A stretch of DNA of 64,000 nt from Nocardioides ginsengisegetis (GTDB taxonomy: Bacteria > Actinomycetota > Actinomycetes > Propionibacteriales > Nocardioidaceae): assembly GCF_014138045.1 (NCBI RefSeq), contig NZ_JACGXA010000001.1, forward strand, positions 62,001 through 126,000. Direction: 5' to 3'. The notes under the pieces are model-generated. The model did no database searches. It saw nothing but the letters and a program-made list of their open reading frames with translations, and was not told the DNA's origin. Position 1 is the first letter of the stretch. Each line of letters opens with the position of its first letter. The translations under genes were made by a program, and so were the position numbers. Below are positions 1-64,000 of the stretch, one piece after another.

Positions 1-23
1 GAGTCGCGGGGGAGGCGGTGGGG

Positions 24-953
24 TCACGACACGCTGCTGCGTCGGCTGGTCACCGCGGCATCGTGCCACGCGACCGGCTGCTCGCCGGCGGCCTGGCGGA
101 CGAACTCGCCGAGGAACCAGCCCTGGAACTGCTGCTGCTCGGGGGTGCGGGCGAGCGAGAGGAGCCGCTCCGCCCGGCAGAAGGCGTCGGCGAGGTCGAG
201 CAGCTCGATCAGCCGGGCGATCTGCTCGACGGTGCCGGGGTGCACCCGCACCTCGATGTCGGCGACCTCGTCGCCGGCGCTGAGCGCCAGCTCGATCTGG
301 TCGGACCCCATGCCCTCGCGGAGGTCGTGCTCGAGGGTGCCGAAGAGGTCGGAGAGGTTCTTGGCGAGCGGGTAGTCCGCCTCGTGCGCGAGCGCCAGCA
401 GGCGGACCTCGCGGCGCAGCTCGCGGTAGTGCCGCTGGAACTGCTGGTAGTCGCGGAGCGGGACGTCGGCGATCGCCACCGTCACGTCGTCGGGGTGGGC
501 CACGTCGTCGTCGGGGCCCTCCATGCGGCCGGTGATGACCCCGTCGACCATCGTCTCGCCGGGCTCGGGCGCTGGGGTGAACCAGACGACCTTGCCGTCG
601 TCGTCGATGTCGGCGCCCCAGGCGGTGGCGCAGCGGGCCACGATGCCCAGGCCGCGGCCGAAGGTCAGGAGGAGGTCGTCGCCGTCGATGCCCTCGGTCG
701 GCAGGACGGGCGGCTCCGTCGAGCCGTCGCGCACTTCGACCCGGGGGTGCTCACGGGTGCCGCGGACGCGCACCTGGATGGGTGCCTCGGCGTGGAGCAG
801 GGCGTTGGTGACGAGCTCGGAGACCCCCAGCTCGGCGCACTCGGTCAGCTCGTCGCGGCCCATGTCGGCGCAGGCGTCAACCACCCAGCGGCGTGCGTTC
901 TGCACGCCACGGGGTCCCGAGCCCAAGGACAGGGCGGGCCGGTTGAGCGGCAC
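24..953 (-). CDS. HATPase_c_2 (anti-sigma-type) regulator with C-terminal helical domain
   Basis: 309 aa, GTG start at 953 preceded by GGAG at 7 nt. Residues 1-130 form a GHKL ATP-binding domain of the anti-sigma/SpoIIAB class: the N-box reads ELVTNALLHA (46-55) and the glycine loop GRGLGI (99-104). No HisKA region or receiver is present. Residues about 150-300 are a helical region ending in a Trp/Phe-rich segment (QGWFLGEFVRQ). A protein at 31442-32758 has the same two-part layout and adds a PAS domain, so the two are paralogues. The likely role is a cytoplasmic switch kinase or binding protein in a stress or phospho-relay pathway; the partner is not visible. It is divergent from ndh across a 260-nt gap. 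Confidence 0.8.
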   Translation of the reverse strand: MPLNRPALSLGSGPRGVQNARRWVVDACADMGRDELTECAELGVSELVTNALLHAEAPIQVRVRGTREHPRVEVRDGSTEPPVLPTEGIDGDDLLLTFGRGLGIVARCATAWGADIDDDGKVVWFTPAPEPGETMVDGVITGRMEGPDDDVAHPDDVTVAIADVPLRDYQQFQRHYRELRREVRLLALAHEADYPLAKNLSDLFGTLEHDLREGMGSDQIELALSAGDEVADIEVRVHPGTVEQIARLIELLDLADAFCRAERLLSLARTPEQQQFQGWFLGEFVRQAAGEQPVAWHDAAVTSRRSSVS

Positions 954-1213
954 AGTGTTTCTCCGGACCGATGTGTGAAGGTGTCGACATTCTCCGGTCG
1001 TCTACCCATGACATCCGGGAATGAAACCCCGGGAAAGTGAAGTTGTCGTCTGTCTGGACAACCCTCGCACCACCGGTCCCGGAGGCCACTGTGGCCGTGG
1101 GAACGTGGCGGCCGGACACCTGATTGGTCAACCGGCGGCGCGCGGCGGAACAATGGGCACCACACACGGGTCGGCCCTGACGGGTCGACCCCCTCGATGC
1201 AGGAAGGTTCGAC

Positions 1214-2695
1214 ATGGCCGTCACCCAGCCGGAGAACGGATCCCAGGAGCGTCACCAGGTCGTCGTGATCGGCTCCGGGTTCGGTGGCCTGTTCGGGACC
1301 AAGGCGCTGCGCCGGGCCGACGTCGACGTGACGATGGTGGCCAAGACGACCCACCACCTCTTCCAGCCGCTGCTCTACCAGGTCGCCACCGGCATCCTCT
1401 CCGAGGGCGAGATCGCGCCCCCGACCCGCGAGGTGCTCAGCGCGCAGAAGAACGCCCGGGTCCTGCTCGGCGAGGTCACCGACATCGACCTCGAGGCCCG
1501 CACCGTCACCTCGCAGGTCCTGGGCCGCGAGACGGTCGTCGGCTACGACTCGCTGATCGTGGCGGCCGGAGCCGGCCAGTCCTACTTCGGCAACGACCAG
1601 TTCGCCGAGTTCGCCCCCGGCATGAAGTCGATCGACGACGCCCTCGAGCTGCGCGGCCGGATCTTCGGCGCCTTCGAGATGGCCGAGCTGGGAGCGACCC
1701 GCGGCGACGACGTCGACCACCTGCTGACCTTCGTGGTCGTGGGCGCCGGCCCGACCGGCGTGGAGATGGCCGGCCAGATCGCCGAGCTCGCGCACCGCAC
1801 CCTCCGCCGCGACTTCCGCCGGATCAACACCAAGCACGCGCGCGTCGTCCTCGTCGACGCGGCCCCGCAGGTGCTCCCGCCGTTCGGTGCCAAGCTCGGC
1901 GCCAAGACGCAGCAGGAGCTCGAGAAGCTCGGCGTCGAGGTCATCCTCGGCGCGATGGTGACCGACGTCGACGAGCGCGGCATCGAGATGAAGTTCAAGG
2001 ACGGCCGCGTCGAGCGCATCAACACCGTCACCAAGATCTGGGCCGCCGGCGTGCAGGCGAGCCCGCTCGGCAAGACCCTGTCCGAGCAGACCGGCGCCCC
2101 GCTCGACCGCGCCGGGCGGATCAGCGTCAACCCCGACCTCACGCTCCCGGGCCACCCCGAGGTGTTCGTGGTCGGGGACATGATCTCGCTCGACAACCTC
2201 CCGGGCGTCGCGCAGGTCGCGATCCAGGGCGCCAAGTACGCCGCCAAGGAGATCGACCACCGGATCAAGGGCAAGCCCTCGCAGCCGGCGTTCAAGTACT
2301 TCGACAAGGGCTCGATGGCGATCATCAGCCGCTTCCGGGCGGTCGCCATGGTCGGCAAGCTCCGCCTCACGGGCGTCATCGCCTGGCTGATGTGGCTGGC
2401 CGTGCACCTCGTCTACATCACCGGCTTCAAGAACCGCGTCACCGCGGTCCTGCACTGGTTCGTCTCGTTCCTGGGCCGGGGCCGCTCCGAGCGGACCACC
2501 ACCGAGCAGCAGATCTTCGCGCGCAGCGCGCTGGCGCGGCTCAAGCGTGGCGCCGCCGACCTGGTCTCCGACCCGGGCGCCTACGACGCCGCCCGCGAGC
2601 TGCTCGAGACGACCCGCCGGGCCGAGCTCGAGGCGCGTGCGGCCGAGGAGGCCCGCCTCACCGACGCCGGCGAGCGCGGCGTCCACGTGGGCTGA
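1214..2695 (+). CDS. ndh: type II NADH dehydrogenase (NDH-2)
   Basis: 493 aa, ATG with AGGAAGG 7 nt upstream. It transfers electrons from NADH to the quinone pool through FAD without pumping protons, as a monotopic membrane enzyme. The FAD-binding loop GSGFGG is at residues 20-25, a second nucleotide loop VVVGAGPTGVEMAG is near 176-189, and the FAD-ribose motif VVGDM is near 318. The C-terminal third holds hydrophobic segments (IAWLMWLAVHLVYITGF) that fit the family's membrane anchor. Length is slightly above the usual 430-470 aa because of a charged C-terminal tail. It is transcribed alone, with an acetyltransferase gene starting 52 nt downstream. Confidence 0.92.
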   Translation: MAVTQPENGSQERHQVVVIGSGFGGLFGTKALRRADVDVTMVAKTTHHLFQPLLYQVATGILSEGEIAPPTREVLSAQKNARVLLGEVTDIDLEARTVTSQVLGRETVVGYDSLIVAAGAGQSYFGNDQFAEFAPGMKSIDDALELRGRIFGAFEMAELGATRGDDVDHLLTFVVVGAGPTGVEMAGQIAELAHRTLRRDFRRINTKHARVVLVDAAPQVLPPFGAKLGAKTQQELEKLGVEVILGAMVTDVDERGIEMKFKDGRVERINTVTKIWAAGVQASPLGKTLSEQTGAPLDRAGRISVNPDLTLPGHPEVFVVGDMISLDNLPGVAQVAIQGAKYAAKEIDHRIKGKPSQPAFKYFDKGSMAIISRFRAVAMVGKLRLTGVIAWLMWLAVHLVYITGFKNRVTAVLHWFVSFLGRGRSERTTTEQQIFARSALARLKRGAADLVSDPGAYDAARELLETTRRAELEARAAEEARLTDAGERGVHVG

Positions 2696-2747
2696 GCCGA
2701 CCCGAAAACGGGTGGGCCGTCGGTCGCTGCGCTGGTGGAATGGACCC

Positions 2748-3266
2748 ATGACCGCGCTCGTGACCCCGGACGTCCGCTGGCACGCCTCCTGGGCGGCCTC
2801 GATGCAGGAGTTCGGCGAGGCCTACCCGCACGGCTCCGGCCTGGGTGACCCCGCGCCGACGTACGACGAGGCCGGCTGCGCGGCGTACGTCGCCTGGCTG
2901 CTGGGCGCCGCGAGCCACCCGATCCGCGAGGACTGGGTGCGCTGCTCCTTCTTCTGGATCACCGACGGTGACGAGGACGCGGCCGAGGTGATCGGCTTCC
3001 TCGCGCTGCGGCACGAGCTCAACGACTGGCTGCTCGAGGAGGGCGGCCACATCGGCTACTCGATCCGCCCCTCGCGGCGACGCCAGGGGCACGCCTCGCG
3101 GGCGCTCGCCCTGGCGCTGATCGAGGCCAAGGGGCTCGGCCTGGAGCGGGCGCTGGTCACCTGCGACGAGGACAACGACGGGTCGCGCGGCACCATCGAG
3201 GCCAACGGCGGCGTCTACGAGGACAGCCGCAACGGCAAGCGGCGCTACTGGATCGCCACGAGCTGA
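2748..3266 (+). CDS. GNAT family N-acetyltransferase
   Basis: 172 aa. The reading frame stays open upstream into ndh, but ATG 2748 is the start that clears ndh and gives a normal N-terminus. The GNAT acetyl-CoA signature appears as SIRPSRRRQGHASRAL (about residues 104-119), followed by an alpha/beta segment with ALVTCDEDNDGSRGTIEANGG, typical of the RimJ/RimL-like group. Substrate unknown. The end of the gene is 4 nt from the end of the convergent membrane protein gene at 3271. Confidence 0.82.
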   Translation: MTALVTPDVRWHASWAASMQEFGEAYPHGSGLGDPAPTYDEAGCAAYVAWLLGAASHPIREDWVRCSFFWITDGDEDAAEVIGFLALRHELNDWLLEEGGHIGYSIRPSRRRQGHASRALALALIEAKGLGLERALVTCDEDNDGSRGTIEANGGVYEDSRNGKRRYWIATS

Positions 3267-3270
3267 CGGC

Positions 3271-4149
3271 TCAGTCGCGCGTCGGGCGGTAGTGGCGCAG
3301 GACCCGGGTGAACTCGGCCGGGTCGACCATCGAGGCGTCGACGACGAACGGCGACATGCTGCGGCGGTGGAACAGCACCCGCCAGTTGCGGTCACCGGGT
3401 TCCCCGATCACGTCGATCGGGGTGTAGTGGCTGGCGAGGTCGAAGACGTTGCGCCCTCCGCCGCGGACGATCTCGAGCTGGCCGCCACGCACCGTCAGGT
3501 GGGCCGTCGCGGCGCCCGCCCGCACGCCCCAGACCACCATGGTCAGCAGCGCCAGGGCGGCGGCGATGCCGATGGCGGGAGTGGTGCGGTCGAGGTAGGC
3601 GACGTACGCGGCGACGGCGGTGGCCGCGACGCAGACGAGCAGCAGCAGGGCGACGAGCCGGCGGGTGCCGGTGCGGGGCGCGAACTCCACCACGCCGGGG
3701 ATCACGTCCTGCTCCGGCTCCGGCTCATGTGCAGGCGGGGGCTCGGGTGCGGACTGGGCCGCCGGCTCCGCGGGTGCGGCCTCCGGGGCGGCGGCCTGGG
3801 GCAGCGGTTCCGCGGCCACCGCCCCTCGGGACTCCTCGGCGCCCGGGGCGCTGGTCACGGGTGCGCTGTTGAAGAGGTCGAACACCGCGCGGCCGGGATC
3901 CTCCGGCTGGGGATCGGGCTCGGGATCGGGCTCCGGCGGGAGGGCCAGGATGGGGACGACGTCGGGCTCGAGCGCGAGCTCCTCGTGGTGGGAGGGGACG
4001 AAGGACTCGTCGAAGAGCGGGTCGTCCACGATCTCGATGGGCGGCTCGATGTCGTGGTCCTCCTCGGCGCGACCCTCGCGGTGCGCCAGCCAGCGATCGA
4101 AGAGGTCGAAGGCCGACTCGCCCGCCGCGCCCGAGCTCGCGTTTCCCAT
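3271..4149 (-). CDS. membrane protein with acidic Pro/Ala-rich N-terminus and a C-terminal domain shared with the 40343-42835 protein
   Basis: 292 aa. The N-terminal half is acidic and then Pro/Glu/Ala-rich (EPDPEPDPQPEDP), probably disordered and cytoplasmic. Two adjacent membrane helices follow (about residues 165-187 and 190-212). The last 75 residues form a compact domain: LTVRGGQLEIVRGGG...FDLA...NWRVLFHRR...VVDASMVDPAEF...LRHYRP. The same domain, with two helices before it, ends the 830-aa coiled-coil protein at 40343-42835 (VDARMVDSVAFTEALRSWRP). It resembles a membrane-proximal PH-like module, but that is inference. Function unknown. It is convergent with the acetyltransferase, and tRNA-Lys lies just beyond its start on the same strand. 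Confidence 0.75.
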   Translation of the reverse strand: MGNASSGAAGESAFDLFDRWLAHREGRAEEDHDIEPPIEIVDDPLFDESFVPSHHEELALEPDVVPILALPPEPDPEPDPQPEDPGRAVFDLFNSAPVTSAPGAEESRGAVAAEPLPQAAAPEAAPAEPAAQSAPEPPPAHEPEPEQDVIPGVVEFAPRTGTRRLVALLLLVCVAATAVAAYVAYLDRTTPAIGIAAALALLTMVVWGVRAGAATAHLTVRGGQLEIVRGGGRNVFDLASHYTPIDVIGEPGDRNWRVLFHRRSMSPFVVDASMVDPAEFTRVLRHYRPTRD

Positions 4150-4247
4150 GCCTGAAAAACTACGCCCGGAGGCCCGCGTTACGTGTGTGATCGGTCATGT
4201 CTGGACACCCGCGTGGGGGCCGTGGCGCTTGTGGCGCAAGTGGTGGG

Positions 4248-4320
4248 TGGGCCCCGTGGGACTCGAACCCACAACCAAGAGATTAAAAGTCTCCTGCTCT
4301 GCCAATTGAGCTAGAGGCCC
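4248..4320 (-). tRNA. tRNA-Lys (anticodon TTT)
   Basis: Cloverleaf read on the minus strand. The 7-bp acceptor stem is GGGCCTC/GGGGCCC with one T-G pair, and the D arm is GCTC...GAGC. The anticodon stem GGAGA/TCTCT carries loop CTTTTAA with anticodon TTT. The T arm is GTGGG-TTCGAGT-CCCAC and the discriminator base is A. CCA is not encoded. The sequence directly upstream of the tRNA (4321-4339) is the left copy of a 19-bp inverted repeat. Confidence 0.95.
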
Positions 4321-4339
4321 GGGGGATCAGGAGATTAGT
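4321..4339 (+). repeat. 19-bp inverted repeat, left copy, abutting tRNA-Lys
   Basis: The 19 bases directly 5' of tRNA-Lys are the exact reverse complement of 8985-9003. The next 11 bases to the left on the plus strand (AGAGGCCCGGG, 4314-4324, overlapping the repeat by 4 bases) recur in direct orientation at 9004-9014, just beyond the right copy. The pair brackets a 4.7-kb segment of accessory genes. Confidence 0.8.
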
Positions 4340-4443
4340 CGGGAGTAACCTCAGGAGAACATCCGTGTAGTTCCCCTGCCTGAGCCACCTGAACTATAAG
4401 GCGCAAGACTGGTCACGACCGCCACCGTCCCGTCTGCCCGGAG

Positions 4444-5040
4444 TCACGCAACCGTCAGGTCAGGCAGCACGTGAGCGCGGATCTTGTGCAGGACCGTGAC
4501 GATGCCGGCCACCTGCTCCTCGCTGAAGATCATGTCGGGCCCCTGCGGGGCGTTGTCGGTGAAGGGCGACTCGTAGAGTCGGGCGACCTCCATGACGCCG
4601 TTGGCGGTCAGATGCTCCACGATGAGCTGGACGAAGCGGAGCTGTTTGGCCGAGAACGCCGCATCTGACAGGTAACGGTCGAACGCCGCGGTCGCCGCCT
4701 CCCGGTCCAGGCCCACCAGGGAGCGCATGAAGAGCCCGAGTCGTGTGCCTCCTCCTTGGCGCGGGATATGTCGGCCTCGGTCCCGGCGCCAGAGCCGATC
4801 AGCATCTTCTCCAGGGCTGCGAGGTCCTCCGGAGTGAGCTGATGGTTGGACGTAGCCGCCGGAGCGCCAAGCGGTCCTCGTGGTCGCGGAGGTAGGCGCT
4901 GGCCTTGGCCCGGATCCGCTCCCAGTTTGTGCCGGGGGTGACCCCGGGTAGGTCCACGATGGTGCCCTGCCCGAGCACGTCCTCGAAATCTGAGTAGACG
5001 ATGGCCCTCTTGGACTTCTCCACGAACGCCGGCCGGGTCG
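4444..5040 (-). pseudogene. hsdR: decayed C-terminal end of type I restriction HsdR
   Basis: Three consecutive minus-strand frames give one recognisable protein end. Frame one is FVEKSKRAIVYSDFEDVLGQ...VDLPGVTPGTNWERIRAKASAYLRDHEDRLAL. After a shift near 4860 it becomes HQLTPEDLAALEKMLIGSGA...ADISRAKEEAH. After a second shift near 4745 it becomes LGLFMRSLVGLDREAATAAF...ending LPDLTVA. This matches from memory the EcoEI_R_C region of type I restriction enzyme R subunits. The helicase and nuclease portions and hsdM/hsdS are absent, so it cannot function. Upstream homology stops near 5040. Confidence 0.8.
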
Positions 5041-5338
5041 GCGTTCTAGCAGAACTGGCCGACCGCGGACCCCTCTCGAGTCCGTATCGGCTAGCCCCAC
5101 CGGCCCAACCGCACGTGCACGACGGCACCCCGCCCGCCCCCAAGTCGCTCGGCGGCGGGCGGGGCCGCGTGTGGGACCGCCCGCGAGTGGGGCGGCACGA
5201 CAGCTGGCATGGGGGAGCGCTCCTCTAGCTTCGCCGATCGCCAGCGGCCCGCGGCACCTGTGCCCTACCGTGAGCGGCGCCAGCCTCGACCGGCTGGGCC
5301 CAGGGGCGCGGAGCCCCCTCCTAGAAGGTGTCACGGTC
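5041..5338. other. non-coding gap between hsdR remnant and lipoprotein gene, with one GC-rich hairpin
   Basis: No supported gene. An 11-bp perfect stem CCCCGCCCGCC (5128-5138) / GGCGGGCGGGG (5154-5164) with a 15-nt loop could be a terminator or stable RNA element; no T-run follows. The frame of the downstream lipoprotein is open upstream, but no convincing start lies before 5339. Confidence 0.4.
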
Positions 5339-6685
5339 ATGCGCGTGCGACTCCCTCACCGGACAGCCACCCGGGTGGCCGCCGGCCTCCTCGTTGCGGC
5401 CACCTTCACGAGCTGCGGAAACGACGAGGGCGACACCACCGAGACCGACGCCTCGTCGTCCCAGACACACCTGACTCTCGCGGCCCCCGTCTCGTTCGAG
5501 GCGGACCCCGATGCGCAGCCCTCGCCAGGCCGGGTCGCGGAGATCCTGGACACCCTGACCTCGGCGGACATCTCTGAAGGCAGTGTCGAGTACCTGGAGG
5601 GCTGTCCACTGGGCACCAGCGGCACCCTCTTCTCAGCACTCCCGCCGGACTGGGAGCCACCGGCGGCCGACCTGTCCGGCTCGATCGGTGCGTCCAGCTC
5701 GTTCGACCACGGCCCCGCAGGCAAGTGCGGGTCTGACGCGCACCTGCTGTTCTTCGAGCCGGTCGACTCCTCGCTCAGCGAGGAGGAGCGGCTCGCCGGA
5801 GCACCCGATCGGGAGTGGTCCTCGGAGCCGGTCGACTTCTTCGGCGGGCGCGCCTACACCTACTGCTTCGGCGCGGACGCCACTCCTCCGTGCGGTGCGG
5901 CCTGGTTCAACGATGTCCTCCAAGTCGGCGGAACGCTGGACCTCAAGGACCAGCGGAGCACCCCGGAGGTTGCCGCAGCATGGCTGTCGGCCGCCCTGCC
6001 CATCATGCTGGGAGACGAGGCCTCGGCGGCGCCGTTCAACATCGCCGGGCACCTGCCCCTCATCGATACCGAGGGCTACACCCTCGACGCGTCCTACGAC
6101 TTCACCGCCTCGGACTTCGCCGCCGATCCGGTCAACAGCCCTCCCGGGTACACCGAGCTCGTCCAACCGGTGCAGGGTTCGCTTACCGTGACGAACACGA
6201 CCCCGGGCCGCAGCGTGGAGGTCGGGATGTCTCTCGTGGTTCAACCCCTTGCCGCCTACGCCCGCAAGTCCCAGGTGTGCCGGAGCCTGGGCGAGATCGA
6301 GCCAAAGGGGTTCGTGCTGGCCGGCGACTACTGCCTGGTCTCGATCGGCGTACCGATCTCCTGGGGCTACGCCCTGGTCGAAGACCAGACGCTCGACCCC
6401 GACGCCGTTGTCACCCTGACCAGCGACGACCTCAGCGCGATGGCCGACGACCCCGGCCAGACGCGGCTCGCGGGCGTCTCGGAGGGCGACGCGGACGCGT
6501 TGGCGGGCGAGCTGGCGAAGCCGGCCGGCATCGTGCTGTACGGGGGCACGCCCAACGGAGGCTTCGTGAGCGAGCCGGCAAAGTGGCACACGTCCGGGGA
6601 GTGCACACTCACCGTGCACGACCCCGGGGGCGCCGACGAGTGGATCATCTACCCGACCGACCGGGCGCCAGCGGGAATCTGCTGA
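5339..6685 (+). CDS. cysteine-rich secreted lipoprotein of unknown function
   Basis: 448 aa. ATG 5339 gives a textbook lipoprotein signal: a basic N-terminus (MRVRLPHRTATR), a hydrophobic stretch, then lipobox FTSC with Cys near residue 23. The frame is open upstream, but those starts would bury the signal peptide. The mature part has eight cysteines, an acidic Thr/Ser-rich linker after the lipid site, and a C-terminal WIIYP segment; disulfide pairing is likely outside the cell. I do not recognise a family. It lies inside the inverted-repeat-bounded island and ends ahead of a strong bidirectional terminator. Confidence 0.78.
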   Translation: MRVRLPHRTATRVAAGLLVAATFTSCGNDEGDTTETDASSSQTHLTLAAPVSFEADPDAQPSPGRVAEILDTLTSADISEGSVEYLEGCPLGTSGTLFSALPPDWEPPAADLSGSIGASSSFDHGPAGKCGSDAHLLFFEPVDSSLSEEERLAGAPDREWSSEPVDFFGGRAYTYCFGADATPPCGAAWFNDVLQVGGTLDLKDQRSTPEVAAAWLSAALPIMLGDEASAAPFNIAGHLPLIDTEGYTLDASYDFTASDFAADPVNSPPGYTELVQPVQGSLTVTNTTPGRSVEVGMSLVVQPLAAYARKSQVCRSLGEIEPKGFVLAGDYCLVSIGVPISWGYALVEDQTLDPDAVVTLTSDDLSAMADDPGQTRLAGVSEGDADALAGELAKPAGIVLYGGTPNGGFVSEPAKWHTSGECTLTVHDPGGADEWIIYPTDRAPAGIC

Positions 6686-6776
6686 CGGACCACGCCACTC
6701 ACTTGCAGGGCGACAGCAGCCGGGTCGGCCCGAAGGTCGGCCTCCTGCGCCCCTAGGGCGGACGCGGACGGTGCGT

Positions 6777-6807
6777 GGACGGGTCGAGGACCATCCTCGA
6801 CCCGTCC
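6777..6807. terminator. bidirectional hairpin terminator
   Basis: Perfect 14-bp stem (6777-6790 with 6794-6807) and a 3-nt loop between the convergent lipoprotein gene and the gene at 6878. A short A-run (GAAAAGGG) lies to the right, which would read as T-rich for minus-strand transcripts only after the stem. Confidence 0.75.
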
Positions 6808-6877
6808 GCGTCCAACCGAAAAGGGACCCCCACGCTCCACCCTCCGAAAGGTCTGCATGCGGCGCGCAGCACGCCGT

Positions 6878-7669
6878 TCATGTCGTGGCGTGCTTCGCTT
6901 CCCAAGCCTCGTTCAGGTTCCTGTTCATCGCGAACGCCGTGAAGTCCTCGACCCCGTACCCGCCGATGAGCTCGTGCCGCGCGTACTGCTTCGCCCCCTT
7001 GCGACCCTTCAGCCGCTCCGCCGTCTTCAGCTCCTCCATCGCGGCCCTGGTGCGGGCGCCGGCGAACTTGTCGTACTCAAGCCTCCAAGCAGCCGCGCGC
7101 CGGGTGACCTCCGCGGCCAGCTCGTGACAGTCCCCGATGCCGGAGGCCGGCGCCTGCAGCACGATGACCTGCCCGCCGCCGCCCTCGTCCTTCGACACCG
7201 CCGCGGCGATCGCCAGCTGGTCCTTCGACCACCAGCTTCCGGTGCGGGCGCCGGAGTACGCGATCCACGAGTACCGCACCTGCCCGACCAGGACGCTGCC
7301 CTTCCGGCGGCGTGCAGCGCGGGCCTTGGAGACCAGGTTGGCGCCGGCCGCAACCGTCATGCCGGCCAGGCCGACTCCCGCCCAGCCGCCGCCCTTGTCG
7401 TACTTCTCGCACGCGAAGACAACCCGGGAGTCGGTGATGGCGCAGACGATCTTGTGCTCGTCGAGGATGACCTCGTCGTAGTCCTTCCCGGAGGCGGGCA
7501 GGCGCATGATGCTCAGGCCCGACGCGGTGAAGTAGGCGACGGTGTCACCGTCGGCCTCGGTCAGCTCGATCGGGAACTTGTCCTCGGGTCCGGACAGGGT
7601 CGGCCAGATGCGGTCGTCGTCGTCATCGGCCGAGACCACCGCGACCAGAGGGGTGAAATTGTCAACCAT
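6878..7669 (-). CDS. hypothetical protein, soluble, unknown function
   Basis: 263 aa, ATG with AGGAGAAG upstream. The N-terminus is strongly acidic (SADDDDDRIWP). A beta-rich middle follows (AYFTASGLSIMRLPASGKDYDEVILDEHKIVCAITDSRVVFACEKYDKGGGW), then a glycine/alanine segment (GVGLAGMTVAAGANLVSKARAARRRKG) and a charged C-terminal helix (MEELKTAERLKGRKGAKQYARHEL). The middle resembles proteins that start with a PH-like fold, but I cannot name a family. It is 34 nt downstream of the secreted protein gene at 7704-8507 on the same strand, so the two probably form an operon. Confidence 0.65.
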   Translation of the reverse strand: MVDNFTPLVAVVSADDDDDRIWPTLSGPEDKFPIELTEADGDTVAYFTASGLSIMRLPASGKDYDEVILDEHKIVCAITDSRVVFACEKYDKGGGWAGVGLAGMTVAAGANLVSKARAARRRKGSVLVGQVRYSWIAYSGARTGSWWSKDQLAIAAAVSKDEGGGGQVIVLQAPASGIGDCHELAAEVTRRAAAWRLEYDKFAGARTRAAMEELKTAERLKGRKGAKQYARHELIGGYGVEDFTAFAMNRNLNEAWEAKHATT

Positions 7670-7703
7670 TCGCTTCTCCTGTTCGACGGGCCCGGGATGG
7701 ACG

Positions 7704-8507
7704 TCACGGCTTGCCGGAGCAGAGGACCTTCGCGTTCCCGTACACGCCGTAGCCGTCGAGGTCGTTCTTCTGGGTGTCCGGGGTGCCCTGGAGCTCGAGC
7801 CGCAAGCGGAGCCGAGTGCTCACGTCCAGCACGGTGGCCGTGGCCGGCCCGAGGGTCTTGGTGCCCAAGTCGGTCTCGGCGCCGTCGACGTAGATGGTGA
7901 AATCGGCGCCGAACCCGGACTCGGAGGAGTCCGCGACCCCGACCCAGGTGTTCAGGGTCTTGCACCGGTAGGACAGGTTCCACTCGCCCCAGACGATGTT
8001 TCCGTCATTCGCCAGCGCGCTGTCGTAGCTGTTCATCACGCTCTTGCTGTACGTCTTCCCGCCCACGGCTACCGAGTCCGAGCCGAAGCTGTCGTCATCG
8101 ACCGTGTCGAGCTGGGAGAGGTAGTACCAGGCGTACACGGTCGTCTTGGCGACCTTGGAGGTGTGTACGGATCCGTTCTTGGTGGCCGTGACCCGCCACT
8201 GGTTCAGGCCGACGCCGGTCGCGACGCCGGACAGCGCGTAGGTGCCGTCGGTGGTGACCTTGGTGGCGGCTGCCTTCACCCAGTCGGCTGTCTTTCCCAC
8301 CCGCCGTTGCAGGGCAACGGTGGCGCCGGCCAGGGAGGCGGGGGCGGTGCCGGTGAACGTGACCTTGTCGCCGGTGATCGGGTCTGCTGGCGAGGTGCGG
8401 GTCAGGACGAGGTCCACGGTGGCCGCCTGGGCCGGAACGGTGACGAACGTGGCCGAGACCATGGCCAGGATCGCGATCAACACCAGCTTGTGCCAGGGAC
8501 GTGCCAC
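7704..8507 (-). CDS. secreted protein with Ig-like and NPCBM-like carbohydrate-binding domains
   Basis: 267 aa from GTG 8507, chosen because AAGGAG lies 6 nt upstream; an ATG five codons earlier (8522) has no ribosome site. The N-terminus VARPWHKLVLIAILAMVSAT ends in AQA-ATV, a signal peptidase I site. Residues about 35-125 look like a bacterial Ig-like domain (PITGDKVTFTGTAPASLAGATV...NQWRVTAT). Residues about 135-265 have the NPCBM/NEW2 pattern (YSKSVMNSY...WNLSYRCKTLNTWVGVAD.SESGFGADFTIYVDG...VDVSTRLRLRLEL), a galactose-type carbohydrate-binding fold. It probably acts on or at the cell envelope. It has no catalytic domain. Confidence 0.75.
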   Translation of the reverse strand: MARPWHKLVLIAILAMVSATFVTVPAQAATVDLVLTRTSPADPITGDKVTFTGTAPASLAGATVALQRRVGKTADWVKAAATKVTTDGTYALSGVATGVGLNQWRVTATKNGSVHTSKVAKTTVYAWYYLSQLDTVDDDSFGSDSVAVGGKTYSKSVMNSYDSALANDGNIVWGEWNLSYRCKTLNTWVGVADSSESGFGADFTIYVDGAETDLGTKTLGPATATVLDVSTRLRLRLELQGTPDTQKNDLDGYGVYGNAKVLCSGKP

Positions 8508-8984
8508 GAGAAGCTCCTTCATGGGTGGGTGGGTCGCCGGCAGGCTAGGCAGACGACCGGCCGTGGCGCAGTGGAACCGGGGAAGACCACCCCTTCGGGG
8601 GCAGCGACCAGGGCTGGCCGGCAGCGGCGACTCTGGTGGGCGGCGGGTTGGACACGTATCGGGGGTGGCCTCGAGCTCCGGCGCCCGTCCGGCGACCTCC
8701 CTCGATTGGCTCCGCGAGCGCATGGCGCAGGCCGGCTCGAGCAGCTCACCTGGAAGCTGGGAGCCGACAACGGGGACGGCCTCGGGTTGAGCAAGGGGGC
8801 GCCTGCGACCGGCCGAAACAGTGCGCGTCCTCCCGCATGGCCAGTGCCGACGAGGTGCCCACGCCGACGCCATGCGCAAACCCTTGCGCCGGATGTGCAA
8901 CGAGGGACGTTCTGACGTGGCGGCCGGCGCGTTCTGCGCGGGAGGGCCCCCGCCGCCTAGAAAGTCCTAAACACGCAGGTCAGA

Positions 8985-9003
8985 ACTAATCTCCTGATCC
9001 CCC
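8985..9003 (-). repeat. 19-bp inverted repeat, right copy
   Basis: Exact reverse complement of 4321-4339. It is followed by AGAGGCCCGGG (9004-9014), a direct copy of 4314-4324, which covers the 5' edge of tRNA-Lys. Confidence 0.8.
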
Positions 9004-9133
9004 AGAGGCCCGGGACGCCGGTGCCGCCGTCCGCGCGGCCGTATCTTCGCAGATCGCCGCGACCGGACCGTCGCGGCCGCAGACGCAGACCCCAGGAGGT
9101 TCGGCCGCGCGCTGAACCTGACCGTGCCGTGAC

Positions 9134-9149
9134 GGCGTTGAGGAGGTCA
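9134..9149 (+). promoter_or_regulatory. candidate shared promoter/operator motif upstream of the 9174 gene
   Basis: GGCGTTGAGGAGGTCA lies 25 nt before the 9174 start. A 14/16 match (GGCGTTGAGGGAGTCA) lies at 9534-9549, 65 nt before the ECF sigma start. This could be a binding site for the sigma factor or a common regulator; no mapping is available. Confidence 0.35.
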
Positions 9150-9173
9150 CACACGCAACAGGAAGGCAGTCCG

Positions 9174-9485
9174 ATGAACGCATCCATCACCCGCAGGTTC
9201 GGCAGTGTCGCCGCCGCGACAGGAGCAGCTGCCCTGACCGTCGTGCTCGGCTGCCCCGCGGCCCTCGCCGACAATCCCTCCGGCGGTCCGACCTACGACC
9301 CGGAGCAGATCTCGAGTGGTGTCCCGGGTGGGCGGTGGACGCCGGTCACGGTCGTCCACGACGCCCCACCGGGACCGTCCTCCTTCCACTACGAGGACGC
9401 CGTGCTCGGCGCAGCGACCGGTGCCTTGGTCGTCGGCGGGGCCGTCGTGGCCGTCTCGCTGCGGCGCCGGACCTCGCTGACCTGA
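9174..9485 (+). CDS. small exported membrane-anchored protein
   Basis: 103 aa, ATG with AGGAAGG upstream. It starts with a signal-like segment (ITRRFGSVAAATGAAALTVVLGC) and a likely AlaXAla-type site (PAALA-DNPSG). A short extracellular Pro/Gly-rich linker follows, then a C-terminal helix (AVLGAATGALVVGGAVVAV) with a basic stop-transfer tail (RRRTSLT). No family recognised. The next gene is an ECF sigma factor with a similar upstream motif, so the two may be co-regulated. Confidence 0.72.
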   Translation: MNASITRRFGSVAAATGAAALTVVLGCPAALADNPSGGPTYDPEQISSGVPGGRWTPVTVVHDAPPGPSSFHYEDAVLGAATGALVVGGAVVAVSLRRRTSLT

Positions 9486-9502
9486 GTCCAGGGAACCAGC
9501 GG

Positions 9503-9528
9503 CCGGCCGGACTGAACCATCCGGCCGG
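9503..9528 (+). terminator. hairpin terminator after the 9174 gene
   Basis: 9-bp perfect stem CCGGCCGGA (9503-9511) / TCCGGCCGG (9520-9528) with an 8-nt loop, 17 nt after the stop codon. No T-run, as is usual in high-GC actinobacteria. Confidence 0.55.
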
Positions 9529-9533
9529 TTCGC

Positions 9534-9549
9534 GGCGTTGAGGGAGTCA
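9534..9549 (+). promoter_or_regulatory. candidate shared promoter/operator motif upstream of the ECF sigma gene
   Basis: GGCGTTGAGGGAGTCA differs at two bases from the motif at 9134-9149. If it is bound by the sigma factor encoded at 9615, that would mean autoregulation. Confidence 0.35.
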
Positions 9550-9614
9550 GGCAGATCGGGTTGCCCGGGCCACGGAAAGCATGGTGCAGTGAGCGTGCGG
9601 GAGCAGGAGGTGCC

Positions 9615-10139
9615 ATGCACCTTGCGGAGCAGGAGGAGTTCGCGGAGTTCGTCCGCGCCCAGCACGCCTCCCTGTTCCGGACGGCGTACCTCATGACGGG
9701 GGACTACCAGCGCGCCGAGGACATCGTCCAGACCGCCCTCGTCAAGGTGTTCCTGCGCTGGCGGCAGATCCAGTCGATGAGCCAGCCCGGTGCCTACGCG
9801 AAGCGGATCGTCGCCAACCAGACCCTCTCGTGGTGGCGGCGCCGGTCGTCGACCGAGAGCGTCGTGGACACTCTCGGCGACCGCGGGGTGCCCGGACACG
9901 AGGAGCGGGTGACCGAGCACGACACCATGTGGCGCGCGGTCCTCCAGCTCCCTCCGCGGCAGCGGGCGGTCATCGTGCTGCGCTACTACGAGGACCTCTC
10001 GGAGGCCGAGACCGCCGAGGTGCTCGACATGGCCGTCGGCACCGTCAAGAGCCACAGCAACGCCGCCCACCACCGGCTCGCGACGTTGCTGGACGATCCC
10101 GCCCCAGGGATGGCGCACACGGAGAAGAGGCCGACGTGA
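9615..10139 (+). CDS. ECF sigma factor, SigE-like (SigE50-type)
   Basis: 174 aa, ATG with AGGAGG 4 nt upstream, an exceptionally strong ribosome site. Region 2 spans about residues 10-75 (LFRTAYLMTGDYQRAEDIVQTALVKVFLRW, then VANQTLSWWRR). Region 4 spans about 100-160 (LQLPPRQRAVIVLRYYEDLSEAETAEVLDMAVGTVKSHS), including the helix-turn-helix. The DYQRAEDIVQTAL stretch is typical of the actinobacterial SigE/SigM-like group. The stop overlaps the start of the next gene (GTGA), so the two proteins are translationally coupled. The expected role is transcription of an envelope-stress or secreted-protein regulon. Confidence 0.9.
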   Translation: MHLAEQEEFAEFVRAQHASLFRTAYLMTGDYQRAEDIVQTALVKVFLRWRQIQSMSQPGAYAKRIVANQTLSWWRRRSSTESVVDTLGDRGVPGHEERVTEHDTMWRAVLQLPPRQRAVIVLRYYEDLSEAETAEVLDMAVGTVKSHSNAAHHRLATLLDDPAPGMAHTEKRPT

Positions 10140-11014
10140 CCGTCGAGAACAGGGTGCGTAGCGCGCTGCGCGAGGTCGGCGCTGGGGTGGTGCCTCCGGT
10201 GCCGGACCCGGCACGGTACGCCGCGTCCGGGACGCGGGTACGCCGTCGGCGGCGCCTCGCCGCTGTCGTCGGGATGCTCGTGGTGGGTCTGCTCGCCGTC
10301 GGCGTGCCTCGGATGAACCTGTTGCCCGACCAGGGGGAGGTCACCAAGCACCTCGACCTGCCCGGGCGACTCAGCGACCTCCGCTCGTACGACTACATCG
10401 CCCCCGGTCCCTACGTCGCCGACTTCTTGGGCGCACCGACCTGGTTCCCGCGCGTCGTCGTCACGGTTCCTCCGGGGTTCAGCACGGATGGCTGGCTGTA
10501 CGACGCCCTCGGTGACGGACCGGAGTCGAGTGCCAGTGGCCTGGCCCATCGGCAGCTCGCCTTCTGGACCGTCGATGCCGTGAACACCAACGCCTGCCGC
10601 GGTGCGGACCACTGGGTGAGCGCGGGAACGACCGCTCAGGACCTCCTGACGGCACTCCGGCACGTGCCCAGCCTGCGGCTGGGCGACGCCCGGCCGATCA
10701 CCCTGGACGGCTACCCGGGGTGGCGAGTCCGCCTGTCGCAGCCGGCGGCGCAGGTGTGGGATGCCTGCGCGCTCGCCACGCTGAATGTCTGGCGCTCCGC
10801 GGACCTCGGGGTGCTGTACCAGCGGAACGTCTCGCGGCCGGAAGCCTGGGTGCACGACCTCTGGATCGTGGATGTCGGTCGCTACCGCGTGGTGCTGGAC
10901 GCCGAGCACCTTCCCGGGGTGTCGGCGGACCAGCTGGCCGAGCTCGAGGACATCGTCGCCACGGCCGTGTTCGTCCCGTTCGGGAGCACGCCCGGGACAA
11001 CGCAGGGTCCCTGA
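10136..11014 (+). CDS. membrane-anchored putative anti-sigma partner of the ECF sigma factor
   Basis: 292 aa from GTG 10136, which overlaps the sigma stop by 4 nt. A short cytoplasmic N-terminus (VENRVRSALREVGAGVVP) precedes an Arg-rich patch (RVRRRRRL), a single membrane helix (about 40-60) and a long extracytoplasmic domain. That domain contains the WFPRVVVTVPPGFSTDGWLYD segment and several Trp and Cys residues. No HxxxCxxC zinc anti-sigma motif is visible, so the assignment as anti-sigma rests on coupling and topology. The N-terminus is short for sigma binding, so another sensor role is possible. Confidence 0.72.
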   Translation: MTVENRVRSALREVGAGVVPPVPDPARYAASGTRVRRRRRLAAVVGMLVVGLLAVGVPRMNLLPDQGEVTKHLDLPGRLSDLRSYDYIAPGPYVADFLGAPTWFPRVVVTVPPGFSTDGWLYDALGDGPESSASGLAHRQLAFWTVDAVNTNACRGADHWVSAGTTAQDLLTALRHVPSLRLGDARPITLDGYPGWRVRLSQPAAQVWDACALATLNVWRSADLGVLYQRNVSRPEAWVHDLWIVDVGRYRVVLDAEHLPGVSADQLAELEDIVATAVFVPFGSTPGTTQGP

Positions 11015-11135
11015 CGACCGAATGCGGCGGCTCCGGACGGTGTCCGGGGTTCCTGCCGTGCTCCGGGGGTTCTTGTGGCGCTGTGAGGGGTCGGCCGGGA
11101 TACGGTCCCGGCATCCATCTCGGAAGGAGCTCCAC

Positions 11136-12989
11136 ATGCATCTCAACGGTCGCCGTGTCAGCGCGCTCTCGGTCGTCGCGCTCACGTCGCTGTCTCTCGG
11201 GTTCGGTGCCATCGCCGGATCGAGCGAAGCGGCCACCCGTCAGTCGCACCCGGACGCGCGGAGCGTCTACTCCCACCTGGAGAAGGTGGGAGCGACGGAC
11301 TACGTCAAGCTCGACCTCCTGGCGCTCAACGACTTCCACGGGAACCTCGAGACCGTGCCGTCGACCAGCTCGAGCGGACGCATCAACAACACCCCCGCGG
11401 GTGGGGTGGCCTATCTCGCCCAGCTGGTCCGTCAGGAGAGGAAGAGCTCGCGCGCCGCGGGTGCGGTCCCGTTGACCGTGGCCGCCGGCGACCTCATCGG
11501 TGCCTCGCCGCTGCTCTCGGCGGCCTTCCACGACGAGCCGACCATCAAGGCGATGAACAAGATCGGCCTGCAGGTCGCGTCGGTCGGCAACCACGAGTTC
11601 GACGAGGGATGGCGCGAGCTGCGTCGCATGCAGAACGGCGGCTGCCTCGCCGACGGCCCCGACGGCGCCAACGGCCAGAACTCCTGCCCGGCGGACCAGG
11701 GCTTCGACGGAGCGGACTTCCAGTACCTCGGCGCCAACGTCAAGTGGAGCGACCCGTCCGCGCACAAGCGGGACACAGTCTTCCCGGCGACCAAGATCTT
11801 CGACGTCGACGGGCAGAAGGTCGCCTTCATCGGCATGACGCTCGAGGGAACCCCCGCGATCGTCAGCCAGGCCGGCATCCAGGGCCTCACCTTCACGGAC
11901 GAGGTCGAGACCGCCAACGCGCTGGTCCCGATGCTGGAGGAGAAGGGCGTCGAGTCGATCATCGTGCTCCTGCACGAGGGCCTGACGCCCACCGACGCCA
12001 CGGCCTACAACGACTGCACCGGTCCGGTCGGGCCGGCTCTCGAGATCGCCCAGAACCTCAGCCCCGCCATCGACGCGGTCGTCTCGGGCCACACGCACCA
12101 GCCCTACAACTGCGTCGTCCAGGACCCCGCGGGCAACCCGCGCCTGCTCACGAGCGCGGCGTCCTTCGGCCGGATGGTCACCAAGCTGCACCTGCTGATC
12201 GACCCCGTGACGCACGACGTCGTGCGGCCGGCGGCGTACGCCCGGAACATGATCGTCGACAACGGTGACTCGGTGACCCCGTCGGCCGACCTCCTCAAGC
12301 TCATCGACACCTACAAGACGCTCGTCGCCCCGATCGCCAACGAGGTCATCGGCCACATCGAGCCCGGCACCTCGATCGTCAAGACCCCCGACGCCAACGG
12401 CGGCGACTCGCCCCTCGGCAACCTGATCGCGGACGCCCAGAAGGCGGACGGCTCGGTCGTGTCCGACGGCAAGGCACCCGTCATCGCCCTGATGAACCCC
12501 GGCGGCATCCGTGCGGACCTCGTGGAGAACGACGCCGGCGACGTCACCTATGGCGCCGCCTTCTCCGTCCAGCCGTTCAACAACTTCGTGGTCTCCATGG
12601 ACCTGACCGGAGCGCAGATCAAGGCCGTGCTCAACCAGCAGTGGAACGGTCCCAACGAGACGGCGAACAAGATCATGCAGGTCTCGGGCCTGAGCTACAC
12701 CTGGGACAAGTCGGACGCCGCGCTCCCCGACACCAACGCCCTCGTCGGCGACGTGCTCGTCGACGACGACGGTGACGCGGCGACGCCGATGGTGCCGATC
12801 GTGGACGGGACGACCTACCGGGTCGTCGCGAACAACTTCATGTCCGACGGCGGTGACAACTTCACCACCTTCAAGGAGGGCGCGAACAAGCTCGTCGGCG
12901 GGCTCGACATCGACTCGCTCCGCACCTACCTCCTCGCCCACGACCCGGTCGGACCCACGGCCACCGACCGGATCTCCCAGCAGGGCTGA
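11136..12989 (+). CDS. secreted bifunctional metallophosphatase / 5'-nucleotidase (UshA-like)
   Basis: 617 aa, ATG with GGAAGGAG upstream and a Sec signal peptide (about 1-34, cleavage after SSEAA). The N-terminal metallophosphoesterase domain has the metal motifs LNDFHGN (near 64), AAGDLIG, VGNHEFDEG and VSGHTHQPY, which bind the two-metal centre. The C-terminal 5'-nucleotidase domain starts near 410 with GDSPLGNLIADA and MNPGGIRADL, then FNNFVVSMDLTG for base stacking. The substrate is an extracellular nucleotide or related phosphoester, releasing phosphate and nucleoside. No sortase or cell-wall anchor is seen. It is a single gene ended by a strong hairpin. Confidence 0.92.
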   Translation: MHLNGRRVSALSVVALTSLSLGFGAIAGSSEAATRQSHPDARSVYSHLEKVGATDYVKLDLLALNDFHGNLETVPSTSSSGRINNTPAGGVAYLAQLVRQERKSSRAAGAVPLTVAAGDLIGASPLLSAAFHDEPTIKAMNKIGLQVASVGNHEFDEGWRELRRMQNGGCLADGPDGANGQNSCPADQGFDGADFQYLGANVKWSDPSAHKRDTVFPATKIFDVDGQKVAFIGMTLEGTPAIVSQAGIQGLTFTDEVETANALVPMLEEKGVESIIVLLHEGLTPTDATAYNDCTGPVGPALEIAQNLSPAIDAVVSGHTHQPYNCVVQDPAGNPRLLTSAASFGRMVTKLHLLIDPVTHDVVRPAAYARNMIVDNGDSVTPSADLLKLIDTYKTLVAPIANEVIGHIEPGTSIVKTPDANGGDSPLGNLIADAQKADGSVVSDGKAPVIALMNPGGIRADLVENDAGDVTYGAAFSVQPFNNFVVSMDLTGAQIKAVLNQQWNGPNETANKIMQVSGLSYTWDKSDAALPDTNALVGDVLVDDDGDAATPMVPIVDGTTYRVVANNFMSDGGDNFTTFKEGANKLVGGLDIDSLRTYLLAHDPVGPTATDRISQQG

Positions 12990-13010
12990 CCAGCAGATCC
13001 ACCACACCAG

Positions 13011-13043
13011 CAGGCCCCCGCTCCGCGACGGAGCGGGGGCCTG
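13011..13043 (+). terminator. strong hairpin terminator after the 5'-nucleotidase
   Basis: Perfect 15-bp stem (13011-13025 with 13029-13043), loop CGA, 21 nt after the stop, followed by TCTGGTC. Confidence 0.8.
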
Positions 13044-13159
13044 TCTGGTCCGGTCACCCCCCGATTGGGACGGTCCGGCCGACCGAAAGGACGATGTCGC
13101 GCGGGGTCCGCGGTCATAGGGTCCCTGCAGGACTCGGAGCGACCTGGGGAGGGGCGATC

Positions 13160-13903
13160 GTGGTGACGCGTGTGCGCGTGCCGTCGTACCGGCCGAAGCC
13201 GACGCGCCAGCAGCGCCTGGCCTACGGCGGGGTGCTCTTCGGCGCCGCCTCCTTCCTGACCGTGCTGGCCCTGCAGCCGCAGCTCGTGACGCAGGCGGGC
13301 CGGCAGCTGACCGACCTCGTCCGTGAGGTCCCGGTCGCATCCGGGCCGCTCCCCGGCACGGTGCTCGAGCGCCTTCCGCGCCCGCACGCGCAGGCTCCTG
13401 CGCCAGGACCTGCCACCACGACCCCCGCCGCGCCCTCGGCTCCCGCGACCTCGACGTCCTCGGGCGGGACCGCGAGCGGTCACGCGGCGCACTTCGTGGG
13501 CAGTCCGGCCACGGGCGGCCACGCGCCCGGAGGCCACCCCTCACCCCCGACTTCGCCCGTGCCCGGCAACGGCCACACGGCCGGGCCGATCACCGGGGTC
13601 ATCCACCCGCCGGTCGTGATCGTCGCTGATGGCGTCGACCAGGCGACCGGTGGCGCCAGCTCGCCGGTCACCGGACCCGCCGTGCAGGTGGTCGACGGCG
13701 CCACGGGGGCGCTCGACGGCGCCCTGGGCGGCGGCCACGGGCACGGTCACGCCTACGGCCACACCAAGCCCGGGTCGAAGCACGAGTCGAAGCACGGCTC
13801 CAAGCACGGCTCCAAGCACGGCTCCAAGCACGAGGCCAAGCACGAGGCCAAGCACGGGCACAAGACCGGGCACGCCAAGCACGGGAAGCACGCCCAGCAC
13901 TGA
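13160..13903 (+). CDS. membrane-anchored protein with Lys/His-rich tandem-repeat tail
   Basis: 247 aa from GTG 13160; GGGGAGGGG lies 5-10 nt upstream, while earlier in-frame starts lack a site. One membrane helix (about 20-40) follows a basic N-terminus. The rest is a low-complexity Pro/Ala/Thr/Ser and Gly/His region, presumably outside the membrane. The last 40 residues are built from KHGS/KHEA repeats ending KHGKHAQH. Such a tail could bind metals, nucleic acid or acidic polymers; none of these is shown by the sequence. No homologous family recognised, and the tail resembles the Lys/His/Ala-rich tails seen in several actinobacterial proteins. Confidence 0.65.
   Translation: MVTRVRVPSYRPKPTRQQRLAYGGVLFGAASFLTVLALQPQLVTQAGRQLTDLVREVPVASGPLPGTVLERLPRPHAQAPAPGPATTTPAAPSAPATSTSSGGTASGHAAHFVGSPATGGHAPGGHPSPPTSPVPGNGHTAGPITGVIHPPVVIVADGVDQATGGASSPVTGPAVQVVDGATGALDGALGGGHGHGHAYGHTKPGSKHESKHGSKHGSKHGSKHEAKHEAKHGHKTGHAKHGKHAQH
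13778..13895 (+). repeat. 12-nt tandem repeat encoding the KHGS/KHEA tail
   Basis: Imperfect units around AAGCACGGCTCC repeat in frame about nine times. The central units (three KHGS, then two KHEA) are identical within each type, which implies recent slippage expansion. Confidence 0.8.
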
Positions 13904-13957
13904 CCCGTCCCCAGGATTCGGGGCGCCAGGGGTGCCCCGGGTCGCTAGCGTGCAGGG

Positions 13958-15106
13958 ATGCGCATCGTCGTCCTGGGCGCGGGCTTCGGGGGCCTCGAGA
14001 TCGCCAGTCGCCTGTCCGCGGAGTTCGGTGACGCCCTCGACCTGGTCCTGGTCGACCGGGCCGACGCGTTCGTCTTCGGCTTCAGCAAGCTCGACGTGAT
14101 GTTCGGCCGGACGACCGCCGAGCACGTCGTGCACCGCTACGGCGACGTGGTGCGGCCCGGGGTCCGGTTCGTGCAGGCGAGCGTGCGCGCGATCGACCCG
14201 GTGGCGCGCCGGGTGGTGACCGACGACGAGGTGCTCGAGGCCGACGTGCTGGTGATCGCGCTGGGCGCGGACCTGCATCCCGAGGCGACGCCCGGCCTGG
14301 TCGAGGGCGGCCACGAGTTCTACACGGTGGAGGGCGCGTTCGCGGTCCGCGAGGTCCTGGAGCGCTTCGAGGGCGGCCGCGTCGTGGTGGCCGTGACGTC
14401 CACCCCGTTCAAGTGCCCGCCGGCTCCCAGTGAGACCGCCTTCCTCGTGCACGACCTGCTCGAGCGACGCGGCCTGCTCGACCGCTCGGAGGTGTCGCTG
14501 GTGATGCCGCTGCCGGCGCCGATCCCGCCGTCGCCCCAGGCCTCGCGGGCGATCCTCACGGCGTTCGCGGAGCGCGGCATCGCCTGGCACCCCGAGACGC
14601 TGGTCCACAGCATCGACCCGGCGCGGAAGGTCGCGGTCCTCACCGACGGCGGCGAGCTGCCGTTCGACCTGCTCCTGGCCGTCCCCGTGCACCGCGCGCC
14701 GGCGGTCGTCGTCGAGGCCGGGCTGACCCAGGACGGCTGGGTGCCCGTGGACCCGTTCACGCTCGAGACCCGCTTCCCCGACGTCTACGCCGTGGGCGAC
14801 GTGACCAGTGTCGGGACGCCCAAGGCGGGCGTCTTCGCCGAGGGTCAGGCGGCGGTCGTGGCGGACGCGATCGCCGCACGGATGCGCTCCGACAGCGCCG
14901 GAGCGACGTACGACGGGCGCGGGATCTGCTACCTCGAGCTCGGCCACGACGAGGTGGCACGGGTGGAGGTGGTCTTCCGGCCGGGGGAGATGCCGGTGGG
15001 GGCGCTGGAGGGGCCGACGCCCGAGCTGGCCGCGGACAAGGCGGCGTTCGGGGCGGAGCGGGTGCAGCGGTGGTTCGGCCGGTCCTGGGAGCAGCTGGCG
15101 CGCTGA
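13958..15106 (+). CDS. FAD-dependent pyridine nucleotide-disulfide oxidoreductase (SQR/NDH-like)
   Basis: 382 aa. The N-terminal FAD loop is VVLGAGFGGLE (residues 4-14). The FAD-closing motif VYAVGDVTSVGTPKAGVFAEGQ (about 276-297) is typical of sulfide:quinone oxidoreductase-like flavoproteins. A cysteine near 151 (FKCPPAP) matches the position of a conserved CPxAP segment in SQR-like proteins. The other redox-active cysteines of true SQR are not obvious, so sulfide specificity is uncertain. TAGCGT stands 6 nt before the ATG, consistent with a leaderless transcript. Confidence 0.83.
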   Translation: MRIVVLGAGFGGLEIASRLSAEFGDALDLVLVDRADAFVFGFSKLDVMFGRTTAEHVVHRYGDVVRPGVRFVQASVRAIDPVARRVVTDDEVLEADVLVIALGADLHPEATPGLVEGGHEFYTVEGAFAVREVLERFEGGRVVVAVTSTPFKCPPAPSETAFLVHDLLERRGLLDRSEVSLVMPLPAPIPPSPQASRAILTAFAERGIAWHPETLVHSIDPARKVAVLTDGGELPFDLLLAVPVHRAPAVVVEAGLTQDGWVPVDPFTLETRFPDVYAVGDVTSVGTPKAGVFAEGQAAVVADAIAARMRSDSAGATYDGRGICYLELGHDEVARVEVVFRPGEMPVGALEGPTPELAADKAAFGAERVQRWFGRSWEQLAR

Positions 15107-15402
15107 CCGTGTCCCCGACGGACCGGCGTCGTTAGCGCGCCTGTCACGCGTGCGTAGCAGAACCTTCATGCCTCTGGCGAAGAAAGTGTGTCCCGGAAGC
15201 GTGAACCTCGCCCATACCTTGCTAGTGTCGACGCCAGCAACAGGTGCAAGTTCCAGCAGGTCTGACGCCCGCGGAGTTTGTGATCCAACGGCGTTTCGTT
15301 TTTGTGGCTCCAAATCCACATGTCGGAGCGACGTGTCACCGCATCTGATGCGGGGCCGTCGAAGTGACGGCCTCATCGCACCGATATAGGAGTACAGAGC
15401 AC
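15107..15402 (+). promoter_or_regulatory. long upstream region of the cold-shock gene with candidate promoter
   Basis: A candidate promoter is GTGAAC (15201-15206), 16-nt spacer, TAGTGT (15223-15228) preceded by TGC. This would give a roughly 170-nt untranslated leader, as is usual for cold-shock mRNAs, whose leaders are temperature-sensitive. The region is less GC-rich than its surroundings. No gene is supported here. Confidence 0.45.
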
Positions 15403-15606
15403 ATGGCTCAGGGCACCGTTAAGTGGTTCAACGCCGAGAAGGGTTTCGGCTTCATTGCGCAGGAGGACGGCGGCGACGACGTCTTCGTGCACTACTCGGC
15501 CATCCAGACGCAGGGCTACAAGTCCCTGGATGAGAACCAGAAGGTTGAGTTCGACGTCACCCAGGGTCCGAAGGGCCCCCAGGCGGAGAACGTTCGCGCG
15601 ATCTGA
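15403..15606 (+). CDS. cspA: CspA-family cold shock protein
   Basis: 67 aa, a single OB-fold nucleic-acid chaperone. RNP1 is KGFGFIAQ and RNP2 is VFVHYSAI, preceded by [14 protein letters not shown] 15403 is chosen over the upstream in-frame ATG because ATAGGAG is upstream and the family always starts M(A/P)xGTVKWF. Length is exactly that of the family. It prevents RNA secondary structure in the cytoplasm and may be constitutively abundant. Confidence 0.95.
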
Positions 15607-15654
15607 TCTCGCGAACCTGAGGACCGGGCAGCACCTGTCCGACGTCTTCGTGTG

Positions 15655-15688
15655 ACGAGGCCTCACCCCTTCGGGGGTGGGGCCTCGT
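15655..15688 (+). terminator. hairpin terminator after the cold-shock gene
   Basis: 15-bp stem (15655-15669 with 15674-15688, one T-G pair) closed by a stable TTCG tetraloop, then TCCGTTTG. Confidence 0.85.
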
Positions 15689-15843
15689 TCCGTTTGTGCA
15701 GCGGCCGCCCGCGGAGTGACCCGGACGGGTGGTGTGGCACCACCCACACGGGTCAGATTTGGTTCAGAGCGTTTGGCGGTTGTGGCGCTCGGGCAGGCTT
15801 GTCACACGGGGGAGTCAATGTTGTCTTGTCACGAGGAGTCCAG

Positions 15844-16008
15844 GTGCACGACCAGTTCGACGTCACCCTTGAGGACGCCGACCTTCTCGGCGAGGTGGAG
15901 CTCACCACCAACCTGATCATCGCTGCGTCCGAGTCCGACGACCACCTGTCCGAGGGTCAGATCGACGACATCCTCGGCGTCGTCCCGCAGCCGCGCCAGG
16001 CCCAGTAG
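15844..16008 (+). CDS. small acidic protein, unknown function
   Basis: 54 aa from GTG 15844 with GAGGAG 7 nt upstream. It is rich in Asp/Glu with a hydrophobic centre (TTNLIIAASES) and ends DILGVVPQPRQAQ. The longer open frame to the left crosses the cold-shock terminator and is not credible. Codon use is typical for the genome. No cysteine, helix-turn-helix or signal peptide is visible. It resembles small conserved actinobacterial proteins of unknown role. Confidence 0.6.
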   Translation: MHDQFDVTLEDADLLGEVELTTNLIIAASESDDHLSEGQIDDILGVVPQPRQAQ

Positions 16009-16061
16009 CCCGCGCCCCTTCTCTCCGTCGTCTCCTCTCGGGCCGGTGCCGCCGCGCGCCC

Positions 16062-16090
16062 TTGAACGCCATACCCCATGGGGGTAGCCT
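16062..16090 (+). promoter_or_regulatory. copper-operon promoter with CsoR-type operator
   Basis: TTGAAC (16062-16067), a 17-nt spacer and TAGCCT (16085-16090) form a promoter ending 6 nt before the csoR ATG. The spacer is the pseudo-palindrome ATACCCCATGGGGGTA (16071-16086), which has the TACCCC...GGGGTA form of known CsoR operators. Apo-CsoR bound there would block RNA polymerase directly. Confidence 0.8.
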
Positions 16091-16096
16091 CGAGGC

Positions 16097-16396
16097 ATGC
16101 CGGACGACGAGCACCAGCACGGATACATCCACCGCAAGGACGACTACCTCAAGCGGCTGCGCCGCATCGAGGGCCAGGCCCGCGGCCTCCAGCGGATGGT
16201 CGAGGAGGAGAAGTACTGCATCGACATCCTCACCCAGGTGTCCGCCGTGACCAAGGCCCTCCAGGCCGTCTCGATCGGCCTGCTCGAGGAGCACATGCAG
16301 CACTGCGTCGTCGACGCCGCCCGGGCCGGTGAGGCCGAGGCCCGCGAGAAGGTCGCCGAGGCCGTCGACGCCATCGCCCGGCTCGTCCGGTCCTGA
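16097..16396 (+). CDS. csoR: CsoR-family copper-sensing repressor
   Basis: 99 aa. It is an all-helical DUF156 protein with the Cu(I) ligand triad: Cys in EKYCIDIL (near 41), then His and Cys in HMQHCVVDAA (near 66-70). In this family Cu(I) binding releases the operator. The start lies 6 nt after a TAGCCT box, so the mRNA is probably leaderless and the gene autoregulated through the palindrome at 16071-16086. It is first gene of csoR-copZ-copA. Confidence 0.93.
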   Translation: MPDDEHQHGYIHRKDDYLKRLRRIEGQARGLQRMVEEEKYCIDILTQVSAVTKALQAVSIGLLEEHMQHCVVDAARAGEAEAREKVAEAVDAIARLVRS

Positions 16397-16417
16397 CCCA
16401 ACGCTGAGGAGCGATCC

Positions 16418-16627
16418 ATGTCTTCTGTCTCCACCACCTTCACCGTCACCGGCATGACCTGCGGCCACTGCGTCGCCTCGGTCACCGAGGAGATCTCCGA
16501 GATCGACGGGGTCCAGGACGTCGCCGTCGTCCTCGAGACCGGTGCCGTCACCGTCACCAGCAGCCACGAGCTGGACCGCGCGAGCGTCGAGGCTGCCGTG
16601 ACCGAGGCGGGCTACGCACTGACATGA
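16418..16627 (+). CDS. copZ: copper chaperone, CopZ-like HMA protein
   Basis: 69 aa, ATG with GAGGAG upstream. It is a single heavy-metal-associated domain with GMTCGHC (residues 12-18), the CxxC Cu(I) site, and the usual beta-alpha-beta-beta-alpha-beta pattern ending EAGYAL. It carries Cu(I) in the cytosol to the ATPase encoded 7 nt downstream. Confidence 0.93.
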
Positions 16628-16634
16628 GCCCCCG

Positions 16635-18755
16635 ATGAGCACCGACGTCGAGCTCGCGATCTCCGGGATGACGTGCGCGTCGTGCGCCAACCGGATCGAG
16701 CGCAAGCTCAACAAGCTCGAGGGCGTCACCGCGACGGTCAACTACGCCACCGAGCGGGCGCGCGTCACCTATCCGGGCACGCTCACGACCGACGACCTGG
16801 TCGCCACGGTCGAGGCGGCGGGGTACGCCGCGTCGCTGCCGCGCCCGGAGACCGACGACGCCCCGGAGGTCGACGTACTGCGTCGGCGGCTGGTGGTCGC
16901 CGCGGTGCTGAGCGTCCCGGTCCTGCTCCTGGGGATGGTGCCGGGCCTGGAGTTCCCCGGGTCGGGCTGGGTGTCCCTGGCGCTGACCACGCCGGTCGTG
17001 GTGTGGGCCGGCCTGCCGTTCCACCGTGCCGCGCTGGCCAACGCGCGACACCTGACGACCACCATGGACACGCTGGTGTCGGTGGGGGTCGGGTCGGCGT
17101 ACGCCTGGTCGGTCGTGGCGCTGGTCATCGGCGGCCACCTCTACCTCGAGGCGGCGGCGGTCGTGACGACGTTCCTGCTGGCGGGGCGGTGGTTCGAGAA
17201 GCGGTCGAAGCGGCGGGCGGGCGCCGCGCTGCGCGCGTTGATGGAGCTCGGGGCCAAGGAGGTCACGGTGCTCCGCGACGGCGTCGAGCAGCTGGTGCCG
17301 GCCGAGCGGCTCGTGGCGGGTGACGTCTTCGTCGTGCGGCCGGGGGAGAAGGTCGCGACCGACGGGGTCGTGGAGAGCGGCACCTCGGCCGTCGACGCGT
17401 CGATGCTGACCGGCGAGTCCGTGCCGGTCGAGGTCGGGCCGGGCGACGAGGTCGTGGGCGCGACCGTCAACGCGGGCGGCCGGCTGGTCGTGCGCGCGAC
17501 GCGCGTCGGGACCGACACACAGCTGGCGCAGATGGCGCGGCTGGTCGAGGAGGCCCAGAACGGCAAGGCGCAGGCCCAGCGGCTGGCCGACCGGATCTCC
17601 GGGGTGTTCGTGCCCGTCGTGATCGTGCTGGCGCTGCTGACCCTCGCCGGCTGGCTGCTGGCCGGCGGCACGGCCACCGAGGCGTTCACGGCGGCCGTCG
17701 CGGTCCTGATCATCGCCTGCCCGTGCGCGCTGGGGCTGGCCACGCCGACGGCGCTGATGGTCGGCACCGGCCGAGGCGCCCAGCTCGGCATCCTGATCCG
17801 CGGACCGGAGGTGCTGGAGTCCACGCGGCGCATCGACACCGTGGTGCTCGACAAGACCGGCACGGTCACCACCGGCCGGATGTCGCTGGTCTCCGTCGTG
17901 GCCGCGTCCGGTGACTCCGTCGAGGACGTACGCCGGCTCGCTGCGGCCGTCGAGGCCGCCTCGGAGCACCCCGTCGCGCGGGCCGTCGCGGTGGCGGTGC
18001 CGGCCCCGGAGCCGGTCGAGGACTTCGCCAACGAGCCGGGGCTCGGGGTGACCGGCCGGGTCGCGGGGATCCCCGTGGTCGTCGGGGGCGCCGGGCTGTT
18101 CGCCGACCGTGGCCTGGTCGTGCCCGACGACCTGGTCGCCGCGGTCGCCGCGGCCCAGGCGCTCGGACACGTCGCCGTGCTCGTCGGGTGGGACGGCCGC
18201 GCTCGCGGCGTGCTCGCGGTGGCTGACACGGTGAAGCCGACCTCGGCCGAGGCCGTCAGGTCGCTGCGCGAGCTGGGCCTGACGCCGGTGCTGCTGACCG
18301 GCGACCACGAGCGGGCCGCGCGGGCCATCGCCGCCGAGGTGGGCATCGAGCGGGTCGTCGCCGGGGTGCTGCCCTCCGGCAAGGTCGACGAGATCCGCCG
18401 CCTGCAGGCCGAGGGCCGGGTCGTCGCGATGGTGGGTGACGGTGTCAACGATGCCGCTGCCCTGGCACAGGCCGACCTCGGGCTCGCGATGGGCACCGGG
18501 ACCGATGTGGCGATCCAGGCCAGTGACCTGACGCTGGTCCGCGGGGACCTGCGGGTGGCGGCGGTCGCCGTACGGCTGGCGCGGCGGACGCTCGGCACCA
18601 TCAAGGGCAACCTCTTCTGGGCGTTCGCCTACAACGTGGCCGCGCTGCCGCTGGCCGCGGCCGGGCTGCTCGACCCGATGATCGCCGGGGCCGCGATGGC
18701 GCTGTCGTCGGTGTTCGTGGTCAGCAACAGCCTGCGCCTGCGCCGCTTCTCCTGA
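16635..18755 (+). CDS. copA: Cu(I)-exporting P1B-type ATPase CopA
   Basis: 706 aa. One N-terminal HMA domain carries GMTCASC (about 11-17). Eight membrane helices are predicted. The actuator motif is MLTGES, the transmembrane copper site is CPC (362-364), the phosphorylation motif DKTGT starts at Asp406, the nucleotide-domain motif is SEHPVA, and the hinge is [10 protein letters not shown]. The metal-binding YN and MxxSS motifs lie in the last helices ([24 protein letters not shown]). Start and spacing suggest coupling to copZ. It pumps Cu(I) out of the cytoplasm at the cost of ATP. Confidence 0.95.
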
Positions 18756-18760
18756 CCGGG

Positions 18761-19807
18761 TCAGCAGGTGGCGAAGAGGAGCGGGCCGCTGCTCAGGTCC
18801 GAGAGGACGTAGGCGCCCTCCACCGGGGTGAGGTCCATCGTCACGAGCGAACCGTCGGCGGCGACCTTGCCCAGCTTGAAGCGATCGGCGAAGTCGCCAC
18901 CCTGGCCGGGGGCCGGGCCGCTGGCGAGGGCGGCGCGCGAGTCGGCGTTGGTCCTGGCCTGGTCGTCGGACTCGAAGCCCATGACGACGAGCACGTGGCC
19001 GGAGGGCTGCACCGACATCGCGAAGGCGCTGATCGGGTTGACCTTGCCGGCCTGCGTGACCAGCGACTCGGCCTCCTGCTGGTCGGAGGGGTCGGCCTGG
19101 CTCATCGCGAGCGCCGAGCAGGTGTAGTCACCGGTGTAGACCGAGGCGGCGAGCGGCTCGCCCGAGGCGTCGGTGACGTCGGCGAGGCCGTCGGGTCCGC
19201 CGTCGTCGAGGTGGCCGATCGCCGTGTGGAGGTAGTCGGCGGTGTCGCTGGTCAGCACCAGGTGGTCGTCCTCGTCGAGGGCGACGTACTGCAGCTCGGG
19301 CGTCAGCCCGGCCGCGATCGAGGGGAGCAACGACCCGCCGCCCAGCCAGACGCCCTTGTCGTCGGACGGCCGTGTGAAGCCGAGGCCCGTCAGGTGGGTC
19401 TCGAGGGAGGCGAAGTCGGTCGAATCGGGCATCCGCAGCATCACGACCGCGCCCTGCTTGGACTGGCTGAACAGCTCCCACTGCACCGACGCGGGGGAGA
19501 AGCCGAACTGCTGCTGCAGGACGTCGGCCGACTCCAGCAGGGCCGAGGACGGGCTGAGGTCGCGCTCGTAGGCCTTGTTCAGGAACGCGTCCATGTCGTG
19601 CACCGAGGAGTCGGCGGACAGGGAGGCGCCCAGCTCGGTGCGCACGGCGGCCCAGTCGGTCCACGACAGCCGCTCCGCGTCGGGCGGGGCCATGTGGACG
19701 GCCCGCTCGAAGTCGGTGCCGCTGGAGGCGCGCCACCACAGGAAGCCACCGGCGACGAGGGCGAGCACGAGCACGCCGACGCCCGCGAGGACTGTCCGCT
19801 GCGGCAC
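18761..19807 (-). CDS. membrane-anchored extracytoplasmic protein, unknown function
   Basis: 348 aa from GTG 19807 with AGGAG 5 nt upstream. The N-terminal helix (VLAGVGVLVLALVAGGFLWW) anchors an extracytoplasmic domain with repeated Trp/Asp segments (DAERLSWTDWAAVR), an ELFSQSKQGAVVMLRMP strand and a late VVMGFES motif. The whole has the look of a large beta/alpha substrate- or lipid-binding domain; I do not recognise a family. It is convergent with copA (5 nt) and divergent from mutT1 (41 nt). Confidence 0.7.
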   Translation of the reverse strand: MPQRTVLAGVGVLVLALVAGGFLWWRASSGTDFERAVHMAPPDAERLSWTDWAAVRTELGASLSADSSVHDMDAFLNKAYERDLSPSSALLESADVLQQQFGFSPASVQWELFSQSKQGAVVMLRMPDSTDFASLETHLTGLGFTRPSDDKGVWLGGGSLLPSIAAGLTPELQYVALDEDDHLVLTSDTADYLHTAIGHLDDGGPDGLADVTDASGEPLAASVYTGDYTCSALAMSQADPSDQQEAESLVTQAGKVNPISAFAMSVQPSGHVLVVMGFESDDQARTNADSRAALASGPAPGQGGDFADRFKLGKVAADGSLVTMDLTPVEGAYVLSDLSSGPLLFATC

Positions 19808-19848
19808 TGGCTCTCCTGATCGGGCTCGGGTGATGTGAGACTACTGGC

Positions 19849-20706
19849 ATGCCCCAGAGGGACGTGCTCGCCGCCGGCGCCGTGGTCTTCCGTCCCGGGA
19901 AGCGCGTGCTCCTGGTCCATCGCCCCAAGTACGACGACTGGTCCTTCCCCAAGGGCAAGGTCGACCCGGGCGAGCACGTGACGGCGGCGGCGGTCCGCGA
20001 GGTGGCCGAGGAGACCGGCGTCCATGTCCGGCTCGGGCCACCGCTGAGCGCGCAGCGCTATCCCAACGGCGACCGGATGAAGAGCGTCGCCTACTGGACG
20101 GGCCGGGCGGTCGGCGACGACGACGTCTCGGGCTACCTGGTCAACGCCGAGATCGACGACGTGCGCTGGGTGGACTTCGACGAGGCGGTCGAGCTGCTGA
20201 CCTACCCACACGACGTGGACACGCTGCGCGAGGCGGCCAGGCGGCGCCGCAAGACCCACGCGCTCGTGGTGCTGCGCCACGGCCAGGCCCGCTCGCGGAA
20301 GGCGTGGCGCAAGGACGACCGGCTGCGCCCGCTGATGGCCGCCGGGCGGCTGCAGGCCCAACACCTGGTGCCGGTGCTCGCGGCGTACGACGTGACCCGC
20401 GTGGTCAGCTCCAGCTCGACGCGCTGCGTGGAGTCGGTGGCGCCGTACGCCGACGTCACGGGCTGGAAGCTCGAGCTCGAGGACGCCCTCAGCGAGGAGG
20501 CGGCCACCGCGCACGAGGTGCTGCGGGTCGTCGACGACCTGGTGCACGGTGACGAGGGGGCGGTGCTGTGCAGCCACCGTCCGGTGCTGCCCGCCGTGTT
20601 CGACGCCCTGGGGCTGCGCGACCCGGATCTGGAGCCCGGGAGCATGCTCGTGGCGCACGTGCGCAAGGGGGCCGTGGTGGCCACGGAGATCCAGTCCGTG
20701 CGGTGA
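19849..20706 (+). CDS. mutT1: MutT1-type Nudix hydrolase fused to histidine phosphatase
   Basis: 285 aa. The N-terminal Nudix domain has the full box GKVDPGEHVTAAAVREVAEE (about residues 43-62, then TGV). The C-terminal histidine-phosphatase domain starts with VVLRHGQARSRKAW (about 141-154) and has a second His in CSHRPVLP. This two-domain layout is that of mycobacterial MutT1 (Rv2985), which degrades 8-oxo-GTP/dGTP and diadenosine polyphosphates. In mycobacteria it neighbours ppk; here ppk lies 9 kb downstream in the same phosphate-related island. Confidence 0.9.
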   Translation: MPQRDVLAAGAVVFRPGKRVLLVHRPKYDDWSFPKGKVDPGEHVTAAAVREVAEETGVHVRLGPPLSAQRYPNGDRMKSVAYWTGRAVGDDDVSGYLVNAEIDDVRWVDFDEAVELLTYPHDVDTLREAARRRRKTHALVVLRHGQARSRKAWRKDDRLRPLMAAGRLQAQHLVPVLAAYDVTRVVSSSSTRCVESVAPYADVTGWKLELEDALSEEAATAHEVLRVVDDLVHGDEGAVLCSHRPVLPAVFDALGLRDPDLEPGSMLVAHVRKGAVVATEIQSVR

Positions 20707-20739
20707 TCCAGGGTCCCGCTGTCAAGCAATCCCGGCCTT

Positions 20740-20848
20740 GTTCACGTGATCGCCGTCTCATCAGTGCCGGTTTGTGGACGATTGGGCGATTCGAGTTCAC
20801 TCCTCGTTCACCGACGCCCCCGAAGCCGTCCATCTGCGCTGCCTAGCG
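20740..20848 (+). promoter_or_regulatory. PHO box(es) and promoter of pstS
   Basis: Two adjacent 11-nt direct repeats GTTCACTCCTC (20795-20805) and GTTCACCGACG (20806-20816) match the actinobacterial PhoP box. A third GTTCAC at 20740 is exactly 55 nt (5 x 11) upstream, on the same helix face. A TAGCGT box at 20843-20848 is a possible -10. PhoP activation of pstS under phosphate limitation is expected. Confidence 0.8.
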
Positions 20849-20886
20849 TCCTTGATGTCATCACCCCAGACATCAGGAGTTACGAA

Positions 20887-21990
20887 GTGAAGAGCACTTC
20901 CGTCCGCCGGGCAATCGTGCCCGGGATCGCTGCCCTCACGCTGGCCCTGTCCGCCTGTGGCGCCGGCAACGAGTCGTCCAGCACCGACAGCAGCTCGAGT
21001 GGCTCGGTGAGCGGCACCCTGAACGGTGGCGGCTCGTCCGCCCAGGAGTCCGCGCAGGCTGCGTGGAAGGCTGGCTTCCAGGGCGCCAACAGCGGCGCCA
21101 CCGTGAACTACGACCCGGTCGGCTCCGGCACGGGTCGCGAGAACTTCATCAACGGCGCCTACAAGTTCGCCGGCTCCGACTCGGCGCTCAGCACCGACGA
21201 GGGCGAGCTCGACAAGGCCAAGGAGGCGTGCGGCGGCGAGGACCCGATCGAGGTCCCCGCGTACGTGTCCCCGATCGCCGTGGTCTACAACGTCCAGGGC
21301 GTCGACAACCTCCAGCTCGACGCGCCGACGATCGCCGAGATCTTCGCCGGCAAGATCACCAAGTGGAACGACCCGGCCATCGCCGACCAGAACCCCGACG
21401 CGAAGCTGCCGAGCACCACGATCACGCCCGTGCACCGCTCGGACGACTCGGGCACCACGAACAACTTCACCGACTACCTCGAGCAGGCTGCCGAGGGCAA
21501 GTGGACCTACCCGGCCGACAGCATCTGGCCGATCAAGGGCGGCGAGGCCGGCGACGGCACCTCCGGCCTGGTGGCCGCGGTCAAGGCCGGCGACGGCACC
21601 ATCGGCTACGCCGACGAGAGCCAGGCCGGTGACCTCGGCGTCGCCTCGATCAAGGTCGGGGACAGCTACAACGCCCCGTCCGCCGAGGGTGCCGCCCAGG
21701 TGCTGGCGAACTCGCCGCGCGTCTCGGGCCGGGCCGACACCGACATGGCCATCGAGGTGGACCGCAAGGACACCGACGCGGGCGCCTACCCGCTGATGCT
21801 CACGTCGTACCTCATCGCCTGCCAGCACTACGACACGCAGTCCGACGCCGACCTGGTCAAGGGCTACCTGTCCTACGCCGTGTCGACCGAGGGCCAGCAG
21901 GCCGCGGCGACGCAGGCCGGCTCGGCGCCGCTCGACAGCAAGCTGCAGCAGGAAGCCGCAGCGATCGTCGACAAGATCGCCGTCAAGTAA
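20887..21990 (+). CDS. pstS: periplasmic-type phosphate-binding lipoprotein PstS
   Basis: 367 aa from GTG 20887 with AGGAG upstream. It starts with a lipoprotein signal and LSAC lipobox, then a Ser/Gly linker. The phosphate-binding residues of the family are visible in GSSAQ, GSGTGRENFI, SDSALS and HRSDDSGTTNNFTDYL. It binds inorganic phosphate outside the membrane and delivers it to PstCA. A hairpin follows the gene, so its mRNA level is likely higher than that of pstCAB. Confidence 0.95.
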   Translation: MKSTSVRRAIVPGIAALTLALSACGAGNESSSTDSSSSGSVSGTLNGGGSSAQESAQAAWKAGFQGANSGATVNYDPVGSGTGRENFINGAYKFAGSDSALSTDEGELDKAKEACGGEDPIEVPAYVSPIAVVYNVQGVDNLQLDAPTIAEIFAGKITKWNDPAIADQNPDAKLPSTTITPVHRSDDSGTTNNFTDYLEQAAEGKWTYPADSIWPIKGGEAGDGTSGLVAAVKAGDGTIGYADESQAGDLGVASIKVGDSYNAPSAEGAAQVLANSPRVSGRADTDMAIEVDRKDTDAGAYPLMLTSYLIACQHYDTQSDADLVKGYLSYAVSTEGQQAAATQAGSAPLDSKLQQEAAAIVDKIAVK

Positions 21991-22015
21991 CGTCCGAAAC
22001 ACTGCATCATCGGAT

Positions 22016-22043
22016 GCGGCGGGCCGAAAACTCGGCCCGCCGC
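22016..22043 (+). terminator. intra-operon hairpin between pstS and pstC
   Basis: Perfect 12-bp stem GCGGCGGGCCGA (22016-22027) / TCGGCCCGCCGC (22032-22043) with loop AAAC. It is probably a partial terminator or mRNA stabiliser that lets PstS exceed the permease. Confidence 0.75.
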
Positions 22044-22077
22044 TTCCGGCATTCCGAGTGAGATCACAGGAGCACCC

Positions 22078-23037
22078 GTGTCAGCCACTCCCACCCTGAA
22101 GGATCCGGAGGCGTCGCCGGCGATCCAGACCGGCAACCGCCGGCGCGGCGACGCCCTCTTCGCCGGTACGGCGCGCGGCGCCGGACTGGTGATCCTCGCG
22201 GCGCTGGCCGGTGTCGTGGTCTTCCTCGCGATCGAGGGCATCCCCGGCCTCAACGAGACCTCCGGCACCTACGCGCCGCACGACTCGTTCCTCAGCTACA
22301 CCGCGCCGCTCGTGTTCGGCACCGTGCTGGCCGCCGTCCTGGCGCTGGTGATCGCCGTGCCGTTCGCCTTCGGCATCGCGCTGTTCATCTCGCACTACGC
22401 ACCGCGCCGGATCGCCGTCCCCGTGGCGTACGTCATCGACCTGCTCGCGGCGGTGCCGTCGGTGGTCTACGGACTGTGGGGCGGGCGCACCCTCGGCAAG
22501 TACATCGTCCCGGCGCACGCCTGGCTCGCTGACCACCTCGGGTTCATCCCGCTCTTCAAGGGGCCCGCCTCGGTCACCGGCCGCACCATGTTCACCGCCG
22601 CCATCGTGCTCGCGATCATGGTCCTGCCGATCATCACCGCGATCTCGCGCGAGGTCTTCGCGCAGACGCCGCGGCTCCACGAGGAGGCCGCCCTCGCGCT
22701 GGGCGCCACCCGGTGGGAGGCGATCCGCCTCGCGGTCTTCCCCTACGCCCGCTCCGGCATGGTCTCGGCCGTGATGCTCGGTCTCGGTCGTGCGCTCGGC
22801 GAGACGATGGCCGTGGCGATGGTGCTCTCGGCCTCGCCCGTCGCGACCCTGAACATCATCTCGAACACCAACTCCGCGACGGTCGCCTCCAACATCGCGA
22901 CGAGCTTCGCCGAGGCCACGCCCGCCAAGCTGCACGTCCTGATCGCGACCGGGCTCGTGCTGTTCGCCGTGACGTTCGCGGTGAACTTCGCCGCCCGCTG
23001 GATCGTGGGCCGCAACGAACGGAGGATGGCCCGATGA
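22078..23037 (+). CDS. pstC: phosphate ABC transporter permease PstC
   Basis: 319 aa, GTG with AGGAG upstream. It has six membrane helices, the first after a short soluble N-terminus. The EAA loop that docks PstB reads EEAALALGATRWEAIRLAVFP (about 203-223). It pairs with PstA in the inner membrane. The stop overlaps the pstA start (ATGA). Confidence 0.95.
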   Translation: MSATPTLKDPEASPAIQTGNRRRGDALFAGTARGAGLVILAALAGVVVFLAIEGIPGLNETSGTYAPHDSFLSYTAPLVFGTVLAAVLALVIAVPFAFGIALFISHYAPRRIAVPVAYVIDLLAAVPSVVYGLWGGRTLGKYIVPAHAWLADHLGFIPLFKGPASVTGRTMFTAAIVLAIMVLPIITAISREVFAQTPRLHEEAALALGATRWEAIRLAVFPYARSGMVSAVMLGLGRALGETMAVAMVLSASPVATLNIISNTNSATVASNIATSFAEATPAKLHVLIATGLVLFAVTFAVNFAARWIVGRNERRMAR

Positions 23038-24119
23038 GCGAGACCCAGCTCGCGATGGCCAACGGCCCGTCGCTCGCGCTCTCCCAGCCGCGGCTGCCCC
23101 GCTGGGCGCCGATCCTGGTGGCGGTCCTCGCGATCGCCGCCGCCGGCCTGCCCGCGATGATCCTCGGCTGGGGCCTCGTGCCCTGGCTGCTGCTGGCGGT
23201 GCTCCTCTTCGCCGTGGGTCTCCCGCTGTGGTCCGGCCTGGTCGAGAACCGCCGCTCCGCGGTCGACCGGCTGATGACGACCCTGATCTGGGCCGCCTTC
23301 GCGGTCGCCCTGATCCCGCTCGTGTGGCTGCTGTGGACCGTCGCGCGCATCGGCGGGCCCCGCATCAACGTGGAGTTCCTGACCTACTCGATGCGCAACA
23401 TCCTCGGTGACGGCGGTGGCATCTACCACGCGCTGCTCGGGACGTTGCTCATCACCGCTGCGGCTGCTGTCATCTCGGTGCCGATCGGCATCTTCGCCGC
23501 GATCTACCTGGTCGAGTACGGCAAGGGCAAGACCCTGGCACGCCTCATGACGTTCCTCGTCGACGTGATGACCGGCATCCCCTCGATCGTGGCCGGCCTC
23601 TTCGCGCTGGCGCTGTTCGTGCTGCTGTTCGGCCCCGAGACGCGTCTGGGCTTCGGCGGCTCGGTCGCGCTGTCGCTGCTGATGATCCCGATCGTGGTGC
23701 GCTCCACCGAGGAGATGCTGCGGCTCGTGCCGGACGACCTGCGCGAGGCGTCGTACGCCCTCGGCGTACCGAAGTGGCGGACGATCACGCGCGTCGTGCT
23801 GCGCACGGCGCTCGGCGGCATCATCACCGGCGTGACGCTCGCGGTCGCCCGGGTGATCGGCGAGACGGCGCCGCTGCTGGTGATCGCCGGCCTGTCGGAC
23901 TCGACCAACACCAACCTGTTCCACGAGCGGATGACGACGCTGCCGGTGTTCATCTACTACCAGTTCACCCAGCCGGGCGTGGTGCCCTTCGGCAGCCATG
24001 GCGAGGCGCCGGGCATTGCGCGAGCATGGGGGGCGGCACTCGTCCTCATCGTGCTCGTGATGGTGCTGAACCTGCTGGCCCGCCTCATCGGCAAGATCTT
24101 CGCCCCCTCCAAGGGCTGA
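23034..24119 (+). CDS. pstA: phosphate ABC transporter permease PstA
   Basis: 361 aa. It overlaps pstC by 4 nt and is translationally coupled. It carries an N-terminal extension with two extra hydrophobic segments before the core six helices. The EAA loop is [20 protein letters not shown]. Family members are usually about 280-300 aa, so the extension is long but common in actinobacteria. Confidence 0.94.
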
Positions 24120-24141
24120 CCCAGAAAGGCTGAGCCAGACC

Positions 24142-24921
24142 ATGGCCAAGAGCATCGATGTATCGGACCTCGACATCTACTACGGCGACTTCAAGGCCGT
24201 CGAGGGTGTCAACATGACCATCAAGGCGCGGTCGGTGACCGCGTTCATCGGCCCCTCGGGCTGCGGCAAGTCGACCATGCTGCGGTCGCTGAACCGCATG
24301 CACGAGGTGATCCCCGGCGCGCGCGTCGAGGGCAAGATCATGGTCGACGGGCAGTCGCTGTACGACGCCTCGATCGACCCGGTCGCCGTGCGCCGCCAGA
24401 TCGGCATGGTCTTCCAGCGGCCCAACCCGTTCCCCACGATGTCGATCTACGACAACGTGCTCGCGGGCAACCGGCTGAACGCCAAGAAGATCAAGAAGGC
24501 CGAGGCCGACGCGATCGTCGAGCGCTCGCTGACCGCCGCCAACCTCTGGAACGAGGTCAAGGACCGCCTCGGCAAGCCCGGCATGGGCCTGTCCGGTGGT
24601 CAGCAGCAGCGACTCTGCATCGCCCGCGCGATCGCCGTCGAGCCGCAGGTGCTGCTCATGGACGAGCCGTGTTCGGCGCTCGACCCGATCTCGACGTCGG
24701 CGATCGAGGACCTGATCCACGACCTGAAGTCCGACTACACGATCGTGATCGTCACCCACAACATGCAGCAGGCCGCGCGGGTCTCCGACGACACCGGCTT
24801 CTTCAACCTGAAGGCGGCTGGACAGCCGGGTCACCTGGTGGAGTTCAACCCGACCAAGAAGATGTTCACCAACCCCGACCAGGAGTCGACCGAGGCGTAC
24901 ATCTCGGGGCGGTTCGGCTGA
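24142..24921 (+). CDS. pstB: phosphate ABC transporter ATPase PstB
   Basis: 259 aa. Walker A is GPSGCGKST (about 37-45), the ABC signature LSGGQQQR (about 151-158) and Walker B VLLMDEP (about 171-177), followed by the family-specific ALDPIST and switch His in VTHNM. It couples ATP hydrolysis to phosphate import through PstCA. The hairpin that should end the operon begins 15 nt downstream and has been split by an IS30 element. Confidence 0.96.
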
Positions 24922-24936
24922 GGGTGGTGTTGTCGG

Positions 24937-24962
24937 GATAGTCCGGCACGTTTCTGTTGTTC
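24937..24962 (+). repeat. left arm of a hairpin repeat split by the IS
   Basis: 26 bases starting GATAGTCCGGCACG that are exactly inverted at 26236-26261. The 21-base core recurs as both arms of an intact hairpin at 27383-27441. In the intact copy the loop is 17 nt; here the loop holds the whole insertion element. Confidence 0.85.
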
Positions 24963-24976
24963 TCGAGCACTTGGGC

Positions 24977-26221
24977 TCAAGGGGTGGATGCAACACCACG
25001 GCTTGAGGGGTGTTGCAGATGGGCCGTCCGGGATATTGCCGCGAGGTCCGGTCACGGTTCTGGGATGGGATCCGGGCCGGCCTGCTGATCGGGGAGGCCG
25101 CGCGAGCCGCCGGTGTGTCGGTCAACTGCGGGCAGGCATGGTTCCGTGAGCGTGGCGGGGTGTGTCCCTCACGCCAAGAGCCCGGGTCTGTTCGCCCCCG
25201 GTTGACGCTGGAGCAACGCGAGGACATTGCCGCCTTCTGGTCGGAGGGGATGTCCAAGGCTGAGATCGCCCGCGAGGTCGGTGTGCATCGCTCGACCATC
25301 GGGCGGGAGCTGGCAGCCGGCAGCACCTACTTTCCCGACCGGCGGCCCAAGTACCGTGCCACGGTCGCGCAGGCCGCGGCGGACCGGCGAGCGAGTCGAC
25401 CCAAGACCACGAAGCTGGCCGGCAACCCTGCCCTGGCCGCGGAGGTGGCTCGTCGGTTGGAGGAGGAGCACAGCCCCGAGCAGATCGCGGCACGGCTGAA
25501 GATCGACTTCCCCGACGATGAGGACATGCAGGTGAGCCACGAGCCGATCTACCAGGCGCTGTTCGTCCAGGGACGCGGCGAACTGCGCCGGGACCTGCAC
25601 AAACGGCTACGCACCGGCCGGGTGTTGCGCAAGCCACGTCGACCGGTCGGGCAACGCGGGGGCAGCAAGATCCCGGACATGGTCAACATCAGCGAGCGTC
25701 CGCCCGAGGTCGAGGACCGAGCCGTGCCCGGCCACTGGGAGGGCGACCTGATCGTGGGGGCCAGCTCCCGGTCCGCGATCGGGACCCTGGTGGAGCGCGC
25801 CACCGGGTTCACCATGCTGCTGCACCTGCCGGAGAACCACGGCGCAGACACCGTCGCCGCTGCGATGATCGAGGCGATGAGCCGGCTGCCCGAGACGCTG
25901 CGGCAGACCCTGACCTGGGACCAGGGCCGCGAGATGGCCAGCCACGTCCGGATCGCCGCCGCCACCGACCTGGAGATCTACTTCTGCGACCCGCACTCGC
26001 CCTGGCAACGCGGCACCAACGAGAACACCAACGGGCTGCTGCGCCAGTACTTCCCCAAGGGCGCCGACCTCTCCCTCTTCGGCCCCGACTACCTCGAGCA
26101 CGTGGCCCGAAAACTGAACAGCCGACCCCGCAAGCGACTCGGGTTCAAGACCCCCGCCGAAGCTCTCGACGAACTACTCTCACAACCCACAGATCCGCAC
26201 GCTGTTGCATCCACCGGTTGA
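24977..26221 (+). mobile_element. IS30-family insertion sequence
   Basis: About 1245 bp. Terminal inverted repeats are TCAAGGGGTGGATGCAACA (24977-24995) and its inverted partner at 26203-26221, with two mismatches in 19. One intact transposase ORF fills the element, and its stop codon is inside the right repeat. No clear short target duplication could be fixed by eye; flanks are GCACTTGGGC and ATTCGCCGCA. The element lies between the two arms of a long inverted repeat, in agreement with the known preference of IS30-type transposases for hairpin-like targets. Confidence 0.88.
25019..26221 (+). CDS. IS30-family transposase
   Basis: 400 aa from ATG 25019 with GAGGGG 8 nt upstream. The N-terminal helix-turn-helix reads KAEIAREVGVHRSTIGRELA (about 80-99). 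The rve/DDE catalytic core has Asp in GHWEGDLIVG, Asp in TWDQGREM and Glu in GTNENTNGLLRQYFPKG, the IS30 signature. The frame is intact from end to end, so the element could be active. Confidence 0.95.
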   Translation: MGRPGYCREVRSRFWDGIRAGLLIGEAARAAGVSVNCGQAWFRERGGVCPSRQEPGSVRPRLTLEQREDIAAFWSEGMSKAEIAREVGVHRSTIGRELAAGSTYFPDRRPKYRATVAQAAADRRASRPKTTKLAGNPALAAEVARRLEEEHSPEQIAARLKIDFPDDEDMQVSHEPIYQALFVQGRGELRRDLHKRLRTGRVLRKPRRPVGQRGGSKIPDMVNISERPPEVEDRAVPGHWEGDLIVGASSRSAIGTLVERATGFTMLLHLPENHGADTVAAAMIEAMSRLPETLRQTLTWDQGREMASHVRIAAATDLEIYFCDPHSPWQRGTNENTNGLLRQYFPKGADLSLFGPDYLEHVARKLNSRPRKRLGFKTPAEALDELLSQPTDPHAVASTG

Positions 26222-26235
26222 ATTCGCCGCACGTG

Positions 26236-26261
26236 GAACAACAGAAACGTGCCGGACTATC
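26236..26261 (-). repeat. right arm of the hairpin repeat split by the IS
   Basis: Exact reverse complement of 24937-24962. It lies 15 bases beyond the IS right end and 62 bases before the next gene. Confidence 0.85.
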
Positions 26262-26323
26262 GCCGTTTCGGGGGCCTGTGGATAGCCGACGAGCGGGGTC
26301 GTCGATCCGGGTAGGTCCATCCC

Positions 26324-27385
26324 ATGGACCGATCCTTCACGCCCTCGACGTTTCACCCGCGGCGGCCGGGCATCTACGCCCCGCTGCGGATCGACGCCTG
26401 CGGACGCGCCGGACCGACTCCGGAGGCGGTCAGGTGGAGCAGGTGGCGGCGTACGAGTAGTGGCTTCTACCTGCCCGCTGACCTGGAGCTGATCCAGCCC
26501 GAGCAACGGATCGTCGAGGCTGCTGCCGTGCTTCCCGAGTACGGCGGAGTCACGGGCTGGGCCGCACTTCGGTGGCTCGGAGCGACCTGGTTCGACGGTG
26601 GCGCCGGTCGGGACGACGTCCACCTTGCCATCGGCCCGTGCAACGTCCGGGCGCAGAAGGGCATCCACCCGTGCGAGGAGAAGCTCGCTCCGGAAGACCT
26701 CACCGAGCTCGACGGACTGCGCATCACCTCAGCAGTGCGCTCGACCTGCTACGAGATGAGGTACGCGGCCACCCTCCGGCTCGCCGTCGTCGTCCTGGAG
26801 ATGGCGGCGTACCACGACGTCGTCTCGATCGAGGAGGTCCGGGCCTACGCCCGCTCGCTCGCGAGCTGGACCGGCGTCCCCCAGCTCCGTGCCGCGCTGG
26901 CGCTCGCCGAGGAGAACAGCTGGTCGCCGATGGAGACACTGATGCGCCTGGTGTGGATCCTGGACGCGTGCCGGCCGCGTCCGCTGTGCAACGTGCCCGT
27001 CTTCGACCTCGCGGGTCGGCACTTGGGGACTCCCGACCTGCTGGATCCTGTCGCGGGGGTGTACGGCGAGTACGACGGCCATGTCCACCTCGTCGAGGAC
27101 CGACGCGCACCTGACCTCGACCGCCTGGAGCTGTTTCGCTCGGTGGGGCTGGAGGGCGCCGTCATGGTGGCGGCGGACCGTCGCGATCCCTCACAGTTCG
27201 TGCGACGACTGCTCGGGGCGTATCGCCGTGCCCGGAACCTCCCGGAGGGAGCGCGGCGGTGGACGCTCGAACCGCCCGGGTGGTGGATCGACACCACCAC
27301 CGTGGCCGCCCGCCGAGCGCTCATCGGTCGCGATCGTCGGTTGCTCGCCCACCGGAACCGTCTGAGGGGCCCGCTGGCGGGGTAG
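26324..27385 (+). CDS. AbiEi-like / DUF559-type endonuclease-fold protein, function unknown
   Basis: 353 aa. TAGGTC lies 6 nt before the ATG, a leaderless pattern. The layout is an N-terminal winged-helix-like part (GGVTGWAALRWLG), a middle EMRYAATLRLAVVVLEMAAYHD segment, and a C-terminal PD-(D/E)xK-like motif GTPDLLDPVAG.YGEYDG (near 225-243) followed by RRLLGAYRRA. I recall many paralogous copies of this family in Nocardioides genomes, annotated as AbiEi-antitoxin-domain or DUF559 proteins. No toxin gene is adjacent. It could be a solitary nuclease-fold protein of defence origin. Confidence 0.7.
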   Translation: MDRSFTPSTFHPRRPGIYAPLRIDACGRAGPTPEAVRWSRWRRTSSGFYLPADLELIQPEQRIVEAAAVLPEYGGVTGWAALRWLGATWFDGGAGRDDVHLAIGPCNVRAQKGIHPCEEKLAPEDLTELDGLRITSAVRSTCYEMRYAATLRLAVVVLEMAAYHDVVSIEEVRAYARSLASWTGVPQLRAALALAEENSWSPMETLMRLVWILDACRPRPLCNVPVFDLAGRHLGTPDLLDPVAGVYGEYDGHVHLVEDRRAPDLDRLELFRSVGLEGAVMVAADRRDPSQFVRRLLGAYRRARNLPEGARRWTLEPPGWWIDTTTVAARRALIGRDRRLLAHRNRLRGPLAG

Positions 27386-27441
27386 TCCGGCACGTTTCTG
27401 TTGGTCACGGGCGTGCCGAACAACAGAAACGTGCCGGACTA
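27383..27441. terminator. intact long hairpin, bidirectional terminator-like
   Basis: 21-bp perfect inverted repeat (27383-27403 with 27421-27441), 17-nt loop, between convergent genes; the left arm contains the stop codon of the 26324 gene. The arms match the arms that flank the IS30 element at 24937 and 26261. Confidence 0.82.
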
Positions 27442-27454
27442 TCCCAGCCGACCC

Positions 27455-28468
27455 TCAGGAAGGAATGACGAGGTGCAGCACGCCGTAACAGGCGGCGGCG
27501 GCCAGACCGGCCATGGGGAAGGTGAGGACCCAGGCGGTGACGATCGAGCGGGCCATGCCCCAGCGGACGGCCGAGAAGCGCTTGGTGGCGCCGGCGCCCA
27601 TGATCGAGGACGTGATCACGTGGGTGGTGGAGATGGGGGCCTGGAAGGCGAAGGCGGTCGTGTAGAGCACCGACGCGCCGACGGCCTCGGCGGAGAAGCC
27701 GCGGGCGGGGTCGAGGTGGATGATCCGGCGGCCGAGGGTGCGCATGATGCGCCAGCCGCCGGAGTAGGTGCCGAGCGAGATGGCGGACGCGGCCGCGATG
27801 ACCACCCAGAGGGGGAGGGCGTCGGAGGTGACGTACGACGGGTCCTCGATCGTGTGGTACGCCCCGAGTGCCAGCACGATCACGCCCATCGTCTTCTGGG
27901 CGTCCTGCAGGCCGTGGCCGAGGGCCAGGGCCGCGGCGGAGAGCGTCTGCATCATCCGGAAGCCGCGGAAGACCTTGTGGGGGTTGCGCTTCCGGAAGAT
28001 CCACATGATCGACAGCATCACGATGAACGCCGCGATGAAGCCGAAGACCGGCGAGGCCACCATCGGGATGACGACCTTGTCGAGGATGGTCTGCCAGTTG
28101 ACCGTGGCGCCGCCGACGAGCGCCGCCCCGACCAGGCCGCCGATGAGGGCGTGCGAGGAGGACGACGGCAGGCCGAAGTACCACGTGATGAGGTTCCAGA
28201 TGATGGCGCCGAGGAGGGCGGACATCACGATCACGAGCCCGTGCCGGGCCGCGACGCCCCCGATCGTGTCGGAGACGGTGTGCGCGACCTCCTGGCCGAG
28301 CAGCGCGCCCACGAAGTTCATCACCGCCGCGAGCAGCAGCGCGATGCGCGGCGTGAGTGCCCGGGTCGAGACCGAGGTGGCGATGGCGTTGGCGGCGTCG
28401 TGGAAGCCGTTGGTGTAGTCGAAGGCGAGAGCGATGCCGACGACCGCGATGACGATCGCGAGATCCAC
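27455..28468 (-). CDS. pit: low-affinity inorganic phosphate transporter, Pit family
   Basis: 337 aa with about ten membrane helices. The two PiT signature motifs are visible: GFHDAANAIATSVSTRALTP near residue 21, and the C-terminal repeat QAPISTTHVITSSIMGAG near 280. It exchanges Pi or metal phosphate with protons at the cytoplasmic membrane and works when phosphate is abundant. It overlaps no gene but starts 3 nt after the DUF47 gene ends, so they form one operon. Confidence 0.93.
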   Translation of the reverse strand: MDLAIVIAVVGIALAFDYTNGFHDAANAIATSVSTRALTPRIALLLAAVMNFVGALLGQEVAHTVSDTIGGVAARHGLVIVMSALLGAIIWNLITWYFGLPSSSSHALIGGLVGAALVGGATVNWQTILDKVVIPMVASPVFGFIAAFIVMLSIMWIFRKRNPHKVFRGFRMMQTLSAAALALGHGLQDAQKTMGVIVLALGAYHTIEDPSYVTSDALPLWVVIAAASAISLGTYSGGWRIMRTLGRRIIHLDPARGFSAEAVGASVLYTTAFAFQAPISTTHVITSSIMGAGATKRFSAVRWGMARSIVTAWVLTFPMAGLAAAACYGVLHLVIPS

Positions 28469-28470
28469 GC

Positions 28471-29088
28471 TCAGGACTCCTTGACGGCGATCTGCTCCAC
28501 CGTGTTGGCGACCTTCTCGAACGCGTCGATGGCGCCCTCGAGCGACTCGACGATGTCCTTGAGCTTCAGCACCTCCATCGCCTTGAACTCCCCGGAGAAG
28601 AGGTTGGCGAGGGTACGGCGGTGGTTCTTGTCGCCGGCGTTCTCGAGGCGGTTGATCTCGATCCAGTACTCGTCCATCGACTGCATCGACTGCAGCTGCG
28701 GCATGGCCGCGGCGGTGATGTCGGCGCAGCGCTGGATGACCTCGACCTGCGCGGAGAGCTCGGCCGGGAGGACCTTCACCTCGTAGAGCAGGATCATGTC
28801 GACGACCTCGTCCATGAGGTCCATGACGTCGTCGAGGCCGGACGCGAGGTGGTAGATGTCCTCGCGGTCGAACGGCGTGACGAAGGTGGTGTTCACGCGC
28901 CGGACGATCGCGTGCATCGTCTCGTCGGCCTGGTGCTCGGCCTCCCGCATGCGGCGGGCGACGTCCTCGCGGTCGGAGGAGTCGCTGAGCATCTCAGCGA
29001 GCAGCTCGGCACCCACGACGAGGTGACGAGCTGATTCGGTGAAGAGGTCGTAGAAGGTGGTGTCGACCGGACGGAATCGCAAACCCAC
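28471..29088 (-). CDS. DUF47 (PhoU-like) Pit accessory protein
   Basis: 205 aa, all-helical, with PhoU/DUF47 metal-binding motifs EDVARRMREAEHQADE (about 43-58) and the LDDVMDLMDEVVDMI segment. Family members sit directly upstream of pit and regulate its transport activity. The upstream spacing and the same strand support a DUF47-pit operon here. Confidence 0.92.
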   Translation of the reverse strand: MGLRFRPVDTTFYDLFTESARHLVVGAELLAEMLSDSSDREDVARRMREAEHQADETMHAIVRRVNTTFVTPFDREDIYHLASGLDDVMDLMDEVVDMILLYEVKVLPAELSAQVEVIQRCADITAAAMPQLQSMQSMDEYWIEINRLENAGDKNHRRTLANLFSGEFKAMEVLKLKDIVESLEGAIDAFEKVANTVEQIAVKES

Positions 29089-29178
29089 GGAAAACTCCTG
29101 GTGAGGAGAAGCAGAACGGCCATCATGCTAGGGGGTCGCGAGCGCGCACACGCAACCCTCGCCGGTGTGAGGCCGCGC

Positions 29179-31365
29179 TCAGCTCCCGTTGGCCAGCTCC
29201 CGGGCGGCCTGGCTGCGCCACTTGCGCTGGTGTTCGATCAGCGCCTCCTGCAGGTGTACGGCGCCCCCGTTGCGGACCCATTCCCCGTCGGGACCGAGCA
29301 GCCACGCGCTCGTGTCGGGCGAGAAGGACAGGTCGAGCAGCCGTGCGATGGCCCGCAGGTTGTCCTCGCCGGGCAGCCGCACCAGCACCTCGACCCGCCG
29401 GTCGAGGTTGCGGTGCATCATGTCCGCCGACCCGATCCACGCCGAGGGCTCGCCGCCGTTCTCGAACCAGAACACCCGGCTGTGCTCGAGGAACCGGCCC
29501 AGGACCGAGCGCACCTCGATGTTCTCCGACAGCCCCAGCACCCCGGGTCGCAGCGAGCAGATGCCCCGCACGATCAGCTGCACTCTCACCCCCGCCTGCG
29601 AGGCGAGGTAGAGGGCGTCGATGACGGCCTCGTCGACGACGGAGTTGGCCTTGATCCGGATCCCCGCCGCGCGGCCGGCCTCGTGGTGCTGGATCTCGCG
29701 GTGGATCTGGTCGACCAGCCCGGTGCGCACGGAGTCCGGCGCGACCAGCAGCTCCTGGTAGGAGGCGTTCCGCGACCACCCGGAGAGGTTGTTGAACAGG
29801 TGGGCGATGTCGTCGGTGATCTTCGCGTCGGTGGTGAGCAGCCCGAGGTCCTCGTAGAGCCGCGCGGTCTTGGAGTTGTAGTTGCCGGTGCCGATGTGGG
29901 CGTAGCGGCGGATGCCGTCGGGCTCGTCGCGCACCACCAGCGCGAGCTTGCAGTGGGTCTTCAGCCCGACCAGGCCGTAGACGACGTGGCAGCCGGCCTG
30001 CTCGAGCTTGCGCGCCCAGCGGATGTTGGCCTGCTCGTCGAAGCGCGCCTTGATCTCCACGATCACCAGCACCTGCTTGCCGGACTCGGCCGCGTCGACG
30101 AGGGCGTCGATGATCGGGCTGTCACCGGAGGTGCGGTAGAGCGTCTGCTTGATCGCCAGGACGTGCGGGTCGGCCGCGGCCTGCTCGATGAACCGCTGCA
30201 CCGACGTCGCGAACGAGTCGTAGGGGTGGTGCAGCAGCACGTCGCGGCGGCGCGTGGACTTGAAGATGTCGACCGGTGCGGCGGACTCGACCTCCGCCAG
30301 CCGGGAGTGGGTGGTCGGCACGAACGCGGGGTACTTCAGCTCCTCGCGGTCCAGGTCGGCGATGTCGTGCAGACCGCGCAGGTCCAGCAGCCCCGGCACT
30401 CGGAACACCTCGTCGGCGGTCACGCCGAGCTCGGAGATCAGCAGGTCGAGCACCTGCGGCGAGATCGTCTCCTCGACCTCGAGCCGCACCGGCGGGCCGA
30501 AGCGGCGCCGCAGCAGCTCCTTCTCCAGGGCGGCGAGGAGGTTCTCGGCGTCGTCCTCCTCGACCTCGAGGTCCTCGTTGCGGGTGACCCGGAAGCTGTG
30601 GACGTCGCCCACCTCCATGCCCGGGAACAGCCGCTTGAGGTGCTCGCGGATGACGTCCTCGAGCGGCACGAACCGCTGGTTGCCGAGCGGCACGAAGCGG
30701 GCGAAGATCGGCGGGACCTTCACCCGGGCGAAGTGCTCCTTCTCCGTCTTCGGGTTGCGTACGACGACGGCCATGTTGAGCGAGAGCCCCGAGATGTAGG
30801 GGAACGGGTGCGCCGGGTCGACGGCCAGTGGCGTCAGCACCGGGAAGACGCGGTCGCGGAAGAGCCGCTTGCAGTACTTCTGCTCCTCGCGGTCCAGCTC
30901 GTCCCACCGAGCCAGCTCGATGCCCTCGGCGGTCAGCTCCGGCACGATCACCTCGCGGAAGAGCAGGGCGTGCCGCTCCATCAGGTCGCGGGTGGTGGTC
31001 CAGATCTGTTCGAGCACCTCGCGGGGCAGCAGGCCCGACGCGGCGCGTACGGCGACGCCGGCCGCGATCCGGCGCTTGAGGCCGGCCACGCGCACCATGA
31101 AGAACTCGTCGAGGTTGTTGCTGAAGATCGCGAGGTAGCGGACCCGCTCGAGCAGCGGCAGGGTCGGATCCTCCGCAAGCTCCAGCACACGCTGGTTGAA
31201 GTGCAGCCAGGACAGCTCACGGTCGAGGAAGCGGTCGTCGTACTTCTGGACGGCCTCGAGGGACTCGTCGTCGGGGACGTAGGGCGGCTCGACGTCGAAG
31301 GTCTCGTCCGTGGCGTGGTCGTCGGGCGGGGTCACGACGGGGCTCGGCACGGTCTCCGGAGTCAT
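29179..31365 (-). CDS. ppk1: polyphosphate kinase 1
   Basis: 728 aa from ATG 31365, chosen because the frame upstream antisenses the regulator gene and PPK1 starts with [13 protein letters not shown] near residue 54. The N, H, C1 and C2 domains are all present. The autophosphorylated His lies in [19 protein letters not shown], and the second catalytic His in [16 protein letters not shown]. It makes polyphosphate from ATP reversibly in the cytosol. It belongs to the surrounding phosphate gene group and is divergent from the regulator at 31442. Confidence 0.95.
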
Positions 31366-31441
31366 GGGTCCAGTGTGGCATCGGGAGGTGAACACGCGGG
31401 GTGGCTGTCGGAGGGGTCCCGGATGCTGTACAAAACGGAGT

Positions 31442-32758
31442 GTGGGCAACGGTGGGGTGGGGGTTCGTCGTGTCCTCGAGCCGCACCCCTCGAGCGTGCG
31501 CGAGGCACGGCAGTACGTCCGCGACGTGCTGCGGGCGGCCGGTCGCGAGGACCTCGTGGAGACCGCCGAGCTGCTCGTGAGCGAGCTGGTCACCAACGCG
31601 CTGGTGCACGTCGGGTCCGGCCTGGAGATCGCCGCCTGGGTCGAGGGTGACGTGCTGCGGGTCGAGGTGGGCGACGCGAGCCCGCACGCGCCCCTGCCCC
31701 GACACCACCCGGTCACCGCAGGCACCGGCCGCGGCCTGCGCCTCGTCTCCTCGATGGTCGACCGGTGGGGCACCACCCCGCGCGGCGTCGGCAAGGTGGT
31801 CTGGTTCGAGCTGGAGAACGGCGACCACGAGCCGGACCTCGGCGACTGGGACGTCGCCGACCTCGAGGACGACCAGTCAGGTCGGGTGGTCGCGCCGGGC
31901 GGCTCGCTGCCGCGTCCCCTCGACGTCGAGCTGCTCAACGTGCCGCTCCTGCTGCACACCGTGTGGCAGCAGCACGCCGACGCGCTGCTCCGCGAGCTGC
32001 TGCTGATCCGCATCGGCGCCGGCTCCAACACCGACGAGCTGTGGGCGCACGCGCTCGCCAGTGAGGCGATGTCGTTCCTCCAGGAGAACCTCCCGACCCC
32101 GAACGTCGGTGAGGACGCCGACGAGCTGATGGTCAGCGCTGTCGAGCCGTTCGTCTCCAGCGACCGCGAGGTGTTGCACGTCCCGGCCGAGATCGTCGAC
32201 CACTTCCGGGTGCTCGACGAGACGCTCGAGGCCGCCGTGGGGATGGCCGAGGCGGGCTTCCTGCTCACCCCGCCGACCCAGCCCGAGGTCCAGGCGTTCC
32301 GCCACTGGATCTGTGGGGAGATCCAGCGTCAGGCGATCGGCGAGGCGCCGATCCCGTGGTCCGACGTCCCGACCTCGGCGCCCGCACCCGCGGCCCGTAT
32401 CCCGCTGGGCTGGACCTCCGACGAGGTCAGCGGCTCCGCGCTGGCGGTGATGGCCGCCGACGACACCAACCGGTTGATCGCGGCCAGCCCGTCGGCGCTC
32501 GAGCTGCTGGGGTACGCCGGACCCGAGGAGCTGGTCGGCCGCCGGCTCGTGACGATCATCCCGGCCCGTTTCCGCCAGGCCCACGTCGCCGGCTTCACGC
32601 TCCACCTCGCCAACGGCCGGGCCCCGCTGCTCGACCGCTGGGTCACGGTCCCGGTGCTGCGCAAGGACGGCTCGGAGATCGACGTACGCCTGCTGGTGGC
32701 GGCCGAGATGCTGCCGGCCGGCCGGCGCGTGTTCGTGGCGAGACTCGAGCCCGCCTGA
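31442..32758 (+). CDS. HATPase_c_2 regulator with helical domain and C-terminal PAS
   Basis: 438 aa from GTG 31442, 7 nt after TACAAA, a leaderless pattern (another GTG lies at 31457). Residues 1-125: GHKL domain with N-box [10 protein letters not shown] and glycine loop GTGRGLRLV. Residues about 160-310: helical domain with [22 protein letters not shown], matching QGWFLGEFVRQAAGEQPVAW of the 24-953 protein. Residues about 325-438: PAS domain ([28 protein letters not shown]). It is not a classical histidine kinase because no phospho-acceptor His domain exists. Divergent from ppk1, which invites a polyphosphate- or stress-related role (inference). Confidence 0.8.
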
Positions 32759-32784
32759 GCCCTACTCGCGGGTAGATTTGCCGC

Positions 32785-33825
32785 GTGGCCATCCAGGAGA
32801 AGCTCACCGCCGTCAACCACCGCGTCCAGGGTCCCCTGCTGAGGGCGACCCTCGGCCTGCCGGAGCGGGTCCAGCGGGTTCTGGCCGGCCGGCCCGTGGT
32901 CCGGGACGGGCAGACCCTGGCCACCGACACCCAGCTGGCGCTCCGGCTGCAGAAGCTGGCCGGCGAGAGCGGCGCCGAGACGCTGCCGCTGGCCGAGGGC
33001 CGGGCCGCAACGGTCCGGCACGCGAGCGCGGCCGGGGGCAGCCAGCGCATCGGCGCGGTCCGCGACGTCCCGGTCGGCGACCGGCCGGGCCGCCTGTACG
33101 TCCCCACGGACGCGCCGACGCCCGGGCCGCTGCTGGTCTTCTTCCACGGCGGTGGGTTCGTCTTCGGCGACCTCGACTCCCACGACGCGGGCTGCCGGTT
33201 CCTGGCCGAGCGCAGCGGCTGCCGCATCCTCGCCGTCGACTACCGGCTCGCGCCGGAGTCGCCCTTCCCGGCCGCGCACGACGACGCGATCGACGCCTAC
33301 CGCTGGGCGGTCAAGAACGCGGCCGGCCTCGGCGCCGACCCCGACCGCCTCGCCGTGGGCGGCGACTCGGCCGGCGGCAACCTGGCCGCGTCGGTGGCGA
33401 TCGAGGCCCGGCGCGAGGGGCTGCCGCTGGCCTTCCAGCTGCTGATCTACCCGGCGACCGACATGGTCCGCGACACCGAGTCGGCGCGGCTGTTCTCCGA
33501 GGGCTTCTACCTCACCAAGGCCTACATGGACCTCGCCAACGACGCGTACGTCGGCGAGACGTCACTGACCGAGCCGCGGCTGTCGATGGCGTACGCCGAC
33601 CTCGACCCTGGCCTCGCGCCCGCCTACGTCGTGACCGCCGGCTTCGACCCGCTGCGCGACGAGGGCGAGGCCTACGCCCGCAAGCTGGCCGACGCGGGCG
33701 TGAGCGTGGAGCTCAAGCGGTTCCCCGACCAGATCCACGGCTTCTTCAACATCGTCGGCGTCGGCCGGACGTCGCGGGCGTGCATGGGGGAGGTCGCGGC
33801 CAAGCTCAAGGCCGCGCTGGCCTGA
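32785..33825 (+). CDS. alpha/beta hydrolase, HSL-type esterase/lipase
   Basis: 346 aa from GTG 32785, 6 nt after TAGATT (leaderless pattern). The hormone-sensitive-lipase group is marked by the oxyanion motif FFHGGGFVFGD (about 118-128), the nucleophile GGDSAGGNLAASV (Ser near 194), Asp in AGFDPLRDEGEAY and His in IHGFFN. It is a cytosolic carboxylesterase of unknown substrate. It follows the PAS regulator by 26 nt on the same strand. Confidence 0.9.
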   Translation: MAIQEKLTAVNHRVQGPLLRATLGLPERVQRVLAGRPVVRDGQTLATDTQLALRLQKLAGESGAETLPLAEGRAATVRHASAAGGSQRIGAVRDVPVGDRPGRLYVPTDAPTPGPLLVFFHGGGFVFGDLDSHDAGCRFLAERSGCRILAVDYRLAPESPFPAAHDDAIDAYRWAVKNAAGLGADPDRLAVGGDSAGGNLAASVAIEARREGLPLAFQLLIYPATDMVRDTESARLFSEGFYLTKAYMDLANDAYVGETSLTEPRLSMAYADLDPGLAPAYVVTAGFDPLRDEGEAYARKLADAGVSVELKRFPDQIHGFFNIVGVGRTSRACMGEVAAKLKAALA

Positions 33826-33837
33826 GCGCCCGCCGGG

Positions 33838-34824
33838 TCAGTGGCGCACCCCGCGCCACTGGGCCATCGGACGGAACTCCCCGAACCGGGCGAGGGCCGC
33901 GCTGGCCACTCCGGGGTCGCTGCCATACGCGGTCACGCCCCAACGTTGCCCGTCGACCATCGAAGCGGCCTTGTAACCGAGTCCGAGACAGCCGTGGCTG
34001 CCCACGTACGTCGGCGACCAGGTGGCCAGGGTCGCGCCGCCGCTGGGGCGTCGCTCGGGTGGTCCGAGGTGCAGGTAGTCCGACATCGCTGCCGCCGCTG
34101 AGGTGAACTGGGACCAGTTCATGCACACCTTGCTCCCGGCCATGTCGAAGGTGCACTGGCGGTGCAGCACGCGCTGGCCCAGCGGAATGTCGACACAGGT
34201 CGCGCCGGCTGCCTCGAGGCGGGGCCCGCGGTCGAGGAAGACCCAGTTGAGGCCGGCGAGCGACGCTGTCGTGGTGGCCGCGGCGTAGGGCGAACCGCAC
34301 GCCTCGAGTCTCGCTGTCGACGTGCCGTCCCAGCACCGGAACCGAGGCGGCGGGGGAGTGGTCGAGGCAGGCGGCGCCGATGCTTCCGAGGCCGACGCCG
34401 TGTCGGAGCTCGCCTGCGACGTGGGCTCGGCAGGAGCGATGGACGTCGTGTCGCCTGCGGGCGCGCTGGCGCTGGCGGAGGTGGCAGAGCGATGGTGCAG
34501 CAGAGCGGCTGCGCCACCGGCCCCGGCCAGCACGACCAGCAGGGCCACCGCGACCACCACCGCCGTGCGGCCGGCCCCGCGTGAAGCGGAGCCCGGCACG
34601 AACGGCGGCGGCCGGTCGCCGGCCAGCGAGGGAGCCCCGGAGGGTGTTCCACAGCGCGTGCAGAACATCGTCCCGGAGGACGGCGCTCCACAGCCGGAGC
34701 ACGGGCTCTCGCCCACCGGCGGGTCGGGCCGCGGCGTCACGTCACGCGGTGTGCCGCAGGAGGTACAGAACGGCAGGTCCGCGACGGAGTTGCCGCAGCG
34801 GCTGCAGGCGAGCGAGCTGGTCAT
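33838..34824 (-). CDS. double zinc-ribbon membrane protein with extracytoplasmic Cys/Trp domain
   Basis: 328 aa from ATG 34824; a GTG at 34836, right after the upstream stop, is an alternative. Two zinc ribbons (CSRCGNSVADLPFCTSCG and CSGCGAPSSGTMFCTRCG) occupy about residues 6-55. One membrane helix (about 90-110) and a Ser/Ala/Pro-rich linker follow. The C-terminal domain contains CWDGTSTARLEACGSPY, WVFLDRG and several more Cys and Trp residues. The CWDG...CG...WVF pattern is one I recall at the C-terminus of some actinobacterial Ser/Thr kinases. It is last gene of a four-gene cluster whose members share the ribbon-membrane design. Confidence 0.75.
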   Translation of the reverse strand: MTSSLACSRCGNSVADLPFCTSCGTPRDVTPRPDPPVGESPCSGCGAPSSGTMFCTRCGTPSGAPSLAGDRPPPFVPGSASRGAGRTAVVVAVALLVVLAGAGGAAALLHHRSATSASASAPAGDTTSIAPAEPTSQASSDTASASEASAPPASTTPPPPRFRCWDGTSTARLEACGSPYAAATTTASLAGLNWVFLDRGPRLEAAGATCVDIPLGQRVLHRQCTFDMAGSKVCMNWSQFTSAAAAMSDYLHLGPPERRPSGGATLATWSPTYVGSHGCLGLGYKAASMVDGQRWGVTAYGSDPGVASAALARFGEFRPMAQWRGVRH

Positions 34825-34836
34825 CGTCAAACCCAC

Positions 34837-36657
34837 TCAGGCCCGCGGACCGTGGTCCGTCGTCGCTGGCGGGTACGGAGGCGGCGTCGCCGGCGCACCT
34901 GAAGGCTGCCCGTACATCGACGGCGCCTCGCCGCGGGTGGGCGGAACGTACGGCTGTCGGGCCGTGTGGGGCGCCTGCGGGCCGGGGTACTCCTGGGCGC
35001 TGGCCGCGAACGCCGTGGCGCGCTGGCGCAGTTGCTGGGTGGTGAGCGCCCCGAAGACCAGCGCGACCAGCAGGGCGATCACGGCGCCGTACATCGTGAT
35101 CAGCACTGTCGTGGACGCGAAGCCCACCGGCCCCAGGGTCCCCGAGGCCGTCACCGTCGCGCGGCCGCTCTCGTAGAAGAGGAAGCCCAGGTCTCCGTGC
35201 AGCGACACATTGCCGTGACCGGCCGCCAGGTGGGCGAGCATCGGCGCGGTCACGAGCAGGGTGGCCACCCAGGCCGCCAGCGCCGAGACCAGATAGACAG
35301 GGCTCACCGCCGACGTGGGCTGCGGGGTGAAGTGGCCGGGGTACTGGTCGGCGTACTGCTGGTGGGCGAGCGCCGTCTCGCGGATGCGTCGGGCACGGCG
35401 GATCGCGACCGTGGCGCCGAGTGCGAGCCACAGCGGGGTGACGACGACGGCGATCCAGAGGCCGGGCTCGCCCCAGGTGCTGGTGAACCAGTGCAGGCCG
35501 TGGCTGACGTCGTAGCTGTCGGACGGATGACGACCGCCCCAGCTGGCGTGGTAGCTGCCGCTGACGCCGAGCTTGCCCATGGTTCCCAGGGAGACGAGAG
35601 CCAGTCCGGCGTTGCCGAGATAGGTCACGGCACTGGCGACGAGGCTCATCCACTCGTCGGTGTTGAGTGTCGAGGTGTCGGTGTACTGGCTGTCGCCGAC
35701 GAGCAGGATCGCGAGAACGCCGATGAGGCCTGCGACGGGGAGGGCGATCGTCATGGCCGCGAAGCCGGCCAGGGGCGGTGCCACCCAGTCGTGCAGCCGG
35801 CTCACCCGCGCGGGGAGCCAGTCCTTGCGCATCACGACGGAGGCAGCGAGCACGACCGTGACGGTCACGAAGGTCATGATGAAGGCGCTGAGGGCGGAGG
35901 CGCCCCACGTCACGCGGAAGAATTCATCGGCGAAGTCGCCGGCCCAGGAGGGGCCGAGGTCGCCGTTGTCCGACCGGAACACGATCGAGAAGGCCGTCAC
36001 GGGCAACGCAGCGACCAGTCCGGTGCGCGCGGCGTCCGTGAGTGCCTGGAGGGCGCTGGTGTTGCGCCGGTTGATGCGTCGCCAGACGAGGACGGCCACC
36101 GTCAGCGTCATGATCGTCACGGTCAGCGGCCACGCGCCGATCGTGACGCTTCCGTGGGCACGCTTCATCTCGGAGGTCGCGAGCGCGTCGGCCCCGAAGC
36201 TGTTGGCCAGCAGCGTCGCAATCACGGTCAGGGTGTTGTCCAGGCCGAAGTCCTTCGGCTTCCACACCAGAGTGAGGATCGTGGACAGCACTCCTGCCGT
36301 GCCGACCGTGGCGGCGGCAACGAGGATGGCGCCGGCCCAGTTGCCACGCAGGAGGAAACCGACGGCGCGGCCCAGCGTGGCGGCCGGGTCTCCCGGGCTG
36401 GCCACGGGCTCCGTGGGGGTCGTCGTCGGCGTCGTGGCCGGCTGTGGCTGCGCGGCCCACTGGGGTGCGGGCGGCGTCATCATCGGGCGCACCCGGGTCG
36501 TGTCCCCCTCGGGCGCGGGCGCGGGCGCGGAGGGAGGAGGCGGCGCCACGGCGGTGGCGACGGTGGGAGAGGGCGCGCCCGCCACCGGAGCCGCACAGCC
36601 GGAGCAGAAGCGCTGGCCCTCGAAGACTTGGGTGCCGCAATGGCCGCAGTAACTCAC
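34837..36657 (-). CDS. zinc-ribbon polytopic membrane protein
   Basis: 606 aa from GTG 36657 with AGAGG upstream. An N-terminal zinc ribbon CGHCGTQVFEGQRFCSGC (about 4-21) is followed by a Pro/Ala/Thr linker and then eight to nine membrane helices from about residue 95 to 545. A hydrophilic loop with repeated Ser/Tyr/His (SGSYHASWGGRHPSDSYDVS) lies between helices six and seven. A Pro/Tyr-rich C-terminal tail ends GPRA. No transporter signature is recognised. Start and stop are tight against its neighbours, so it is co-transcribed with both flanking ribbon proteins. Confidence 0.75.
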   Translation of the reverse strand: MSYCGHCGTQVFEGQRFCSGCAAPVAGAPSPTVATAVAPPPPSAPAPAPEGDTTRVRPMMTPPAPQWAAQPQPATTPTTTPTEPVASPGDPAATLGRAVGFLLRGNWAGAILVAAATVGTAGVLSTILTLVWKPKDFGLDNTLTVIATLLANSFGADALATSEMKRAHGSVTIGAWPLTVTIMTLTVAVLVWRRINRRNTSALQALTDAARTGLVAALPVTAFSIVFRSDNGDLGPSWAGDFADEFFRVTWGASALSAFIMTFVTVTVVLAASVVMRKDWLPARVSRLHDWVAPPLAGFAAMTIALPVAGLIGVLAILLVGDSQYTDTSTLNTDEWMSLVASAVTYLGNAGLALVSLGTMGKLGVSGSYHASWGGRHPSDSYDVSHGLHWFTSTWGEPGLWIAVVVTPLWLALGATVAIRRARRIRETALAHQQYADQYPGHFTPQPTSAVSPVYLVSALAAWVATLLVTAPMLAHLAAGHGNVSLHGDLGFLFYESGRATVTASGTLGPVGFASTTVLITMYGAVIALLVALVFGALTTQQLRQRATAFAASAQEYPGPQAPHTARQPYVPPTRGEAPSMYGQPSGAPATPPPYPPATTDHGPRA

Positions 36658-36684
36658 AGGAGACCTCTCAGAATGGGTGACGGG

Positions 36685-37878
36685 TCAGGCGCGGTGCCGG
36701 GTGGCGCCGTCCGGGTTGCCGTAGCGGACGAGTCGCTTGGCGAAGCACTGGGAAGGAGGGATGCGGCGAACGCTGCACCAGCCGTTGGGCTGGTTCGGCC
36801 GGGTGTAGGGGACGCCCGCGATGACGACCCAGTAGCCGCGCAGCGTGTAGGAGCCCCAGTCGCTGCTGTTGAGCAGGCGGACGTTGGGGAAGCGCAGGCG
36901 CAGGCTGAGGAACTGCTGGTAGATGTCGGCCAGGGAGTAGGCGTGAGCGTCGTGGTGGTCGTACGTCCCGGACCTCTTGGAGGAGAGCTGGGGGACCCAC
37001 GCCCCCTCGAGCAGGGACACGCTCGGGTCGTCGACCCTCGCCTGACGACGGAGAGCCGCGAGCGCGGTCTCCTCCCGGCTGCGGCCCGCTGCGGGGGCCG
37101 GCGCGGAGGCCTCGACGGTGCGACGGACCGCGCCGGTGACATCGCCGGCCGGGACCGGGGTGCCCGTCATGCCGTCGCCGGCTTCGCAGGCCACGACGAC
37201 GGTCCCGTCGGCAATGGCTGCTGCGAGGGCGTCCGGTGACGCCCACGCCGTGCCGCGGCCGAAGCGCGCCACGACCTCGGACGCCGGATCCCCGAAGCCG
37301 GGACTCAGGACAGGCTGGTCGGTCAGGTCGAAGCTGCCCGACGCGAGCTCGGCGCCGGTCGCGTCGCTCAGGACCACGTGGAAGGCCCGGGATTCGATCC
37401 ACTCGCCCGTGGGGCACACCGGATGGAGCTCGAGAGTCACCTGGACGGCCGTGTCGTGCGCGACCGCCCGGGTGGGCACGACGTCGAGCAGCTTCCCGCA
37501 CGACGTGACGAACGACGTGGTCGCAGCATCGCCAGGCGCGGCCGCCCCGGACGGACCGGCGTCCGCGGCAGCGTCCGTCGTGGCCGTCGGGTCTTCGCCG
37601 GCCGTTCCCGTTGCGTGGGCTCGCGTGTCACCGGCCGGGACGTAGTGCGCGACCCAGCCGGCCAGGATCGCGACCATCAGGGCCACGCTCACGGCCGCCA
37701 CGCGACGCCCTGTTCCGCGGCTGGTGTGGCCGCTGCGTGGTGCGGAGGCAGGCGGCTGGGCCACCACCGGGTTCGGAGTCGGACGGGGAACCGTGACCAC
37801 GGCGGACCCGCATCGGCCGCAGAACCGTCCGGGCGGCTGGAGCGGTGCGGCACAGGAGGTGCAGTAGGCGGCGATCAC
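36685..37878 (-). CDS. zinc-ribbon single-pass membrane protein with C-terminal substrate-like domain
   Basis: 397 aa. GTG 37878 has GGAGGTG 3-8 nt upstream and overlaps the stop of the cutinase-VWA gene (GTGA). A zinc ribbon (CTSCAAPLQPPGRFCGRCG) lies at about 6-24, and one helix near 60-80. An extracytoplasmic region of about 130-270 follows. The C-terminal domain has WVPQLSSKRSGTY, AYSLADIYQQFLSLRLRFPN, LLNSSDWGSYTLRGYWVV and WCSVRRIPPSQCFAKRLV. That last domain is one I have seen at the C-terminus of actinobacterial Ser/Thr kinases and zinc-ribbon proteins (recollection, not searched). Function unknown. Confidence 0.78.
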   Translation of the reverse strand: MIAAYCTSCAAPLQPPGRFCGRCGSAVVTVPRPTPNPVVAQPPASAPRSGHTSRGTGRRVAAVSVALMVAILAGWVAHYVPAGDTRAHATGTAGEDPTATTDAAADAGPSGAAAPGDAATTSFVTSCGKLLDVVPTRAVAHDTAVQVTLELHPVCPTGEWIESRAFHVVLSDATGAELASGSFDLTDQPVLSPGFGDPASEVVARFGRGTAWASPDALAAAIADGTVVVACEAGDGMTGTPVPAGDVTGAVRRTVEASAPAPAAGRSREETALAALRRQARVDDPSVSLLEGAWVPQLSSKRSGTYDHHDAHAYSLADIYQQFLSLRLRFPNVRLLNSSDWGSYTLRGYWVVIAGVPYTRPNQPNGWCSVRRIPPSQCFAKRLVRYGNPDGATRHRA

Positions 37879-40241
37879 GGCACCTCCATCTGGGGACCCA
37901 CCAAAGGGCGGCCTCGGCGCGGGAGCCACAGCAGCAGGACGAGGGCGATCGCGAAGCCGCCGCCGGCCGAGCTCCAGACAAGAGGGCGGGCGTACCACGC
38001 CGGCAGGGCCGTCAACGGGGCGAGCCGGGCGCTCACGCTCGGCCCGTAGTTGCCATCGGCGTCCATCGGGGTGACCGTGACGCGCCACGGATCCTTCTGG
38101 AAGAGCACCTCGTCGTGCGTTTCGCGCGCGCTGCCGGGCAGGACGTCGACGGGGTCCCCGTCGACGCTGACGACCCAGCGCTCGGGCTCGGCCGCGCCGC
38201 TGCTCCAGCTGACCGCGAGCCTGACGTGGTCGTCGGCGATCCTCGCGTCGGCGGTCATCGACGTGGCGCCCGGCACGCGGGGAACGAGGCCCGGCACCGG
38301 CGTCTCGTCGACCAGGACTGCAGCGGACGCGTTGCTTCCTCGGCCCTGGTCGTCCACGACGAGGACCTGCATGAGGCCGGAGTAGCCGGGCGGGTAGGTG
38401 TGGTCGACGGTGGGCGACGTCGTCACGTCGTCGGTGGTGCCGTCACCGTCGAAGTCCCAGCGGAACTCCCGGATGCTCCCGACCACGGCACTCGACGCCG
38501 ATGCGTCGAAGTGGATGCTGCGGCCGGCGGCCGCGACGTACGTGCCGTTGGTGAGCAGGGCGGTGGGGCGATCCGCGATGGTGTCGAGGGCGGTCCCGAG
38601 CGCCTCCTCCGTGCGGCCGTCGTGGTTGAGGATGACCTGCCCCGAGGTACGCCGGGCGAGCTCGAAGTAGCCTCGCCCGCCGTCGACGACAGGGAAGATG
38701 TTGATCGGGTCGATCTGGAGCGAGCGACGCTCGACCTGCGCGATCGTCTCTCCGCCGGTCAGGTCCGGCTCGTGGAAATCGGCGTCGGTCAGGATCACCG
38801 CTGCCTTGGAGGCGCCGTACTGCCAACTCAGCTGGTTCATCCCGGTCATGAGGGCGTGGAGCAGCCCCTCCGGGTCGTCGCCGCCGCCGTCGGCATAGAG
38901 CGTGGACAGGCCGTCCTGGAACTGCGCCATGTCCGAGGTGAAGGGAGTCACGATCTCGACCGGGGTCGTGTCGACGGAGTCGCGGTACTGCACCAGGGCG
39001 ACGCGGCCGTCCAGGGCCACGATCCGGCCGGCCTGGTTCTCGGCAAACCTGCGCGCGGCGTCGATGTCGTCGGACATGGAACCGGTGGTGTCGATGAAGA
39101 AGGCGACGTCTCGCCCGGCGAGGCCGGGCGCGGATTCGGCCTCGCCCGGCGGGTGCAGCACCAGGTTCCGCACGCCCAGACGCCAGACGACCCGGTCCGC
39201 CATGCAGGTGATGGCCGACTCGTCCGAGATCGTCTCATCGCCGACCGCACACGAGACGGGGTGGCGGACGAAGTCGCGGTAGGCGGAGCTGTGGATGGGA
39301 ATCCCGCGCGAGGAATCGGAAGGGATGGTCCCTTGTCCGCAGACGAGGTCACCGGCGATGCAGAACGAGTCGGTGATGCCCGCCAGGGTTCGCGGCACCC
39401 CGCGGAAGATGCCCTTCAGCCCTCGTGTCTGGGCGAGACGCTTGTCGACGTCCGAGTAGGACTCCGCGTCCTGGGGGTCGTGGTTGGGGTCGGCGATCAG
39501 TGCAACAGCGGCGATCTGTCCTGCGATCTTGGCCGAGGGGGCGAGGAAGGCCCTGGTGACAGCGGTGCCGACCGTCTGGGTGACGATCCTGCCGCGCAGG
39601 TACGACGTGACCACATCCGCGCCCTGGGAGTAGCCGGCGAGGACGTAGCGCGTACGGGTTCCACACAGTTCCCACTGACGCTCGAGGTCGTGGTGGAGTT
39701 GGCGGACCCCTGACGAGACCGAAGCCCCGTACCCGCCGATCAGCCACAGCGGCGCCTCCTTGATCGTCGCCGGGATGGCGCGGTAGCGAACCGGGCTCCA
39801 GCTCAGGCGAACCTGGCCGCCCACGCGCTCGTGGATCTTCTCGACGAGGTCGTAGAGGAAGGGTGTCCGGGTCGGCACGGTCGGCTTGCCCTCGCTGGTG
39901 AGGTCCAACAGGTCCCCGGCGTCGATGCTCGACCCTCCGGTGTCGGGGTCCACCGGGTCGAAGGCGTCCCACGTGTCGGCGTAGCTGCCCGGGTCGTCGA
40001 GGCCGTCAGCATCCCCGGGTTGCGGGGCCTCGCCCGACCCGCGAACGACGTAGACGATGACCTGCGCACAGGAGGTGTCCGTGGCCGTACCGGAGGTCCC
40101 GACGGTCGGGGTCGTGGCGGCGACGCCCGCCGGCGTCAGGCCGAGGGTGCCGAGCATGAGCGCGACCAGCGTGGCGGCACGGAGCCACAACGTCGCGGAC
40201 ACGCGTCGACGGCAGGCATCGCGGCACCCAGAACCACGCAC
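37875..40241 (-). CDS. exported cutinase-VWA-PKD membrane protein
   Basis: 788 aa from GTG 40241, 5 nt after GGGGG; an upstream TTG (40265) is possible. The signal peptide ends near VAATTP. Residues about 45-330 are a cutinase-type serine esterase: the nucleophile motif GYSQGAD, then a CIAGDLVCGQG element holding Asp, and IHSSAYRDF holding His. Residues about 365-560 are a von Willebrand A domain with a MIDAS-like DTTGSMS and later DGGGDDPEG. A PKD-like domain follows (FDASASSAVV.SIREFRWDFDGDG), then a C-terminal helix and short basic tail (WLPRRGR). The catalytic triad appears complete. First gene of the zinc-ribbon cluster. Confidence 0.82.
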   Translation of the reverse strand: MRGSGCRDACRRRVSATLWLRAATLVALMLGTLGLTPAGVAATTPTVGTSGTATDTSCAQVIVYVVRGSGEAPQPGDADGLDDPGSYADTWDAFDPVDPDTGGSSIDAGDLLDLTSEGKPTVPTRTPFLYDLVEKIHERVGGQVRLSWSPVRYRAIPATIKEAPLWLIGGYGASVSSGVRQLHHDLERQWELCGTRTRYVLAGYSQGADVVTSYLRGRIVTQTVGTAVTRAFLAPSAKIAGQIAAVALIADPNHDPQDAESYSDVDKRLAQTRGLKGIFRGVPRTLAGITDSFCIAGDLVCGQGTIPSDSSRGIPIHSSAYRDFVRHPVSCAVGDETISDESAITCMADRVVWRLGVRNLVLHPPGEAESAPGLAGRDVAFFIDTTGSMSDDIDAARRFAENQAGRIVALDGRVALVQYRDSVDTTPVEIVTPFTSDMAQFQDGLSTLYADGGGDDPEGLLHALMTGMNQLSWQYGASKAAVILTDADFHEPDLTGGETIAQVERRSLQIDPINIFPVVDGGRGYFELARRTSGQVILNHDGRTEEALGTALDTIADRPTALLTNGTYVAAAGRSIHFDASASSAVVGSIREFRWDFDGDGTTDDVTTSPTVDHTYPPGYSGLMQVLVVDDQGRGSNASAAVLVDETPVPGLVPRVPGATSMTADARIADDHVRLAVSWSSGAAEPERWVVSVDGDPVDVLPGSARETHDEVLFQKDPWRVTVTPMDADGNYGPSVSARLAPLTALPAWYARPLVWSSAGGGFAIALVLLLWLPRRGRPLVGPQMEVP

Positions 40242-40342
40242 TGAAACCCCCGTTTCCCCGTGCAAACGTTGGGAGGTTAAGGGGTCGGCGAGAGGCGTGG
40301 GGGCAGAACGTCAGATTTCGAGGCCCGCGCCGAACGGGATCG

Positions 40343-42835
40343 TCAGAGACCGGGGCGCCACGACCGCAGCGCCTCGGTGAACGCCACCGAGTCGACCATC
40401 CGCGCGTCGACGCTGACGGGCGCGAGGTTGCGGCGCAGGAACTCGACCTTCCACTCCTTCTCGCCCGGCGCACCGGCCATCGCGAGCTCGGTCCGGTCGT
40501 TGCGGAGGTCGAAGCGGTGGTGGTGGCCGCCGTCGACGATGTCGACGAGGCCGCGGTCGATCCGCACGTGCGAGGTCGGCGGCCGTGCGATCCAGGCGCC
40601 GACCAGCAGCACGAAGACGAGCACGGCGGCGGGCCAGGCCAGCCAGCCGGGCATCGCGCCGATCGTCGACAGGGCGCTGAGCAGGGCGAGCACCACTGCG
40701 CCGCCCACGAGGACGCTCGAGGTGAGCAGCACCCCGCGCGGCGGGCCGAAGGTGATCACCTCGGTGCCCTCGCCCGGCGTCACGACCGCGGCGGCGCCCG
40801 AGGCGTGCCGGCCGGCGTCGGGGAGCAGGTCGAGGTCGGGCGCCGGACCGGGCGGGGTCGAGTCGATGTCGGCGTGGTCGGCGGGGAGCGGTGGCAGCAC
40901 CACGGGCTGGGGCCGCTGCCACCAGCGCCGGCGCAGCGTCATCTCGTCCATGAGCAGCGTGCGGGTCTCGGCGAGCGCGGCGGCCAGGTCGCGGGCGCGC
41001 TCCTCGGCGATCGCCCGCTCGCGCATCGCCTCCTCGGCGACCTCGGCCTGACGGCGTACGGCGGCCTCGACGGCACTGCGCTCGTAGGCCCGCTCGGCCA
41101 CGGCCTCCTCGGCCTCGGCGCGTGCCCTGGCCTGCTCGGCGGCGGCGTGCTCGGCGGCGGCCCGGGCGTTCTGGGCGGCGGTGAGCTCCTGGAGCGCCTC
41201 GGCGAGCCGGGCCTCGGCGGAGTGCCGCTCGCCGGCGGCCTGGCCGGCCAGCTTGGCGTGCTCGCGGGCGTCGAACTCGGCGGCCTCGCGGCGCTGCTGC
41301 GCCTCGGCGGCCGACTCCTCGGCGACCCGTCGGGCCTCGGCGTGCTCGGCGGCGGCCCGGTCGGCGGTGACCCGTCCGGCGTGCGCCTGGCGGGCCTGCT
41401 CGGCGAGCTCCTCGGCGGCGCGCTGGGCGGCGGCCTGGGCGGTCGCAGCGGCGTCGGCAACGGTGACGGCCTCGCGGGCGGCGTCCTCGGCGGCGGTGCG
41501 GTCGAGGTGGGCCTGCTCGGCCAGCGCGGCCTGGGCGCGGCTGGCGTCCTCGGCGGCGGTGCGGGCCTCGTGGGCGGCGATCGCGGCCTCGGCGTGCTCG
41601 AGGGCGGTGAGCTCGGCGGCCTCGCGGGCCGCGGCCTGGGTGGCGGCGGCCTGCTCGGCGGCGGTGCGGGCCTCGTGGGCAGCGCGGGCGGCCTCGGCGT
41701 GCTCCTGGGTGGTGCGGTCGGCGGCCTCGCGGGCCTCGTGGGCGACCCGGGCGGCGTCGGCGAGCTCGGCGGCGGCCCGATGGGCGGCCTCCTCGGCGGC
41801 TGCGGCCTGGCCGGCGGCGGCGGCGTGCTCGTGGGCGGCGGACTCCGCCGCGGTGCGCTCCTGGTGGGCCTGCCGCGCGAGGTCCGCGTGCTGGCGGGCC
41901 AGCTCCTCGGCCGACGTACGCGCCTCGGCGGCGGCCAGGGCGATGTCGGTGTGCTGCTGGACCTTCTCCTCGGCGCGGGCACGGGCGGCGGCCTGCTCGG
42001 CGGCGATGCCCTCGGCCGCGGCGCGGGCCTCGGCCTGGTCGGCGGCGGCCTGCTCGGCCGCCTCGCGGGCCTCGATGGCGCGACGCCACGCGGCTTCGTA
42101 CTCCGCGGCGGCGAGCCCGGCCGCGTCGGCCAGCTCCTGGGCGCGGGCCTCGGCGGCGAGCCGGTCGTCGTGGGCGGCCTGGGCGGCCTCGGCCTGCTCG
42201 GTGGCGGCGCGCTCGGCGGCCTTGCGGTTGGCGTGGGCCTGGGCGGCCTGCTCGGCGGCTTCGCGGGCGGCCTGCTCGGCGAACGTGCGGCCGGTGTGGG
42301 CGGTGTCGGCGAGGACGGCCTGGGCCTCGGCGGCCTCTTCGGCGGCCTTGCGCTGGGCGGCCTGGTAGGCAGCGGCCTCCTCGGCGGCGACCCGGTAGGC
42401 CTCCGACGACGTGGCGGCCTCGGTCTGCTTGAGGGCGGCGGCCTCGGCGTCCTGCCGGCGCAGGGTGGCGTCGCCGGCGGCCTGCTCGGCGCGGGCGAGC
42501 TCGGCGGCGTGCTTGGCGGCAGCCTGCTCGGCCTCGGTCCGGGCCCGGTGGGCCTGCTCGGCGAGGGCGGCGTGCTCGTGCGCCGCGCGGTCGGCCTGCT
42601 CGCGGGCGGCCGCGGCCCGGGCGGCGGACTCCTCGGCGACGAGGCGCTCGGCGGCCTGCTCGGCGGCGGCGAGCTCGGCAGCCTGCCGGAGCTTGGTGGC
42701 GCGATCGGCGGCCGCGACGGCCTCGGCGGCGCGCTTGTGGGCCTGCTCGGGGGACTCGGCGACCTGGACGTCGGGGCGCCGACGCCAGCGTCGGCCCGAG
42801 GCGTCGTCGGGGGGAGTGGAGGCAGCCGCGTTCAT
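40343..42835 (-). CDS. long Ala-rich coiled-coil membrane protein
   Basis: 830 aa from ATG 42835. Residues about 25-600 are an almost uninterrupted Ala/Glu/Arg coiled coil. A motif like AHEARTAAE recurs at spacings of 21 residues or multiples (three heptads), showing expansion by internal duplication. Residues about 610-700 are a polar linker with RRRWWQRPQP. Two membrane helices follow, then a C-terminal domain RIDRGLVDIVDGG...FDLR...WKVEFLRR...VDARMVDSVAF, homologous to the end of the 3271-4149 protein. The architecture suggests a long cytoplasmic rod tethered to the membrane (scaffold or polarity type); inference only. Confidence 0.75.
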   Translation of the reverse strand: MNAAASTPPDDASGRRWRRRPDVQVAESPEQAHKRAAEAVAAADRATKLRQAAELAAAEQAAERLVAEESAARAAAAREQADRAAHEHAALAEQAHRARTEAEQAAAKHAAELARAEQAAGDATLRRQDAEAAALKQTEAATSSEAYRVAAEEAAAYQAAQRKAAEEAAEAQAVLADTAHTGRTFAEQAAREAAEQAAQAHANRKAAERAATEQAEAAQAAHDDRLAAEARAQELADAAGLAAAEYEAAWRRAIEAREAAEQAAADQAEARAAAEGIAAEQAAARARAEEKVQQHTDIALAAAEARTSAEELARQHADLARQAHQERTAAESAAHEHAAAAGQAAAAEEAAHRAAAELADAARVAHEAREAADRTTQEHAEAARAAHEARTAAEQAAATQAAAREAAELTALEHAEAAIAAHEARTAAEDASRAQAALAEQAHLDRTAAEDAAREAVTVADAAATAQAAAQRAAEELAEQARQAHAGRVTADRAAAEHAEARRVAEESAAEAQQRREAAEFDAREHAKLAGQAAGERHSAEARLAEALQELTAAQNARAAAEHAAAEQARARAEAEEAVAERAYERSAVEAAVRRQAEVAEEAMRERAIAEERARDLAAALAETRTLLMDEMTLRRRWWQRPQPVVLPPLPADHADIDSTPPGPAPDLDLLPDAGRHASGAAAVVTPGEGTEVITFGPPRGVLLTSSVLVGGAVVLALLSALSTIGAMPGWLAWPAAVLVFVLLVGAWIARPPTSHVRIDRGLVDIVDGGHHHRFDLRNDRTELAMAGAPGEKEWKVEFLRRNLAPVSVDARMVDSVAFTEALRSWRPGL

Positions 42836-42899
42836 GTCGGGTCCGAGCGTAATGGGTGTCCGCCGTACCACGGCATCTTCCGGGTGGTTGTGTGACGAC

Positions 42900-43577
42900 G
42901 TGCATTCTCGTACGTCGAACCGCGCCACGCTGGTCACCCTGGCCACAGCCGTGGCGGTCGTCGTCGTGGGCGTGCTGGCGGCGGTCACGTGGTGGCCGGG
43001 AGGGACGGACGACGAGCAGGAGGGGCCCGTGGAGACGGTGTTCATGGGGGACTCGATCACGTGGGCGGACTCGACGTCGGTGACCGGGACGCCCGGCGAG
43101 GGGTCGTGGGTGCGCTGGGCAGTGAGCGGCCCGCGGTCGCCGTGGCGGTTCGAGGCGGACGTTGCCGTGCCCGGCCAGACCCTGGGCGAGATGGAGGAGC
43201 GCTTCGAGCGCGACGTGCTCGCCCGCCGGCCGGAGGCCGTGGTGATCATGGGCGGCACCAACGACGTGCTCCGTCAGCTGCCGCTGGAGGTGTCGGTGGA
43301 GAGCCTGCGGCGGATGGCCGAGGCCGCGCGGGACGCCGGCGCCCGGGTGTGGATCATCGGGCCGCCGCCGATCGGTGCGGTCTGGGGCCGGTCGGTCGCG
43401 CCGCTGGCCGCGGCCGCCGAGCAGGTCGCTGCGGACACGGGAGCGACGTACGTGCCGGTGGCGGGGCTGACCGGGCCGACCGGGGAGTGGCTCGAGGGGC
43501 TGTCGTGGGACGGCGTGCACCCGACCGAGGCTGGCGCGCGGGCGCTGGCCGACGCGATCCTGTCGGCCCTGGACTGA
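42900..43577 (+). CDS. exported SGNH/GDSL-type hydrolase
   Basis: 225 aa from GTG 42900; an ATG at 42852 is an alternative that adds 16 residues. An N-terminal membrane helix (ATLVTLATAVAVVVVGVLAAV) anchors or exports it. SGNH blocks: MGDSIT (block I, nucleophile Ser), VPGQT (block II Gly), MGGTND (block III Asn), WDGVHPT (block V, Asp/His). All catalytic positions are present, so it is probably an active esterase/lipase or acyl-hydrolase at the cell envelope. It is divergent from the coiled-coil protein with very little space between the starts. Confidence 0.85.
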   Translation: MHSRTSNRATLVTLATAVAVVVVGVLAAVTWWPGGTDDEQEGPVETVFMGDSITWADSTSVTGTPGEGSWVRWAVSGPRSPWRFEADVAVPGQTLGEMEERFERDVLARRPEAVVIMGGTNDVLRQLPLEVSVESLRRMAEAARDAGARVWIIGPPPIGAVWGRSVAPLAAAAEQVAADTGATYVPVAGLTGPTGEWLEGLSWDGVHPTEAGARALADAILSALD

Positions 43578-43770
43578 TCGCGACCGACCGCCGCAGGGGT
43601 GGGGCCCGAGATCCCCGCGGTGCCGGAGGAGCATCCCCCCACGGGGCTCCCTGGCGCCTGTCCCTGCGTCTGGGCCCGGCCTCCGGACGTTGCCTCCGGG
43701 GCGGGCTGAGTGAGACTAGACCGATTCGCGGTCGACGGGAAGATCTTCGGCGGGACGGGATGGGGCCGGA

Positions 43771-44133
43771 CTAGTACACCAACGCCTGCGCGTCCGGCCG
43801 GAGGATCTCCTCCGCGAACACCGCGGCCCCGGCGACCCGCACCCCCTCCAGGACGTCGTCGGGCCCGATGCCGCGGCGGCCGGCGCACTGGGTGCAGACG
43901 GTGAGCGTCCCCGTCTGCAGGACGACGTCGCGGAGCTCGGCGAGCGGGGTGGCCAGCGGGAGCGCGAAGGCCTCGGCGCGGCCCGGGACCCCCAGCCAGG
44001 CCGCCTCGCCGGTGAGCCAGAGGGAGACCTCGGCGCCGGCGGCCGCGGCGGTCGCGGCGACGGTGAACGCCTGGTTGCAGCGCTCGGCGTCCTCGTCGCC
44101 GCAGGTGACCTTGATGACGAGGGGACGGGGCAT
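43771..44133 (-). CDS. DsrE-family small protein
   Basis: 120 aa, in the DsrE/DsrF-like fold group: the strand VIKVTCGDEDAERCNQAF, then AAAAGAEVSLWLTGEAAWL, and CTQCAGRRGI with a CxxC. Members take part in sulfur relay or are of unknown role. No partner gene (DsrF/H or TusA) is adjacent. It is divergent from nitrobindin (49 nt). Confidence 0.78.
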   Translation of the reverse strand: MPRPLVIKVTCGDEDAERCNQAFTVAATAAAAGAEVSLWLTGEAAWLGVPGRAEAFALPLATPLAELRDVVLQTGTLTVCTQCAGRRGIGPDDVLEGVRVAGAAVFAEEILRPDAQALVY

Positions 44134-44182
44134 GGGCCCACCCTAGGCATCCCCAGGCCCGAACGTCCCTAGACTGGCGGGC

Positions 44183-44677
44183 ATGCCTTTCGAGCTTCCC
44201 GAGAACCTGCACCCCGACTGCGGACCTGCGGCCTGGCTGCTCGGCACCTGGCGGGGCAACGGGCACGGCGACTACCCGACGATCGAGCCCTACCAGTTCA
44301 GCCAGGAGCTCATCTTCACCCACGACGGGCGGCCGTTCTTCCACTACATGGCGCGCGCGTGGATCATCGACGAGGCCGGCGAGAAGGTCCGTGACGGCGC
44401 GATCGAGACCGGCTTCCTGCGCTGCCGCCCCGAGGGCAAGGTGGAGCTGCTGCTGACCCACAACACCGGTTTCGTGGAGATCTACTACGGCACGGCCGAG
44501 GGCGGGAAGCTCGACCTGACCACCGACGCGGTGGTCCGCACCGAGACCGCCAAGGAGTACGTCGCCGGCAAGCGCCTCTACGGCAACGTCGAGGGCGACC
44601 TGCTCTACGCCTACGACATGGCCGCCATGGGCGAGGCCCTCCAGCCGCACACCTGGGCTCGTCTGCAGCGAGGCTGA
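44183..44677 (+). CDS. nitrobindin / peroxynitrite isomerase (FABP-like heme protein)
   Basis: 164 aa beta-barrel. The family motif GTWRGNGHG is at residues 21-29 and the proximal heme His lies in QPHTWARL near 157. It binds ferric heme and isomerises peroxynitrite to nitrate in characterised members (the mycobacterial relative is Rv2717c and the Rv0813c type). TAGACT lies 7 nt before the ATG, a leaderless pattern. The Fur-family gene follows after 5 nt. Confidence 0.9.
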   Translation: MPFELPENLHPDCGPAAWLLGTWRGNGHGDYPTIEPYQFSQELIFTHDGRPFFHYMARAWIIDEAGEKVRDGAIETGFLRCRPEGKVELLLTHNTGFVEIYYGTAEGGKLDLTTDAVVRTETAKEYVAGKRLYGNVEGDLLYAYDMAAMGEALQPHTWARLQRG

Positions 44678-44682
44678 TCGTC

Positions 44683-45117
44683 GTGGCCGAGGAGGACTTC
44701 CGCGACAAGCTCCGGGGGAGCGGCAAGCGGCTGACCCCGCAGCGCGAGCTGATCCTGCGCGCGGTCAACGAGCTCGGCCACGCCACCCCCGACGAGGTGC
44801 TGGCGCGGGTGCGCGAGGACTCCGCGGCGGTCAACGTCTCCACCGTCTACCGGACGCTGGAGGTGCTCGAGGAGCTCGGCCTGGTCCGGCACGCGCACCT
44901 GTCCGACCGCGCTCCGACGTACCACTCGGTCACCGACCACGAGCACTTCCACCTCGTCTGCCGGAATTGCCACCGCGTCGTCTCGGTTGGACCAGATGTG
45001 ATCGCGCCGTTCCTGGAGCGGCTCCGCGCGGACCACGGGTTCGTCGCGGACGTCGGTCACCTGACCGTGTTCGGCCATTGCGAGGAGTGCACCACTGATG
45101 CCCAGCCCCCTGCTTGA
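44683..45117 (+). CDS. Fur-family metalloregulator
   Basis: 144 aa from GTG 44683. The N-terminal winged helix has RLTPQRELILRAV and VNVSTVYRTLEVLEELGLV; the C-terminal part has metal ligands in HEHFHLVCRNCHRV and GHCEECT. Two CxxC motifs give the structural zinc site. The group (Fur, Zur or peroxide-sensing) cannot be fixed from sequence alone. The 3' end overlaps ygfZ by 20 nt, so the two are co-expressed. Confidence 0.92.
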   Translation: MAEEDFRDKLRGSGKRLTPQRELILRAVNELGHATPDEVLARVREDSAAVNVSTVYRTLEVLEELGLVRHAHLSDRAPTYHSVTDHEHFHLVCRNCHRVVSVGPDVIAPFLERLRADHGFVADVGHLTVFGHCEECTTDAQPPA

Positions 45118-46039
45118 CCTGCCCGGCGCCGTTGCGGCCGAGGGCATCGACGCGGGCGTGGCCGCGCACTACGGCTCGCTCTACGGCGAGCAGCACACCC
45201 TCGAGCGCGGCGAGGGGTTCGTCGACCTCTCCCACCGCGACGTGCTCCGCATCGCCGGCCCCGACCGGCTGACCTGGCTGCACTCGCTGACCTCGCAGCA
45301 CCTCTCGTCGCTGGCTCCCGACACCTGGACCGGCGCGCTGATCCTGTCGCCGCAGGGCCACGTCGAGCACGCGTTCTTCGGGTACGACGACGGCGAGTCG
45401 TTCCTCGCGCACACCGAGCCCGGCGCGGCCGCGGTGCTCATCGCGTTCCTCGAGCGGATGAAGTTCATGATGCGCGTCGAGGTCACCGACGAGACCCCCG
45501 CGCTGGCCGTGATGTGGCGCCCATCGGCCCCGCACACCTACGAGTTCGTGCCGCGCGAGTCGCTGGCGTCGTACGCCGCGGCGGCCGGTCCGGCCTGCGG
45601 CTTCTGGGCCTTCGAGGCGCTGCGGATCGCGCGCGGCGAGCCGCGCCTGGGCCTGGACACCGACCACCGCACGATCCCCAACGAGGCCGGCTGGATCCCG
45701 TCGGCGGTGCACCTCGACAAGGGCTGTTACCGCGGTCAGGAGACCGTCGCGCGGGTGCACACGCTGGGCCGGCCGCCGCGGCGGCTGACGCTGCTGCACC
45801 TCGACGGGTCGGAGAACCGGCTGCCGGTGCGCGGCTCCGAGGTGCTGCTGGGGGAGAAGGCGGTCGGCTTCGTCGGCACCTCCGCCCGGCACCACGAGCT
45901 CGGCCCGATCGCGCTGGCGATGCTCAAGCGCAACGTCGACGTGGCCGCGCAGCTGTCGGTCGACGGGCTGCCGGCCGGCCAGGAGGTCCTGGTCGATCCC
46001 GACGTGGGCCTGCACGTGCGCCCCAACCTCCGCGGCTGA
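45098..46039 (+). CDS. ygfZ: YgfZ/GcvT-domain folate-binding protein (Fe-S cluster maintenance)
   Basis: 313 aa. The family signature KGCYRGQETVARVH is at about residues 208-221. The GcvT-like N-terminal fold contains VDLSHRDVLRIAGPDRLTWL, and FERMKFMMRV-like stretches are present. It helps repair or assemble [4Fe-4S] proteins using folate. The mycobacterial relative is Rv0811c, whose neighbourhood is similar to this one. Confidence 0.92.
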   Translation: MPSPLLDLPGAVAAEGIDAGVAAHYGSLYGEQHTLERGEGFVDLSHRDVLRIAGPDRLTWLHSLTSQHLSSLAPDTWTGALILSPQGHVEHAFFGYDDGESFLAHTEPGAAAVLIAFLERMKFMMRVEVTDETPALAVMWRPSAPHTYEFVPRESLASYAAAAGPACGFWAFEALRIARGEPRLGLDTDHRTIPNEAGWIPSAVHLDKGCYRGQETVARVHTLGRPPRRLTLLHLDGSENRLPVRGSEVLLGEKAVGFVGTSARHHELGPIALAMLKRNVDVAAQLSVDGLPAGQEVLVDPDVGLHVRPNLRG

Positions 46040-46357
46040 CACCTTCTGGATCAGCAGCGGCGACCGGTGGACGTCCACCGCAGTGGACGCCCACCGGCCT
46101 CGCAGGTAACCGTGCTGGCGGGGTTCGCCCAGCGGGTTGCCTGGAATCCGTCAGCGCGTGTGCCCACACAGACAAGACACACGTCCCGACGTCGCGTCCC
46201 CGGTGATCGGCCGGTCACGCTCGAGGTATCGCCCGACACTGCGTCGCACGTTCGGTCCCTCCCCTGACGGGCCCCGGACTTGCGACTCCGGGTTGTCCCG
46301 GATCCGCCCGGTCTGGGGACTCATGAGCGAGTCCGTTGGTACCTCGTGGGGTTGATG
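46040..46357. other. 318-nt convergent intergenic region
   Basis: Apart from the hairpin at 46064-46097 I see nothing that supports a gene; the short open frames have no ribosome site and poor codon use. Confidence 0.5.
46064..46097 (+). terminator. hairpin terminator after ygfZ
   Basis: 15-position stem (46064-46078 with 46083-46097) with one A-C mismatch and loop CGCA, 24 nt after the stop codon. Confidence 0.7.
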
Positions 46358-47176
46358 TTAAAGGGCGCGGCGGTACATCACATGGGTGTCGCTCGCAGAA
46401 TGACCAAAACCCAGGCGGCTGTAGACCGCGATCGCGGGGGCGTTGTCGGACTCGACGTAGAGGATCACCTCGGTCGCGCCCCGCTGCTTCAGGTGGTGCA
46501 GGCCGGCCAGCGTGAGCACCTTGCCGAGCCCGCCGCCCTGCGCGGCCGGGTCGATGCCCACGACGTACACCTCGCCGAAGGCGTCCGGGTGGTGCTTGGT
46601 CCAGTGCAGCCCGAGCAGCGTGTGGTCATTGCCCTGCCTGGTGGCGAGGAGGAGGCCCTCGGGGTCGAACCACGGCTGTGCCATCCGCTGCGCGAGGTTG
46701 GCCCGGTCCATCGCGCCCTGCTCGGGGTGGTCGACGAACGCCGCCGCGTTGACGCGCACCACCTCGTCCTCGTCGCCGGGACGGAAGCCGCGGATCTCGA
46801 TACCGTCGGGGACGTCCATCTCCGGCAGGGGGCCGGTCAGGTCGCGGCGCATCACCCACAGCGCGCGGACGTTCTCGAAGCCGTGGCTTCGGGCCAGCCG
46901 CGCCGCGGCCGGGTGGTCGGTGTGGGACCAGGCGCTGAGCGCTGTCGTGGTGTCCGCCAGTACGTCGTCGAGCAGGGCCGTGCCGATGCGGTGGTTGCGG
47001 TGGTCCGGGTGGACGACCAGGGTCAGCTCGTCGCCGATCACCAGCGCGAACCCGCCGTCCCGCGTCCACGTCCGGACTCGCTCCGGGTGGTGGGCCAGCG
47101 TCAGGAGCGTCGCCTCATCGAGGGGCGACGTACCGTCTGCGGCTTCGGCGGCCGACGCGATCTCCGTGACGTGCAC
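46358..47176 (-). CDS. mshD: mycothiol synthase
   Basis: 272 aa with two tandem GNAT domains. The first (about 1-130) has VVHPDHRNHRIGTALLDDVL; the second (about 145-272) has VVGIDPAAQGGGLGKVLTLAGLHHL, the active acetyl-CoA loop. It acetylates Cys-GlcN-Ins to complete mycothiol, the actinobacterial thiol. Its presence fixes the actinobacterial origin of the window. Confidence 0.93.
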   Translation of the reverse strand: MHVTEIASAAEAADGTSPLDEATLLTLAHHPERVRTWTRDGGFALVIGDELTLVVHPDHRNHRIGTALLDDVLADTTTALSAWSHTDHPAAARLARSHGFENVRALWVMRRDLTGPLPEMDVPDGIEIRGFRPGDEDEVVRVNAAAFVDHPEQGAMDRANLAQRMAQPWFDPEGLLLATRQGNDHTLLGLHWTKHHPDAFGEVYVVGIDPAAQGGGLGKVLTLAGLHHLKQRGATEVILYVESDNAPAIAVYSRLGFGHSASDTHVMYRRAL

Positions 47177-47403
47177 GCGCCCACCCTAGAAGGCATCTGC
47201 GTCGCGGCTGACCTGTCAGGGCCCTGCCAACGAGCTGCGAGTGGTCTGGACGTTCCCGACATCGGCGACCCGGTGGCCGATGCGATCGCGTTACGCACCC
47301 ATGAAGTTTGCGAGGAATCCCTTCCGTTGCTGGGATTCGCTGGCAGGCTTGCGCCGTCTCGGGACACAACGGGGAGTTCTGTCACCACGCTTGGGGGAAA
47401 GCT

Positions 47404-47532
47404 GTGTCCAGCCGTCGCAGGAGCGCCAATCCGGTCGTCGAGCACCGACGCCGCACGATGGTGTTCAACGCTCTGATCGCGCTCATGGCCGTGATCACCG
47501 CCTACCTGGTGTTCCGCGCGCTGACCATGTGA
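47404..47532 (+). CDS. small single-pass membrane protein (42 aa)
   Basis: 42 aa from GTG 47404, 5 nt after GGGGGAAAG. A basic N-terminus (SSRRRSANPVVEHRRR) precedes one membrane helix (MVFNALIALMAVITAYLVFRAL). Upstream in-frame codons are not credible because the basic-helix layout starts here. A long hairpin follows. It resembles small actinobacterial membrane proteins of unknown role. Confidence 0.6.
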   Translation: MSSRRRSANPVVEHRRRTMVFNALIALMAVITAYLVFRALTM

Positions 47533-47555
47533 CGCCGTGCCCCGTCGGGGGCGTA

Positions 47556-47610
47556 GTCCCCACCGCAGTTGTCGCGGAATCGACCGATCGACAGCAACTG
47601 CGTTGGGGAC
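47556..47610. terminator. long imperfect hairpin between convergent genes
   Basis: 16-position stem (47556-47571 with 47595-47610), one mismatch, 23-nt loop with an inner short pairing. It separates the small membrane protein gene from dtd and can act on both strands. Confidence 0.65.
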
Positions 47611-47626
47611 GATCCCGCGGAGGGCG

Positions 47627-48052
47627 CTACCGCTCCAGGATCAGGGTGATCGGCCCGTCGTTGACCGACGCGACCTGCATGTCCGCCCCGAAGACGCCAC
47701 GCTCGACCCGCGCACCGAGCTCCACGAGGGCCGAGCACACCGCGTCGTACGCCGGCTCGCTCACCGGGCCGGGCGCCGCGGCCTGCCAGGTGGGACGCCG
47801 GCCCTTGCGGGCGTCGCCGTACAGCGTGAACTGGCTGACCACCAGCACCGGCGCCCCCACGTCGGAGGCGGACTGCTCCTCGCGCAGCAGGCGGGTCTCC
47901 CAGATCTTGCGCGCCATCCAGGCGATCTCCGCCGCGCCGTCGTCGTGCGTGACGCCGAGGTAGACGAGCAGCCCCGGCTCCTCGAACGCGCCGACGATCT
48001 TCCCGTCGACCGTCACCGATGCCGCAAGAACTCGCTGGACCACCGCTCGCAA
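47627..48052 (-). CDS. dtd: D-aminoacyl-tRNA deacylase
   Basis: 141 aa from TTG 48052, selected because GGGAGGT lies 8 nt upstream and family members begin MRAVVQRV. Catalytic motifs SQFTLYGD (about 78-85) and the cis-proline motif NDGPIT (about 130-135) are complete. It removes D-amino acids or Gly from tRNA. The rare TTG start is noteworthy, but the frame and homology are clear. Confidence 0.93.
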
Positions 48053-48079
48053 CGCAAAGACCTCCCGTGAAAAGGGCTC

Positions 48080-48103
48080 GGTGGTCGAGCCTGCCGAGAC
48101 CCA
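48080..48103 (+). repeat. dispersed palindromic repeat, copy 1
   Basis: Begins GGTGGTCGAGCCTG and ends CGAGACCCA. It lies in the gap between dtd and the BKACE gene. Similar copies are at 55924-55947 and 58011-58032. Confidence 0.7.
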
Positions 48104-48121
48104 CTCTGGCAGGATGCCCGC

Positions 48122-48958
48122 GTGACCGCCGTGCCCGCCGACCGCATCCTGATCACCGTCGCCCCCACGGGCGCCGAGACCGCCAAGGCCGACTGCCCGC
48201 AGCTGCCGACCACGCTCGAGGAGCTGGTCGCCACCGCGCAGGAGTGCCAGGCCGCGGGCGCCGCGATGATCCACGTGCACATCCGCGACGACGACCACCG
48301 CCCCACGCTCGACCTCGGCCGGCTCACCGCGACCGTCGAGGCGCTGCATGAGGCCACCGACCTGGTCGTCCAGCTCTCCACCGGCGGCTCGGTCCACGAC
48401 CCGCTCGAGGACCGCCTCAAGGTGCTCGACGCCAAGCCCGACTCGTGCAGCCTGACGATGGGCACCACCAACTTCGGCGACGACGTCTTCTCCAACCCGT
48501 GGCCGTTCGTGTGCGAGCTCTACCAGCTCAGCCAGGAGCGCGAGGTGGTGCCGGAGTTCGAGCTGTTCGACCTCGGGCAGGTGCACGCGCTGCGGCGACT
48601 GATCGACCGCTACGGCCTGCCGTACGGCGGCCGCGTGCACTGCGACCTCGTCATGGGCGTGCCGGGCGGCATGGACGGCACCGCCGACTCGCTGGTCGCG
48701 GCCGTCGCCTCGATGCCGCCCGAGGTGACCTCCTGGTCGGCCACCGGCATCGGCCGCTCCACCCTCGCCGTGGCGCTCGCCGCGCTCTCCAAGGGCGGCC
48801 ACCTGCGCGTCGGCATGGAGGACGTGCTGACCATCAGCCGCGGCCTGCCCGTCGAGAGCAACGCCCAGCTCGTCGAGCGGGCCGTGGCGCTGGCCGCGCT
48901 CGCCCAGCGCACCCCCGCGACCCCCGCCGAGGCGCGGGCGATGCTGGGACTGGCCTGA
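48122..48958 (+). CDS. BKACE-family 3-keto-acid cleavage enzyme
   Basis: 278 aa from GTG 48122. The TIM-barrel Zn site HVHIRD (about 50-55), Glu in [13 protein letters not shown] and His in [16 protein letters not shown] are as in beta-keto acid cleavage enzymes. These condense a beta-keto acid with acetyl-CoA, giving acetoacetate and an acyl-CoA; the substrate here is unknown. Confidence 0.87.
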
Positions 48959-48979
48959 CTGCGCTGGTCACCCTCCCGG

Positions 48980-50272
48980 TCAGGGGCCGAGCAGGGAGGC
49001 GGGGACGACGGCGATGCCGTCGGTGCGTCGGTAGGCGTGTGTCCCCGTGTTGACGAGGACGGCGTCGCGGAGGTCGTCGCCCAGGATTGCCGCCAGCCAG
49101 TTCAGGTGGGTCAGATCGTCCTCGTGAACCGTTGCGGAGAGCTTGACCTCGAGCGCGACCACGCCTCCGTCGCTGCCGGCCACGATGAAGTCGATCTCGT
49201 GCTCTCCACGGTGGGTGCGGAGGTGACGGACCTCCGCCTCGGCTGCCTGGGCGTACACCCGCAGGTTCAGGGCCACCAGGCCCTCGAACAGGGCGCCGAG
49301 GAGCGTTCCCCCACGGGCGATTCGTGGGCCGACGGCGTCGCCGGCGAGAAGCTTGTCGGCCGTGACGTTCAGGAGACGCGCGGCCAGTGCCGGATCGGCC
49401 AGCTGGTGCTTCTCGGTGGACGCGAGCTCCTTGAACCTGTTGCTGGTGGGGAGCCAGGCGGGCACCGGGTCGAGGAGCCACAGCCGGGTGAGGACATCGC
49501 GCCACGGGAGGGTCGTGCTCTTGGCGGGCTTGTTGCCCACTCCCGGTGTCGCGGCGTCGCGGATCGCCTCGTAGCTCGCGGTGGTGGACGTGGCGGCGGC
49601 GTAGGCACGCAGCCATGCGCGCAGCGTGTCCGGGTGTCTCAACGTCATCCCCTGCTCGGGGAACTCTCGATCGATGACGCGCTGAAGATAGCCGTCGAGC
49701 TGGGCACGCAGCGCTCGTGCCGGCAGTCCGCGAAGCCCGGGGAAGCCCCCCGCGAGGATCTCGTCCACGTAGTCGCCCAGTCCGATGTCCGTGCTTCCGG
49801 AGACGGCGGGACGATCGCCCGTGAGGAGCTCGGCCAGGCTCACCTCCGGCGGCATCCCGCGTTCGGCGAGGGACAGGGGTCGCATCCTGACGGGCACGAT
49901 GCGGGCGGCCCCGGTGTGCGTGGGCGCTCCGGTCGGTGATGCGGAGCCGGTCAGGAGAAAGCGTGCGGGAGTGGGGCCGTCGTCCACGGCTCGGCGCACC
50001 AGGTCCCAGCTCGACGGGTAGTGCTGCCACTCATCGATCAGGATGGGCTCGGCGCCGGTCAGGAGCCGTCCGGGGTCGGCCTGGATGAGCTGCAGCTCCG
50101 TGGGTGCGTCCAGACGGTGGGTCGAGCCCGCTCTGACCTGTGCCGTTGCCGTCTTCCCGACGCCCTTGGGCCCCTCGAGGCTGACCGCCGACAGACCGGA
50201 CAACAGCTCGTCCAGCTCGTCGTCGACGATGCGACGTGTGTAGCCGTGCAGGGGGCGCAGGGGGCGGCTCAC
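48980..50272 (-). CDS. AAA ATPase with DUF4143 domain
   Basis: 430 aa from GTG 50272, 7 nt after TAGCGT (leaderless pattern). Walker A GPKGVGKTATA (about 32-42), Walker B PILIDEWQHYP, arginine-finger region LLTGSASPTG. The C-terminal DUF4143 domain has the EHEIDFIVA...VVALEVKLSAT motif, a PD-(D/E)xK-like nuclease fold. DUF4143 ATPases are common accessory genes of uncertain role, often toxin-antitoxin or defence linked. Three TTCGGGA-like elements precede the start. No partner gene is adjacent. Confidence 0.85.
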   Translation of the reverse strand: MSRPLRPLHGYTRRIVDDELDELLSGLSAVSLEGPKGVGKTATAQVRAGSTHRLDAPTELQLIQADPGRLLTGAEPILIDEWQHYPSSWDLVRRAVDDGPTPARFLLTGSASPTGAPTHTGAARIVPVRMRPLSLAERGMPPEVSLAELLTGDRPAVSGSTDIGLGDYVDEILAGGFPGLRGLPARALRAQLDGYLQRVIDREFPEQGMTLRHPDTLRAWLRAYAAATSTTASYEAIRDAATPGVGNKPAKSTTLPWRDVLTRLWLLDPVPAWLPTSNRFKELASTEKHQLADPALAARLLNVTADKLLAGDAVGPRIARGGTLLGALFEGLVALNLRVYAQAAEAEVRHLRTHRGEHEIDFIVAGSDGGVVALEVKLSATVHEDDLTHLNWLAAILGDDLRDAVLVNTGTHAYRRTDGIAVVPASLLGP

Positions 50273-50279
50273 GACGCGA

Positions 50280-50340
50280 ACGCTACCATTTCGGGATCCT
50301 CTACACTCCCGATTCGGGAAGATCCACGGTCCCGTTTCGT
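50280..50340 (-). promoter_or_regulatory. promoter and palindromic operator of the DUF4143 ATPase gene
   Basis: TAGCGT (minus strand, 50280-50285) is 7 nt before the GTG. A 13-nt near-perfect palindrome TCCCGATTCGGGA lies at 50307-50319, flanked by ATTTCGGGAT (50288-50297) and inverted TCCCGTTTCG (50330-50339). Spacing places one copy over the -10/-35 gap, which fits repression. Confidence 0.55.
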
Positions 50341-50367
50341 CCCCCTGGTCGCCGTCCCCGGTCGAGC

Positions 50368-51105
50368 TCAGGCGTCGAGCTCGGCCCGTGCCGGCGTGGC
50401 GGCGTCGGCCTTGGCCGCGGCCTCCTTGGCCGGCAGCACGAACCGGTAGCCGACGTTGCGGACCGTCCCGATCAGGGTCTCGTTCTCGGGGCCGAGCTTG
50501 GCGCGGAGGCGACGTACGTGCACGTCGACGGTGCGGGTGCCGCCGAAGTAGTCGTAGCCCCACACCTCCTGCAGCAGCTGCTGGCGGCTGAAGACGCGGC
50601 CGGGGTGCTGGGCGAGGAACTTGAGGAGCTCGAACTCCTTGAACGTCAGGTCCAGCGGCCGGCCGCCGATCTTGGCGGTGTACGTCGCCTCGTCGACGAC
50701 GACCTCACCCGACCGGATCACGTGCGACTCGGGGTCGTCGGCGTCGCGGCGGGCGTTGAGCCGGCCGATGGCGAGCTTGATCCGGGCCTCGAGCTCGGCG
50801 GGGCCGCAGGTGTGCAGCACGACGTCGTCCATGCCCCAGTCGTGGGTGACGACGGCCAGGCCGCCCTCGGTGACGATGAGGAGGACGGGGACGTCGGTGC
50901 CGGTGGTGCGGATCAGGCGGCACAGGTCGCGCGCGTGGGCGAGCTCCTGGCGGCCGTCGACCAGCAGCAGGTCGGACTCGGGGGCCTCGAGCAGCGCGCT
51001 GCCCTCGGACGGGAGGATCTTGACCTGGTGGCCCAGGAGCGCCAGACCGGGAAGCACCTCGGCGGACGGCTGGAGGGCGCTCGTGAGAAGCAGCAGGGTG
51101 CTCAC
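50368..51105 (-). CDS. glnR: GlnR nitrogen regulator (OmpR-type winged helix)
   Basis: 245 aa. The N-terminal atypical receiver ([20 protein letters not shown]) lacks the usual phosphorylation loop, as in GlnR. The C-terminal winged helix (about 135-225) has [20 protein letters not shown] and [20 protein letters not shown]. It is closely similar to the Streptomyces GlnR sequence I recall. It controls glnA and amt genes. In M. tuberculosis Rv0818 it also sits next to mshD. Confidence 0.9.
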
Positions 51106-51191
51106 AGGTGGGTCTCCTCCCGGTGACGGGCGGGGACCGAAACGCAGCGCTGGGCCTCGGTCTGGTCGTTGATCGGCAAGAATACCGAAAC

Positions 51192-51494
51192 ATGAGCGTC
51201 ATGAGCGGCAGTTCGAGCGTGGATGAGACGCAGGCCATCCGCGTGCGCTACTGGGCCTCGGCCAAGTCGGCCGCCGGCGTCGACGCCGACCACCTGCCCG
51301 TCGACGGGCCGATCTCGCTCTCCGAGGTGCTCACCCGGGTCGTCGCGCTGCACCCCGGGACCCGCCTGGCCGACGTGCTCCAGGTCTGCTCGGCGCTGCT
51401 CGGCGACCGGCCCGTCACCGCCGAGGACCCCGCCGAGGTGATGGTCCCGCCGGGCTCGTCGGTGGAGTTCCTGCCGCCGTTCGCGGGCGGCTGA
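51192..51494 (+). CDS. MoaD/ThiS-family sulfur carrier
   Basis: 100 aa from ATG 51192. Ubiquitin-like beta-grasp fold with the C-terminal diglycine PPFAGG that is adenylated and thiocarboxylated. The absence of adjacent MoaE/ThiG leaves the pathway open. It is divergent from glnR with 86 nt between starts. Confidence 0.85.
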
Positions 51495-51680
51495 CCGCCC
51501 GCGTCCTGCGACGGCTCTCAGCGGTCCAGGCATTCGCCGAGACCTGTACCGGACGTCCAGACCGATTGGGCATCTCAGGGGCTGACTTCGCGCCAAGTCT
51601 TCTGACCTCTGAACCGACGGAATGCGGCGCTCACGTGAATAACCCAACGCGCCAGCAACGAAGGACGTAGCGTCGCGCGC

Positions 51681-52934
51681 GTGCTGCGGGAAGACGAGAC
51701 GGTCGCGACGACGCCAACTGAGGAGTTGATTCCCAGTCCGTCATGGGGAGATCGCCTCGAAGGCATCGAGGGGTTGCGGGGCCTCGCGGCCGTGAGCGTG
51801 CTGATCACCCACGTGAGGGAACTCATGCACCCCGACGCCGTGGGAGTCATCTTCACGCTGGCGGACCGCGGTCGCCACGGCCTGACGCTGTTCTTCGTCC
51901 TGTCGGGCTTTCTCCTCTGGAGACCTTTTGCAGCCGCGCTCCTGGTCGGCAAGCGCCCGCCGTCGGGCGCGCGGTTCCTCCGCAACAGGGGGTTGAGGAT
52001 CTTCCCCGCCTACCTCGTGGTCTTGCTCCTAGCCAGCCTGGTCCTCGGAGCTGTGCAACTCTCGAGCCTGCAGTTCGACGGGCGGGATACGACGACGGCA
52101 AGCACGATGGGGGTGACCGACACCCTCGTGTCGCTCACCTTCCTCCAGACGCTCATCCCTCAATTCACCCTCACGGGCATCCAACCCGCGTGGTCTCTGA
52201 CCACCGAGCTGACGTTCTACCTGCTTCTTCCCGTCATGTTCATGGCGGCCGCCACCCTCGCCAAGAGGCTCCCGCGGTTAACGGCCGCTCTGGTGCCAGC
52301 GGGCCTGCTCGTCGCTATAGGGCTGACCGGGAAGACCTGGATGGTGATGGCGGCTCCGGACGACGCGAGCAAACCTGCTGTCAGGTTCGCCTTCGCCTGG
52401 GGTCACGAGTGGTCGGCCGTGGTGTGCCGCTCGATCCTCGTGCACGGTGATCTGTTTGGCTACGGGATGGCCGCCGCAGTGGTGTACGTGATGCTCGAGA
52501 ACGGGAGGTGGGTCGTGCATCGTCGGGCCCTTGCCTTGGCGCTGGCCGCGGGGATCGTCGTGGCATGTGTCGTGATCGCGGTGTTGGCGCTGGTTCCCAG
52601 GTACTTCACTGACTCGGTGATGGGCGTGGGGTGCTGCGTGCTCCTGTTGGCCGTGCTGTTGCGACGTAGCGCTGGGCGCCCGAGCGCCGTAGCCGCGGCC
52701 CTGGAGTCTGTGCCGCTCCGGTTCGTCGGACTGGTCTCGTACAGCGTCTACCTCTGGCACTTGCCGGTTATCTCGTGGCTCCAGAAGCACGGGTGGCAGG
52801 CTCACGGCGGGACGGCCGCGTTCGCCCTGAACGTCGCCCTGCTCCTCGGATTGGTGCTCCCATTGGCGACCGTGACCTACCTCATCGTGGAGCGCCCCGC
52901 GCTTCAAATGAAGGCCAGAGTCCGCCAGGGGTAG
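51681..52934 (+). CDS. acyltransferase 3 (OafA/YrhL-type) membrane protein
   Basis: 417 aa with about ten membrane helices. The Acyl_transf_3 motif RLEGIEGLRGLAAVSVLITHVREL near residue 24 contains the conserved His. YSVYLWHLP lies near the C-terminus (about 355). It O-acetylates cell-surface sugars or other envelope acceptors. Base composition is a little lower in GC than its neighbours. It marks the start of the surface-polysaccharide part of the window. Confidence 0.88.
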   Translation: MLREDETVATTPTEELIPSPSWGDRLEGIEGLRGLAAVSVLITHVRELMHPDAVGVIFTLADRGRHGLTLFFVLSGFLLWRPFAAALLVGKRPPSGARFLRNRGLRIFPAYLVVLLLASLVLGAVQLSSLQFDGRDTTTASTMGVTDTLVSLTFLQTLIPQFTLTGIQPAWSLTTELTFYLLLPVMFMAAATLAKRLPRLTAALVPAGLLVAIGLTGKTWMVMAAPDDASKPAVRFAFAWGHEWSAVVCRSILVHGDLFGYGMAAAVVYVMLENGRWVVHRRALALALAAGIVVACVVIAVLALVPRYFTDSVMGVGCCVLLLAVLLRRSAGRPSAVAAALESVPLRFVGLVSYSVYLWHLPVISWLQKHGWQAHGGTAAFALNVALLLGLVLPLATVTYLIVERPALQMKARVRQG

Positions 52935-52955
52935 CGCTCCCGTCGGAGGAGGTGC

Positions 52956-53420
52956 TTGGCCGAGTTGTTGCGCCACCACCGCGAACTGCAAGAACTTGCC
53001 GTGACGCGGGGCCGGCTTCGAAGGGTCGGGTTCATGGATGGTCGGCGCATACTCTGGACCGTCTGGCGCGATCAGATCAAGGGCAGCCGCCTCGAACCGA
53101 CGAGGAGATCACCGTGCACGCGGCGCTGCTCGATGCCACGATCCCCACCCGCCTCCGCCCCGCGCCTATCAAGATCGATGTCGGGGGCGCCGAGCTCGAA
53201 GTGATCCAAGGAGTCCGCCGGGTGCTGCGCGAGCACCGGCCGCTTGGGTCCTTCGAGCACGGCTACGGCAGCACCGACCGATCGGCCACCCTGTTCGACG
53301 AGCTGACCACCCTGGGCTACCGGGTGAGCACCCACGGGCGTCCCAATGGAGACGCCTGCGGACTGGCTCGTCGCGGTCACCCGCAACGCCGACTGGAACC
53401 TTGTCGCGACCCCCGCCTGA
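52956..53420 (+). pseudogene. broken FkbM-family methyltransferase remnant
   Basis: The C-terminal part of an FkbM-type SAM methyltransferase is spread over three frames. It reads LQELAVTRGRLRRVGFMDG...GSRLEP, then after a shift near 53100 DEEITVHAALL...IKIDVGGAELEVIQGVRRVL...FEHGYGS, then after a shift near 53338 ETPADWLVAVTRNADWN and stop at 53420. The SAM-binding N-terminal half (GANxG) is missing. It directly follows the acyltransferase. Confidence 0.65.
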
Positions 53421-53423
53421 GCG

Positions 53424-53831
53424 TCATGCGCCGTGGTTGTCGATCACGACCAGGACCACAGGGTAGGACCGACGTCGTTGAAGACGCCGGCGTTGGTCCC
53501 AGTGAGCGGGCTGCGGTCGGTGTAGGTGAACTGCATGACGCCCTTGTAGCGGGCTGTCAGCACGGACCCGCGACTGCACCAGCGCCGAACAGGAAGTGGG
53601 CGCTGGTGCTGGTTGCGCAGAGCACGACTCCACCATCGAGCGCGCCGCCGCCCTGGTAGGTGGTCGCATTGACGTGCACGACGGAGGAACGAGTCGACCA
53701 AGTCTGGGACCTCGCCGGACCCGGGCGATGTGCCTCTGTTCGTCAGGCGAGCTCCAGATGCCTGACTGGTCCACTGCCCATTTCGCCTCACGTCGCAGCG
53801 CCGGCGTGGTCGGATGCATCCGCACTGGCAC
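53424..53831 (-). pseudogene. probable decayed gene of unknown product
   Basis: Two minus-strand frames give protein-like stretches (VHVNATTYQGGGALDGGVVL...SAHFLFGAGAV, then KGVMQFTYTDRSPLTGTNAG ending WSWS) separated by a stop near 53577. This looks like the end of an exported or surface protein. Weakly supported. Confidence 0.3.
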
Positions 53832-53866
53832 TCTGCCCGGTGCCCACCCGACCCGAAGGGCTGCCG

Positions 53867-54172
53867 ATGCGCAGGTTCGCCGCCGTCCCCCTCCTCCTCG
53901 CCTTGGCCGGGGCGAGCCTGACCGGCTGCTCGTCGACCAAGTCGGTCCCCCAGGCAGACGTCGAGGACCAGATCAGCACGCAGCTCGCCGCCCAGGTCGG
54001 ACAGGAGCCCGACGACGTCAGCTGCCCGGGTGACCTCGAGGCCACCAAGGACACGTCGATGACGTGCACGCTGACCGTCGGCGAGGACGAGTACGACGTG
54101 GGCGTCACCGTCACCGAGGTCAAGGACGGCACCGCCAAGTTCGACATCGAGGTCGCCGACGGCCCGAGCTGA
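53867..54172 (+). CDS. small DUF4333-type lipoprotein
   Basis: 101 aa from ATG 53867. Lipoprotein signal with lipobox LTGC (Cys near 21). The short domain has two Cys (VSCPGDLEATKDTSMTCTLTVG) and a GVTVTEVKDGTAKFDIEV end, as in DUF4333. Function unknown; members are membrane-tethered, extracytoplasmic. Convergent with the sensor kinase (8 nt). Confidence 0.82.
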   Translation: MRRFAAVPLLLALAGASLTGCSSTKSVPQADVEDQISTQLAAQVGQEPDDVSCPGDLEATKDTSMTCTLTVGEDEYDVGVTVTEVKDGTAKFDIEVADGPS

Positions 54173-54180
54173 CCCGCGGC

Positions 54181-55575
54181 TCAGGCCTCGCGCAGCGGCA
54201 GCCGGAGCTCGAAGCGGCTGCCGGTGCAGGGGCTGCTCTCGACGCGGATCGAGCCGCCCATCAGGACGGCCAGCTCGTGGCAGAGCGCCAGCCCGAGGCC
54301 CGTGCCGCCGTACTTCCGGGTCGCCGACGGGTCCGCCTGCGCGAAGGACTCGAAGAGCCGCCCCTCGTGCTCGGGGGTGATGCCGATGCCGGTGTCGTCC
54401 ACGGCGAAGAGCAGGTGCTCGGGCTCCTCGTGCGTCACGGTGAGCCGGACCCGGCCGGCCTCGGTGAACTTCACGGCGTTGTCGAGCAGGTGGCGCAGCA
54501 CCTGCGCGAGCCGGCCGGGGTCGCCGACGACCCGCTGCGGGACGCCCTGCTCGAGGTGGACGGTGAACGCCAGGCCCTTGCGCTGGGCGGCGGCCCGGGC
54601 CTCGTCGACCACGTCGTCGATCGCCTCGTTCAAGGCAAAGGCGACGGCCACGACGTGGTTGGAGCCGGCCTCGAGCCGGGAGAAGTCCAGGATGTCCTCG
54701 ACCATGCGGCTCAACTCGCGGCCGCGGCGCTCGACGACCCGCACGAACTTCGTCTGGTGCGCGTCGAGCGGGGTGTCCAGCAGCAGCTCGGTGGTGCCGA
54801 GCACGGTCGTCAGCGGCGTACGCAGCTCGTGGCTCATGTTGGCGAGGAACAGCGACTTGGCCTCGTTGGCCGCCTCCGCCCGCACCAGCGCGTCGTCGCG
54901 CTCGCGGCGGGTCCGGTTGTGCTCGGTGACGTCCTGGGCGATGACGAAGACACCCACCACCTGGTCGTGCACCACGATCGGGAGCCCGGTGATGCGCAGG
55001 TCGATGTGGTGGCCGTCCTTGTGGATCACCCCGACCTCGAACTCCTGCGGGCGCCGGGCCAGGATCTCGACGTACGCCTCCCGCCCGCGGTCGAGGTCCT
55101 CCATCTCGATCATCGAGGTGAAGGGCATGCCCCGCATCTCCGCCGCCGGCCTACCCCCGAGTCGTACGCCGGCGGCGTTGACGTGCTGGAACCGGCCCTC
55201 GAGGTCCAGGGAGAACACCGCGTGCGGATTCTCCTCGAAGAGCGACTCGTAGTGCTGGGTCGTGTGCGCGAGGTCCCGCTCGGCGGCGACGAGCCGGTGG
55301 GTCTCGGCCTGCGCCTCGCGGTAGCGGCGCCACGCGAACAGCGCGAGGCCGATGCTCTCGAGCAGGACGATCAGGGAGATCTCGTCGAACTGGAGCCAGT
55401 CGTGGTCCGCGGCCCACCCGAGGAGGCCCTCGAAGGCGTCGTACTTGATCGCCAGCACCAGGCCCACGAGACCGAGCGCGGCCAGGATGCCGAGCTCGGC
55501 GAGTGACGTCGTGCGGCGCTGCGCGCCGCGCACCTCGGCGTGTGGTGATGTCGGTGTTTCGGTGAAGAACCCCAT
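54181..55575 (-). CDS. membrane sensor histidine kinase with PAS domain
   Basis: 464 aa from ATG 55575. Two membrane helices (about 25-45 and 65-85), PAS (about 110-225), HisKA with phospho-acceptor in NMSHELRTPL (about 252), N-box HLLDNAVKF, G1 DDTGIG and G2 GGTGLGLA. Classical histidine kinase, so it needs a response regulator, but none is adjacent (orphan). Ligand unknown. Confidence 0.92.
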   Translation of the reverse strand: MGFFTETPTSPHAEVRGAQRRTTSLAELGILAALGLVGLVLAIKYDAFEGLLGWAADHDWLQFDEISLIVLLESIGLALFAWRRYREAQAETHRLVAAERDLAHTTQHYESLFEENPHAVFSLDLEGRFQHVNAAGVRLGGRPAAEMRGMPFTSMIEMEDLDRGREAYVEILARRPQEFEVGVIHKDGHHIDLRITGLPIVVHDQVVGVFVIAQDVTEHNRTRRERDDALVRAEAANEAKSLFLANMSHELRTPLTTVLGTTELLLDTPLDAHQTKFVRVVERRGRELSRMVEDILDFSRLEAGSNHVVAVAFALNEAIDDVVDEARAAAQRKGLAFTVHLEQGVPQRVVGDPGRLAQVLRHLLDNAVKFTEAGRVRLTVTHEEPEHLLFAVDDTGIGITPEHEGRLFESFAQADPSATRKYGGTGLGLALCHELAVLMGGSIRVESSPCTGSRFELRLPLREA

Positions 55576-55693
55576 GGTGGACCCCCGTCCTCGCCCGGGC
55601 ACACCGACAAGGGACTGTCGGGGGACCTGGGCACCACGGATGCTACGCCGGGGTAACCGGAATGTCCCGGCCTCACGTGGTGTTGGCCCCACC

Positions 55694-56239
55694 ATGACCG
55701 CCGGAGCCTGGGTACTCGTCGTCGCCGTCCTCGGCGCCCTCACCTTCGGTCTCTACCGCGCCGCCACCAACGGCCGCTTCACCGGCACCCACGCCGTGAA
55801 GTACGCGCAGGCCAATCCGGTGGTTGAGGAAGGCGCGCTAGCGCCTGTCTCGAAACCCAGCGACGCAAGAAGCAGCCCCAACCCTTCGGTGGTCCAGCCC
55901 CCCTCGGTGGTCCAGCCCCCTTCGGTGGTCGAGCTTGCCGAGACCCACGGCCTCACGATCGAGCCGGGGGAGCGCGCCACCCTCCTCCAGTTTTCCTCCG
56001 CGTTCTGCGCGCCCTGCCGCGCCACTCGCCGCACCCTGTCGGAGGTGGCCGCCGTGGTCCCCGGCGTCGTGCACGTCGAGGTTGACGCCGAGCACCACCT
56101 CGAGGTGGTCCGAGCCCTCGGCATCCTGCGTACGCCGACCACGCTCGTCCTCGACGGTCGGGGCGTGGAGGTCAGCCGCGCTGCCGGCGCGCCCCGCAAG
56201 GAGCAGGTCCTCACCGCGCTCGGGCAACTCACGACCTGA
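55694..56239 (+). CDS. membrane-anchored thioredoxin-like protein with repeat-derived insertion
   Basis: 181 aa from ATG 55694. One N-terminal helix, a linker, then a thioredoxin fold with CAPC (about 101-104) and the cis-Pro in LRTPTTLV. Between the helix and the fold is a low-complexity region (SVVQPPSVVQPPSVVELAE) encoded by 18-bp tandem repeats and by the dispersed palindrome GGTGGTCGAGC. The repeat has been inserted in frame. It corresponds to ThiX (Rv0816c type) in the conserved neighbourhood; likely a membrane-side disulfide reductase or thiol carrier. Confidence 0.85.
   Translation: MTAGAWVLVVAVLGALTFGLYRAATNGRFTGTHAVKYAQANPVVEEGALAPVSKPSDARSSPNPSVVQPPSVVQPPSVVELAETHGLTIEPGERATLLQFSSAFCAPCRATRRTLSEVAAVVPGVVHVEVDAEHHLEVVRALGILRTPTTLVLDGRGVEVSRAAGAPRKEQVLTALGQLTT
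55819..55947 (+). repeat. repeat cluster inside the thioredoxin gene
   Basis: A long imperfect palindrome at 55819-55859 (GGTGGTTGAGG...CTCGAAACC around GGCGCGCTAGCGCC), then 18-bp units TCGGTGGTCCAGCCCCC at 55886 and 55904, then the dispersed palindrome copy at 55924-55947. All are in frame and stop-free on the plus strand. Confidence 0.8.
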
Positions 56240-56472
56240 CCCCGGCCCAAGCGCGCCTCCTCGGACCAGCAGAAGTCTGCTGACGTGGCGCCTTTCCGGC
56301 GGAGAGAGCCGATGGACCGTCTATGAGGACGCTGGCCCATCGCCTCCAACTTGGCATTCTGTGCCGCTGCTTGGCCCCACGGCCTGAGCTCTCCCTTTCG
56401 CCGCCTACCCACAATTGGCGACGGAGAACTCGTGGGGCCGACCGCCGTCCACGACGAGGCGACCCTTGGAAC

Positions 56473-56676
56473 ATGACGATGCTCAAAACGGAGCGCAAGC
56501 ACCCGACCGTGACGTCGTGCCCGGACTGCGGTCACGACGTCTACCCGCTCTACAGCCAGCTCGCCGTGGTGCCGCTCCCACGCCAGCCCCATGGCTGCCT
56601 GGTGGCGATGGACGGGACCCGCGCCTCGGGTGGGGAGCCCTGCGGCTGCCACCACGACGCCCATCTCTTCGGCTGA
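56473..56676 (+). CDS. small zinc-binding protein, unknown
   Basis: 67 aa from ATG 56473. Cys pairs CPDCGHD and CGCHH indicate a zinc site; the middle contains YPLYSQLAVVPLPRQPHGCLV. No family recognised; the weak ribosome site (GGAAC) leaves the start uncertain. Convergent with gmd. Confidence 0.5.
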   Translation: MTMLKTERKHPTVTSCPDCGHDVYPLYSQLAVVPLPRQPHGCLVAMDGTRASGGEPCGCHHDAHLFG

Positions 56677-56685
56677 GCGAAGCCC

Positions 56686-57714
56686 TCAGGCGTAGAGGTA
56701 CGCCGGGTCCTCCTCGACGCCGGTGCGCAGTCGCTCCATGTCGACATGGACCATGTGGCCGATGACCTCCTCGAAGGTCTGCGTCGGCCGCCAGCCCAGC
56801 AGTTCGCGTGCCTTGGTGGCATCGCCCTGGAGTTGCATGACGTCGGCTGGGCGCATCAGGTCGGGGTCCTGTTCGACATAGCGCTCCGGGTCGCCGAGGC
56901 CGGCGGCGTCGAAGGCGACCGCCAGCAGCTCACTGAGGGGTCGCGCCACGCCGGTCGCCACGATCAGGTCGGTGGGCTCGTCCTGCTGCAGCATGAGGTG
57001 CATCGAGCGGACGTAGTCGGCGGCGGAGCCCCAGTCGCGACGCACGTCGAGGTTGCCCAGGGTGAGCGTGGTGCGCCGTCCCAGCGCGATTTCGGCTACC
57101 GCCCTCGTGATCTTGCGGGTCACGAACTGCTCGGGCCGCAGCGGGCTCTCGTGGTTGTAGAGCGTCCCGTTGACCGTGAAGAGCCCGTAGGAGTCCCGGT
57201 AGTTCACCGTCAGGTGGTGAGCAAAGCTCTTGGCGGCCGCATAGGGGCTGCGCGGGTAGTGGGGGGTGTTCTCCGTCTGCGGCTGCTGGTCGGAGATCCC
57301 GAACATCTCCGAGCTCGACGGCTGGTAGAACCGTGGTGCGCTGCCGTGGCGCTCGCGGTGGGCGACGAGCTCCTCGAGCATCCGGAGCACGGCCATCGCG
57401 TTGGTCTCGGCGACGAGCTCGGCGTTCTTCCAGCTCGCCCCGACCGACGTGAGGGCCGCGAGGTTGTAGACCTCGTCGGGTCGAAAGTCGTCCAAGGCCT
57501 GACCGAAGCCGGCGCGGTCACGGGCGTCGAGGGAGATGACACGGATGTCAGCCAGGTAGGGCGCCATCCTTGCGGTGGCCTCGCTGTCCGGAAGTGCGGT
57601 GCCGACCACGTCGTAGCCCAGGTTGCGGAGGTGGTGGGCGAGATAGACCCCGTCCTGGCCGGCGACACCAGTGATCAGCGCCTTACGGTGGCCGTCGTGG
57701 GCGTCCGTGTCCAT
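56686..57714 (-). CDS. gmd: GDP-mannose 4,6-dehydratase
   Basis: 342 aa. The NAD(P)-binding loop GVAGQDGVYLAHHL (about 16-29), catalytic Ser/Thr in SSSEMFG, YxxxK in SPYAAAKSFAHH, and the RRDWGSAADYV motif are all typical of Gmd. It converts GDP-mannose to GDP-4-keto-6-deoxymannose for deoxysugar synthesis on the surface polysaccharide. TATGAT lies 8 nt before the start, so its mRNA may be leaderless. Confidence 0.93.
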   Translation of the reverse strand: MDTDAHDGHRKALITGVAGQDGVYLAHHLRNLGYDVVGTALPDSEATARMAPYLADIRVISLDARDRAGFGQALDDFRPDEVYNLAALTSVGASWKNAELVAETNAMAVLRMLEELVAHRERHGSAPRFYQPSSSEMFGISDQQPQTENTPHYPRSPYAAAKSFAHHLTVNYRDSYGLFTVNGTLYNHESPLRPEQFVTRKITRAVAEIALGRRTTLTLGNLDVRRDWGSAADYVRSMHLMLQQDEPTDLIVATGVARPLSELLAVAFDAAGLGDPERYVEQDPDLMRPADVMQLQGDATKARELLGWRPTQTFEEVIGHMVHVDMERLRTGVEEDPAYLYA

Positions 57715-57823
57715 GATTCGGAATCATAGACTCGACGGCTACTCGTCCGTTCCGCGAGACGATTATCCACGATGCGAGATGGAATGAAGTGTTCGAGGGT
57801 CGGGTTCTCCTAGAGTGCTGCCC

Positions 57824-57901
57824 ATGTCCTCGACCATGCTGACCCGCCGCCGCGCAGTGGACCACTGCCGCGTGCGCTCGTCGCTGTGTCGAATGTCCTG
57901 A
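57824..57901 (+). CDS. cysteine-containing leader peptide
   Basis: 25 codons (MSSTMLTRRRAVDHCRVRSS, then LCRMS). TAGAGT lies 7 nt before the ATG, so the transcript is leaderless. The RRRAVDHCRV...LCR form is the recurrent actinobacterial leader seen upstream of sulfur genes; in mycobacteria such leaders mediate cysteine-responsive attenuation. Two Cys codons here, not a polycysteine run. Confidence 0.75.
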   Translation: MSSTMLTRRRAVDHCRVRSSLCRMS

Positions 57902-57916
57902 CGGGACGCGTCGCCC

Positions 57917-57966
57917 CAACTCCTCTTTAGTCGACTCGAATACTCGACTAATGTGCGTGGGAGTTG
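57917..57966 (+). promoter_or_regulatory. nested stem-loop after the leader peptide, candidate attenuator
   Basis: Outer stem CAACTCC (57917-57923) / GGAGTTG (57960-57966) and inner stem TAGTCGA (57928-57934) / TCGACTA (57944-57950). It starts 16 nt after the leader stop, so a ribosome stalled at Cys codons could change the folding. Confidence 0.55.
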
Positions 57967-58010
57967 CCCCTTCGTCGTACGACGAGCCGTGACGCGCCCG
58001 TGCCGTTCCC

Positions 58011-58032
58011 GGTGGTCGAGCTTGTCGAGACC
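58011..58032 (+). repeat. dispersed palindromic repeat, copy in the leader of the sulfur operon
   Basis: Begins GGTGGTCGAGCTTG and ends CGAGACC. It lies between the candidate attenuator and the DUF4395 gene. Confidence 0.7.
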
Positions 58033-58063
58033 CCGGAATCCGTCCAGGACCTTCAGGAGAGAC

Positions 58064-58528
58064 ATGTCCACCATCAGCCATCCCCGGGCCGCCAGCCCGG
58101 GCACGACCGCCGGCATCGACCCACGCGGTCCGCAGTTCGCGGCCGCGCTGACGTCGGTGGTGCTGGCGGCGGTGCTGCTCCTGGCGCCGCACCCGGTCGG
58201 CGTCGCGCTGCTTGCCCTCCAGGCCGTGCTGTTCGCGGTGGGTGCGGGGCTCGGGGTCCAGCGCACGCCCTACGCCTGGCTGTTCCGGACCCTGGTCCGG
58301 CCGCAGCTCGACCCGCCGTCCGACCTCGAGGACCCGGCCCCGCCGCGGTTCGCCCAGGTGGTCGGCCTGACCTTCGCCGTGGTCGGGCTGCTCGGGTTCC
58401 TGTCCGGCGCCACCGTCGTCGGCCTCGTCGCCACCGGCTTCGCCCTCGCCGCCGCACTGCTCAACGCGGTCTTCGCGTTCTGCCTCGGCTGCGAGATGTA
58501 CCTGCTCATCAAGCGCTTCGCCCACTGA
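58064..58528 (+). CDS. DUF4395 membrane protein
   Basis: 154 aa from ATG 58064 with AGGAGA upstream. Four membrane helices; conserved GIDPRGPQFAAALTSVVLA at the start and AFCLGCEMYLLIKR at the end with two Cys close to the membrane face. It precedes thiosulfate sulfurtransferase in many actinobacteria; probably a transporter subunit or redox partner for sulfur. Function not established. Confidence 0.88.
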   Translation: MSTISHPRAASPGTTAGIDPRGPQFAAALTSVVLAAVLLLAPHPVGVALLALQAVLFAVGAGLGVQRTPYAWLFRTLVRPQLDPPSDLEDPAPPRFAQVVGLTFAVVGLLGFLSGATVVGLVATGFALAAALLNAVFAFCLGCEMYLLIKRFAH

Positions 58529-58585
58529 CCCACCCCGACCCAACCCAGACCCCACCGCACCACCGGTGCACAGAAAGGTAAGAAC

Positions 58586-59434
58586 ATGAGCCGCGAGAAC
58601 TCGCTCGTCACCGCCCAGTGGGTGGAGGACCATCTCGATGACCCGTCGATCGTGCTCGTCGAGGTCGACGAGGACACCACCGCCTACGACAAGGGCCACA
58701 TCCGGGGCGCCATCAAGCTCGACTGGACGACCGACCTGCAGGACCAGGTCCGCCGCGACTTCGTCAACAAGGCGCAGTTCGAGGCGCTCCTGTCCGACCG
58801 CGGCGTCGGCAACGACCACACGGTCGTCCTCTACGGCGGCAACAACAACTGGTTCGCCGCCTACGCCTACTGGTACTTCAAGCTCTACGGCCACCAGGAG
58901 GTCAAGCTCCTCGACGGCGGCCGCAAGAAGTGGGAGCTCGACTCCCGCGAGCTGACCGACGAGCTGCCCACGCGTGAGAAGACGTCCTACACCGCGCAGG
59001 AGCAGGACTCCTCGATCCGCGCCTTCCGCGACGAGACGGTCGCCGCCATCGGCACCCAGAACCTCGTCGACGTGCGCAGCCCCGACGAGTACGCCGGCCG
59101 GCTGCTCGCCCCGGCCCACCTCCCGCAGGAGCAGGCCCAGCGCGCCGGGCACATCCCGACCGCCGCCAGCGTCCCGTGGAGCAAGGCGGCCAACGACGAC
59201 GGCACCTTCAAGTCCGACGACGAGCTGAAGGCCATCTACACCGAGGCCGGCGTCGACTGGAGCAAGGACACCATCGCCTACTGCCGCATCGGCGAGCGCT
59301 CCTCGCACACGTGGTTCGTGCTCAAGGAGCTGCTGGGCCAGCCGAACGTCAAGAACTACGACGGCTCCTGGACCGAGTACGGCTCCCTCGTCGGCGTGCC
59401 CGTCGCCCTCGGCGACGAGCCGGGTGTCGCCTGA
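58586..59434 (+). CDS. sseA: thiosulfate sulfurtransferase (rhodanese, CysA2-type)
   Basis: 282 aa with two rhodanese domains, the first inactive, the second with the active loop CRIGER (catalytic Cys near 233). ATG with AAAGGTAAG upstream. It transfers sulfane sulfur from thiosulfate to thiophilic acceptors. In mycobacteria the genes are cysA2/cysA3 next to sseC, as here. Stop overlaps the next start (TGATG). Confidence 0.93.
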   Translation: MSRENSLVTAQWVEDHLDDPSIVLVEVDEDTTAYDKGHIRGAIKLDWTTDLQDQVRRDFVNKAQFEALLSDRGVGNDHTVVLYGGNNNWFAAYAYWYFKLYGHQEVKLLDGGRKKWELDSRELTDELPTREKTSYTAQEQDSSIRAFRDETVAAIGTQNLVDVRSPDEYAGRLLAPAHLPQEQAQRAGHIPTAASVPWSKAANDDGTFKSDDELKAIYTEAGVDWSKDTIAYCRIGERSSHTWFVLKELLGQPNVKNYDGSWTEYGSLVGVPVALGDEPGVA

Positions 59435-59730
59435 TGTGCGGCGCGACCGAGGGCGGCCTGTCGCTGGACGGCATCAACGTCGCCAAGGAGGCGATCGTGC
59501 AGGGCCAGGTGCTGCGCGACGGTGAGCCCGTCGGCAACGCCTACGTGCGCCTGCTCGACCGCACCGGCGAGTTCACCGCGGAGGTCCCCACCTCGGCCAC
59601 CGGCCACTTCCGGTTCTTCGCCGGCGAGGGGGAGTGGACGCTCCGCACCCTGGCCCCGAAGGCCGAGCCGGTCGACAAGACCGTGGTCGCCTCGATCGGT
59701 ACCGTTGCCGAGGTCGTCATCCCGATCTAG
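59434..59730 (+). CDS. sseC: DUF1416 protein (SseC-type)
   Basis: 98 aa beginning CGATEGGLSLDG. Its beta-rich fold (VNGNxxxNAYVRLLDRTGEF type; here GNAYVRLLDRTGEFTAE) resembles a small Ig-like/transthyretin-like domain. Overlaps the rhodanese gene by 1 nt, so co-translated. Same order as Rv0815c-Rv0814c in M. tuberculosis. Confidence 0.92.
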   Translation: MCGATEGGLSLDGINVAKEAIVQGQVLRDGEPVGNAYVRLLDRTGEFTAEVPTSATGHFRFFAGEGEWTLRTLAPKAEPVDKTVVASIGTVAEVVIPI

Positions 59731-60804
59731 CTAGGTGCACCCGGGTTCCAGCGTGACGCGGTAAGCGAGTGACTCGAGCTGTCGGATGTAGTTGTGCCTC
59801 TTGGACTCGATGTTGACGCGGCGGGCGTAGTGGTCGCCGCCCAGATCGACGTCACCTGGTGTCGGGGTTGGCCAGGAGCTGCCAGACAATCACGAGGATC
59901 GAGCGGCTGGCCGCAAACGATGGCCTTCTCGTTGCCACGTCGACGCGCGATCCGTCGGTACCGCTCGCCGAGGAAGGGTGTCACTGCGGCCGATGACGAC
60001 GGCGGTCTCGACGAGCACCCGGGCCAGATATAGGTTGTCGTGCCCGGTGGAATCGTTGCCCTTTGTCTTGCCGGCCGAGGACTTGAGCCTGGGCAGAGTT
60101 TTCGCCCACGAGCACAGGTACCCAAGGGTAGGGAACCGGGACATGTCCAGGTCGACCTCGGCCACGATGATCGCTGGACCGATCCCGAGGATCTCATCGC
60201 GCCGTTCAACGGCCTGAGCTGAGGGCGATCACCGTTCCGATCTCGTCCTCGATCCGGGCGATGTCGGCATCATGATCGTCGATCCTGCACCGAGAGCTTG
60301 ATACAGGCGTCCTGCAAGAGTCTCGACCCGGTTCTTCTCCCCGGTCCGGACCCCGATCAGGTCGACCCAGTAGCGGGTGGAGTGCCGCAGCTTCCGGATC
60401 GGCCGCGGCGGCACGAAGCTGGGCGGCAGCATCTGTCCTTCGGCGACCTTGCACAGTCACACCGCGTCCAGCACATCGGTCTTGGGCCGCCCGGGCAGGT
60501 GCTTGACGTCTCGGGCGTTGACCAGCCAGGGCTCCAGACCATGCGCCTCGAGCAGGGAGAACACCGGCTTCCATCAATCACTGGTGGCCTCCATCACCAC
60601 CCGCTCGATCCGCAACTCGACTAGACGATTGGCCAGCTCCGCCAGCGACCGAGTCATCGTCGAATGCGTCGAGACCTCCTGCTGGCGTCGCGTCCTACCG
60701 CTGGCCGCCGGGATCGGCACGCAACAGACCAACTCGGCCATGCCCATGTCCAGGGCAGCGTCCCTGGCGATGATCTGCTCATCATCGGCCCAATCGGCGA
60801 TCAT
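59731..60804 (-). pseudogene. decayed IS110-family transposase
   Basis: The N-terminus (IADWADDEQIIARDAALDMG and STMTRSLAELANRLVELRIE), the middle (FVPPRPIRKLRHSTRYWVDL) and the C-terminus (DMSRFPTLGYLCSWAKTLPR, then RRIARRRGNEKAIV and ESLAYRVTLEP) are in several frames with stops between. About 130 codons in the middle are missing. Matches IS110 transposases from memory. Immobile. Confidence 0.85.
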
Positions 60805-61060
60805 CGTTCACCTCCCACTTCCACGTTGTAGACAACGTGGCCGCCCGTGGGAGTCACTTGGCGAAACGGAATCTAGTCCTCGTGCTCAACGAATATGGCA
60901 ACGATTAAGGGCCAACAACACAACCCCCGCCCCCGGCAAGGCTTTCGGACCTGAACGACCATAGCGAAACGGCGTCGACAGGCGACCACACCACCGTTCT
61001 CAGCCCTGCACGGGTCCCCGACCGGGGCCCATTGGCTAGCCTCAACGCTACGGGTACTTC
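60805..61060. other. 256-nt gap, no feature supported
   Basis: Lies between the IS110 remnant and the pyruvyl transferase gene. A short palindrome ACGTTGTAGACAACGT at 60823-60838 may be part of the IS110 end. Confidence 0.3.
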
Positions 61061-61843
61061 CTAGTCGGCGGCAGCCCACATATCTAGCGGAAAGGCATCC
61101 AAGAGACTGTCCAAGTCGCACTGATGTGGCTCTGCGCCTCCCAGCTCGACGGCCTCGTCATTAGTGGAGGCGATAGGCGTGTCGATGGGTCGCCCTGAGC
61201 CGAGGTAGTAGTCGTGATACTTGAACAGCGGCTCAGTGGACGAAGTCACCAAGCGTGCCGGAACGCCGAATGCCTCCGCGACGACCACGCCGTGCAACGA
61301 GGATCCGACCACGAGTTTGCTTGCCGCGATCGCCGGTACGATCTTGCGGAAGTCGCCAATGGGTGAAAGGGCTCGGGGGTCCCTTCGAGCAGAGCTCCAG
61401 TCGTGCAGGTTGGGAACGATGGTCACGGGTCTCTCGCTGGATCCTGTGCCGAGTTCCGGCATCAGCCGAGCCAAGAGCAGCCCGGGGTCGCCGTAGATCT
61501 CGGGGACGCTCGCTCCTGCGGCTTCCAGGCGCGATCTGGTGAGCGGCCCTCTTACGGCGCGAACGTCAAGCCGTTCTCCGCCACCGACGGCAGATGTCTT
61601 TCCATTGATGCCGGAGCCCCATACGACATCCCCAGCCCTGGAGAGGTGCACGACGGACCCGACGGTCAGCAAGCGTCCGGTCCCCGGGCGAGCGATCCCA
61701 CGCGTCTCCAAAATTCGTTTGACGATGGCAGGCCCCAATAGGTCTCCGAAGTTGTTGACGGGCTTGCGTACGGGAAGCACGCGGCCGATCAGGCCTGGAG
61801 CTACGGGGCGCTTGGGATTCCAATAGACCACCTCAACTGCCAC
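61061..61843 (-). CDS. polysaccharide pyruvyl transferase family protein
   Basis: 260 aa. Conserved features: NNFGDLLGPAIVKRIL near the N-terminus, VVWGSGING near 73, DPGLLLARLMP, and SLHGVVVAEAFGVPARLV near 195. Adds a pyruvyl ketal to a surface polysaccharide sugar. GC is lower than the surrounding housekeeping genes, which fits horizontal transfer with the rest of the surface locus. Confidence 0.85.
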   Translation of the reverse strand: MAVEVVYWNPKRPVAPGLIGRVLPVRKPVNNFGDLLGPAIVKRILETRGIARPGTGRLLTVGSVVHLSRAGDVVWGSGINGKTSAVGGGERLDVRAVRGPLTRSRLEAAGASVPEIYGDPGLLLARLMPELGTGSSERPVTIVPNLHDWSSARRDPRALSPIGDFRKIVPAIAASKLVVGSSLHGVVVAEAFGVPARLVTSSTEPLFKYHDYYLGSGRPIDTPIASTNDEAVELGGAEPHQCDLDSLLDAFPLDMWAAAD

Positions 61844-61916
61844 GTTCTGATCCTAGGCGAGTGTGTCGGAATCGTGTGCAAGTTGGGTCTGCGGCACGAA
61901 GGGATGCCAGTTTTGG

Positions 61917-62640
61917 CTAGGCCGCCTGGGCGGCGGTTGGCGTCATAATCCACTCGGATTCGACCGAGCCAACCGTCCGAGGCCAGCTTGCCGCTCGCGG
62001 CGGTGACAGGTCTCCTCGATCCGCCCGATGATCGTGATTCGCAGTTCCTCCCGCGTGGCCCAGGAGCAGCGATCCTGGTCGTTCTTCTGCAGCAGTGAGA
62101 AGAACGACTCCATGCCTGATCTCGACGAGGAGCATTCGTCATGGGCCACCCGGGCACAAGGCTGGCGCTTCACCCCGGCGTAGTAGGTGCCCGGGGCGAT
62201 CTGGCAGCCGTGCTCAGACGGCACTCGGCAGATCGGCTCGACCCCGAACTCACGACCCTCGACCCCGGACACCAGGTCGTGGCGATGCTCGTCGATGTAC
62301 CTCACGAGCGTGGCGATGGGCCGTCGAGCCCCGCGATGCTCCTATGTCAAGCGGCCATCTGAAGGTGCTTGGAACGTCGGCCGTCTGCGCTGCTCGCAGG
62401 TCGGTGCGGAGTGCGGTGTCGCCACGGTCATCTCGGACTTCTCGTTGCTCATCAGACCCGGGATGAGCCCCTTGTCGATGCGATCCTTTCGGCGCAAAGT
62501 ATCGTCGACTGATGGCTGATCGCTGATCTCGAGGTCGTGCGCGACCTGCGCAATGCGACCTTCCCCCAGCAGGGCGGGGACTTTGCCACGAAAATCCGGC
62601 GGGTAACCCCGTCCTCCCAACTTGGCCCCCTGGTGTCAGG
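61917..62640 (-). pseudogene. decayed IS3-family element (orfA and orfB fragments)
   Basis: OrfA-like start GGRGYPPDFRGKV...AQVAHDLEISDQ...DRIDKGLIPGL. OrfB start MRYIDEHRHDL...CRVPSEHGCQIAPGTYYAG. OrfB end MESFFSLLQKNDQDRCSWAT...EWIMTPTAAQAA. The catalytic DDE core is deleted and frames shift. Length about 720 bp against about 1.2-1.3 kb for an intact copy. Confidence 0.85.
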
Positions 62641-62792
62641 CACCAGAATCCAGAACGCAGACGCCGAAATGCCCGCGACCGCACCACGTCGCGAGCCCTG
62701 AGCGGTCACCCCATACGGTCTGGCCTGGCGCCAAGCGGGCGGAGCGGTTCGGCCCGGCAGACGTAGTGCCCGAGCCAGTTACCGAGTCCTGG

Positions 62793-62820
62793 TTGTTGAG
62801 GGAGTACGGCGCCTTACAAT
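62793..62820 (+). promoter_or_regulatory. promoter of the methyltransferase gene
   Basis: TTGTTG (62793-62798), 16-nt spacer, TACAAT (62815-62820), one of the most consensus-like promoters in the window. Confidence 0.65.
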
Positions 62821-62856
62821 GTGGCCACGGTGACAGTCGGAGGGTGGGGAAGCGGC

Positions 62857-63417
62857 GTGAGGCCGATCAGATCGTATGTTCGTGGAGTTCGTGCACAGCT
62901 TCACAGGTCCGTGGGCGCGACCGATAAGCGGCGCTGGAGCTCCGACGCCGAGTTTCGAGCGGACTGGAGCGACCGGCATGTTCTCCTTGCTCGTTGGGTG
63001 CTGCCTGGTGACCATGTGGTTGATTTGGGCTCCGGGCCGCGAGCCTTCGAGCGGCAACTGCCCAAGGACTGCATGTACACGCCGGTCGACGTGGTGGAAC
63101 GTGGGCCGGGTTCGAAAGTGTGCGACTTCAATCGCGAACCGATGCCGGGCGTCCGCGGTGACTTTGTGCTCATGAGCGGGGTCCTCGAATACATCCACGA
63201 CCCCGCAGCATTCCTCGCGAGTGCGCGCAAACTGGGCGGTCGCGGAGCGCTGTCCTACGGCACACTGGAGGAAAGCCCCCGCTTAGCCGAGAGGCGGCGG
63301 AAGGGCTGGCTTAACGATCTCCGCGAGTCGGATCTCATCGAGCTTCTTCAGTCTGCTGGCTGGAGTATCGTCAGTAGGGACACGTGGAACTACCAGGTCT
63401 TGCTCAAACTGAGCTGA
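62857..63417 (+). CDS. class I SAM-dependent methyltransferase
   Basis: 186 aa from GTG 62857. Earlier GTGs (62821, 62830) lie at or before the expected transcription start. The SAM motif is HVVDLGSGPRAFERQL; a later conserved segment is GDFVLMSGVLEYIHDPAAFL, typical of sugar or polysaccharide methyltransferases. It belongs to the surface polysaccharide genes. Confidence 0.8.
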   Translation: MRPIRSYVRGVRAQLHRSVGATDKRRWSSDAEFRADWSDRHVLLARWVLPGDHVVDLGSGPRAFERQLPKDCMYTPVDVVERGPGSKVCDFNREPMPGVRGDFVLMSGVLEYIHDPAAFLASARKLGGRGALSYGTLEESPRLAERRRKGWLNDLRESDLIELLQSAGWSIVSRDTWNYQVLLKLS

Positions 63418-63481
63418 CCGCATCGATGAATTTGCGTGCCGAGGAAGCTCGCAGTGGCTTTGATCGACGGGGGCACGGAGT

Positions 63482-64000
63482 TTGAGGCCGGAGCCTCCAG
63501 GTGGCGCCGCGCGGGGTGCAGCCCAGACATTGTTCGGTGTTGCCGCCAAAATTACGATCCAAATCGCTAGCCTCGTAGTGCTGGCACGGCTCCTGCAAGC
63601 GTCGGACTACGGCCTGGTAGCCATGGTAACGGCAGTCATCGGTGTCGCTGACGTGCTTCGGGACTTCGGCCTGTCCTTGGTTGCGGTGCAGCGAAGCGAG
63701 CTCTCAGATGCCGCACGCGACAAGCTCTTCTGGATCAACTCATGCATCGGGCTTGTCGTTGCGGTCGTTGTCTGCTGCTCCGCGTGGCCCTTGGCCGAGC
63801 TCTACGGAGAACCTCGCTTGACCAGCATCACGCTGGTCCTTTCACTCACATTTCTCTTCAATGGCATGGGTGCGCAACATCGCGCGGACCTAAACCGACG
63901 TCTGCAATTCGGGAAGCTGGCACTAGGTGATGTCGTAGGATACGCCTGTGGGTTTGGCGTCGCCCTCGTGCTGGCCCTGCTAGGTTACGGCTATTGGGCG
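63482..64000 (+). CDS. oligosaccharide flippase (Wzx/MATE-like), truncated by window end
   Basis: At least 173 aa, open at the right edge. The start is probably TTG 63482 with GGGGGCACGGAG just upstream; an in-frame stop lies only a few codons earlier. Helical segments AAQTLFGVAAKITIQIASLV, DYGLVAMVTAVIGVADVLRD, LVVAVVVCCSAWPLAEL and ITLVLSLTFLFNGMGAQHRA match Wzx-type polysaccharide flippases. It moves lipid-linked repeat units across the membrane and completes the surface locus. Confidence 0.85.
   Translation, partial: MRPEPPGGAARGAAQTLFGVAAKITIQIASLVVLARLLQASDYGLVAMVTAVIGVADVLRDFGLSLVAVQRSELSDAARDKLFWINSCIGLVVAVVVCCSAWPLAELYGEPRLTSITLVLSLTFLFNGMGAQHRADLNRRLQFGKLALGDVVGYACGFGVALVLALLGYGYWA

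Follow-up and report, generated by a model that had tools for sequence, protein, structure and literature searches.

A conserved pair of cutinase-VWA-PKD and zinc-ribbon membrane protein genes, joined by two further ribbon membrane genes, in Nocardioides ginsengisegetis

Zinc-ribbon membrane proteins are often annotated merely as “zinc-ribbon domain-containing protein”. For TcaA of Staphylococcus aureus, the sections of PMC10328498 cited here present a model in which a zinc finger lies inside the cell, a single span crosses the membrane and the bulk of the protein is outside, and they report effects of TcaA on wall teichoic acid and on the crosslinking of peptidoglycan. In PSP-type operons, zinc ribbons are joined to membrane segments, e.g., in YdjG of B. 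subtilis and in ZnR-PspC fusions (PMC11237479, in the part cited here).

The locus described here belongs to a 64,000-nucleotide stretch of the Nocardioides ginsengisegetis genome (the whole stretch is referred to as the window). Four genes of the minus strand, P0001 to P0004, occupy positions 40241-37875, 37878-36685, 36657-34837 and 34824-33838; the coordinates and frames were verified. Read from the sequence, the junctions are a 4-nt overlap (GTGA) between P0001 and P0002, a gap of 27 nt (36658-36684) between P0002 and P0003, and one of 12 nt between P0003 and P0004, or 0 nt if P0004 starts at the in-frame GTG at 34836. The earlier note described four co-directional, tightly packed genes, three of them with N-terminal zinc ribbons and membrane helices and the first coding for an exported esterase with VWA and PKD-like domains. 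This description was confirmed: the packing by the coordinates, frames and junctions, the ribbon proteins by CxxC pairs and hydropathy, and the esterase by Pfam matches above the cut-offs. An alpha/beta-hydrolase gene of the Abhydrolase_3 type (32785-33825, E 3.7e-73) is convergent to the cluster, and an integrase-core gene is found about 7.6 kb from it.

Like the PSP-type operons, as presented in the cited part of PMC11237479, the cluster brings together several genes for proteins with a ribbon and a membrane part; unlike PSP systems, its four proteins have no Pfam matches to PspA, PspB, PspC, band-7 or TPM. By hydropathy, P0002 and P0004 follow the order of parts in the TcaA model (PMC10328498, in the sections cited), and this likeness is one of predicted layout. 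Unlike TcaA as known, P0002 carries a distal domain common to a kinase. We know of no esterase gene coupled to tcaA. A comparison of the four proteins with the PADLOC anti-phage models gave no matches at E<=0.01.

P0001 (788 aa; 37875..40241, minus strand) is a predicted exported protein with cutinase (residues 147-306; 39324..39803), VWA (residues 380-510; 38712..39104) and PKD (residues 558-636; 38334..38570) domains, each matching Pfam above the cut-off (cutinase E 2.4e-9, with 37.8 bits for PF01083 against a cut-off of 25.9; VWA_4 3.5e-12; PKD_4 1.1e-7). Hydropathy indicates an N-terminal signal, a C-terminal membrane helix (residues 754-772; 37926..37982), after which the sequence ends in an Arg-rich tail, and an extra weak stretch at 231-249. 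The 23 relatives have 44-64% identity and cover 74-97% of P0001. S205, D298 and H317 are identical in all 24 aligned rows, and we take them, following the usual cutinase pattern, to be a putative Ser-Asp-His triad; H317 sits just beyond the Pfam cutinase match. The metal site of the VWA domain comprises DxTxS (384-388) and D486: D384, S388 and D486 are present in 24/24 rows and T386 in 23/24 (with one T-to-S replacement), while the usual Thr of the site was not identified in the alignment, its region containing a conserved GGGDDPE. P0001 resembles other PF01083-VWA-PKD fusions in its domain set, export signal and conserved S/D/H. It would stay anchored in the membrane and show a cutinase-type serine esterase outward; we infer this sidedness, and the type of substrate, from sequence.

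P0002 (397 aa; 36685..37878, minus strand) is composed of a zinc ribbon (C6, C9, C20, C23; 37810..37863), one helix according to hydropathy and a predicted two-domain extracellular part. It has 22 relatives at 31-57% identity, for four of which PF13240 is precomputed; 16 rows, P0002 included, have a residue at the positions of the ribbon cysteines, and each cysteine is conserved in 15 or all of them, the other seven rows being gapped. The distal extracellular domain (residues 288-386; 36721..37017) is matched by the C-terminal parts of two other proteins, a Tsukamurella Ser/Thr kinase and a Rhodococcus PQQ-propeller (beta-propeller) protein. In other words, one receptor-type Ser/Thr kinase of actinobacteria ends in the distal domain of P0002, which differs from such kinases by a zinc ribbon in place of the kinase domain. 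No kinase gene was recognised beside the cluster when the gene list of the window was inspected by eye. The distal part has the topology of the SPOR type (beta-alpha-beta-beta-alpha-beta); the 23 members of the distal-domain set have no SPOR among their Pfam matches, and hhalign against four E. coli SPOR domains gave a probability of at most 2.3%.

P0003 (606 aa; 34837..36657, minus strand) has a zinc ribbon (C4, C7, C18, C21; 36595..36648), a Pro-rich linker, a polytopic part with beta strands between the helices (about nine hydrophobic stretches by hydropathy) and a Pro-rich tail. Its membrane family gave no significant match in Pfam, in NCBIfam (transporter families included) or among solved folds, and in this P0003 differs from the ribbon proteins of PSP-type operons; PF13240 is precomputed for three of the six other P0003 relatives. 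The proteins with DUF7937 (PF25592) are similar to P0003 in having an N-terminal ribbon and a polytopic part, and they occur in two of the same neighbourhoods. P0003 itself does not match DUF7937, nor does DUF7937 occur among the 25 families listed for 24 members of the P0003 family; in a profile comparison with one DUF7937 protein only ribbon residues 2-28 align, and the membrane part is not detectably related. P0004 (328 aa; 33838..34824, minus strand, with the alternative GTG start at 34836) has two zinc ribbons (residues 7-59; 34648..34806), one helix by hydropathy and a predicted extracellular domain.

The ribbons of P0002, P0003 and P0004 each contain two N-terminal CxxC pairs, and their best scores (17.4, 19.4 and 21.2 bits) are all below the Pfam cut-offs (27.3, 25 and 27.3, respectively). 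The chance baseline came from the main contig of the same genome, sampled at even spacing in 20 stretches of 20 kb each (354 predicted genes); the genes sought had two paired CxxC motifs at the N-terminus together with a hydrophobic stretch exceeding 1.5. Two of the 354 genes have the CxxC pair and neither of these has such a stretch; in the window, 3 of 53 predicted genes combine the pair with a helix, all inside the cluster. Three adjacent genes of this kind exceed chance. A search with alignment A1 (E<=0.001) gave at least one match in 193 of the 196 genus genomes, with three in the genome of the window, so ribbon-led proteins exist elsewhere in the genus; the weak matches mostly concern the ribbon region of short frames. 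The unusual feature is therefore three side-by-side ribbon proteins with membrane helices, not ribbon-led proteins as such.

Conservation of the gene order beyond the strain, which had been set beforehand as the test, separates the first pair from the rest. In Nocardioides halotolerans, relatives of P0001 and P0002 are adjacent with a 4-nt ATGA overlap, and for six more pairs of relatives the contig size and the source label are the same (155877, 5289, 824283, 5081, 8461 and 4396), indirect evidence by which the two genes appear to be co-located in these records as well. To judge from gene order, P0001-P0002 is a conserved unit beyond the strain of the window. Among the other genomes examined, not one carries the whole set of four. 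Relatives of P0001 at E<=1e-40 occur in 3 of 341 family genomes (its own, G112 and G029, the last with 38% identity over 370-735), members of the P0003 family (E<1e-40) in 18 of the 196 genus genomes, and the genome of the window is the only one with both; of the six other P0003 relatives, none is on a contig matching in size that of any P0001 or P0002 relative. The 20-kb locus of N. halotolerans contains P0001-P0002 and no P0003-family gene. In the DNA seen around the PF01083-VWA-PKD genes of other genera (L108-L111, L204) there is no ribbon membrane gene, unlike in our cluster, and neither is there one on the 6.4-kb contig of G029. For L108 and L111, where the codon-usage caller finds few genes and the gene-based filter is weak, the unfiltered ribbon scan is the better evidence. 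Of the earlier proposal that the four products are subunits of one envelope machine, the compact co-directional group and the conserved first pair are supported, as ribbon membrane genes also gather around the pair in N. halotolerans; a fixed four-subunit machine is not supported, and the phyletic distributions of P0001 and P0003 proved different.

The partners of P0003 and P0004 change. With the window and G156 included, 12 of the 18 P0003-family genomes carry a single-pass ribbon gene immediately upstream of the family gene. In G156 this gene is P0004-like; in the ten genomes other than these two it carries a NADase_transloc domain, and these ten pairs, which have one chromosomal setting in common, come close to a single event. 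For the remaining six genomes, the DNA seen shows no ribbon partner. P0004-like, P0002-like and DUF7937 ribbon genes lie inside 12 kb in G140; around the P0001/P0002 copy of N. halotolerans, besides the ribbon of P0002 itself, there are four ribbon genes within about 7 kb (one P0004-like, one DUF7937 and two others). The best reading, at the level of sequence comparison, is that P0003 and P0004 were drawn from a recombining genus pool of ribbon membrane proteins.

We propose, tentatively and with our confidence slightly on the doubtful side, that a surface esterase is coupled to a kinase-type extracellular sensor, with cytosolic ribbons as a shared docking part. The core would be the translationally coupled P0001-P0002 unit: P0001 would be exported and held by its C-terminal helix, with the esterase beside the VWA and PKD binding domains outside, and P0002, made together with it, would cross the membrane once and keep its ribbon in the cytosol. 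Since its distal domain recurs in a receptor-type Ser/Thr kinase, the outside part of P0002 likely reads an extracellular state, i.e., wall material or the substrate or product of the esterase. P0003 would have been recruited from the ribbon pool as a polytopic platform and P0004 as a second single-pass receptor; through the common docking of the ribbons, interchangeable outside modules could share the platform.

A dedicated four-subunit envelope machine, with P0003 as the channel or platform, P0002 and P0004 as regulators and P0001 as the outer enzyme, would agree with the tight packing of all four genes, with three consecutive ribbon membrane genes against none among the 354 sampled, and with the single-pass ribbon gene that precedes the P0003-family gene in 12 of 18 genomes; we nevertheless consider it unlikely, given that no second genome with all four was found, that P0001 relatives and the P0003 family are distributed differently, and that the pair of N. 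halotolerans has no P0003-family gene in its locus. It is also conceivable, if rather improbable, that horizontally moved surface-protein genes have accumulated and merely share one transcript. Each gene is patchily distributed with changing neighbours, the integrase-core gene is not far off, and the P0004-like genes of six other genomes lie close to purL or purQ/purS, so that such genes may be retained by position (purL) and not by partner. Such accumulation does not readily account for a P0001-P0002 pair that overlaps by 4 nt in two species and probably shares contigs in six records, or for three consecutive ribbon membrane genes.

A nutrient system, in which P0001 hydrolyses a polyester or lipid and P0002-P0004 sense or import the products, seems to us quite improbable. 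The cutinase domain with its conserved triad residues, the VWA and PKD domains, which could hold a solid substrate, and the convergent hydrolase gene are compatible with it, but P0003 has no significant match to a transporter family of Pfam or NCBIfam or to a solved fold, and the neighbouring hydrolase has no called relative in the locus of N. halotolerans.

The coupled esterase and sensor of our preferred reading could be one branch of something wider, which we regard as doubtful: a modular actinobacterial envelope system with cytosolic ribbons as a common plug, where ribbon platforms (the P0003 family and the DUF7937 ribbon proteins) accept interchangeable receptors with outside domains of the kinase, NADase-translocation and P0004 types, the receptor of this one branch being hard-wired to a surface esterase. 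If so, the ribbon would stand where the receptor Ser/Thr kinases have their kinase, and the system would be their kinase-free counterpart. Such ribbon proteins may matter, as TcaA, which shares the layout, changes the wall of S. aureus (PMC10328498, in the sections cited). The conserved coupling to a predicted surface esterase, combined with an outside domain that a kinase also carries, provides a testable handle on the role of the ribbon.

The four reading frames of the cluster on the minus strand (P0001, 40241-37875; P0002, 37878-36685; P0003, 36657-34837; P0004, 34824-33838), together with their junctions, were confirmed on re-reading the sequence. In P0001 an N-terminal signal is followed by cutinase, VWA and PKD domains and then by a C-terminal helix and its Arg-rich tail; hydropathy gives a single helix behind the N-terminal zinc ribbon(s) in P0002 and in P0004, and about nine hydrophobic stretches in P0003. 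The earlier note presented the four genes as subunits of one envelope machine; their association beyond this strain is borne out for P0001 and P0002, which are linked in Nocardioides halotolerans, whereas the neighbours of P0003 and P0004 change between genomes.

P0001 and P0002 are a conserved pair. The protein searches, which scored only the 8000 candidates with most words in common, found 61 other proteins for P0001 and 22 other relatives for P0002. The best 23 of the 61 (P0013-P0035; 44-64% identity to P0001) were included in the P0001 alignment, and the more distant P0036-P0073 were excluded. Equal lengths and source labels point to six pairs of P0001 and P0002 relatives on common contigs (155877, 5289, 824283, 5081, 8461 and 4396 bases), which would cover 6 of the 23 P0001 relatives and 6 of the 22 P0002 relatives. 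Direct DNA for the linkage outside the window comes from one case, the N. halotolerans locus L107, where the two genes overlap by ATGA (GTGA in the window). The pair is rare among the genomes searched: at E<=1e-40, P0001 relatives were found in the window's own genome (G000), G112 (probably N. halotolerans) and G029 among 215 genus genomes, and in the same three among 341 family genomes. Queried with a P0002 relative, 13 of 196 genus genomes gave matches at E<=1e-10; only those in G000 and G112 spanned nearly the whole length. As translated, the P0001-like protein of G029 has a cutinase-like stretch ahead of VWA and PKD, is longer than P0001 and shows 38-40% identity across the VWA-PKD part; a ribbon membrane gene was looked for on its 6.4-kb contig, and none is present.

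Three neighbouring genes with a ribbon and a helix are more than chance. Genes were predicted with a simple codon-usage script in the window and in 20 stretches of 20 kb each, sampled at even intervals from the genome it belongs to. Two of the 354 genes in the latter begin with a pair of CxxC motifs, neither with a hydrophobic stretch >1.5; the window has both features in 3 of its 53 genes, all adjacent. A leading ribbon by itself is no rarity among proteins of this genus, since the P0003-family profile has some match at E<=0.001 in 193 of the 196 genus genomes (three in the window's genome); the weak matches fall mostly on the ribbon region of short frames.

At E<1e-40 the P0003 family is found in 18 of the 196 genus genomes, and all 18 neighbourhoods were read. 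In ten of them a single-pass ribbon gene immediately precedes the P0003-family gene, and the outside domain encoded by this single-pass gene is NADase_transloc (Pfam) in 10/10; the chromosomal setting, by eye, is common to all ten pairs, which therefore amount to roughly a single event. Directly upstream stands P0002 in the window and a P0004-like gene in G156 (blastp E 1.4e-5 against P0004, 7.6e-22 against the N. halotolerans P0004-like gene). In the DNA read around it, the P0003-family gene has no ribbon partner in 6 of the 18 (G036, G025, G072, G136, G163 and G028). Tandems of two P0003-family genes each occur in G003, G129 and G145 (loci L041, L097 and L103), which suggests local duplication. 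Family and fold searches with P0003 gave nothing significant, and its sequence matched only two solved structures, at positions 3-80 (ribbon and linker). Its model (mean pLDDT 82.9, pTM 0.77) has long helices with beta strands in between, which are predicted to face outward for a ribbon on the inner side; loops rich in Arg near residues 193, 277 and 421 would fit this orientation by the positive-inside rule.

Searching with P0004 gave matches in 8 of 58 genomes, its own counted. They align with the outside part for G001, G011 and G015 (where a ribbon motif was searched and is absent), with most of the protein for G025 and, more weakly, with other parts for G014, G034, G035 and a second time for G011. 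Locus reading added P0004-like genes in N. halotolerans, G140 and G156. Such a gene adjoins purL or lies a few kb off in G001, G011, G015, G025 and N. halotolerans, and stands likewise to purQ/purS in G156, six genomes in total. P0004-like and other zinc-ribbon or single-pass membrane genes recur in the purS/purQ/purL interval (L199, L200, L201, L202, L107, L104). In the genus, this interval seems to be a hot spot for genes of these kinds.

P0003 and P0004 are members of a recombining pool. On one strand of the N. halotolerans interval, P0001 and P0002 are accompanied by a P0004-like ribbon gene, a second ribbon gene and a ribbon-led PQQ-type propeller frame (PQQ_2, E 2.7e-15); the opposite strand carries a DUF7937 ribbon gene. 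Four ribbon genes surround its P0001 copy, not counting that of P0002. G140 combines, within 12 kb, a P0004-like gene, the gene of a long protein with the P0002 distal domain at its end, and a DUF7937 ribbon gene. The last ~130 residues of P0002, which include this domain, correspond to the C-terminus of a plasmid-encoded Ser/Thr kinase of Tsukamurella (37.5%, E 1e-6) and of a PQQ-propeller protein of Rhodococcus (38.7%, E 3e-14), the only two plasmid records matched at E<=0.1. The domain also ends long ribbon proteins in G145, G140, G077 and G113; loci with such proteins are L188, L189, L190 and L191. Their middle part looks like a beta-propeller by eye; Pfam gave no match there for the G145 protein and a weak one for that of G140. 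In the P0002 model (mean pLDDT 78.9) the predicted order of strands and helices in the domain is SPOR-like, a resemblance that comparisons of structure and of sequence leave tentative.

The domains, the coupling of P0001 with P0002 and the sharing of modules are steps that we consider firm at the level of sequence. We presume that the ribbons would dock with one another or onto a common partner, and that P0002 would sense something the esterase makes or meets. In S. aureus, TcaA shares its order of parts with P0002 and P0004 and, according to excerpts of PMC10328498, affects wall teichoic acid and peptidoglycan. The PSP-type operons, in the portion consulted of PMC11237479, offer a parallel to the cluster in their membrane proteins with ribbons, and a section of PMC12419801 describes the coupling of a single-pass ribbon protein to a member of the Lipocone family. 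The literature searched, available in part, yielded no described system with the four-gene composition.

Directly upstream of the cluster lies a long co-directional Ala/Glu-rich, coiled-coil-like gene (40343-42895, minus strand), with zero Pfam matches at E<=0.001 and no relative among the genes called in the N. halotolerans locus. Gene 1 (P0001, start 40241) begins 101 nt past its stop codon; with this gap, gene 1 may have a promoter of its own.

Elsewhere in the window, domain matches mark three further genes on the plus strand. A NUDIX-histidine-phosphatase fusion (19849-20706) immediately precedes a PBP_like_2 gene (20887-21990), and its distance from the polyphosphate kinase gene is about 8.5 kb. 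An integrase-core (rve) gene with a helix-turn-helix (25250-26221), resembling an IS30-type transposase by eye, is found downstream of a phosphate-transport-type gene group, and a gene at 31496-32758 combines HATPase_c_2 (an anti-sigma-type ATPase domain) with a PAS domain.
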